The notes under the pieces are model-generated. The model searched no databases and was not told where the DNA came from. It was given only the letters and a program-made list of their open reading frames with translations. A DNA stretch of 33,969 bases from Phycisphaerae bacterium (lineage in GTDB: Bacteria > Planctomycetota > Phycisphaerae > Phycisphaerales > SM1A02). The stretch is taken from NCBI GenBank assembly GCA_002689385.1, contig NZFX01000077.1, positions 1 through 33,969 on the forward strand, read 5' to 3'. Position numbers and translations under genes: made by a program. Below, piece by piece: positions 1-33,969 of this stretch; within the stretch, counting starts at the first letter, position 1; every line of letters begins with the position of its first letter.

Positions 1-1515
<1,515 letters not shown>

Positions 1516-1785
1516 ACCGGGCTTCGACATTTGTCGAATCACGGTCGCAGGTCAAACGACTTGTAACAATATTGACAGATCGCGCACTCAAAATGTATCA
1601 AGATTGAATCACCACGGTTCAATCGACGTATGGTGAATGCCATTTACTACTATAAAACATGACCGTCACAGAGAGCGAAACTTGTTTCGCGGCAGTGACA
1701 GTCATACATGAACACTTTGTTCTTCGTCGCTTAGCGGCGGCGAAGAACTTTTGTGAATCATTGTCTACCGATAATGATTTGCGTT
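1516..1785 (+). other. 23S-5S internal transcribed spacer with three or four hairpins
   Basis: The spacer holds no tRNA but several strong inverted repeats: CGACCG/CGGTCG around TTCGACA/TGTCGAA (1514-1547), GATTGAA/TTCAATC (1602-1624), a long arm 1659-1705 (ATGACCGTCAC with GTGACAGTCAT, inner GCGAAAC/GTTTCGC) and GTTCTTCG/CGAAGAAC (1719-1748). These are plausible RNase III or other processing sites that release 23S and 5S. The pairing is read directly from sequence; the processing role is inferred from position. Confidence 0.6.
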
Positions 1786-1891
1786 GTTGGTGAACATATG
1801 TCAAGGGATACACCTGATCCCATCCCGAACTCAGAAGTTAAGTCTTGACAGCCGATGATACTGCTCAGCGGGAAAGTAGGTTATTGCCAGC
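1786..1891 (+). rRNA. rrf: 5S ribosomal RNA
   Basis: The core motif CCTGATCCCATCCCGAACTC followed by AGAAGTTAAG is the conserved loop B/helix III region of bacterial 5S rRNA. The arm TGTCAAG/CTTGACA forms helix II. Ends were set by pairing GTTGGTGA at the 5' end with TTGCCAGC at the 3' end (helix I, with several G-U pairs). The resulting length, 106 nt, is a little under the usual 110-120 nt, so the ends may be off by a few bases. It lies about 270 nt after 23S and is followed at once by a terminator, so 23S-5S is a two-gene unit here. Confidence 0.92.
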
Positions 1892-1896
1892 TTTTT

Positions 1897-1935
1897 CAGC
1901 CCTCAGTCCTAACGGACTGGGGGCTGTCTTTTTTT
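1897..1935 (+). terminator. Rho-independent terminator of the 23S-5S unit
   Basis: A GC-rich stem (CAGCCC-CAGTCC with GGACTG-GGGCTG, one mispair) has a short loop and is followed by a T-rich tract. It starts a few bases after the 5S 3' end. Confidence 0.9.
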
Positions 1936-2148
1936 CATCAATACTATTAACTCAAGCGCATTTTTTTGGTCCTAGAAATTAAATGTAGCTCATTTTTATA
2001 TGTTTCATCAAAAAAAGCAAGTTTTTATTGGACATGACTTGTGTATTTTAAGTACATTGGAATATACATGAAGAGAGATGATGCATTTTTTCACGTGTAT
2101 TAAATGTATTCAATTTGTAATTTGCTGAATGAAGAGGAGAAAAAGAGA

Positions 2149-4524
2149 ATGAAAACTCATGCTATGTTAGGACTTGGAATTGCAAGTTCGCTTATTTGTG
2201 GCACTGCTGCAAGTGGACAATTTACATTTCAAGGAATGGATTATCGTGTCGTCGAGACTAATGCGGTCGCTGGCGACTTTAACTGGACTATTGAATTTTA
2301 TCTTGTCCTTAACAGCGACGAACGTCTCGACGCAGTTGCTGGAGACGGAATTAATGATAAACGCCTTGCAACTTCAGGCACCTTTTACCAAAACCCATTT
2401 GGTGGCCCAACATCTGTAAGTATTAACCCAGCACTTTACTCATCATTTCCAAGTTTGGAATTTGATAGTTTTGTCACTGTCGGCGCAATGGACAGCACAG
2501 GGTTTCCTTATGGCAACAATGCGTTGCAAACTATTGGTGTTGACTGGGCAAACTTTGAAGATAATGGTGGCGATGTATACACCGACAATGGTCTTTGGTT
2601 TGTGACTCCTGACGATACGCAGGGTGAACCAATTATGTTTACAAACCAAAATTGTGAAGACAAATATGGTGTACTCGTTTCACGCGTGACCGTGTTCGGT
2701 GAACTAGATTCAGTCTATATGGGCGCATTGTTTCAAGGCAAAGACAATACTGGAACGACTTGGCAAGCAACCGGTGAATTAACGGTTTGGTATCCAACAA
2801 TTACTGACTGTAACAACAATGGTGTTGATGATGGTTGTGATATTGTAAATGGTTCAAGTATCGATGCTAATGGCAATGGTATTCCTGATGAATGTGAATT
2901 TCCTGACTGTAATGGAAACGGCATTGATGATAATGATGACATTGCTAATGGTACTTCAGCTGACTGTAATAGTAATGGCACACCTGACGAATGTGAAATG
3001 CCTACAGGCGACTGTAATGGCAACGACATTCTGGATGATTGCGAAATATTCGACGACTGTAATGACAATGGCATTCCAGATGAGTGCGAAAAATTCAGTG
3101 ACTGTAACGGTAACGGTGTTCCAGATGAATGCGAAGATCTTCAAGACTGGGATGACAATGGTGTGCCAGATGCTTGTGAAGATTTATTTGCATACAACAC
3201 TACTCAAGGGATTGGTTATAGTTGGATAGATGATGCCATCCATGATTCAAATGATAATGACATTATTTGGGTTGATGCGGCTCATATAAATTCTAATGTT
3301 GATGTTGATTACTCTGGCAAGGCGATTGATATTGATGTTCGTATAGGCAATGTAGACGGCACTTCATTCTATATGCATTCAGGGGCGAGCCTTATCGTCA
3401 ATCCGGGATCACACTTAAATGATTTACGCTCGGGCACATCAGGTACTGCAACAGTTTCAACTGAATCTCAACTTTATGTTGATGGTTTAACGACTGTGTA
3501 TAGAGACTCTGCTCTTGAAATTGACTCAGGCCCTTCTGCACTTCTGAATGATGTTAGCCTTCGAATGAGTAGTGAGTTGGGTACATCCGGCGATTTGGAA
3601 GGTGATGGCAGTTGGACATGCGCCGAAGGGTCAGCGATTTACGTTAATCAATTGACAGTGGATGGGACTCTCACTGGCACTGTGGATATATATGGAAATC
3701 TTGAGAATCGTGGCACAGTTCGGGCAACTGATGACTTGCTCGTGAGTAACGATGTGGTTAATGATAATTTAATGGCAATTCACCGTGGTATTCTATATGT
3801 GCTTGGAGATCTCACCAATAACGGAACTATTCTTGGTGAAGTTGATGGAGGACCTGGTCTTCGTGGAGGTTCTGATGAGCCGAATGCTGGCGATGGCATG
3901 AGAGTTGCGGGCAACTACGCTGCCGGTGAAAATGCAAGCATCTTGATGCCGCATCCAAACTGGAGTATTTCAGTAGGTGGCAACTTTGATGTTGCAATCA
4001 ACGACAGTGCAATGTTCGTAATGAACGAAGCAACTCTAAAACTCAATGGACATGATGGCGAACAATTTGTTGAAGTCATGAGTGGAGATTATGGTCCTAC
4101 CGAGGACGCACTTAGCCCAGCATTTGGATGCACATATCCAATTGGTTCATTAAATATCGCAGTTGGTTCACACGTTGTGCTTACCGATACTCGTGAAAAT
4201 GATTGCGATGACTTCCTGGCTGAGGTGATCTACACAGAATCCCTCAATGTTGCAGCAGGTGCAACCCTTAACACTAATGGGTACATCATCTACGCATCAG
4301 AGGTAGATAACCAAGGTACTATCATTGGTGAAGATGACATCATAATTATCAATCCGCCAGTCACTGGCGACTTAGATGGAGATGGAGTTGTTGGCATTCT
4401 TGATATTCTTATCGTAATCGCAGAGTGGGGTCCATGCAGTGGGGCTTGTATTAGCGATATGAATACAGATGGTACGGTTGACGTTCTTGATCTCTTGGTC
4501 TTGATTGCAAACTGGACTCCGTAA
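2149..4524 (+). CDS. Secreted adhesin-like protein with TSP3-like calcium repeats and C-terminal dockerin-like module
   Basis: A predicted exported protein of 791 residues. An upstream in-frame ATG exists at 2104, but the ATG at 2149 has a good Shine-Dalgarno sequence (GAGGAG, 9 nt away) and begins a typical signal peptide (MKTHAMLGLGIASSLICG...), so it was chosen. After an N-terminal beta-rich region come eight D-x-[ND]-x-N-G-x-x-D-x-C-E repeats (about residues 218-345), resembling thrombospondin type-3/EF-hand calcium loops. Then follows a long Gly/Asn/Thr-rich region of about 390 residues with a rhythmic beta-helix character. The last 50 or so residues form two dockerin-like loops (DLDGDGVVGILDILIVIAEW and DMNTDGTVDVLDLLVLIANW). 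The likely location is cell surface or extracellular, with calcium binding. The ligand is unknown. A strong terminator follows, so it is monocistronic. Confidence 0.88.
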   Translation: MKTHAMLGLGIASSLICGTAASGQFTFQGMDYRVVETNAVAGDFNWTIEFYLVLNSDERLDAVAGDGINDKRLATSGTFYQNPFGGPTSVSINPALYSSFPSLEFDSFVTVGAMDSTGFPYGNNALQTIGVDWANFEDNGGDVYTDNGLWFVTPDDTQGEPIMFTNQNCEDKYGVLVSRVTVFGELDSVYMGALFQGKDNTGTTWQATGELTVWYPTITDCNNNGVDDGCDIVNGSSIDANGNGIPDECEFPDCNGNGIDDNDDIANGTSADCNSNGTPDECEMPTGDCNGNDILDDCEIFDDCNDNGIPDECEKFSDCNGNGVPDECEDLQDWDDNGVPDACEDLFAYNTTQGIGYSWIDDAIHDSNDNDIIWVDAAHINSNVDVDYSGKAIDIDVRIGNVDGTSFYMHSGASLIVNPGSHLNDLRSGTSGTATVSTESQLYVDGLTTVYRDSALEIDSGPSALLNDVSLRMSSELGTSGDLEGDGSWTCAEGSAIYVNQLTVDGTLTGTVDIYGNLENRGTVRATDDLLVSNDVVNDNLMAIHRGILYVLGDLTNNGTILGEVDGGPGLRGGSDEPNAGDGMRVAGNYAAGENASILMPHPNWSISVGGNFDVAINDSAMFVMNEATLKLNGHDGEQFVEVMSGDYGPTEDALSPAFGCTYPIGSLNIAVGSHVVLTDTRENDCDDFLAEVIYTESLNVAAGATLNTNGYIIYASEVDNQGTIIGEDDIIIINPPVTGDLDGDGVVGILDILIVIAEWGPCSGACISDMNTDGTVDVLDLLVLIANWTP

Positions 4525-4550
4525 TGTAAGGATTGAATCTTAGATTCTTG

Positions 4551-4583
4551 AACCGGCTTGTCGCAAGACAAGCCGGTTTTTTA
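4551..4583 (+). terminator. Rho-independent terminator
   Basis: A perfect 12-bp stem AACCGGCTTGTC/GACAAGCCGGTT with a GCAA loop is followed by TTTTATT. It sits 26 nt after the stop codon of the dockerin-bearing gene. Confidence 0.93.
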
Positions 4584-4643
4584 TTGGCTTTACTTGTTAA
4601 AGTTATCGCTTTGAAAGCGGAATTGTAGTAAGGGGCGTTATGG

Positions 4644-4649
4644 TACTAT
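4644..4649 (+). promoter_or_regulatory. Possible -10 element (TACTAT) for a leaderless transcript
   Basis: TACTAT ends exactly 6 nt before the ATG at 4656, which would put transcription start at or next to the start codon. There is no Shine-Dalgarno sequence in front of this ATG. The -35 is weak (TTGTAG at 4623, 15-nt spacer). Inferred from position only. Confidence 0.35.
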
Positions 4650-4655
4650 TTACTG

Positions 4656-5096
4656 ATGCAGTATCAGCATACGCAAAAAGGGACTTTAATTAGGATCATA
4701 GTTGCAATGTTTATTGCGCTTAGTTTTGTGACAGCAGGGATAGCCGGCTGGAATGGCCCCGTAGGATATTCGCTTTATGGTATTGACATTTTCTTTATTG
4801 TACTACTGTGGCTTTTCAGTTCGCTCACTGTTGAAGTTGATGGTGAAGAACTGCGTCATTTTTTTGGACCGGGTTTCTGGAAGAAGAGCTATTTGTTGAT
4901 TGATATTCAATCCGTAAAACAAGTCCGAAACTCTTGGTGGTATGGCTGGGGGATTCGGTTAACGCCGCATGGATGGTTGTACAACGTCTCTGGTCTAGAT
5001 GCAGTAGAGGTTAGACTGCCTAAAGGTCGCACGTTTCGAATCGGGACCAATAATCCTGAAGGCTTATGCACTGCGTTACAGTCCGCAACTTGCTAA
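4656..5096 (+). CDS. Small membrane protein with C-terminal PH-like/hypothetical domain
   Basis: A 146-residue protein of unknown function. Two hydrophobic segments (about residues 9-30 and 37-57) form a membrane hairpin. They are followed by a soluble, Trp-rich domain (TVEVDGEELRHFFGPGFWKK ... NSWWYGWGIRLTPHGWLYN) whose layout resembles bacterial PH-like domains found after two transmembrane helices. No catalytic motif is visible. There is no ribosome-binding site ahead of the ATG, and a -10-like hexamer lies 6 nt upstream. The stop codon overlaps the extended -10 assigned to the downstream tRNA gene. Coding status is supported by length and consistent composition; the PH-like assignment is tentative. 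Confidence 0.75.
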   Translation: MQYQHTQKGTLIRIIVAMFIALSFVTAGIAGWNGPVGYSLYGIDIFFIVLLWLFSSLTVEVDGEELRHFFGPGFWKKSYLLIDIQSVKQVRNSWWYGWGIRLTPHGWLYNVSGLDAVEVRLPKGRTFRIGTNNPEGLCTALQSATC

Positions 5097-5099
5097 AAT
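5091..5099 (+). promoter_or_regulatory. Extended -10 (TGCTAAAAT) for tRNA-Ser
   Basis: TGCTAAAAT ends 11 nt before the tRNA 5' end, as expected for a short pre-tRNA leader. It overlaps the end of the preceding CDS. No convincing -35 is seen, which suits an extended -10 promoter. Confidence 0.45.
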
Positions 5100-5110
5100 A
5101 CAGCTCGCTT

Positions 5111-5197
5111 GGATAGGTGGCAGAGCGGTTGAATGCGCTAGTCTCGAAAACTAGTATACGCTTCGGCGTATCGAGGGTTCGAATCCCTCCCTGTCCG
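5111..5197 (+). tRNA. tRNA-Ser (anticodon CGA)
   Basis: An 87-nt class II tRNA. The acceptor arm GGATAGG pairs with CCTGTCC. The anticodon loop CTCGAAA is closed by CTAGT/ACTAG and gives anticodon CGA, which reads UCG. A long variable arm (TATACGCTTCGGCGTAT) is typical of serine tRNAs, and the T arm GAGGGTTCGAATCCCTC is canonical. The 3' CCA is not encoded; the discriminator base is G. Confidence 0.95.
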
Positions 5198-5211
5198 TTT
5201 CTATAAAGGGG

Positions 5212-5491
5212 ATGATTACTATAAAATTTAATATCGCAGCAGCAGAAATTGCAGGCGCAGTAGGCTTTGCAATTGCGCTTAGAGTCGCAGGTATCATCAA
5301 CATGCCTTCGAAAGGCTATAGAAGTATCTTTCTTGATTTGATGCCATCTGTATATACTGGCTATAAAGCAAGTAAGTAGCACAGCAGGCGATTTGCTGAT
5401 TTGGCGCTTTTATGCGCCTGCAGGTGGCATGATTACAGCGGGTGGGCTTGCATTGCTCTATAAACGCGCTTCCTACTGTGAAAAAAAATAA
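5212..5491 (+). pseudogene. Tiny two-helix membrane protein gene, apparently frameshifted by a 4-bp duplication
   Basis: The ATG at 5212, preceded by AAAGGGG, opens a 55-codon frame (MITIKFNIAAAEIAGAVGFA...) that stops at 5379. A second frame, open from about 5342, runs to 5491 and encodes a second hydrophobic stretch (...FYAPAGGMITAGGLALLYKR...). The switch point holds a tandem AGTA-AGTA (within GCAAGTAAGTAGC). Removing one AGTA joins the two frames into one protein of about 91 residues with two hydrophobic segments and a Lys/Glu tail. It is therefore either a disrupted gene, a sequencing error, a programmed shift, or a real 55-residue protein (5212-5379). The family is unknown. Confidence 0.5.
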
Positions 5492-5564
5492 TCCCGATTT
5501 TTTTTTTGAATATAGCTGGTTTTGGAGTAGTATTAGAAACGTTTTACATAGGAGAAAGTAACAG

Positions 5565-6602
5565 ATGAAAAAATTAACTATTTTATTACCCCTTTTATTC
5601 ATATTCCCTGCCGTAGCAGAGACGCACGTTGTTGAGGCTTACTCGATGACATTTGAACCCGATGTTGTAACTGTTCAGCCAGGCGATGTCATTCGCTGGG
5701 AATATGTCACGGGGTATCCTCATGATGTTACATCCGGATCAAAGTGTAGCCATGATGGGTACTTGTTTTTAGACATACCTGATATGCCAGGTGGCTTTGT
5801 TGAATGGACAGTTCCTGAAGATGCACCATCTGAGATTTCATATTTCTGCGAACTACACTGTGGCAGCGGTATGACAGGTATGATTAATGTGGAGTTACCT
5901 CAAGGGAACCTAAATATCGGCATAGTTGATATTGTGAATCCTGTGCCAATGGTATTTACAAGAGCGGGCGACATAGAAACGATTTCGATTACTGGTGATA
6001 ACTTTTCGGCCTCTTCGTTCATGATTGGCGTTGAAGCTGAAGATGTAGATGTTGATGTTGATTGGGTTGCTTCTGGTGATATCCAATTTTACCAACCATC
6101 TTCAGAAACATACACTGCTCTCAATGGTAGTGGCACGCAGACACTACTTTCGGGTCAGAAATATGCATTCATAGGCGATGGCATTTTTGACTTTGAAATA
6201 TCTTTCTACAGTTTGCCTGATGAAGGAAACGCATATTTATCAGGTTTGTCTTTAAATGGGCATGGATCTATCACGAGTTCAGGTGATATGTTCATCTTTA
6301 GAACATCATCAATCGCAACAGCCGGGCAAATGGCCTTTGATGGCGAAGGTGCAATAACTATGAGCGTTGCAGGTAACGTAACGAGTTCATTAACTTTGCC
6401 GCCTTCAGGTGAAGAGGGTTCGGTGACAATACCCTCTGGCACGCACTACCTCGACTTTTCAGATTTTGCATTCATGACCATGAATATGAATGGCGGAGAT
6501 GGAGGCGGTGGTGGAATTCCAGAGGATGTTAATGGCGATTGCGTTGTTAACGTTAGTGATTTGCTTCAAATCATTTCAGTATGGGGAAGCACCTGCCCGT
6601 AA
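5565..6602 (+). CDS. Secreted cupredoxin (plastocyanin-like) protein with C-terminal dockerin-like half-module
   Basis: 345 residues. It starts with a clear signal peptide (MKKLTILLPLLFIFPAVA) and has a good Shine-Dalgarno sequence (TAGGAGAAAG). Residues about 20-110 form a type I copper domain: the expected ligands are His53 (in YPHDV), Cys95, His98 and Met103, with the C-x2-H-x4-M spacing of plastocyanins. Residues about 115-310 form a Ser/Gly-rich beta domain with no recognised family. A GGDGGGGG linker then leads to a single dockerin-like loop (DVNGDCVVNVSDLLQIISVW). The likely role is extracytoplasmic electron transfer or copper binding on a surface-attached scaffold. Its partner is not visible. 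Only one of the usual two dockerin repeats is present. Confidence 0.87.
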   Translation: MKKLTILLPLLFIFPAVAETHVVEAYSMTFEPDVVTVQPGDVIRWEYVTGYPHDVTSGSKCSHDGYLFLDIPDMPGGFVEWTVPEDAPSEISYFCELHCGSGMTGMINVELPQGNLNIGIVDIVNPVPMVFTRAGDIETISITGDNFSASSFMIGVEAEDVDVDVDWVASGDIQFYQPSSETYTALNGSGTQTLLSGQKYAFIGDGIFDFEISFYSLPDEGNAYLSGLSLNGHGSITSSGDMFIFRTSSIATAGQMAFDGEGAITMSVAGNVTSSLTLPPSGEEGSVTIPSGTHYLDFSDFAFMTMNMNGGDGGGGGIPEDVNGDCVVNVSDLLQIISVWGSTCP

Positions 6603-6628
6603 CCTTATCTTAAGTTACCATAGGTGCA

Positions 6629-7600
6629 ATGGCACCAGAAATACCGCATGATCAACCGAGCATCGAGTCGCCTCTCTGTGGGGAGCGACTCGATGTTTTA
6701 GCTTCGCAAGTTGCTCAATCAATAAAAACCGACGAACGCACGCACCATTTAACGACGAGTTACTTGCCAAGTCGGCGAGAAGTCATCGGTGTGTTAGAAC
6801 GAGTTTCGTGGCTATTGTTCCCAGGCTTTAATGGCCCGCGGGAAATTGATAGCAACCAGTTGCAGTCGCACACTCGGCAACTTTTAGCGAGTGTTGCAGG
6901 ACCGTTGTTTCACCAAATTGCGGGCGCACTTCGGTATGCCGAGGCATCGGAACCGATTACATTTGGCGAACATTGCCCGAACTGCGATGAGCGCGCGCGG
7001 GAAATAGTGGACGGTTTTTTGGGAAACATTCCAGCGCTTCGAACAAAACTTTCGCTTGACGTGCAGGCGGCGTATGATGGCGATCCTGCAGCACAACATA
7101 CAGACGAAACAATATTTTGCTATCCAGGTATTCGTGCGTTGTGGATGCATCGCGTTGCACACGAACTGTACAAACAACATGTTCCGCTTATTCCTCGAAT
7201 CATTGCTGAACATGCACATGAACTTACGGGCATTGACATTCACCCAGGCGCTACTATTGGCGAATCATTCTTTATTGATCATGGAACCGGCGTAGTCATT
7301 GGCGAAACAACCAACATCGGCAACCATTGCAAGGTCTATCAAGGCGTGACTCTTGGCGCGAGAAGTTTTGAGCGGGATGAACGAGGTGATTTGAAGCGTA
7401 AAACGAAACGACACCCAACACTCGGTGACCAAGTCACGGTGTACGCTGGCGCAACTATTTTAGGCGGCGACACAGTTATTGGCGATTCGTGTGTTATTGC
7501 AGGTGGTGTGTTCTTGATGCGTTCTGTCGACCCAGGTCACACTGTTCGAGGGCCAAAAGCAGGTGTGCGGTTGAATGAAAACCGTGGTGATTTCAACTAA
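6629..7600 (+). CDS. cysE: Serine O-acetyltransferase
   Basis: A cytosolic enzyme that acetylates L-serine with acetyl-CoA, the first step of cysteine synthesis. It has 323 residues, longer than E. coli CysE, as in other long-form (EpsC-like) enzymes. Residues 1-150 are the helical N-terminal domain. Hexapeptide left-handed beta-helix repeats run from about 200 to 300. Catalytic residues match the family: Asp203 in DIHPGA and His218 in IDHGTG. It lies 26 nt after the cupredoxin gene. Only a weak AGGTG precedes the ATG, but TACCAT lies 7 nt upstream, so a separate near-leaderless start is possible. aconitase follows 27 nt later. No cysK is present nearby. Confidence 0.93.
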   Translation: MAPEIPHDQPSIESPLCGERLDVLASQVAQSIKTDERTHHLTTSYLPSRREVIGVLERVSWLLFPGFNGPREIDSNQLQSHTRQLLASVAGPLFHQIAGALRYAEASEPITFGEHCPNCDERAREIVDGFLGNIPALRTKLSLDVQAAYDGDPAAQHTDETIFCYPGIRALWMHRVAHELYKQHVPLIPRIIAEHAHELTGIDIHPGATIGESFFIDHGTGVVIGETTNIGNHCKVYQGVTLGARSFERDERGDLKRKTKRHPTLGDQVTVYAGATILGGDTVIGDSCVIAGGVFLMRSVDPGHTVRGPKAGVRLNENRGDFN

Positions 7601-7610
7601 GGTTGAAACC

Positions 7611-7619
7611 TGCTAAAAT
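7611..7619 (+). promoter_or_regulatory. Extended -10 (TGCTAAAAT) before acnA
   Basis: TGCTAAAAT lies in the 27-nt gap between cysE and acnA and ends 8 nt before the acnA ATG. No Shine-Dalgarno sequence is present. It has the same form as the tRNA-Ser extended -10. A transcript from it would start within one or two bases of the ATG. Confidence 0.45.
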
Positions 7620-7627
7620 GGTGTTCT

Positions 7628-10282
7628 ATGACTACAGAACTCAATAACGGATGTGAAACTATCTCAACACCTTTGGGCGAACGAAAGGTTTACCGCCTTG
7701 ATTCGCTCGGCGCGCTTGAAACGATGCCCTATTCAATTCGGGTCTTGCTTGAATCATGCTTGCGGAACAGTGGAAACGGCATTGTTACGCAAGAGGACGT
7801 GCAATCGATAGCATCGTACGACGCAACAAACGTTGGCGAGGTGGAAATTCCTTTCTCGCCAGGCCGCGTTGTTCTGCAAGATTTTACAGGTGTTCCAGCG
7901 GTTGTGGACCTTGCAGCCATGCGAAGCGCGGTTGTCCGAATGACTGGCGACGAAGCTTCAGCCGAAAAAATTAATCCATTAGTACCCTGCGACTTGGTCA
8001 TTGACCACTCAGTACAAGTTGACGCGTTTAATTCTGAAAATGCAATAACTATCAATGGCGAAAAAGAATTCGAACGTAACAACGAACGATATGAATTTCT
8101 AAAGTGGGGGCAGGGTTCCTTTAACAACTTTAACGTCGTGCCACCAGGTACTGGCATAGTGCACCAAGTTAATTTAGAATTTCTTGCAAAAGTAACGTGG
8201 GACAATGAAGGCACGCTATACCCAGACAGTTTAGTAGGCACTGATTCACATACAACCATGATCAACGGTTTAGGCGTACTTGGTTGGGGCGTGGGCGGTA
8301 TTGAAGCTGAAGCAGTTATGCTCGGTCAACCAATTTACATGTTGATTCCTGAAGTCGTTGGTATGGAACTCAGGGGTCGATTACAAGAAGGTGTGACTGC
8401 AACGGACTTAGTACTTCGTGTTACAGAAATACTTCGGGCGCATGGCGTTGTTGGCAAGTTCGTTGAGTTTTATGGTGCAGCGCTTTCGGATATGCCGCTC
8501 GCTACTCGTGCAACACTTGCCAATATGGCACCAGAGTACGGTGCAACGATAGGATTCTTTCCTGTTGATGAGCAAACAATAAAATATATGCATCTAACAG
8601 GACGCGATGAGAAACTCATTGAAACAGTCGAGCAATATTGTAAGCTGCAAGGTTTGTGGCGAGACGATGCCCGTCCAATCAAATACACATCAACAACATC
8701 ATTAGATTTGGCAACGGTGGAACCAGCATTGTCCGGGCCAAAACGTCCGCAAGATCGCATTTTGCTTTCAGCTATGAAATCAAAATGGTTCGAAACACGA
8801 ACGGAAATGTTTGGGCATGAAGAAGTTGCCTCTGCAGAAACGCAATGTGATGGTGAAACATTTGAGATGAAAGATGGCAATGTTGCAATTGCTGCAATTA
8901 CAAGTTGTACAAATACAAGTAACCCTAGCGTTATGCTTGCCGCAGGTTTAGTCGCACAAAAGGCGAATGCGCTTGGTTTGACACGAAAACCTTGGGTAAA
9001 AACATCGCTTGCTCCTGGTAGTACCGTCGTAACTGAATACTTAAAACGCGCAGGGGTACTCGGCGATTTAGAGGCACTTGGCTTTTGGGTAGTCGGCTAC
9101 GGTTGCACTACGTGTATTGGAAACTCTGGTCCGTTGCAACAGCCAATTAAAGAAGCTATCAATGACAATGATTTGATTGCTTGTTCTGTGTTAAGTGGCA
9201 ACCGAAACTTTGAAGGCCGTATCGGCCCTGAGATAAAAGCAAACTATTTAGCGTCACCTCCGCTTGTTGTTGCGTATGCAATTGCAGGCACCGTTGACAT
9301 TGACCTTGTAACGGACCCACTTGGACATGTTGATGGTACGGATATTTTCTTGAAGGATATTTGGCCAACTAATGAAGAAGTTCAAAACACAATTAACAGT
9401 TCGCTTGGTAGAGATGAGTTTGTCGAACAGTACGCTGATGTGTTCGCAGGCGGAGATGATTGGCAAGCAGTGCAAGCAGGCACCGGGCAATTGTTTGCTT
9501 GGTCTGATGAGAGTACCTACATACACGAGCCACCATTTTTCCAAGGCATGACTTCTGAAGTGCCAGGCATTCACGCAATTGAGAACGCGCGAGTGCTTTG
9601 CAAATTGGGTGACTCAGTTACTACGGACCACATTTCGCCTGCAGGAAATATCGGTTCAGATTCTCCAGCCGGCGAATTTCTTCAGAGCCGTGGTGTTCCA
9701 GTGTCCATGTTTAATAGTTTTGGTTCTCGACGCGGTAATGATTTGGTGATGACACGTGGCACATTCGGCAATGTTCGCGTCAAGAACGAACTAGCACCAG
9801 GCACAGAGGGCGGATTTACGACTGACTTCACGACCGGCAAAGTAAGTTCCATTTATGATGCGAGCTGTAATTACAAGAATGCAGGCACGCAGTTGATTGT
9901 GCTCTCTGGCAAGGATTACGGCATGGGCTCTTCACGCGATTGGGCAGCGAAAGGAACAATGCTGCTGGGTGTGAAAGCAGTTATCGCAGAAAGTTACGAA
10001 CGAATTCATAGAAGCAATTTAGTAGGCATGGGTGTATTGCCACTTGAATACAGCATTGGGCAAACTTCGCAATCTCTTGGACTTGACGGAACAGAATCAT
10101 TTATGATTTCAATTGACGAGTCCTTGCAACCAAGGCAAATTGTTGAAGTGACAGCGGTGCATGAAAATGGAACAGTTACTTCTTTTGAAACAGTTTGTCG
10201 AATAGATACGCCGGTTGAAGTGGAGTACTACCGAAACGGCGGTATTTTACACACGGTATTGCGAAAAATGGCAACAGCATAA
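7628..10282 (+). CDS. acnA: Aconitate hydratase A
   Basis: A TCA-cycle enzyme that converts citrate to isocitrate through cis-aconitate with a [4Fe-4S] cluster in the cytosol. The 884 residues match the AcnA/IRP1 family length. Cluster cysteines are Cys427 (ITSCTNTSNPSVM) and Cys493/Cys496 (YGCTTCIGNSGP). Other family motifs are the substrate-binding segment VGTDSHTTMINGLGVLGWGVGG (around residues 203-224), SVLSGNRNFEGR and, in the swivelling C-terminal domain, GKDYGMGSSRDWAAKG. The ATG has no ribosome-binding site and is preceded by an extended -10. The gene appears intact and is closed by a strong inverted repeat. Confidence 0.97.
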   Translation: MTTELNNGCETISTPLGERKVYRLDSLGALETMPYSIRVLLESCLRNSGNGIVTQEDVQSIASYDATNVGEVEIPFSPGRVVLQDFTGVPAVVDLAAMRSAVVRMTGDEASAEKINPLVPCDLVIDHSVQVDAFNSENAITINGEKEFERNNERYEFLKWGQGSFNNFNVVPPGTGIVHQVNLEFLAKVTWDNEGTLYPDSLVGTDSHTTMINGLGVLGWGVGGIEAEAVMLGQPIYMLIPEVVGMELRGRLQEGVTATDLVLRVTEILRAHGVVGKFVEFYGAALSDMPLATRATLANMAPEYGATIGFFPVDEQTIKYMHLTGRDEKLIETVEQYCKLQGLWRDDARPIKYTSTTSLDLATVEPALSGPKRPQDRILLSAMKSKWFETRTEMFGHEEVASAETQCDGETFEMKDGNVAIAAITSCTNTSNPSVMLAAGLVAQKANALGLTRKPWVKTSLAPGSTVVTEYLKRAGVLGDLEALGFWVVGYGCTTCIGNSGPLQQPIKEAINDNDLIACSVLSGNRNFEGRIGPEIKANYLASPPLVVAYAIAGTVDIDLVTDPLGHVDGTDIFLKDIWPTNEEVQNTINSSLGRDEFVEQYADVFAGGDDWQAVQAGTGQLFAWSDESTYIHEPPFFQGMTSEVPGIHAIENARVLCKLGDSVTTDHISPAGNIGSDSPAGEFLQSRGVPVSMFNSFGSRRGNDLVMTRGTFGNVRVKNELAPGTEGGFTTDFTTGKVSSIYDASCNYKNAGTQLIVLSGKDYGMGSSRDWAAKGTMLLGVKAVIAESYERIHRSNLVGMGVLPLEYSIGQTSQSLGLDGTESFMISIDESLQPRQIVEVTAVHENGTVTSFETVCRIDTPVEVEYYRNGGILHTVLRKMATA

Positions 10283-10322
10283 AAAAGCCCCACCCGTGTA
10301 CTTCCAGCACACGGGTGGGGTT
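10281..10322. terminator. Inverted repeat, likely terminator (best for minus strand, perhaps bidirectional)
   Basis: A 12-bp perfect stem CCCCACCCGTGT/ACACGGGTGGGG with a 9-nt loop sits directly after the acnA stop. The A-run on its left flank becomes a T-run on the minus strand, so it is a canonical terminator for the convergent gene at 10431-10667. For acnA, the right flank lacks a long T-run. Confidence 0.8.
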
Positions 10323-10430
10323 GTGTATCGCGAGTTTAGAGAGAGTTGCGACACAAGGGGTATGGAGAGAGACTGTGTTAATCTCTGTAGAGGAGGCGCA
10401 CTATAGTCATCATGGACTAGGTCAACGTTG

Positions 10431-10667
10431 TTAGCTGATGGCCTCAAACTCGCCAGTAAAAGACATATCGATTGCGGGGTCGTATCCGTATGCAGTTTTC
10501 ATGGAATTTGTTTCTTCTAGTTTGTTGTGAATCTCGGTGAGCAGGTTGACGCGGGCACGGTTTTTACTGATTCTTGCTTCGCGCAGAAATGCTTCCTTTG
10601 TAATCCTGTCGATGTTGGTATCTTGGTTAATGTTCATGTTTCTCGCATACCTTTCGGAATAACCCAT
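10431..10667 (-). CDS. Small hypothetical protein
   Basis: 78 residues, not recognised. It is mostly polar and helical, with a basic middle (ISKNRARVNLLTEIHNKL) and an acidic C-terminus (GYDPAIDMSFTGEFEAIS). There is no signal peptide or membrane segment. A second Met at codon 11 (ATG at 10635-10637) could be the true start, giving 68 residues; neither start has a well-spaced Shine-Dalgarno sequence. Support for coding comes from its protein-like composition, convergent placement to acnA, a minus-oriented terminator at its 3' side and a 256-nt gene-free upstream region with hairpins. Function unknown. Confidence 0.5.
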   Translation of the reverse strand: MGYSERYARNMNINQDTNIDRITKEAFLREARISKNRARVNLLTEIHNKLEETNSMKTAYGYDPAIDMSFTGEFEAIS

Positions 10668-10923
10668 CCTTGGACATTCCGTACTTTGTTGTTACCACCC
10701 CTTAGGTAGGGGCTTTAAGAGTTAGTTTCGCAGCTTTTTAACTGCACAGACCTGATAACCACCGCGCTTAACAATCCTTTCACCTTTCATCAATATTTTT
10801 CACTTTTACACAAATTAATTCCTCAGAGACCAATTTTTAGCTAAAAACAGCTATTTAAGTGGTAATCGGCGGGTAATTAGCTGGTTTCTGACCCCAGGGT
10901 CCAAGCACCCAAGGCGATATTCG
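10668..10923. promoter_or_regulatory. Gene-free divergent intergenic region with small hairpins
   Basis: This 256-nt, AT-rich region separates two divergent small genes. It contains a C4/G4 hairpin (CCCCTTAGGTAGGGG, 10698-10712), TAGCT/AGCTA around a run of A (about 10838-10854) and GCAG/CTGC near 10730. On the minus strand the C4/G4 hairpin would lie in the 5' leader of the 78-residue gene. No known riboswitch could be recognised. Confidence 0.3.
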
Positions 10924-11229
10924 GTGAAAGAAACTGTTGTCAGCAGCCTTGTCGTGAGAACAATGGAAAAGCAACGAACAATTATTGGAGAGTGGTTGCA
11001 AAACAAGTGTCAACTAGAAAAAGAAACACTTCTAAGCGAGCTTGGCCAAAAGATGCATAAATCAAATGATATGCCTGTCGAAGGCATGATTGAACAACTC
11101 GCTGCAGGGCTTATGGTGGCATGCGCGGATGAACTTGGTTTATCGCCAATGGAATTGACAGGACTTCTTCGGTCTCCGCGAAAGGACGCACTTGCTGGTT
11201 TAGTTACAGTGCTGCACACCGACGCGTAA
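10924..11229 (+). CDS. Small hypothetical protein, GTG start
   Basis: 101 residues, not recognised. It is soluble, helical and without signal or membrane segments. The start is GTG with AAGG about 10 nt upstream; an in-frame ATG at codon 14 is the alternative. The C-terminal half (EGMIEQLAAGLMVACADELGLSPM) looks like an ordinary amphipathic helical protein. The 3' end overlaps the end of the convergent methyltransferase gene by 26 nt. Coding is plausible from composition and length but lacks family support. Confidence 0.5.
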   Translation: MKETVVSSLVVRTMEKQRTIIGEWLQNKCQLEKETLLSELGQKMHKSNDMPVEGMIEQLAAGLMVACADELGLSPMELTGLLRSPRKDALAGLVTVLHTDA

Positions 11230-12355
11230 CCAAAGCAACACGTTTTTTACCAAGCCGTAACGCAAAAATCGTTAGCAACGGACCTGTCGATTTTTTGTTG
11301 AGTTTTTTCTGCCATGCATTTGGGTCAATTGTTTTTCCCCGTGTTTTAACTTCAACTTGAGTGCAGCCCAAAGCGCGAACAATTTTTGCAACCTTCTCAA
11401 TTCGTAGCGAAGTCGTTTCTAGTATCTCAAATGGAGTGAACCAAGGACTCTCTGGATTTTCTTCTGATGTAAGAAGTCCAATGCCGGGCGCAGGTTCGGT
11501 TGCATTGAACGTATTTCCAAGTGTGCCGTGTAAGCCTGCACGTTCAAGTGCAACGTTAGGTTCTAGAATCCAATTGCTTAGGGCCGTTGCAAAAACGGGT
11601 TGTTCCGCTGTGCCTGTGAAGGAAACACCATGTTTTATTGAAGTTGCGGTAACTTGTTCTTGATTGTTTGCAAGCAAACCAAACCAAACTGCTGCTTGAA
11701 CAAGTCGGTTTTTTTCTTCGATATATTCAATTTCAATAGGTAGGGAAAGGGCGATCATGTCTTCAGGATTTATTGCTGGAGAAAGTTTGATGCAACCACC
11801 AGAAACGGAATTAGCAATGGTTGCAACTTCTGAAAAAGTTGGCAACATCGCATCGAGTTCAAATATTCGTCCGGAACTATTTCTTCTAGCGGGATCAATA
11901 TGAATCACGGAATCGGGTGGTAACTCAATTGTAGTAACATCTGCAGTGCGTACTGTTTTTTTTGTGTTTTCCTTAGCCATCCAACTTCGAAGTGGATCAT
12001 TGTCTACGCCGGCAGAGTGCTCCGGTAGTGCACGCAGGTCCGCGCCTATACCGCAACACAAGTCGAAGATATTCGTTTGGTTAATGAAACGCTTTGCTTT
12101 GTGTGAAGCGATTGCAGACGAAGTAGCTTGTTGTACGCCGATGGAATCGCTGATAAGCCCTTTTGCATATTCAAGTTTATTCGCAGCTTTTTTTCTTGCT
12201 TCATTGAGTTCACCGGCTACGGTGATTTCGTCCACCGTCCACTGTTTGCGTAGCTTTGCCATCGTTGCAACGTCGTCAAGGGAACACTGCGACACCGCTT
12301 GCAACAGTGTTTCGTTACGTATGACTTTTTTCCAACATTCGATTTTTTTCAACAT
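11204..12355 (-). CDS. SAM-dependent methyltransferase with THUMP-like C-terminal domain
   Basis: 383 residues, cytosolic. A helical N-terminal part of about 90 residues is followed by a class I Rossmann methyltransferase core: motif I FDLCCGIGADL (about 97-107), acidic loop GVDND (116-120) and the characteristic IHIDPARR (151-158). The C-terminal ~100 residues, including EVKTRGKTIDPNAWQKKLN, fit the THUMP-like domain seen in this family, whose substrate is presumed to be RNA but is not established. The start at 12355 follows directly after a terminator-like hairpin and T-run on the same strand and has no good Shine-Dalgarno sequence. It is divergent from comF. Confidence 0.82.
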   Translation of the reverse strand: MLKKIECWKKVIRNETLLQAVSQCSLDDVATMAKLRKQWTVDEITVAGELNEARKKAANKLEYAKGLISDSIGVQQATSSAIASHKAKRFINQTNIFDLCCGIGADLRALPEHSAGVDNDPLRSWMAKENTKKTVRTADVTTIELPPDSVIHIDPARRNSSGRIFELDAMLPTFSEVATIANSVSGGCIKLSPAINPEDMIALSLPIEIEYIEEKNRLVQAAVWFGLLANNQEQVTATSIKHGVSFTGTAEQPVFATALSNWILEPNVALERAGLHGTLGNTFNATEPAPGIGLLTSEENPESPWFTPFEILETTSLRIEKVAKIVRALGCTQVEVKTRGKTIDPNAWQKKLNKKSTGPLLTIFALRLGKKRVALVTRRCAAL

Positions 12356-12387
12356 AAAGAAAAAAGGTCGTTATCGCTTAAACGACC
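12356..12387 (-). terminator. Terminator-like hairpin abutting the methyltransferase start codon
   Basis: On the minus strand GGTCGTT/AACGACC (7 bp, 12366-12387) is followed by TTTTTTCTTT and then immediately by the ATG at 12355. It could act as an attenuator for minus-strand transcripts or block read-through from further upstream. Confidence 0.5.
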
Positions 12388-12411
12388 CTTTGTAGATAGT
12401 AGAAGGTCTTT

Positions 12412-13107
12412 ATGGTTTCTGCAGATAATAAATGGTTGCTTTTGGCTGAAAGAGTTGTGGACGAGTGGGCTGAGATTACATTCCCAAGGCCCGTTGTTAC
12501 GCTTGAAGGTTTTGAACAGTCAGATGGTTGTTATTGGTGCGGCACAGGTGAAAAAATAGGTTTGCAGTGCCAATGCGATTCGAGGCGACTAGCGTGGTTG
12601 CGCACGTTTCGCCTGGGTGAATACGAAGCTCCGCTAGCTGAATGTATTTGCCGTGGTAAGTATTTCGCGTGGTTATTGATGCTCGAATACCTGGGAACGA
12701 AACTTGGTGAACGGATTCGTGATTGTATTCCACCGAATTCAGTACTGGTGCCCGTGCCGATGCCGCTTATTCGGCGCTATTATCGAAGGCTGAATCACAC
12801 TGGTGTGCTTGTCAAGTATGTTTCGCGGGCTTCTGGCATTCCTATTAAACGTGCTTTGTGCCGAAAAGAGAGCATGCCGCAGGCGGGAATGACGGCTGCT
12901 CAGCGCAAAAATATCCGCCGTAACTGTATGCTGTTGAGACCTTTCCCTCGCATTAAGGGCAAGAATGCAATCCTGATAGATAACGTATTGACAACTGGCA
13001 CCACGCTTGAAATTGCGGCCAATAAACAGAAAGAAGGGGGTGTGTCATCAGTTCGAGTCGGCGTTTTGGCTGTAACAAAAATGCCGAAAAAAGGCAAAAA
13101 ATTATGA
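12412..13107 (+). CDS. comF: ComF family protein / phosphoribosyltransferase
   Basis: 231 residues. It resembles ComF/GntX proteins: an N-terminal zinc-binding cluster (Cys40, Cys43, Cys53, Cys55), the segment VPVPMPLIRRYYRRLNHTG, AQRKNIRRN, and the PRPP-binding loop ILIDNVLTTGTT (187-198). In other bacteria ComF homologues take part in DNA uptake; the reaction is not established, and no other competence genes are in the window. The start has AGAAGG at suitable spacing. The C-terminus is Lys-rich. It ends about 20 nt before the 16S promoter. Confidence 0.88.
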   Translation: MVSADNKWLLLAERVVDEWAEITFPRPVVTLEGFEQSDGCYWCGTGEKIGLQCQCDSRRLAWLRTFRLGEYEAPLAECICRGKYFAWLLMLEYLGTKLGERIRDCIPPNSVLVPVPMPLIRRYYRRLNHTGVLVKYVSRASGIPIKRALCRKESMPQAGMTAAQRKNIRRNCMLLRPFPRIKGKNAILIDNVLTTGTTLEIAANKQKEGGVSSVRVGVLAVTKMPKKGKKL

Positions 13108-13126
13108 TTTGTGCCTTGCTTAACGG

Positions 13127-13154
13127 TTGACGGGGGCGTTAGGGTGGTTACAAT
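13127..13154 (+). promoter_or_regulatory. Sigma-70-type promoter of the 16S rRNA unit
   Basis: TTGACG (13127-13132) and TACAAT (13149-13154) are separated by 16 nt, a near-consensus vegetative promoter. It lies about 390 nt upstream of the mature 16S 5' end, a typical distance for an rRNA leader. Confidence 0.8.
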
Positions 13155-13161
13155 ATTCCTC

Positions 13162-13551
13162 CTTGCCTGTTTTTATGCAGGTTGGGATTTCTGCGGTCTT
13201 TTACGAGGCCAACGAAAGTGCTCTTTGAAAAGTGAACAGTTGGGAATACCGCGAGGATGTGTCCAACATTTTCCACAACACACGATGTGGCTTATGTTTG
13301 GATATCAAAATTCGGGTACCTGTTTCACAGCATGGTATCCTCGAACATCCTCGTGTTAAGCAATGTAATACTTTCACGAGTATTGCAATGTGTGATGTAA
13401 GAAATTAGCAAGTAAGTTTAGCCGCTTACTTGCCGCCTACTTCGGTAGGCGTGACCTGGGTAACATTCATCTTCGGATCGATGTTGCCTGCCACGGTTAA
13501 ACGATCATTTGAAGTTTTCATCTTTCTTCGGAAAGATGTTCAATGAACAAC
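13162..13551 (+). other. 16S rRNA leader with boxA and structured hairpins
   Basis: The leader contains TGCTCTTTGAAAA (13219-13231), which matches the boxA antitermination element of rRNA operons. The segment 13221-13246 is complementary to 15180-15205 downstream of 16S, forming the long processing stem. Several UUCG-type hairpins lie nearer the gene: GCCTACTTCGGTAGGC (about 13433-13452) and CATCTTTCTTCGGAAAGATG (about 13519-13538). No protein gene is credible here. Confidence 0.75.
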
Positions 13552-15052
<1,501 letters not shown>

Positions 15053-15179
15053 GATATCCTTAGACAGAGTGTTCAAGCATTGATTTGCTTGATGTAGTAG
15101 AGAGATCTACCCTCTGTTGTCAGCACATTCTCGTGTGACTTCGGTCACGTACCGGTACAGCGATGTACCGGATCGGTTC

Positions 15180-15205
15180 TTCCCAACTGTTCATCTTTCA
15201 AAGAG
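15180..15205 (+). other. 16S trailer: 3' half of the processing stem
   Basis: This segment is the reverse complement of leader positions 13221-13246 with only two mispaired positions, so the two can pair across the whole 16S gene. This is the usual substrate for RNase III release of pre-16S. Upstream, GTGACTTCGGTCAC (about 15135) and CCGGTAC/GTACCGG (about 15151-15170) form extra trailer hairpins. Confidence 0.8.
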
Positions 15206-15211
15206 AAATTG

Positions 15212-15250
15212 AACGGTAAGTACAGTAAATACCTGTACTTACCGTTTTTT
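15212..15250 (+). terminator. Rho-independent terminator of the 16S unit
   Basis: A perfect 14-bp stem AACGGTAAGTACAG/CTGTACTTACCGTT with a 7-nt loop ends in six Ts. It shows that the transcript ends directly after 16S. Confidence 0.93.
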
Positions 15251-15312
15251 AGTGTCTGTCCGTACACTTGTCCGTGCAGTGTGCGTACAAGTGAAAAGCA
15301 TAAAACCTGTTT

Positions 15313-15355
15313 ACATCGAGTAGGCGGATGCCTACGGAATTGCCTAATTCGATGT
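15313..15355. other. Imperfect inverted repeat downstream of the 16S terminator
   Basis: ACATCGAGTAGGC and GCCTAATTCGATGT are complementary apart from a bulge. The repeat sits between the 16S terminator and the stop of the convergent minus-strand gene at 15364, so it may help end that gene's transcript, though it lacks a T-run next to the stem. Confidence 0.35.
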
Positions 15356-15363
15356 CTACTTAC

Positions 15364-15852
15364 TCATCTGGAAGATACAGTGGTGGATCTGGTTGGTGTA
15401 TCTGATGTTATTCCACCATTAATAGCAAAGGTTGTGATGAGGCCACTGTCATAAGCAGCGGGTGTTAATCCAGGAGTTGTATCTTGATTGTATCCAAGCA
15501 AAACAAGAAGCCTATCTTGCCCATTGAAAGTTGCCACTTCACCTGTTCCGTTACAGTTATTAGAACCGAGTCTTACTAGTGTGCCACCGTTGCTATTAAG
15601 AGTTCTGATTGATCCATACGAAATACTATCTCCCACATTCATTTCTTCATCAAGCAAACGAGAACTAAGGACGACAACTGCCTTCCCATCATCACTGAGA
15701 ACTTCAAACTTCTTTGCCTGTATCACATCAGGAACAGTTTGCAGACTTGTTGCACCAACAACAATTCCTGCGACAAGTAGACATCCAAACCCATAGACAA
15801 TTCTCTTGAGAGTTCGGACTGTATTTTGTAATTCAGTTATTTCATTTTGCAT
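15364..15852 (-). CDS. Membrane-anchored repeat protein, anchor paralogue A (short form)
   Basis: 162 residues. A short polar N-terminus (MQNEITELQNTVRTLKRI) is followed by one transmembrane helix (about 18-36, VYGFGCLLVAGIVVGATS) and then an outside segment. Residues 1-51 match the protein at 17369-18133 at 48 of 51 positions; beyond that the two diverge. The outer part holds two copies of a G-x-[IV]-x-T-[LF]-N-x-x-G-x-L-V-x-L motif that suggests a beta-helical stalk, then a Ser/Thr-rich end. The Shine-Dalgarno sequence (GGAG) lies about 8 nt before ATG within a conserved 5' region. Function unknown. It may be a shortened version of the longer paralogue. Confidence 0.75.
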   Translation of the reverse strand: MQNEITELQNTVRTLKRIVYGFGCLLVAGIVVGATSLQTVPDVIQAKKFEVLSDDGKAVVVLSSRLLDEEMNVGDSISYGSIRTLNSNGGTLVRLGSNNCNGTGEVATFNGQDRLLVLLGYNQDTTPGLTPAAYDSGLITTFAINGGITSDTPTRSTTVSSR

Positions 15853-15894
15853 TGAGATGCTCCTTCACTGTGCATTATGCATTAATTTGAAACA
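15700..15894. repeat. Duplicated anchor/5'-region repeat, copy 1
   Basis: Positions 15701-15894 align without gaps to 17982-18175 with 18 mismatches in 194 bases. The repeat covers codons 1-51 of the anchor gene and about 42 nt upstream, including the ribosome-binding site and a TGCATTATGCAT near-palindrome. Similarity stops sharply at both ends. Confidence 0.9.
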
Positions 15895-15973
15895 CCACGC
15901 ATTGCCCCATGCAACTCAACCCAACTGCGAAGTGCAGAGGGTGTGTCTTCAGCATCGTTTGACCTGCAGACAC

Positions 15974-16426
15974 TTACCCAAATCCAAGTATTACTCTGAT
16001 GATCTGTAGTAATATTAACAATGAAGGAAGCATAGAAATACTGAACAAAAAGAAAGTAACAGCTGCAAGTTTTCTTTCGCAGTTTCGACGAGTGAAAACA
16101 ATGCAGTTTAATAAAAACCCCAACATCGCAATCCCAAATACAGGGATATACATTAACACAAGTCCAAATCCAGCAGTGCCCCCGCCAAAACCTCTATTAG
16201 TAAGAAGACCAATAACCATAATAAGTAAGACAATAGTGAAAACGGACGTCAATACTGAACAGCAAAAAGTAATTTTTGCTGGAAACAAACTGCTGCATTT
16301 CCAAGATGAAACAAGGGTATAGGTTTCTACAAAGTCCTCTCCGCATTCTGGACAGGGATCATTATGACTTAAAGATTCTCTGTCATAACCACAATCAAAG
16401 CAAATTTTTTCTGTCTGATTCTGCAT
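15974..16426 (-). CDS. Zinc-ribbon multi-pass membrane protein
   Basis: 150 residues. The N-terminus holds a four-cysteine zinc ribbon (CFDCGYDRESLSHNDPCPECG), a form common in Planctomycetota membrane proteins. Three hydrophobic segments follow (about 52-78, 85-110 and 120-147). The likely location is the inner membrane with a cytosolic ribbon. Function unknown. The gene reads in the same direction as its neighbours on both sides and is separated from them by 26-120 nt. Confidence 0.78.
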   Translation of the reverse strand: MQNQTEKICFDCGYDRESLSHNDPCPECGEDFVETYTLVSSWKCSSLFPAKITFCCSVLTSVFTIVLLIMVIGLLTNRGFGGGTAGFGLVLMYIPVFGIAMLGFLLNCIVFTRRNCERKLAAVTFFLFSISMLPSLLILLQIIRVILGFG

Positions 16427-16452
16427 TATTGTGTTACTAATTTACTGTGCTT

Positions 16453-16611
16453 TTACTTCTTGCGCCAGTTTAATCCATCATCAAATTTTTGATCAATAAC
16501 ATTTTTTTCTCTTAAATGCATGACCAATTTTGTATATGCCCTAGCTATACCTATGCTCAGTGTTAATCCCATGACCCCAGTAAAAAGTGCAACTATTGAT
16601 AATGCATCCAT
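16453..16611 (-). CDS. Microprotein with one membrane helix (52 residues)
   Basis: The ATG at 16609-16611 is preceded by an excellent Shine-Dalgarno sequence (AAGGAG, about 9 nt away). The frame encodes MDALSIVALFTGVMGLTLSI..., a single hydrophobic helix followed by a charged tail ending DGLNWRKK. The ribosome-binding site and the helix-plus-charged-tail layout support a real gene. It lies 26 nt upstream of the zinc-ribbon gene on the same strand, so the two may be co-transcribed. Function unknown. Confidence 0.62.
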   Translation of the reverse strand: MDALSIVALFTGVMGLTLSIGIARAYTKLVMHLREKNVIDQKFDDGLNWRKK

Positions 16612-16644
16612 CTAAAAGTTCTCCTTTTCATTTATTATATCCTA

Positions 16645-16824
16645 GTGTTTAAGGCATTTAAATTGATATGGATATTGTTTCTCACTATTATTGGAGGAAT
16701 CGCCGGCGCGATATTGCTTGGAGGATTCTCTTCAATATCTCTTTCTACAATTGGAGCAATTATTGGTTTGCCAGTGGGGTATTTCCTTGGGAAATATATA
16801 TCAATCTATGAGTGGTTTACTTAA
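16645..16824 (+). CDS. Microprotein rich in Gly, likely membrane (59 residues)
   Basis: The frame runs from GTG 16645 (or TTG 16663, which has AAGG 8 nt upstream) to TAA 16822-16824. It encodes two hydrophobic segments with Gly zippers (LTIIGGIAGAILLGGF, IGAIIGLPVGYFLGKY), consistent with a small two-helix membrane protein. Alternative frames give an unnatural Trp/Arg/Asn-rich product. The start is uncertain. The gene is divergent from the 52-residue gene and overlaps the stop of the convergent SRPBCC gene. Function unknown. Confidence 0.5.
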   Translation: MFKAFKLIWILFLTIIGGIAGAILLGGFSSISLSTIGAIIGLPVGYFLGKYISIYEWFT

Positions 16825-17318
16825 TTAAAATATTTAATTAGGAAGTCTGTCCTGTGCTGAAATATTTTGAGGACGTCTTTTTTTACAAAAATCTTATTTA
16901 TAAGAGAGCCGCCAAAGACCTTGTATCTAACGACGTCTTTCATCTTTGTTACCCCGTTCTCTTCCGAAAAATCATGTGAATGGATCCACTGCATGTATGG
17001 GCCTTTTAGCTGCGTGTCTTCAAAACTGTACGGTGGGTTCCATTTTGAGATCAATGTTTTCCAACGTATAGGTATATGATGAATCTTTAATTTGTAATCA
17101 ATGATAGAACCTTCTTCTAATGGAGTTGTAGGAGCATCAGTAATTTTAAATTGCAATAATTTTGGAGTAATTAATTCTAAGTTGTTTGGATTAGCAAAGA
17201 ATTCAAAAACTTCTTGAATAGGTCTTGGAATAAAAATTTCACATGTGAGTATAAATTCACCATTATGTTTTTCGATTGTAGGTATTGTGTATGTAATAAT
17301 ATTGTTAAGCCCTTCCAT
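16821..17318 (-). CDS. SRPBCC-superfamily (START-like) ligand-binding protein
   Basis: 165 residues, cytosolic. The pattern IFIPRPIQEVFEFFANPNNL followed by LELITPKLLQFKI and EGSIIDYKLKIHHIPIRWKTLISKWNPP is typical of the SRPBCC/polyketide-cyclase-like fold, which encloses a hydrophobic ligand. The substrate is unknown. Codon use is strikingly A/T-rich (many AAT, ATT, AAA) compared with housekeeping genes in this window, which may mark recent acquisition. The stop codon overlaps the convergent microgene's stop inside an AT palindrome. The start has only a weak ribosome-binding site. Confidence 0.8.
   Translation of the reverse strand: MEGLNNIITYTIPTIEKHNGEFILTCEIFIPRPIQEVFEFFANPNNLELITPKLLQFKITDAPTTPLEEGSIIDYKLKIHHIPIRWKTLISKWNPPYSFEDTQLKGPYMQWIHSHDFSEENGVTKMKDVVRYKVFGGSLINKIFVKKDVLKIFQHRTDFLIKYFN
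16822..16840. repeat. AT palindrome across convergent stop codons
   Basis: TAATTAAA/TTTAATTA around a 3-nt centre covers both convergent stop codons. It may be a weak bidirectional terminator, but it lacks GC pairs. Confidence 0.5.
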
Positions 17319-17368
17319 GTCATTAAGTCTCGTTTTGTTGCTTTTATAATTGAAAGTTATGGAATTGT

Positions 17369-18133
17369 TTAATTCGCTCCACCATTTTTGTCAAATGTTT
17401 TGATAATGCCTTTTCCATTCGACGTAACGGTCATCTGAGCCACATCAATGCCTGTAAAATGTTCTTTGCCGCCATCGCCTCGAATAGAAAAGCCTCCTAG
17501 CCAAGTCCCACCATTGGCATTTTGAGCAACTGACATCATAGACCAAAGCACTGGGCTTTTAGGCACCGTTGCATTAGCTGTTACGTAGCCGCCTTTGGCG
17601 CCGATTGACATGACGACACCAGGTATACCTTCGGAATTCATAACAGTGATTCTTCCGCTACCTTCACTATTTTTATTAATAGTATCATTTAAGGTCTCGA
17701 GTGCAATCCCAACGCCTTCTTCCTTGTTGAGAACTTCAATTCTCGATCCTCTAATGACACCGTTTCCATTGTTATCTGTGGCAAGCGATACAAGAGTATC
17801 TCCCTTGTTATTCTTAGTTTGGATTGCACCACTTCCGTGATTATTCATTCCCATCAAGATGAGTTTTTTCCCCTGACTATTGTATGTGGAGATTATTCCG
17901 CCTTCCTGATGTGATTTTTTTGAGTTTAGCTGAGTCGTTGACCCGCTAATTAGAACAAACACCTTCCCCTCATCATTCACAACTTCAAACTTCTTTGCCT
18001 GAATCACATCAGGAACAGTTTGCAGACTCGTTGCACCAACAACAATGCCTGCAACTAATAGACATCCAAACCCATAGACAATTCTCTTGAGTGTCCTGAT
18101 TTGATTTCGTAATTCAGTTATTTCGTTTTGCAT
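17369..18133 (-). CDS. Membrane-anchored repeat protein, anchor paralogue B (long form)
   Basis: 254 residues. The N-terminal anchor (MQNEITELRNQIRTLKRIVY and a transmembrane helix to about residue 36, then SLQTVPDVIQAKKFEV) is nearly identical to that of the protein at 15364-15852. The outer region has repeated motifs of the form G-x-I-x-T-x-N-x-x-G-x-x-L-V-x-L-x-x-x-N-x-G (examples: GGIISTYNSQGKKLILMG, GAIQTKNNKGDTLVSLAT, GRITVMNSEGIPGVVMSI), suggesting a beta-solenoid stalk. A Gly/Trp-containing C-terminal part (GGTWLGGFSIRGDGG) ends in GIIKTFDKNGG. The Shine-Dalgarno sequence GGAG precedes ATG. The position is consistent with a surface-exposed or periplasmic filamentous protein; function unknown. 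Confidence 0.8.
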   Translation of the reverse strand: MQNEITELRNQIRTLKRIVYGFGCLLVAGIVVGATSLQTVPDVIQAKKFEVVNDEGKVFVLISGSTTQLNSKKSHQEGGIISTYNSQGKKLILMGMNNHGSGAIQTKNNKGDTLVSLATDNNGNGVIRGSRIEVLNKEEGVGIALETLNDTINKNSEGSGRITVMNSEGIPGVVMSIGAKGGYVTANATVPKSPVLWSMMSVAQNANGGTWLGGFSIRGDGGKEHFTGIDVAQMTVTSNGKGIIKTFDKNGGAN

Positions 18134-18175
18134 TGTGATGCTCCTTCACTGTGCATTATGCATAAATCCGAAACA
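17981..18175. repeat. Duplicated anchor/5'-region repeat, copy 2
   Basis: Counterpart of 15700-15894 at a constant offset of 2281 bases. The 42 non-coding bases upstream of the ATG differ at only four positions, so the duplication carried the translation signals and perhaps the promoter-proximal region. Confidence 0.9.
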
Positions 18176-18348
18176 TTGCGCAACTTCAACAATTTATATA
18201 ATATTTTTTGTATTGCATAATGGCGTTTGTCAAAGACCCATGTTGCGATAGTTCTTCTTCTAGGTAATGGTTTTACAAAGTAAAACCTACGCACAGCAGT
18301 GAAAAGAACTGGAACAAAAATGGTTGTCAGCATCTATGTACTAAAGAT

Positions 18349-18377
18349 TTGTTTTTAGAAGTCGAAATCACTACAAT
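18349..18377 (+). promoter_or_regulatory. Promoter for a leaderless transcript (TTGTTT-17-TACAAT)
   Basis: TTGTTT (18349-18354) and TACAAT (18372-18377) are 17 nt apart. The -10 ends 6 nt before the ATG at 18384, so transcription should begin at the start codon. No Shine-Dalgarno sequence is present. Confidence 0.55.
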
Positions 18378-18383
18378 ACAACA

Positions 18384-19373
18384 ATGACAAAAACTATTTC
18401 GTTTATTCTTTCTATTCTTATTGTTTCGATTGCACAAGCGCAAATTCGTATTGTGAATTACAACATTGCAAAGTGTATTGGTGACCATGACGCGATCGAT
18501 TACGTTGTTGACGCGGCTTCGCTTGATGATAGTGAAGGCGATGCGTTTCCTGTTTCTGTATTTCTGTTCCAAGAAGTTTCGAGTGGTAAAGAAAAAATCC
18601 TGCATCGCATGCTTGGTGATACTTATTCTAAGGGAACGTATACAAATCAAGGTGAAGCGGGCGGCGCGCAAGCTATGTTTTTTAATTCAAAACAACTGAA
18701 AGAAAAGACAAGTTCTCACAAGGATATTTTTACGGGTGCAACGCGGTATGCCGACAGGTGGCACTTAGTAGGCATTAAAGAAAGCAAAGGCGTAGAGTTT
18801 TATGTGTACAGCATGCACTTAAAGGCGTCAAAGGGAACCGAAAATAAAGAGCAACGAGAATTTGGAGCAATCGCAATTCTAGAAGACATCGCAACATTGC
18901 CGGAAGAAGCAAACATCATTGTTGTTGGCGATATGAATTTTTATTCGAATACAGAGCCAGCATACAAAGCGTTTGTCAAAGTGCTTATTGATCCACTTGG
19001 AAAAGGCGAGTGGAAAGGTGAGGACGACGCTGAAAAACATACACAGTCACCGAGAAAAATCCAAAAAGGTGGGCTTGTGCATGGTTGCCTCGATGACCGT
19101 TTTGATTTTCAGTTTATCAGTAAGTCTTTGAGAGACGGAAAAGGTATGGAATTAATAGGCGGATCGTACCGCGCTATGGGTAATGACGGCAAGCATTATG
19201 ACCAAGCAATTAACGATAACGGCACTGATAGTAAGTATTTTTCTAATGACAAAGAGCGTAGCAACGAGCTTGCTACTGCGTTGCATGATGCATCTGATCA
19301 TATTCCCGTAATCGTTGATTACGAGTTCAAAAAGCAAAAGAAGAAGAAAATAGCCCCTAGTACCGAAGAATGA
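18384..19373 (+). CDS. Secreted endonuclease/exonuclease/phosphatase-fold protein
   Basis: 329 residues. The signal peptide is MTKTISFILSILIVSIAQAQ. The catalytic framework of the EEP (DNase I-like) superfamily is present: Asn27 in NYNIA, Glu64 in FLFQEV, His145 in YSMHLKAS, Asp183/Asn185 in VVGDMNFY, and Asp305-His306 in SDHIPVI. It is probably a secreted metal-dependent phosphodiesterase acting on nucleic acid or another phosphoester; the substrate is unknown. It ends with a basic KKQKKKK tail and lacks the dockerin of its downstream paralogue. Strong similarity to the next gene along the entire catalytic domain indicates tandem duplication. No ribosome-binding site is seen. Confidence 0.85.
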   Translation: MTKTISFILSILIVSIAQAQIRIVNYNIAKCIGDHDAIDYVVDAASLDDSEGDAFPVSVFLFQEVSSGKEKILHRMLGDTYSKGTYTNQGEAGGAQAMFFNSKQLKEKTSSHKDIFTGATRYADRWHLVGIKESKGVEFYVYSMHLKASKGTENKEQREFGAIAILEDIATLPEEANIIVVGDMNFYSNTEPAYKAFVKVLIDPLGKGEWKGEDDAEKHTQSPRKIQKGGLVHGCLDDRFDFQFISKSLRDGKGMELIGGSYRAMGNDGKHYDQAINDNGTDSKYFSNDKERSNELATALHDASDHIPVIVDYEFKKQKKKKIAPSTEE

Positions 19374-19437
19374 CATAAACCTCATTTTTTAGTGGTTTTT
19401 TTGCGTTCATGTTGTACACTTGCACGAAGGTATGGGC

Positions 19438-21261
19438 ATGATGAAACAAGTATGTATTGCAATTGGCGCACTTTGGATTTCTACAGTGGCTTCTGCACAG
19501 ATACGAGTTATGAGTTACAACATCGCTCAGTTCAAGGGCGATGCAAATGCCATGGCTGATGTCTTACAAGCAGCAAGTGACGATGACTCCCACGGGTTCG
19601 CAACACCTGTTTCTGTTTTTCTTTTTCAAGAAGTAGATGAAGCTGATTTGTCGTTGTTGCAATCCATTGTCGGTGCTAGTTACACCATGGCAACTTTTAC
19701 TGACCAAAACGATAGTAACTGGGGCGGGGCTCAAGCGATGTTTTACAATGCATCACAGTTTGTGGAAAACACATCCTTGCATTATGATATTTATACAGGA
19801 GCAAGCCGCCATGCAGATCGTTGGGCGTTAAATGTTACGGGATACAACGGTAAACGAATCTATGTGTATTCGATGCACTTGAAAGCATCGCCTGGTTCTA
19901 CAAATGAAGAAACAAGACGACAGGGGGCTGAGAGCGTCCGTGATGACATTATGACATTGCCACTTAATAGTCATGTTATCGTAGTGGGAGACATGAACTT
20001 CTATTCGCCAAGCGAGCCAGCATACGATTGGTTTATAGCTTCGGGTGATGGAGAACTTGTTGACCCACTTGGAAATGGGTCAAGTTGGTCAGGTGGATCC
20101 AATGCTCTAAAGCATACGCAGTCGCCACTTTTAAATCAAAACGGTGGACTTATTGGAGGTGGCCTTGATGATCGTTTTGATTTTCAATTCCTTTCGCCTT
20201 CTTTGCTTGATGGTGGTGGGTTTGATTTAATCAATGGAACGTATCGTGCGCTTGGGAATGATGGCAATCATTACAACGATGCTATTAATGCGGGGAATAA
20301 TTATTACTTTCCTGGTGATACTGCAAGAGGCAACGCGCTTGCTGATAAACTCATCATTGCTTCGGACCATATGCCACTGATTGCGGATTACCAAGTACCC
20401 GCCGTGCTCGGCTGGGAATGGAATTCTTCAGAGAATCGTGTTATTGTTGGAGCGATTTCTACAGTAGATTTTATTATTCGCAATGATGCACCAGTTTCGC
20501 ATATCCTCGCTGCTGATGTGCTTGATGTTTCCCTCATTGCTGAGGGCGGAATAACAGGCACTCAATCGGTCTCGATTCCCGCACTTAATCCACCTACTGT
20601 TGTGGCTTTGCCAGTTGACACATCGGTTTTAGGCACATGGAATGGTACAGTAACCTTAACGTCGACAAGTCCTGAAGCGCAAACAACCCCTGAAGTCATT
20701 CAATTGAATGGGGAAGTCATCGGCCACGCAAATGCTTCATTTGATTTTGCGAATGACCTAGACTGGTTTACGTACGACTTTGTGTTTGAGGCAAACACTG
20801 GTGTGCAAGCTTTTAATGTTTTGCTTTTCAATTACGGCTTTGATGGCTCGCAGTCTTTGCTTGAAATTGATGACGTGTCAACGCCAGAGCTGCCAATCAT
20901 GTTCAATGGACTTTCAACCAATGTTGTTGGTTCATTGCCGGCACTGATGGATTTCTCGATAGACACAGACGCAACAACGCCTGATACCTACACATCGTTC
21001 CTTCCAATTTCGTTTAGCGATGAAGATTTGCTTGGTGAACAAAGCGGTATATCAATGTTGACTATTCGTGTTGAAGTTATACCTTCAACAACTATTTGCT
21101 CAGAAGATTTTGATGACGATGGCGATGTTGATGTTGCTGATATTTTGATTCTTATTGCGGATTGGGGAAGCAGCGATGTGATGCATGACTTAGACAACAA
21201 TGGTATCGTTGGGGTTGGTGATTTACTCTTGATGATTGCTGCTTGGGGTCCTTGTGCATAA
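19438..21261 (+). CDS. Secreted EEP-fold nuclease/phosphatase with extra beta domain and dockerin
   Basis: 607 residues from ATG 19438 (GAAGG at 7 nt; 19441 is equally possible, and the upstream in-frame TTG 19420 is less likely). A signal peptide (MMKQVCIAIGALWISTVASA) is followed by an EEP domain (about 21-320) with Asn28, Glu65, His147, Asp185/Asn187 and Asp310-His311. A middle region of about 230 residues looks like one or two Ig/beta-sandwich modules. The last 54 residues are a two-loop dockerin-like module (DFDDDGDVDVADILILIADW, DLDNNGIVGVGDLLLMIAAW, ending GPCA). The enzyme is likely displayed on or attached to a surface scaffold through the dockerin. It is a paralogue of the preceding gene. 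Confidence 0.87.
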   Translation: MMKQVCIAIGALWISTVASAQIRVMSYNIAQFKGDANAMADVLQAASDDDSHGFATPVSVFLFQEVDEADLSLLQSIVGASYTMATFTDQNDSNWGGAQAMFYNASQFVENTSLHYDIYTGASRHADRWALNVTGYNGKRIYVYSMHLKASPGSTNEETRRQGAESVRDDIMTLPLNSHVIVVGDMNFYSPSEPAYDWFIASGDGELVDPLGNGSSWSGGSNALKHTQSPLLNQNGGLIGGGLDDRFDFQFLSPSLLDGGGFDLINGTYRALGNDGNHYNDAINAGNNYYFPGDTARGNALADKLIIASDHMPLIADYQVPAVLGWEWNSSENRVIVGAISTVDFIIRNDAPVSHILAADVLDVSLIAEGGITGTQSVSIPALNPPTVVALPVDTSVLGTWNGTVTLTSTSPEAQTTPEVIQLNGEVIGHANASFDFANDLDWFTYDFVFEANTGVQAFNVLLFNYGFDGSQSLLEIDDVSTPELPIMFNGLSTNVVGSLPALMDFSIDTDATTPDTYTSFLPISFSDEDLLGEQSGISMLTIRVEVIPSTTICSEDFDDDGDVDVADILILIADWGSSDVMHDLDNNGIVGVGDLLLMIAAWGPCA

Positions 21262-21313
21262 CTTTTCTGTCTCAGCCAGCGTTTTTTTCTTAAGCTAAGT
21301 TTTCTAGGAATGA

Positions 21314-21427
21314 AATACCAGCAACTGCCCATATAGAGCAACTTTTGGACAAGAAGATCTTGACGTAGATGGAACTGTAGGCGTTAGGAACATTCTGATC
21401 ATGATTGATGCATCGTTTTCGTGTTAA
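21314..21427 (+). pseudogene. Remnant of a dockerin-encoding gene end
   Basis: After the dockerin-bearing gene, an open stretch reads ...CPYRATFGQEDLDVDGTVG-VRNILIMIDASFSC and then a stop. The calcium-loop pattern D-x-D-x-D-G-x-V-G-V plus the hydrophobic helix match the second dockerin loop of the neighbouring gene (DLDNNGIVGVGDLLLMIAAW). There is no start codon or signal peptide, so this is most likely the tail of a decayed duplicate gene. Confidence 0.6.
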
Positions 21428-21544
21428 TCATACGAGCGTTTTAGGGAAACTTAGAGAGAGAAGAAACCTCACGCACTAGAGAACGACTCACCTTACACGC
21501 CGTCGCGGTTCATTTTTTTGCTTCGCAGTGAGGCAAAAAAAGAA

Positions 21545-22366
21545 CTACCCGCGGGATTGTTTGTTTACAAGAGTGACGATTTGGGCATCATTCTTTTGAA
21601 TCCATCCAGTAGTACCATTTGGCAATGTGATATGCAGCCAATCTGGGCGTTGCTCGATGAGTTCAAATTCGATGCCTTCGTCGATTGGGTCTTTAAGCAT
21701 TGGTGCGTAATTTACACCGTTCCCCTTACGAACAATGACTTCGTTTGCTGTTATCACTCCATGGTCTTGGTATTGGTCTGCAATGTCCGCTGCAACACTT
21801 ACGCCAAGGGCAATGGATGCACAACCCAGCGATATAGAAGCGGTTTTGAAACCTGGAATTGTTCTAAACAGGCGTGCCGAGACAAGTCCCCAGCAGATAC
21901 ACCAAAAGATGATACAAAATGTTAGTCGAGCTTGAGTAGGAAGATCCTCGTGCCAGAACGCAAGACGTGAAAGTATTGATGTTGTGTTTTCTCCGCTTAT
22001 GGGATTGTTGACTAAACTTCGAGCGTATTCTAAGTTCGGTTCAACACGCCCATCGGAAGGAATGTACCGTTTCGCAGATCGATACGCAGCAATCGCTTCA
22101 CCGATTTCGCCAGTTTGCAATTGTGCGTTGCCGAGGTTGTACCATAGTTTCCCATTTTCGATTCCGTCGTCAACGAGAATGTTGAATCGTTCAGCAGATG
22201 TACGAAATGCTTCTTTTGACGCAACTGGGTCAGCAGTTTGCAATGATATGCCTTTGTCATAAGCGATCTGTGCTTCTTGCAACACAGCAATTTGTTGTTC
22301 GCTGGTCAATTGAAGCGGTGTAGCCGCCGTAAGTAATGCAAGTGTGATGGTCGTGAGTGATATCAT
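21545..22366 (-). CDS. batE: BatE-like protein: TPR and SH3-like domains
   Basis: 273 residues, last gene of the Bat operon. A signal or anchor segment (MISLTTITLALLTAATPLQL) is followed by TPR-like helices (about 22-120, including LWYNLGNAQLQTGEIGEAIAAYRSAKRY), two membrane segments (about 145-195) and a C-terminal bacterial SH3-like domain (VITANEVIVRKGNGVNYAPM ... ITLPNGTTGWI). In Bacteroidetes and Leptospira, BatE proteins accompany BatA-D in stress or aerotolerance clusters; the biochemical role is not settled. The ATG overlaps the batD stop by 4 nt, so it is translationally coupled. Confidence 0.82.
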   Translation of the reverse strand: MISLTTITLALLTAATPLQLTSEQQIAVLQEAQIAYDKGISLQTADPVASKEAFRTSAERFNILVDDGIENGKLWYNLGNAQLQTGEIGEAIAAYRSAKRYIPSDGRVEPNLEYARSLVNNPISGENTTSILSRLAFWHEDLPTQARLTFCIIFWCICWGLVSARLFRTIPGFKTASISLGCASIALGVSVAADIADQYQDHGVITANEVIVRKGNGVNYAPMLKDPIDEGIEFELIEQRPDWLHITLPNGTTGWIQKNDAQIVTLVNKQSRG

Positions 22367-24087
22367 GAGAGTTGCTCCACAAGTGTTGCGGCATCGCTTG
22401 CAAGTGTTGCATCTTTGATTCCGCCAAACTGCATTGCATTACAACGTTCCAGCAGTTCTTCCATTTGCGTTGATTGTTGCGCGCATGCGTGGGTGTCTTC
22501 TTGTAAGGTTCGAATTGCTTTTGCAATTTCAGTTGCTTGGTTTGCTGAGGCTAATCTGGTTGCATGCTTTAATGTGCGAGTGGCATGTTTTTTCGCTCCT
22601 TTGCGTCTTGTAGATGGAAGCTTTGCATGTTTCGCCATGCCAAAATATACGAGGATTATAAAGAAGCATAAAGGTGGCGCTGCAACCGTGACAATTAGCA
22701 TCGGGGTGATTGATATGTTTTCAGATTCGAGAAGTGATTCGCCAGCGTAGTTTGCCAGAATACCACCTTCGACTTCCACAGGAGCGTTTCCATGCGAAGC
22801 GGTCTGTGATGCAGAGCCAACAAGGTCGCTTGCAGAAATAGTTTTAACCGATTCGACGGTTATAGGAATCGCCTTGCTCCAAGAAGTGATATACGAATCT
22901 GAAGATGGGTCGTAGCTCGTGAAGGGAAGCGATGGGATCTCATTGGGCGTATCGTTTCGAGGGCGAATCGTTTGCGTAAAGATTTTTGTGCGCCCGTTTA
23001 TGGACCCACCAATAGGTTTGTCTGGCACTTTGAATGTTTCAGTAAGAGCTGGAATTCGGTCAAGCAATGTTGGGCGGAGATAGTCAAGGTTCACAGGACC
23101 CGAAGTGAGGTCAGTCACCCGCATCGTTATGGTTATTGGTTCGCCCACTTTTACTTGAACAGGATCAGCAATAACACGAAAATCAAAATGTCCTACAGCT
23201 CCGCTGTACCATGAGGGCTTGTCAGTGAGTGGCGGAGTTAACACTTCAATGGTGGGCGAGTCTGCAGTTGCACTTATAAGTTGAGACTGTTCAACACGTG
23301 GATCGTTTGATCCAAAAAAACCTGATCGTCTAGGCCTTGAAAGCGCCAGAGGGTAGTCTGCAAATATTGTGACAGGAGAAAGATTTAATTCGCCTGTTGT
23401 TTCTGGCCAAGCGGTTGCTTGCACAGTGAATACAAAAAAAGATGTTGGAATGCCACTGTTTGAAGTCCCCTGAACTTGTTGTACCTTAGTATTACCATCT
23501 TGTAATGGTTCGGTAAAAATGCCGAAGTTGCTATCAGAACGTATTCTTTGAAACATGAATTGTGCGTCTGGTGTAATGCCGTTGGATGGGTCTGAAAATA
23601 CTTCCATAAAAATACGCAATGTCAAATCAATCGGTCTTCCAAGATACACATCGCCGGCTGTTCCAACAATTTCTGCTTCAAGAACACCCGAGGTTGGCGG
23701 CACTTCAATCGTTATCTCCCTTGGCGTTGAATGAAATGTTTTGGCATCAGCAGCAAATGTCAATTCTGGAATTGTAAAAGTACCTTCTTCTGTAGGCGTT
23801 AGAAAAAACGTGACAATTCGACTAGAAGAGGAAGTCATTTTTCCATTGATAAAGGTAGTCTGCTGGGAAGTGCGATCGCCAAGCTGTTTTTGGGTTGTAA
23901 ATCCTGGAATTTCTGGAAGTGTAGGATTTACTTCGCCCTTTACATTTTCAAACACAACGTACATGGGAAGTGGTACGCCAACATAACCAGTTTTGTGTTG
24001 AAACTGAATTGAAACTTGTTGCGAAAACAGTTGCGATGTGACGCAAAGTGACAAAAGAAAGATTAGTCTCAAGGCATGCTGTTTCAT
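22363..24087 (-). CDS. batD: BatD-like membrane protein
   Basis: 574 residues. A signal peptide (MKQHALRLIFLLSLCVTSQLFS) and a large exported region of Ig-like beta domains fit BatD ('oxygen tolerance'), including the segments GYVGVPLPMYVVFENVKG, GDVYLGRPIDLTLRIFMEVF, VKVGEPITITMRVTDLTSGP and IPSLPFTSYDP. A transmembrane helix (about residues 460-485) leads to a basic cytosolic tail. It is predicted to sit in the inner membrane with a periplasmic bulk, near BatA/BatB. The ATG directly follows the batC stop (TAAATG). Confidence 0.88.
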   Translation of the reverse strand: MKQHALRLIFLLSLCVTSQLFSQQVSIQFQHKTGYVGVPLPMYVVFENVKGEVNPTLPEIPGFTTQKQLGDRTSQQTTFINGKMTSSSSRIVTFFLTPTEEGTFTIPELTFAADAKTFHSTPREITIEVPPTSGVLEAEIVGTAGDVYLGRPIDLTLRIFMEVFSDPSNGITPDAQFMFQRIRSDSNFGIFTEPLQDGNTKVQQVQGTSNSGIPTSFFVFTVQATAWPETTGELNLSPVTIFADYPLALSRPRRSGFFGSNDPRVEQSQLISATADSPTIEVLTPPLTDKPSWYSGAVGHFDFRVIADPVQVKVGEPITITMRVTDLTSGPVNLDYLRPTLLDRIPALTETFKVPDKPIGGSINGRTKIFTQTIRPRNDTPNEIPSLPFTSYDPSSDSYITSWSKAIPITVESVKTISASDLVGSASQTASHGNAPVEVEGGILANYAGESLLESENISITPMLIVTVAAPPLCFFIILVYFGMAKHAKLPSTRRKGAKKHATRTLKHATRLASANQATEIAKAIRTLQEDTHACAQQSTQMEELLERCNAMQFGGIKDATLASDAATLVEQLS

Positions 24088-25221
24088 TTACCAATCCTTT
24101 TCTACTGGAACTCGTTGTTTTGCTCTTTTTGCAGCGAGTGCTTTTCGACGTTGCTGTTCCTTGTCACGAATAAGTTGTAAAAGGCGGTTCGCTTCATCTT
24201 TGGAAAGTCTCTTCCCTGCTTCCTTTTCACTGAGTTGGGGAACTTCAGATTCGTCCGCTTGGTCTTGTTGTTCTTGTTCTGTGGTATCGAGTTCGCCTTC
24301 GCTTATGTCTTGCTCTTCAGATTGTTCGCCTTCTTGTTGTTGCTGGTCTTCAGATTGCTCGTCGCCTTTTTGTTCTTCGGATTGTTCGCCTTCTTGTTGC
24401 TGCTGCGGGTCTTTAGACTGCTCGTCGCCTTCTTGTTGCTGCTGGTCTTTAGATTGCTCGTCGCCTTCTTGTTGCTGCTGGTCTTTAGATTGCTCGTCGC
24501 CTTCTTGTTGCTGCTGCGGGTCTTTAGACTGCTCGCCGCCTTCTTGTTGTTGCTGGTCTTCAGACTGCTCGCCGTCTTGTTCTTGTTCCTGTTCTGAATC
24601 GCCTTCGTCTTTGCTTTCTTGCTTTTCCTGTTGCTCATCAGCAGATTTTTCATCTTGCTGTTGTTCTTGATCATCTTGTTGTTGCTGTTGCTCTTGTTGT
24701 TTTTGTTCTTCTTCCATCTGCTCTTGCATCTGGTCAAGTTGTTTGAGCATTTGCCAAGCAAACTCACCATTTGCCCTTGCGTCCATGTCAGTACGGTCTT
24801 CTGTAATGGCAGCGCGGTAACTTTGTAAGGCGTTGGCAATTTGTCCTTTTGCTTTTTCAAGCGCGACGATTGCTTCGTCTGTCGAGGAGGCAGTGCCTGT
24901 GCCTTCGAGTTCTTGAATAGTTTTTTGAAAGACAGCGTTCCCATAATTGAAAGCACTGTGCGTTCGTAGTGTTTCGTCATCGCTTGTTGCCATCGCATTA
25001 TCAAAGGCAGAGGCCGCTGTAGTAAAATCTTCAAGGTTGTAGTGCGCAACTCCGCGGTCATACATAATTTCTGCGTTTTCTGTTTCTTTAGCAAGCGTGT
25101 CGAGCGCGTCGGCAGCTTCCTGCCACGACTCTTCCATGAGAAACGTGTGCGCTTGGCTTTGCAAACTTACTTGCGGTGCAAAGGTTGCAACAACTGAAAA
25201 TATGAACGTTGAAAACATCAT
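24088..25221 (-). CDS. batC: BatC-like TPR protein with long Gln/Glu/Asp/Lys repeat region
   Basis: 377 residues. A signal-like N-terminus (MMFSTFIFSVVATFAPQVSL) and TPR helices (about 20-150, with MYDRGVAHYNLEDFTTAASAFDNAM) are followed by an extremely low-complexity acidic tract (about 165-310) made of repeats like DEQSKDQQQQEG. A conserved-looking C-terminal tail (RLSKDEANRLLQLIRDKEQQ ...) ends the protein. BatC proteins usually carry a TPR domain and a charged tail; here the tail is greatly enlarged. It overlaps batB by 4 nt. In the cell it probably forms a flexible, extended periplasmic linker. Confidence 0.85.
   Translation of the reverse strand: MMFSTFIFSVVATFAPQVSLQSQAHTFLMEESWQEAADALDTLAKETENAEIMYDRGVAHYNLEDFTTAASAFDNAMATSDDETLRTHSAFNYGNAVFQKTIQELEGTGTASSTDEAIVALEKAKGQIANALQSYRAAITEDRTDMDARANGEFAWQMLKQLDQMQEQMEEEQKQQEQQQQQDDQEQQQDEKSADEQQEKQESKDEGDSEQEQEQDGEQSEDQQQQEGGEQSKDPQQQQEGDEQSKDQQQQEGDEQSKDQQQQEGDEQSKDPQQQQEGEQSEEQKGDEQSEDQQQQEGEQSEEQDISEGELDTTEQEQQDQADESEVPQLSEKEAGKRLSKDEANRLLQLIRDKEQQRRKALAAKRAKQRVPVEKDW
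24317..24575 (-). repeat. Tandem 36/39-bp coding repeats in batC
   Basis: About seven partly degenerate copies of a 36-bp unit (encoding DEQSKDQQQQEG) are present, some with an extra proline codon giving 39 bp. Central copies are almost identical at the DNA level, so slippage or recombination could change the copy number. Confidence 0.88.
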
Positions 25222-26255
25222 GAAATCACCTCATATGTGCGTGCAGAGCGCTTGTTCTTTGGGCGTAGGCTCATCCAAGAGTCTCCAAGTATGATAAGCA
25301 GGGCGGGTATTGCAAACCATTGAAAACGTGGGATAAATTGTTCAAGCTTGACACTGTCAAAACTTTTACCAGCATCTGAGGCAATTCTTTGTGCATATAT
25401 TGAACCAAGGTCTAGGTTCGCCGTGCCAGCTGGAACAAACGCGCCACCACCCGCTCTTGCTACTCGTTCAAGTTCTTCAGGGTTCATAAGTGACCAGACT
25501 TCTTCACCCTCAAAGGTAATAAAAGAAGGTTGCCCATAAAGCGTAGTGGGGATGCGCGCACCAGTAGTTGCATCGCCAATCCCAACGGTGTACACCGATA
25601 TGCCAGCGTTCGAAGCATCTTGTGCAGCCTCGATAGGGAAACTCCCCATATCTTCGCCATCGGTCAAAACAATAATTGTTTTGTATTCTTGTACCTCGTC
25701 GGTAAAACTTTTTTGGGCGAGTCGGATACCGTCGCCTATCTTTGTTCCCCCTCGAAGCACACTTCTCGGTGAAATGTCGTCAAGCGAGAGTCGAAGAGAG
25801 GCATAATCAAGTGTTAGTGGCACGGAAAGTGCTGCATCGCCCGCGACCGTTACAAGTCCAGCTCGATCACTCCCCATAACATCAAGCACATCCCCAATTG
25901 CTGTTTTCGCTCGGTCGAGACGATTAGGTCGAATATCTTGCGCAAGCATTGACCGAGAAACATCAAGAACAAAGAACGTATCGATACCTTGTTGTTCCAC
26001 TTCTTTGTACTTGGTTCCCCAGCGAGGATCAAGCAAGGAAAGGCACGCTAATGTCGCAACTCCGATGAGAATCGCAATTCGAAACCTCCGCCTTCCGTTT
26101 GAGCTCGCACAAGTTAGTCGTGGAATTAGCCGCTTGGTCGCAATCCGATTGAGCACTTTGAATCGGCCCAAATAACCAAGAATGAGTAAAGATGCAAGAA
26201 CAGCAACTGCCCAGAAGTACACCGTGTTGTTTGGATTATTAAATTGAATATCCAT
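25218..26255 (-). CDS. batB: BatB-like von Willebrand factor A protein
   Basis: 345 residues. Two N-terminal transmembrane helices (about 11-29 and 59-76), a VWA domain (about 90-290) and a C-terminal transmembrane helix (about 313-330) match BatB. The MIDAS metal site D98-x-S100-x-S102 is intact (VLDVSRSM), and VLTDGEDMGSF gives the MIDAS aspartate region. It is expected to form membrane complexes with BatA and the MoxR ATPase. It overlaps batA by one base. Confidence 0.9.
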   Translation of the reverse strand: MDIQFNNPNNTVYFWAVAVLASLLILGYLGRFKVLNRIATKRLIPRLTCASSNGRRRFRIAILIGVATLACLSLLDPRWGTKYKEVEQQGIDTFFVLDVSRSMLAQDIRPNRLDRAKTAIGDVLDVMGSDRAGLVTVAGDAALSVPLTLDYASLRLSLDDISPRSVLRGGTKIGDGIRLAQKSFTDEVQEYKTIIVLTDGEDMGSFPIEAAQDASNAGISVYTVGIGDATTGARIPTTLYGQPSFITFEGEEVWSLMNPEELERVARAGGGAFVPAGTANLDLGSIYAQRIASDAGKSFDSVKLEQFIPRFQWFAIPALLIILGDSWMSLRPKNKRSARTYEVIS

Positions 26256-27343
26256 TAGTCCAAAATCCTGTAGTACGTGTTGCGAAGAAATATATCTGCG
26301 ATAAGAAGCACGAATGCAACAAGAAGAAGCGGAGGTACTGCAAACCCCGCAAGAACGACACTTTGTACAGCCATATCAACGTGATTTACATACGTTCGTT
26401 GCGTAATTTCTGTGCGTTCCATTTCATCAATGATGGCATATATGGCTTCGAGAGAAGCAGTGTCAGTTGCGCGAAAGTATTCGCCGTCTGTAATAGTAGC
26501 AATCTCACGGAGCGTTATCTCATCAATATTTACTTGTTGATTTCGCATTTGTATTTTTCCAGTAAATGGATTGCGGACTGGAGTAGGCGCCCAGCCATTT
26601 GTGCCAGCACCGATTGCATACACCTTGATTCCCATAGCCGCAGCCATGTCTGCTGCAGTAAGTGGTTCAATATCACCCGCAGTATTTTCGCCATCAGTTA
26701 ACAAGATGATAACTTTTGATTTAATTGTTTCGCCTGATTCTGATTTTACCCGAGCATCCAACGATGAAAGGCGCTCTACGGCAAGCGCAAGTGCGTCGCC
26801 AATAGCGGTACCATTTTCTGATTGCTCAGAGACAATTTCAATGCCATTAAGCACATCTGTTACCAGAAATTCATGATCAAATGTCATTGGACAGTTGCTG
26901 TCGGCGTAACCAGCAAACGTAACAAGCCCTATAAGGTCGCCACTTCGACCATCGAGCGAGCCCATGCCGCCGATGAAGTCGCCAGCAACTCGTCGCACAG
27001 CGGTGAGTCGGTCAACAGCTTTGCCGTCAATGGTAAAGTCATGTGCGTTCATACTTGATGAGCGGTCGATGACCATCTCGATAGCAACACCGTCGGATGC
27101 TTGTTTTGTTTTTTCAAAACGCTTCTGTGGACGTGCAACACAAACGATGAGCATCGCAATGGCAAGCGTTCGTAGCACTGTTGGAGTCCATGCAGTCTTA
27201 CTTCGTAAGGATGCGGGTAATAAAGAAACGTCGACTGAAGTAGCATAGGAAATGCCAGTGTTAAAAGTTTGTTTTCTCCATCGCCACCAAAGCAGTGGAA
27301 TAGCCAATAGAAAAAGAAGAAGCCAAGCGTTGTGAAAAGTCAT
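26255..27343 (-). CDS. batA: BatA-like von Willebrand factor A protein
   Basis: 362 residues. An N-terminal transmembrane helix (about 4-20), a second (about 55-71), a VWA domain (about 85-310) and a C-terminal helix (about 330-352) match BatA. The MIDAS motif D93-x-S95-x-S97 is present in MVIDRSSSMNAHDF, and ILLTDGENTAGDIEP carries the later aspartate. It overlaps the upstream gene by 4 nt (ATGA). Same role as its neighbour batB: a membrane-bound, metal-dependent protein-protein adhesion module. Confidence 0.9.
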   Translation of the reverse strand: MTFHNAWLLLFLLAIPLLWWRWRKQTFNTGISYATSVDVSLLPASLRSKTAWTPTVLRTLAIAMLIVCVARPQKRFEKTKQASDGVAIEMVIDRSSSMNAHDFTIDGKAVDRLTAVRRVAGDFIGGMGSLDGRSGDLIGLVTFAGYADSNCPMTFDHEFLVTDVLNGIEIVSEQSENGTAIGDALALAVERLSSLDARVKSESGETIKSKVIILLTDGENTAGDIEPLTAADMAAAMGIKVYAIGAGTNGWAPTPVRNPFTGKIQMRNQQVNIDEITLREIATITDGEYFRATDTASLEAIYAIIDEMERTEITQRTYVNHVDMAVQSVVLAGFAVPPLLLVAFVLLIADIFLRNTYYRILD

Positions 27344-28236
27344 GCTGGTTCCTCCGAAGTTTCTACGATGAACGCTTCCGCTTGATAAATTGCTTCATCG
27401 TTGATATTTGCAGTTGGTTCATGTCGAGCGAACTTAACGAGGTCTGCGGCAACAAGGAACGTGCCAAGTGATTCTCGGTCGCAGTGTTCAAGGCGCGTAT
27501 TTTGTTTTGCATCGTTCAAGAACTCGCGTGTTGTTTGCCCAGTCGCGGGTATTTGGAAACGTCCTTCTAGGTAATGTCGAACGATATCACTGAGCGTTGT
27601 GTAGAACGGTTGCACATCAAGATTTGAATGCTTTAATTCTGCGATGGCTTTGATTGCTTTTTCGTGAGGAGAAAGGAGTGGCTTGTTTCCTTTATAGAAT
27701 CGAACAAGCAAAACAATAAGCGCGATTCCAGTTACACCGCTTGCAATGAACCCAAGAATCGAACTCTTTGAAAGTAGTGGGACAGCACCTTTTATGTCGC
27801 GAATGGACATCGATTGTAAGTCGTTTCCAGCAACACTCTGAACGTTTACTTCGAAGGAGGGGATAGCAAGTGTCCCGGTCTTTCCTTTGTCGGAATTCCA
27901 ATCTATGGCGATGCCCTCAAGTGAGATTGCTTGCGCATCAAATGTGTCAAGTTGAATGGACCATGTCCAAGAGCGTCCTTCGCTCGTAGGAATATCAAGA
28001 AGTTGCTTACTTGCTACAACGGTAAACTCGCCATAGGTATCTTTATCTGGAAGTGACAATGAAAAACCAGCAGGGGCGTTCGCTTCGATTAGCAGAGAAA
28101 CAGAGTCGCCTACTGTTATATGAGTAGGTGTTAATGTCACAGCAACAACCAGCTCGCCTTCAGATAGACGTACCGTTTCTGCACTGGCTGTGGTGCACAT
28201 GCATGCAAGCAATAGGATGGAGTAGGAGAATTTCAT
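27340..28236 (-). CDS. Membrane protein of the Bat operon, DUF4381-like
   Basis: 298 residues. A signal peptide (MKFSYSILLLACMCTTASA), an Ig-like extracytoplasmic domain (about 25-140), one transmembrane helix (about 165-183) and a cytosolic helical domain with FYTTLSDIVRHYLEGRFQIP and TTREFL are seen. This layout is typical of the protein between DUF58 and BatA in MoxR-linked clusters. Function not established; presumably a scaffold in the same membrane complex. Its ATG overlaps the DUF58 stop by one base. Confidence 0.75.
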   Translation of the reverse strand: MKFSYSILLLACMCTTASAETVRLSEGELVVAVTLTPTHITVGDSVSLLIEANAPAGFSLSLPDKDTYGEFTVVASKQLLDIPTSEGRSWTWSIQLDTFDAQAISLEGIAIDWNSDKGKTGTLAIPSFEVNVQSVAGNDLQSMSIRDIKGAVPLLSKSSILGFIASGVTGIALIVLLVRFYKGNKPLLSPHEKAIKAIAELKHSNLDVQPFYTTLSDIVRHYLEGRFQIPATGQTTREFLNDAKQNTRLEHCDRESLGTFLVAADLVKFARHEPTANINDEAIYQAEAFIVETSEEPA

Positions 28237-29114
28237 TATGCGCGTCTTGCCTCTCGGCGTTGAAAGAATTGACGTAACGCACCAGTGAAAGGTTCGCCTG
28301 TTTTAACTTTTATTTGATCGACTCGACTTCTTCGAAGTGTTTGTTCAATCGCGATTGTTCGTTCTGCTGCGAGTTGCTTCCATGCTTTTCGAACTCGTTT
28401 TGATGCAGTGTCAATAAGATGCGATTTGCCTGTTTCAGGGTCTTCGATTCGCATAAGTCCAACCTTCGGCAGAGCAGATTCTGCAATGTCGTTTGTGCTC
28501 ACTGCTACAACGTCGTGCCTTCGATTAGAAATTTGTAACTGCTTTTGCCAATTGTGATCTTGCATATCAGAAACAAGAAAAACAATAGAACGTTTCTTTT
28601 GCACTTTGTTAAGGAATTCAAGTGCGCAGCCGATGTCTGTACGTTTGCCCTCTGGTTCGATTGCAAGTAGTTCTCGTATAACGCGGAGGACATGTTTTGA
28701 ACCCTTTCGAGGTGGGATGTACGCTTCGATTCGATCAGAGAAACAGATGAGGCCGACTTTGTCGTTGTTACGAATTGCAGAGATTGAAAGCGTCGCGCAA
28801 ATTTCAGCAACAAGTTCTTCTTTGAATTGTTCGTGCGTACCAAAGTGCTGCGAGCCACTTACGTCAACGACAAGCATGACGGTGAGTTCGCGTTCTTCTC
28901 GGTAGAGTTTGACGAACGGTTCGCCGTACCGAGCGGATACGTTCCAGTCAATCGTGCGAACATCGTCACCGATTTGGTACTGGCGAACTTCTTCAAATTC
29001 CATGCCTCTTCCCTTGAAAGCGGAGTGGTATCCGCCAGCAAGTACGTCATCGACGAGGCGTGCAGTACGAAGTTCGATTCGCCGCACCTTTTTAAGGAGA
29101 TCTTGGGGAATCAT
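28236..29114 (-). CDS. DUF58 domain protein (VWA-like)
   Basis: 292 residues, no signal peptide, probably cytosolic. The DUF58 signature GDDVRTIDWNVSARYGEPFV (about residues 49-68) is present, followed by a VWA-like core with the MIDAS-type motif D84-V-S-G-S88. In MoxR-type operons DUF58 proteins accompany the AAA+ ATPase and VWA proteins and are thought to link them. The start has AAGGA about 10 nt upstream and lies 12 nt after the moxR stop. Confidence 0.9.
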   Translation of the reverse strand: MIPQDLLKKVRRIELRTARLVDDVLAGGYHSAFKGRGMEFEEVRQYQIGDDVRTIDWNVSARYGEPFVKLYREERELTVMLVVDVSGSQHFGTHEQFKEELVAEICATLSISAIRNNDKVGLICFSDRIEAYIPPRKGSKHVLRVIRELLAIEPEGKRTDIGCALEFLNKVQKKRSIVFLVSDMQDHNWQKQLQISNRRHDVVAVSTNDIAESALPKVGLMRIEDPETGKSHLIDTASKRVRKAWKQLAAERTIAIEQTLRRSRVDQIKVKTGEPFTGALRQFFQRREARRA

Positions 29115-29126
29115 AGCGTTCGTTCC

Positions 29127-30146
29127 TTACGGTACTCGGACAAAGTCCAAAATTGCTTTAACGACATCGTCTGCTGTTTTGCCTTCAGCTTCTGCTTCGT
29201 ACGTTGTCGCAATTCGGTGTCGAAGCACATCATGCGCAAGATCTTTGACATCTTGCGGAGTGACGTATCCGCGGCCGTCGAGGAATGCGTTTGATTTGGC
29301 ACAAAGCGTGAGTGCGAGGGTCGCTCGAGGCGATGCGCCATTTTCGACAAATTCTTCAAGTTCTTGTGAAACCTTTTTAGGCGTACGAGTCATTTGCACG
29401 AGTTCGACAATGTAATCAGCGATTTGATCGTCGACATAAATTTGGTCAACGAGTTCTCGCGCGTTCGTAATGGCATCTGATTGCATGACACATTCGACAG
29501 TGTTGTCCTGCGTTGTGGTTGCCATGCGGCGAAGAATCTCGCGTTCTTCTTGTGCTGTTGGGTAATCAACAAGTACCTTCATCATAAAACGGTCAACTTG
29601 CGCTTCGGGCAGTCGGTACGTGCCTTCTTGTTCGATAGGGTTCATCGTTGCAAGGACGAGGAACGGGTCAGCCATCTTGAACGTTTCTTTGCCGATAGTA
29701 ACTTGTCGTTCTTGCATTGCTTCAAGCAGGGCGGACTGCACTTTTGCAGGCGCACGGTTAATTTCATCCGCAAGAATAATGCTTGAAAAGATTGGTCCTT
29801 TGTTCACAACAAACTCGCCAGTATCTTGCCGGTACATAAGTGTGCCGGTAAGGTCAGCGGGAAGTAAGTCGGGCGTAAATTGCAAACGTTGGAAGGAGGT
29901 GTTAATGCCTTTGGCTAAACTTGAAACAGCAAGTGTTTTCGCAAGTCCTGGAACGCCTTCAATAAGAAGGTGTCCATTTGCAAGCAGTCCAATAAACATC
30001 CGGTGTAAAAGTTTATCTTGCCCAACGATTACGCTGTGCATTGATTCTTTGAGCCGTGTAAATGGTTCACTTGCTTTGGTGACTTGTTCGCCGAGTGCTT
30101 GAATGTCTGTATGTGTATTGTTCGTCATTTGATTTAAAGTAGTCAT
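29127..30146 (-). CDS. MoxR-family AAA+ ATPase
   Basis: 339 residues, cytosolic, first gene of the Bat operon. Walker A is GVPGLAKT (64-71), Walker B with DExx is ILADEINRAP (about 124-133), sensor 1 is ATMNP (166-170), and GASPRATLAL carries the sensor 2 arginine. MoxR proteins are thought to act as chaperone-like ATPases on VWA partners; BatA and BatB downstream are the expected partners. The start has only a weak ribosome-binding site; an in-frame ATG at codon 7 is possible. It is divergent from a 79-residue gene across a 78-nt gap that must hold both promoters. Confidence 0.93.
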   Translation of the reverse strand: MTTLNQMTNNTHTDIQALGEQVTKASEPFTRLKESMHSVIVGQDKLLHRMFIGLLANGHLLIEGVPGLAKTLAVSSLAKGINTSFQRLQFTPDLLPADLTGTLMYRQDTGEFVVNKGPIFSSIILADEINRAPAKVQSALLEAMQERQVTIGKETFKMADPFLVLATMNPIEQEGTYRLPEAQVDRFMMKVLVDYPTAQEEREILRRMATTTQDNTVECVMQSDAITNARELVDQIYVDDQIADYIVELVQMTRTPKKVSQELEEFVENGASPRATLALTLCAKSNAFLDGRGYVTPQDVKDLAHDVLRHRIATTYEAEAEGKTADDVVKAILDFVRVP

Positions 30147-30212
30147 AGTGACCTGTACGCCTGTATTTTAGGGTTGTTCATAAAAAATTGTTATCGTTTT
30201 TCTGTAAAGTAG

Positions 30213-30218
30213 TACAAT
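30213..30218 (+). promoter_or_regulatory. -10 element (TACAAT) for a probable leaderless transcript
   Basis: TACAAT ends 6 nt before the ATG at 30225, with no Shine-Dalgarno sequence between. The best -35 (TTGTTA at 30188) has a long 19-nt spacer. Confidence 0.4.
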
Positions 30219-30224
30219 GCCATT

Positions 30225-30464
30225 ATGACAGAAACAACAAAGATAGATGGGCGTTTAGTCGCGTTACACTGGCCTCGCGATGTTGCAGACGCCACAATGG
30301 CAGTTGACACGACGAAGTTGCAAGAAGCAACAGCCGAAATTGAAGACGGCGCTGGAATGACACACCGTATCGGAGTACTTGCTGGCTGGGACGCAGATTA
30401 TCTTGTGGGAAAAGATGTTGTTTTGAACACCACTGAGCATGGCACTGTCTTAAGCGAAAAGTAA
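30225..30464 (+). CDS. Small hypothetical protein
   Basis: 79 residues, acidic, soluble, not recognised. The sequence (MTETTKIDGRLVALHWPRDV ... GVLAGWDADYLVGKDVVLNT) reads like a small beta-rich folded domain and has no signal or membrane segment. It is divergent from moxR and convergent with tyrA (45 nt apart). A -10-like hexamer sits 6 nt upstream of ATG. Composition and context make coding likely; function unknown. Confidence 0.6.
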   Translation: MTETTKIDGRLVALHWPRDVADATMAVDTTKLQEATAEIEDGAGMTHRIGVLAGWDADYLVGKDVVLNTTEHGTVLSEK

Positions 30465-30509
30465 GATTAACGACGGAACTGGACAATAAATGTTTTCGTG
30501 GGTTATGTA

Positions 30510-31664
30510 TTACCCTCGTTCGACCAGGCGGTCGATTAAGAAGCTTGATTGCTCGAGGGCTTGTTCAGAGAAATCACCGAAGTGTGCATGCACTTCTTCG
30601 AAAATTTTCCGAAATGTCTCTTTGTCTTTTGTAACTACAACTTCGCGCAGTTCGTTGCCAGCTTCACTAAGTGCGTCAAGGACCGTCTGCGTTTCTGGAT
30701 TGCTCATTTGGATTGATGCATACAGATCAGCGGACTGTGCAAAATGGCGAGCTGCCATGAGGAGTTCCATTAAGTAAATCGGCGAAGTGAACTCAAGCGT
30801 TTTGCGAACATCAACATCAAGTTGTTGAATAGTGCGACCTAGCACTTCAGTAGTTTGGTGTGTAAGCACTTGCACAATACTCATTGCCTTGTCGTGTTCT
30901 TGAGCAGTTGTTTCAAGAACGGATAAACCGCGAGCGTGCAATACATGGCATAACCAATCGTGCCAGTTATTCGTGTCGCGAGCGCAAACCAACGCAATGC
31001 GTTGCCCCTGCAGGGAGTGTACGCTTGGGCCAAACAGCGGGTGCGTTCCTATGACGCTTCCCTTGAAGTGTTGCAACATTGTTTCAATAGGTTGTTGTTT
31101 TGTAGAAGTGATGTCTATAAGTAATGCATCTTTTTTGCAGTGTGGTCCAACTTCTTCAATGACTGATTGAGTCGATGCAATCGGCACCGCAATCACTATG
31201 ACGTCCGCGTTTTGCACTGCACTCGTATTCGTCTGTTCAGTGTCTTGGTCTGCAATCAAAACGGTGTGCCCAAATTCCGCAAAGAGGCGAACGAAGAGTT
31301 GCCCCATGCCTCCGTTGCCGCCGATAATGGCAATGTTTTTTGCTTTCATTGCTTGCGGTACTTCGGCACCAAGTGAAGCTTGGCGATCACGGCTTGCCCA
31401 CAAAATAACTCGGAACAAACTCTCAATAACTTCGCTTCGGAGTCCTGCTTGCTGGGCTCGTTGACCACGGTCTACAAGCAGTGATTGTTCACGTGTAAAG
31501 TCACGGATGCCAAAGCCAGTGGTTTTTTTGACTTTTGCAACTTTCTCTACAACATCGTTACGTTGACGCAATAAATCCACTATTTTGTGGTCAATTTGGT
31601 CAATTTCATCCCGTAGTGGGAGGAGGGCATCTGGGACTATATTTGATGGGCTTTGTTGTTCCAT
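30510..31664 (-). CDS. tyrA: Bifunctional chorismate mutase/prephenate dehydrogenase (T-protein)
   Basis: 384 residues from ATG 31664. A longer frame from TTG 31715 exists, but alignment with E. coli TyrA places the natural N-terminus at about this ATG. Residues about 12-95 are an AroQ-type chorismate mutase (LRDEIDQIDHKIVDLLRQRN ... KVKKTTGFGI). From about 110 follows a prephenate dehydrogenase with the nucleotide-binding loop GGNGGMG (115-121) and the catalytic-site GTHPLFGP (His208). The enzyme makes 4-hydroxyphenylpyruvate for tyrosine synthesis in the cytosol. The order and motifs match the enteric fused type. It is divergent from gdhA. Confidence 0.92.
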   Translation of the reverse strand: MEQQSPSNIVPDALLPLRDEIDQIDHKIVDLLRQRNDVVEKVAKVKKTTGFGIRDFTREQSLLVDRGQRAQQAGLRSEVIESLFRVILWASRDRQASLGAEVPQAMKAKNIAIIGGNGGMGQLFVRLFAEFGHTVLIADQDTEQTNTSAVQNADVIVIAVPIASTQSVIEEVGPHCKKDALLIDITSTKQQPIETMLQHFKGSVIGTHPLFGPSVHSLQGQRIALVCARDTNNWHDWLCHVLHARGLSVLETTAQEHDKAMSIVQVLTHQTTEVLGRTIQQLDVDVRKTLEFTSPIYLMELLMAARHFAQSADLYASIQMSNPETQTVLDALSEAGNELREVVVTKDKETFRKIFEEVHAHFGDFSEQALEQSSFLIDRLVERG

Positions 31665-31739
31665 TTCGATGTGATACAGAGTACCATCTTCTTCTTGTAA
31701 GAAGTTTTTTAACAAACCTTAGATAATTGGAAATGTACA

Positions 31740-33137
31740 ATGACTACGACTACTTGTTGCCCCACTGCGCACACGGATACCCAATTCGTTCAGGATTTCA
31801 TGGAAAAGGCTACCACGCGTAATCCGCACGAACCAGAGTTTTTGCAAGCCGTCCATGAAGTCGTCTCTTCACTTGAAGGTGTGATGGAAAAACGTCCGCA
31901 GTACGTCTCAGGCAACATTTTGCAACGCATTGTCGAGCCAGAGCGTGTATTACAGTTCCGTGTTCCTTGGGTTGATGATGCCGGCGAGGTGCATGTAAAT
32001 CGAGGGTACAGAATCGAATTCAATAGTGCAATTGGACCGTACAAAGGTGGGCTTCGATTTCACCCAACGGTAAACTTGTCGATCCTAAAATTCCTTGGTT
32101 TTGAACAAGTCTTTAAAAACAGTTTGACAACATTGCCAATGGGCGGTGGCAAGGGCGGTGCAGATTTTAATCCCAAAGGTCGAAGCGACGGTGAAGTGAT
32201 GCGTTTCTGCCAATCGTTTATGGCAGAATTATACAGGCACATCGGGCCTGATACTGATGTGCCCGCAGGTGACATTGGGGTGGGAGGCCGTGAAATCGGC
32301 TACATGTTCGGGCAATACAAAAAAATAACAAACACGTTTGCAGGAGTGCTTACGGGACGTGGTTTAGAATGGGGTGGTAGTTTGATTCGACCAGAAGCCA
32401 CAGGATACGGCTGTGTGTATTTTGCATCCGAGATGCTCGCAACACGGGGTGAGACGCTTGAAGGTAAAACGTGCCTTGTGTCTGGTTCAGTAAATGTTGC
32501 GCAGTACACTGTTGAAAAAATTAACGACCTAGGTGGGAAAGTTGTTACGCTTTCAGATAGTGGCGGCTGGATTTACGACGGTGATGGAATCGACGAAGGT
32601 AAACTCGCTTGGGTTATGGATTTGAAAAATAATCGTCGTGGACGAATCAGTGAATACGCTGATCAATTCCCAAGTGCAGAGTTTCATAGTCGCGATGACT
32701 CACTTTCCCATAATCCATTGTGGGCAGTTAACGCTGACTGTGCGTTCCCATCCGCGACACAAAATGAAATTAATGAAATGGATGCATCCAACATGCTTAG
32801 AAACGGTGTGTATGTTGTCAGTGAAGGTGCAAATATGCCAAGTACAGCGGATGCGCAAGATGCATTTGTTAATGCAGGCATTTTATATGGACCAGCCAAA
32901 GCGGCGAACGCTGGAGGTGTTGCTGTATCTGGTTTGGAAATGGCACAAGCAAGTCAACGATTATTCTGGACGCGCGAAGAAGTGGATGCAAAATTGCAAC
33001 AAATCATGAAGAGCATACACTCGCAATGTGTACACGCTTCGGCGGAATTTGGTTGCCAGGGCAACTACGTCGATGGTGCAAACATTGCTGGATTTATCAA
33101 AGTGGCAGATGCAATGATGGCCCAAGGCATTGTGTAA
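31740..33137 (+). CDS. gdhA: NADP-type glutamate dehydrogenase
   Basis: 465 residues, normally a cytosolic hexamer that aminates 2-oxoglutarate with ammonia and NAD(P)H. Family motifs are intact: GPYKGGLRFHP with Lys102, PMGGGKGGADFNPKGRS with catalytic Lys138, PAGDIGVGGREIGYM with Asp178, and the C-terminal AANAGGVAVSGLEM. One oddity is the nucleotide-binding loop: the expected VSGSGNVAQY reads VSGSVNVAQY, with Val251 (GTA, 32490-32492) in place of the second glycine. A single G-to-T change explains it. No strong ribosome-binding site; GATAAT lies 12 nt upstream of ATG. Confidence 0.95.
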   Translation: MTTTTCCPTAHTDTQFVQDFMEKATTRNPHEPEFLQAVHEVVSSLEGVMEKRPQYVSGNILQRIVEPERVLQFRVPWVDDAGEVHVNRGYRIEFNSAIGPYKGGLRFHPTVNLSILKFLGFEQVFKNSLTTLPMGGGKGGADFNPKGRSDGEVMRFCQSFMAELYRHIGPDTDVPAGDIGVGGREIGYMFGQYKKITNTFAGVLTGRGLEWGGSLIRPEATGYGCVYFASEMLATRGETLEGKTCLVSGSVNVAQYTVEKINDLGGKVVTLSDSGGWIYDGDGIDEGKLAWVMDLKNNRRGRISEYADQFPSAEFHSRDDSLSHNPLWAVNADCAFPSATQNEINEMDASNMLRNGVYVVSEGANMPSTADAQDAFVNAGILYGPAKAANAGGVAVSGLEMAQASQRLFWTREEVDAKLQQIMKSIHSQCVHASAEFGCQGNYVDGANIAGFIKVADAMMAQGIV

Positions 33138-33164
33138 AACCGCGTTTGTTTTTATGCTTTTTTC

Positions 33165-33192
33165 TTTGATTTTGTTGTAAATCTGCTATAAT
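33165..33192 (+). promoter_or_regulatory. Sigma-70-type promoter with extended -10 (TGCTATAAT)
   Basis: TGCTATAAT (33184-33192) is a consensus extended -10. A -35-like TTTGAT lies 16 nt upstream. It sits 134 nt before the next start codon, so the mRNA has a long leader. Confidence 0.7.
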
Positions 33193-33326
33193 TATGTGAG
33201 TGGGGCAGGGCTTGCATGCACAGAGGAAGTGATGCAACAGACGAAAAGTAATTTTTTATACGGCGCCTTGCATGTTTATGCGCTGTAGGTAATGTGCGAT
33301 AGCACAGCAATTTTTTTGTAGGAGCA
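33193..33326 (+). promoter_or_regulatory. Long structured 5' leader with terminator-like hairpin
   Basis: Near the 3' end, TGTGC/GCACA with a GATA loop (33293-33306) is followed after 4 nt by seven Ts (33311-33317), directly before the ribosome-binding site TAGGAG. GCTG at 33282 could pair with CAGC at 33305 as an alternative. It could be an attenuator; no known riboswitch class was recognised. Confidence 0.35.
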
Positions 33327-33962
33327 ATGGAAGCATTGAACACTATGACTGTTATTGAATTTGGCGACAAAGTAACACACCCGAAGTTCCCAGAATGGGG
33401 TTCTGGCGCGGTTGTTAAAGTCGAGAACACGCCCGTCAATGGCGAAGTGACTAAACGGATAACTGTTCGGTTTGCACATGCTGGCCTTAAGAAATTTGTC
33501 GGTGACGCTATTCCTTTAGATGTCATGATGGATGGTCACGCAATGCCTGGCGACAAAGAAGGCAAGCGTCCAGCGATAGCAGAAGTTGAAGATTTAGAAC
33601 GTTCGGGTTTGACGCAAGCAGTCGAACAAAAACTCGAAGAAATCATGTTTAACATTCCCCTGGCTTGCAGAGATCCATTCAATACACTGGACCACCGTTT
33701 ACGGCGGACTTTAGCATTGTATAAATATGATTTAAGTGGTAAAGGCTTGATGGAATGGTCAATGGCACAAACCGGTATGGACGATCCGCTTACCCGTTTT
33801 AATCGCACCGAACTCGAAGATTATTTTAAGCAGTACTCGTTCTTACTTAAGCAACACCTCGCTAAACTGGTGCGTGAATTGCAGGGTGATAAGGCAACAT
33901 TGAAACAATTACTCGATGAAGCACCAGAAGGTGCTCGCCGAGCTGTTTCAAAACTCTCTTAA
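33327..33962 (+). CDS. DUF3553-like domain protein
   Basis: 211 residues, cytosolic, complete with stop at 33960-33962. The N-terminal ~60 residues (FGDKVTHPKFPEWGSGAVVK ... ITVRFAHAGLKKF) resemble the small beta-barrel domain DUF3553, also found at the C-terminus of UvrD-type helicases and RNA-polymerase-binding modules. The rest is helical and charged, with no recognised family. A good Shine-Dalgarno sequence (TAGGAG) precedes ATG, and a clear promoter with a long leader lies upstream. The role is unknown; the barrel suggests binding to protein or nucleic acid. Confidence 0.75.
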   Translation: MEALNTMTVIEFGDKVTHPKFPEWGSGAVVKVENTPVNGEVTKRITVRFAHAGLKKFVGDAIPLDVMMDGHAMPGDKEGKRPAIAEVEDLERSGLTQAVEQKLEEIMFNIPLACRDPFNTLDHRLRRTLALYKYDLSGKGLMEWSMAQTGMDDPLTRFNRTELEDYFKQYSFLLKQHLAKLVRELQGDKATLKQLLDEAPEGARRAVSKLS

Positions 33963-33969
33963 CTTAATC

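What the first reader, a model, noticed from the sequence alone, without database searches (positions are those of the whole stretch)
15364..18175. Paralogue pair with a conserved membrane anchor and 5' region but divergent repeat ectodomains
The proteins at 15364-15852 and 17369-18133 share 48 of 51 N-terminal residues and about 42 nt of upstream DNA (18 mismatches in 194 bases, no gaps). Beyond that they diverge into different numbers and kinds of G-x-I-x-T-x-N-x-x-G-x-L-V-x-L repeats. A fixed anchor plus fixed expression signals with changing outer repeats looks like a surface-variation or multi-effector family. The family sits in an accessory patch next to the 16S gene. No function is known to me; the beta-solenoid reading is inference.
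Basis: partly seen in the sequence, partly recalled or inferred. Interest (0 to 1): 0.62.

Follow-up and report, generated by a model that had tools for sequence, protein, structure and literature searches.

The report
Envelope proteins with swapped outer halves
In a small-genomed planctomycete, two neighbouring genes share the same start signal and membrane anchor but carry outer halves related to those of other genera, so the outer part of an envelope protein is apparently being swapped by recombination between bacteria, with no dedicated swapping enzyme in sight.

Summary
In detail: genes A (15364-15852) and B (17369-18133) share 48/51 anchor residues and ~42 nt of upstream DNA, then diverge. 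They are chimeras. Synonymous divergence is low in the anchor (pS 0.25) and high beyond it (0.62); a housekeeping gene is near saturation between the same species (0.70-0.77). A's outer part is closest to a gene of another genus whose anchor is unlike A's; tree tests agree. The layout recurs in another genus. The start of the shared block is a separate dispersed module (promoter-like core, ribosome-binding site, first codons): 8 copies here, present in 10 of 13 genus genomes, often before unrelated small genes. Gene-sized pieces up to 96% identical occur between genera with unrelated flanks. The site between 16S and a nuclease gene holds different genes in different species. No integron integrase above cut-off and no serine recombinase was found, so ordinary homologous recombination is likeliest. 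The repeats are predicted as a single-layer beta-meander (OspA/MORN-like), not a solenoid. The family is absent from Pfam and NCBIfam but occurs in 149 of 181 genomes of its bacterial family. Function is unknown; an exchangeable envelope surface is inferred.

The parts
15364..15852 (-). gene A, 162 aa: anchor plus about 3 repeats
15700..15852 (-). gene A anchor (codons 1-51): N-terminal predicted helix and hydrophobic segment, then VPDVIQAKKFEV
   Evidence: helix 2-37 in the model of the homologous protein B
15367..15699 (-). gene A outer part, closest to a gene of another genus (G187, 77% aa over 96 columns; 82.6% nt over 368 bp)
17369..18133 (-). gene B, 254 aa: same anchor, longer and different repeat region
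17981..18133 (-). gene B anchor (codons 1-51), 48/51 identical to A
17372..17980 (-). gene B outer part, closest to a fragment in another genus (G046 contig 6, 56% aa over 85 columns)
15840..15907 (-). 5' module of gene A: core CAAATTAATGCATAATGCACA, AAGGAG ribosome-binding site, ATG and first codons
18113..18175 (-). 5' module of gene B, same elements
15665..15901 (-). shared 237-nt block, copy in A (5' module + anchor)
17946..18182 (-). shared 237-nt block, copy in B
15974..16426 (-). intervening accessory gene, 150 aa, N-terminal zinc-ribbon-like motif (sub-threshold) plus hydrophobic segments
16821..17318 (-). intervening accessory gene, 165 aa, polyketide cyclase/lipid-transport-like (sub-threshold)
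18235..18333 (-). remnant (33 codons, 48% identity) of a gene that is 111 aa and intact at this site in G006; it stops about 55 bp before the B block

Best explanation
A and B are recombinant chimeras in a large family of anchored repeat proteins. SHOWN: a shared block (5' module with promoter-like core, ribosome-binding site and first codons, plus membrane anchor) is joined to two outer parts of different ancestry; the joint lies between about codons 34 and 58; anchor and outer part have been exchanged independently between species and genera; the 5' module itself is dispersed and also precedes unrelated small genes; the site between 16S and the nuclease gene has different gene content in different congeners. 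INFERRED: exchange happens by ordinary homologous recombination of imported DNA, with the conserved 5' module and anchor (about 200 bp at 86-90% identity) as crossover regions, so a new outer part lands behind a working promoter and membrane anchor. The protein would be inner-membrane-anchored, N-in, and show a rigid single-layer beta-meander to the periplasm or cell exterior, as an exchangeable binding or shielding surface. Its ligand and the selective force (phages, grazers, neighbours) are unknown.
For: Anchor versus outer part: A-B pS 0.25/pN 0.04 against 0.62/0.46; A-G005 0.25 against 0.71 (Fisher p 4e-4 and 1e-5). Housekeeping aconitase-like gene between the same species: pS 0.70-0.77, so the low anchor value is not species divergence. 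Reciprocal discordance: A versus G187 (another genus) anchor pS 0.63/pN 0.27, outer part 0.39/0.14 (p 0.015). Reverse mosaic: G180-G181 outer part pS 0.04 but anchor 0.25, with the break inside the anchor (p 0.0016). Trees: the anchor data reject A+G187 (AU p 6e-5) and allow A+B; the outer-part data reject A+B (p 0.003) and the genus as one clade (p 0.002). Independent repeat of the layout: G046 tandem pair, anchor pS 0.19 against 0.66; G210 tandem triple, weaker contrast. Dispersed 5' module: 8 copies in this genome, 10/13 genus genomes, 29 hits against 2 for the reversed-pattern control, before unrelated ORFs. Gene-sized blocks 94-96% identical between genera with unrelated flanks. Site turnover: A/B array here, sulfatase-like gene in G001, G002, G003 and G004, one module-led 45-aa gene in G005, a 111-aa gene in G006. 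Predicted fold. Family breadth: 149/181 genomes, 41/45 genera.
Against: All are draft, mostly metagenome-derived assemblies; contigs often end at module copies, so copy numbers and some joints are uncertain. A-B anchors are no closer than A-G005 anchors, so the data show a shared pool, not gene conversion within this genome. Only one housekeeping gene was used as yardstick. The anchor tree has few columns (53). No read, expression or localisation data. The model of B itself is poor (pLDDT 58.6); the fold rests on a relative (pLDDT 74, repeats about 72-92) built from 10 sequences. No sigma-70 match was found at the core, so 'promoter' is inference. Topology and signal-peptide cleavage were not tested.
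Confidence: 0.68

Rival explanations
1. Plain tandem duplication of one gene, then purifying selection on the anchor and fast divergence of the repeats.
For: Two nearby copies, same strand; repeats are known in general to change fast. The G210 triple, with pS 0.14-0.35 in anchor and 0.21-0.36 in outer part, fits this.
Against: Synonymous sites of the anchor are also conserved; A's and B's outer parts group with different genera and the trees reject A+B there; reverse mosaic G180-G181.
Confidence: 0.12
2. The 5' module and anchor are constrained at DNA level (translation start, regulation), so low synonymous divergence is selection, not recombination.
For: A 21-bp core is conserved even where flanks differ; reduced synonymous change near gene starts is generally known.
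Against: In genus g33 the anchors have pS 0.25-0.54, comparable to their outer parts; codons 13-51 alone of A-B give 0.27; it does not explain the outer parts' affinity to other genera.
Confidence: 0.08
3. Integron-like cassettes: each small gene is a site-specific cassette and the repeat is a recombination site.
For: Small accessory genes of cassette type (GNAT, VOC-like, small membrane proteins), a repeat between them, hairpin-forming upstream DNA.
Against: No match above the IntI cut-off in 13 genomes; the hits are lower-scoring tyrosine recombinases, about two per genome, as in control genomes. The repeat lies at the gene 5' end and runs into the coding sequence, unlike attC. I saw no attC core-site consensus by eye; no attC model was run.
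Confidence: 0.05
4. Programmed surface variation inside one cell (phase or antigenic variation).
For: Layout resembles fixed-anchor variable-repeat antigens, such as the ureaplasma MBA N-terminal paralogues (PMC3047005).
Against: Two complete genes only; no serine invertase/resolvase in 13 genomes; no long inverted repeats at the locus.
Confidence: 0.04
5. Assembly artefact: contigs wrongly joined at the repeated anchor.
For: Draft assemblies; many module copies sit at contig ends.
Against: Longest exact A/B match is 33 bp, short for a false join at the larger k-mers commonly used; both genes lie on one contig; the pattern recurs in independent genomes.
Confidence: 0.05

Closest known systems
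Ureaplasma MBA and its N-terminal paralogues (PMC3047005); also mycoplasma Vsp/Vlp lipoproteins (from memory)
   Same: Surface-type proteins with a shared N-terminal part and differing remainder; chimeric genes formed by recombination.
   Different: There: site-specific DNA inversion within a genome and phase switching of a lipoprotein. Here: no serine invertase, no lipobox seen, mosaicism between species and genera, predicted helix anchor.
Replacement flexible genomic islands of aquatic prokaryotes (PMC4033161) and SAR11 HVR2 beside rRNA genes (PMC2217521)
   Same: Variable gene content at a fixed site; exposed structures; exchange by homologous recombination proposed; rRNA genes as flanks in SAR11 HVR2.
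   Different: Those are larger islands exchanged between strains or close clades; here the swapped unit is a gene or half a gene, across genera, with a shared start module.
OspA single-layer beta-sheet and MORN-repeat proteins
   Same: Predicted fold: free-standing beta-meander; period 23-24 residues (MORN about 23, from memory). VIA Z 14.3 to 6kk9_D, about 10.8 to Morn1.
   Different: Sequence identity 4-16%, no MORN match by profile; OspA is a lipoprotein, this family has an N-terminal helix anchor.
Integron gene cassettes
   Same: Arrays of small accessory genes with repeated DNA between them.
   Different: No IntI above cut-off; repeat includes the start codon and first codons.

Membership tests
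Integron / attC cassette array | Integron integrase (IntI) in the genome | tested here: not met
   0 of 13 genus genomes over the TIGR02249 cut-off; only lower-scoring tyrosine recombinases. Drafts, so absence is not absolute.
Integron / attC cassette array | attC site at the 3' end of each cassette | tested here: inconclusive
   Repeat lies at the 5' end and runs into the coding sequence; no attC model was available.
Phase/antigenic variation system with DNA inversion | Serine invertase/resolvase | tested here: not met
   0 of 13 genomes, PF00239; tyrosine-type invertases not excluded.
Phase/antigenic variation system with DNA inversion | Inverted repeats or silent cassettes at the locus | tested here: not met
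   Only two short imperfect 18-nt inverted pairs; two complete genes, no partial copies in this genome.
MORN-repeat proteins | Match to the MORN profile | tested here: not met
   No MORN match in Pfam for A, B (E up to 1) or relatives (E up to 0.1).
MORN / OspA-like single-layer beta-meander | Fold | tested here: inconclusive
   Relative's model pLDDT 74, Z up to 14.3; B's own model too weak.
Beta-solenoid proteins | Solenoid fold in structure prediction | tested here: inconclusive
   Best matches are OspA, MORN and Rhs-type sheets; a missing solenoid match does not exclude one.
Replacement flexible genomic island | Same site, different genes in relatives | tested here: met
   Content between 16S and the nuclease gene differs among G000 and G001-G006; some contigs end at the site.
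Replacement flexible genomic island | Exchange by homologous recombination at flanks | not testable with these tools
   Needs population or strain-level genomes.

The most novel reading that the evidence does not exclude
A travelling expression-and-anchoring module: a short dispersed DNA unit (promoter, ribosome-binding site, first codons, in some copies a membrane anchor) serves as common homology for capturing foreign outer domains and small genes, giving an integron-like cassette economy without an integrase, across genera of Phycisphaerales.
Probability: 0.25. Interest if true: 0.78.

Novelty: new variant of a known kind. Interest (0 to 1): 0.55.

Why it matters
It gives a measurable case of half-gene exchange between genera at a fixed anchor/outer-part joint, and of a shared start module in front of unrelated small envelope genes, in small-genomed Phycisphaerales known here mostly from MAGs. 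If confirmed, it offers a way for such cells to test new envelope proteins that arrive already expressed and membrane-anchored, without a dedicated recombinase. The protein family is widespread (149 of 181 genomes) and absent from Pfam and NCBIfam.

Tried and rejected
Pfam, NCBIfam, PHROGs, PADLOC and PDB sequence searches: no informative match for A or B. Integron reading: rejected on integrase and position of the repeat. Serine-recombinase inversion: none. Sigma-70 scan of the locus: no more promoter-like sites than in shuffles, and none at the module core, so the core is called promoter-like only by position. AlphaFold of B: low confidence. Palindrome TGCATaATGCA in the core considered as an operator: its right half varies among copies, so not pursued. 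Gene conversion between A and B within this genome: not supported over a shared pool, as A-B and A-G005 anchors are equally close. No beta-solenoid among the structural matches. Paper searches for a prior description in Phycisphaerales found none in the library; subscription papers are mostly not held.

Full report
CHECK. The two ORFs, the 48/51 anchor and the conserved upstream stretch are real. The shared block is one 237-nt direct repeat at 86%; identity falls to background beyond about -60 and beyond about codon 58. The own genome (1.94 Mb, 87 contigs) has only these two full copies.

FAMILY. A profile of the anchor finds the family in 149 of 181 genomes and 41 of 45 genera of the same bacterial family, with up to 8 copies per genome. 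Named records are Phycisphaerales or other Planctomycetota, mostly MAGs, with two odd labels, Bacillota and Proteobacteria, that may be binning errors. Isolation sources were not looked up. No Pfam or NCBIfam family covers it. Members have an N-terminal stretch with conserved hydrophobic positions and an R-x-L-K-R-like cluster, a hydrophobic segment, a conserved VPDVIQAKKFEVVNDxG stretch, 23-residue repeats, and often a TSxxP end. One relative carries an OB-fold-like C-terminal domain (sub-threshold).

DIVERGENCE. Between A and B, pS is 0.25 in the anchor and 0.62 outside it; between A and G005, 0.25 and 0.71. An aconitase-like gene (window 7628-10279; name from my knowledge of the sequence) gives pS 0.70-0.77 between G000 and its congeners. 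So anchors are far younger than the species split, both in A/B and between species. In genus g33 anchors are not specially low (pS 0.25-0.54), so the anchor is not intrinsically frozen at synonymous sites.

CHIMERAS. A's outer part is nearest to G187 of another genus (77% aa, 82.6% nt over 368 bp), whose anchor is unlike A's (pS 0.63). B's outer part is nearest to a fragment in G046, a third genus. AU tests: anchors reject A+G187 (p 6e-5); outer parts reject A+B (p 0.003) and the genus (p 0.002) (the A+G187 pair was chosen after seeing the tree). G180-G181 show the opposite mosaic. G046 has an independent tandem pair with its own conserved 5' region. A G210 triple is similar but fits duplication better.

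5' MODULE. Consensus, roughly: CAATTTGATGCATAATGCACAGTGAAGGAGCATCACA-ATGCAAAACGAA. It occurs 8 times in the own genome and in 10 of 13 genus genomes, 29 hits against 2 for the reversed pattern. It precedes this family, other MQNE-starting small membrane proteins, a GNAT gene and others; in some places only the core is present. Many copies sit at contig ends, as repeats do in draft assemblies.

EXCHANGE. Blocks of 362-508 bp, mostly 94-96% identical, occur between genera with unrelated flanks: GNAT (L088/L091), RRM-like (L082/L091), VOC-like and a membrane protein (L037/L040; 94% and 88%) (RRM and VOC names from sequence inspection). For L037/L040 pS is 0.08-0.13. Misbinned contigs could produce some of this.

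LOCUS. Between 16S and the nuclease gene, G001, G002, G003 and G004 have a sulfatase-like gene (name from sequence inspection), G005 one module-led 45-aa gene, G006 a 111-aa gene; G009 and G011 contigs do not reach the 16S. In the window a 33-codon remnant of the G006 gene ends about 55 bp before the B block, consistent with replacement. G006 has no module or anchor match.

STRUCTURE. B: pLDDT 58.6. L108 relative: pLDDT 74, repeats about 72-92. Foldseek and VIA-align put it with OspA single-layer sheets (Z 14.3) and Morn1 (Z about 10.8), at 4-16% identity. For repeats such Z may reflect only a common arrangement.

MECHANISM. No IntI over cut-off and no serine recombinase in 13 genomes. Homologous recombination of imported DNA is therefore the default, not a shown mechanism. 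Comparable ideas exist for SAR11 HVR2 (PMC2217521) and replacement islands (PMC4033161).

Noticed in passing
window 1-1512, 1786-1892, 13552-15046: rRNA genes are split: 23S and 5S lie about 12 kb upstream of a lone 16S, with protein genes between.
   Followed up: no
window 18384-19373 and 19420-21261: Tandem endonuclease/exonuclease/phosphatase-like paralogues; the second has a C-terminal dockerin-like stretch. Both occur next to each other in most congeners.
   Followed up: partly
L034 8533-9001: The G004 anchor gene is broken: the repeat part continues in another frame after about codon 58.
   Followed up: no
L077 3144-4919: Row of six small same-strand membrane-protein-like ORFs with three module cores between them; two share their C-terminal segment but not the N-terminal part.
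   Followed up: partly
L103 2517-3137 and L170: C-terminal tails rich in HHLEC look like read-through into a dispersed intergenic repeat.
   Followed up: no
L118 3989-4948: Family member fused to an OB-fold-like (tRNA_anti-like, sub-threshold) domain.
   Followed up: no
L037 2296-2412: A 38-aa protein with the family's N-terminal stretch, a different hydrophobic segment and no outer part.
   Followed up: no
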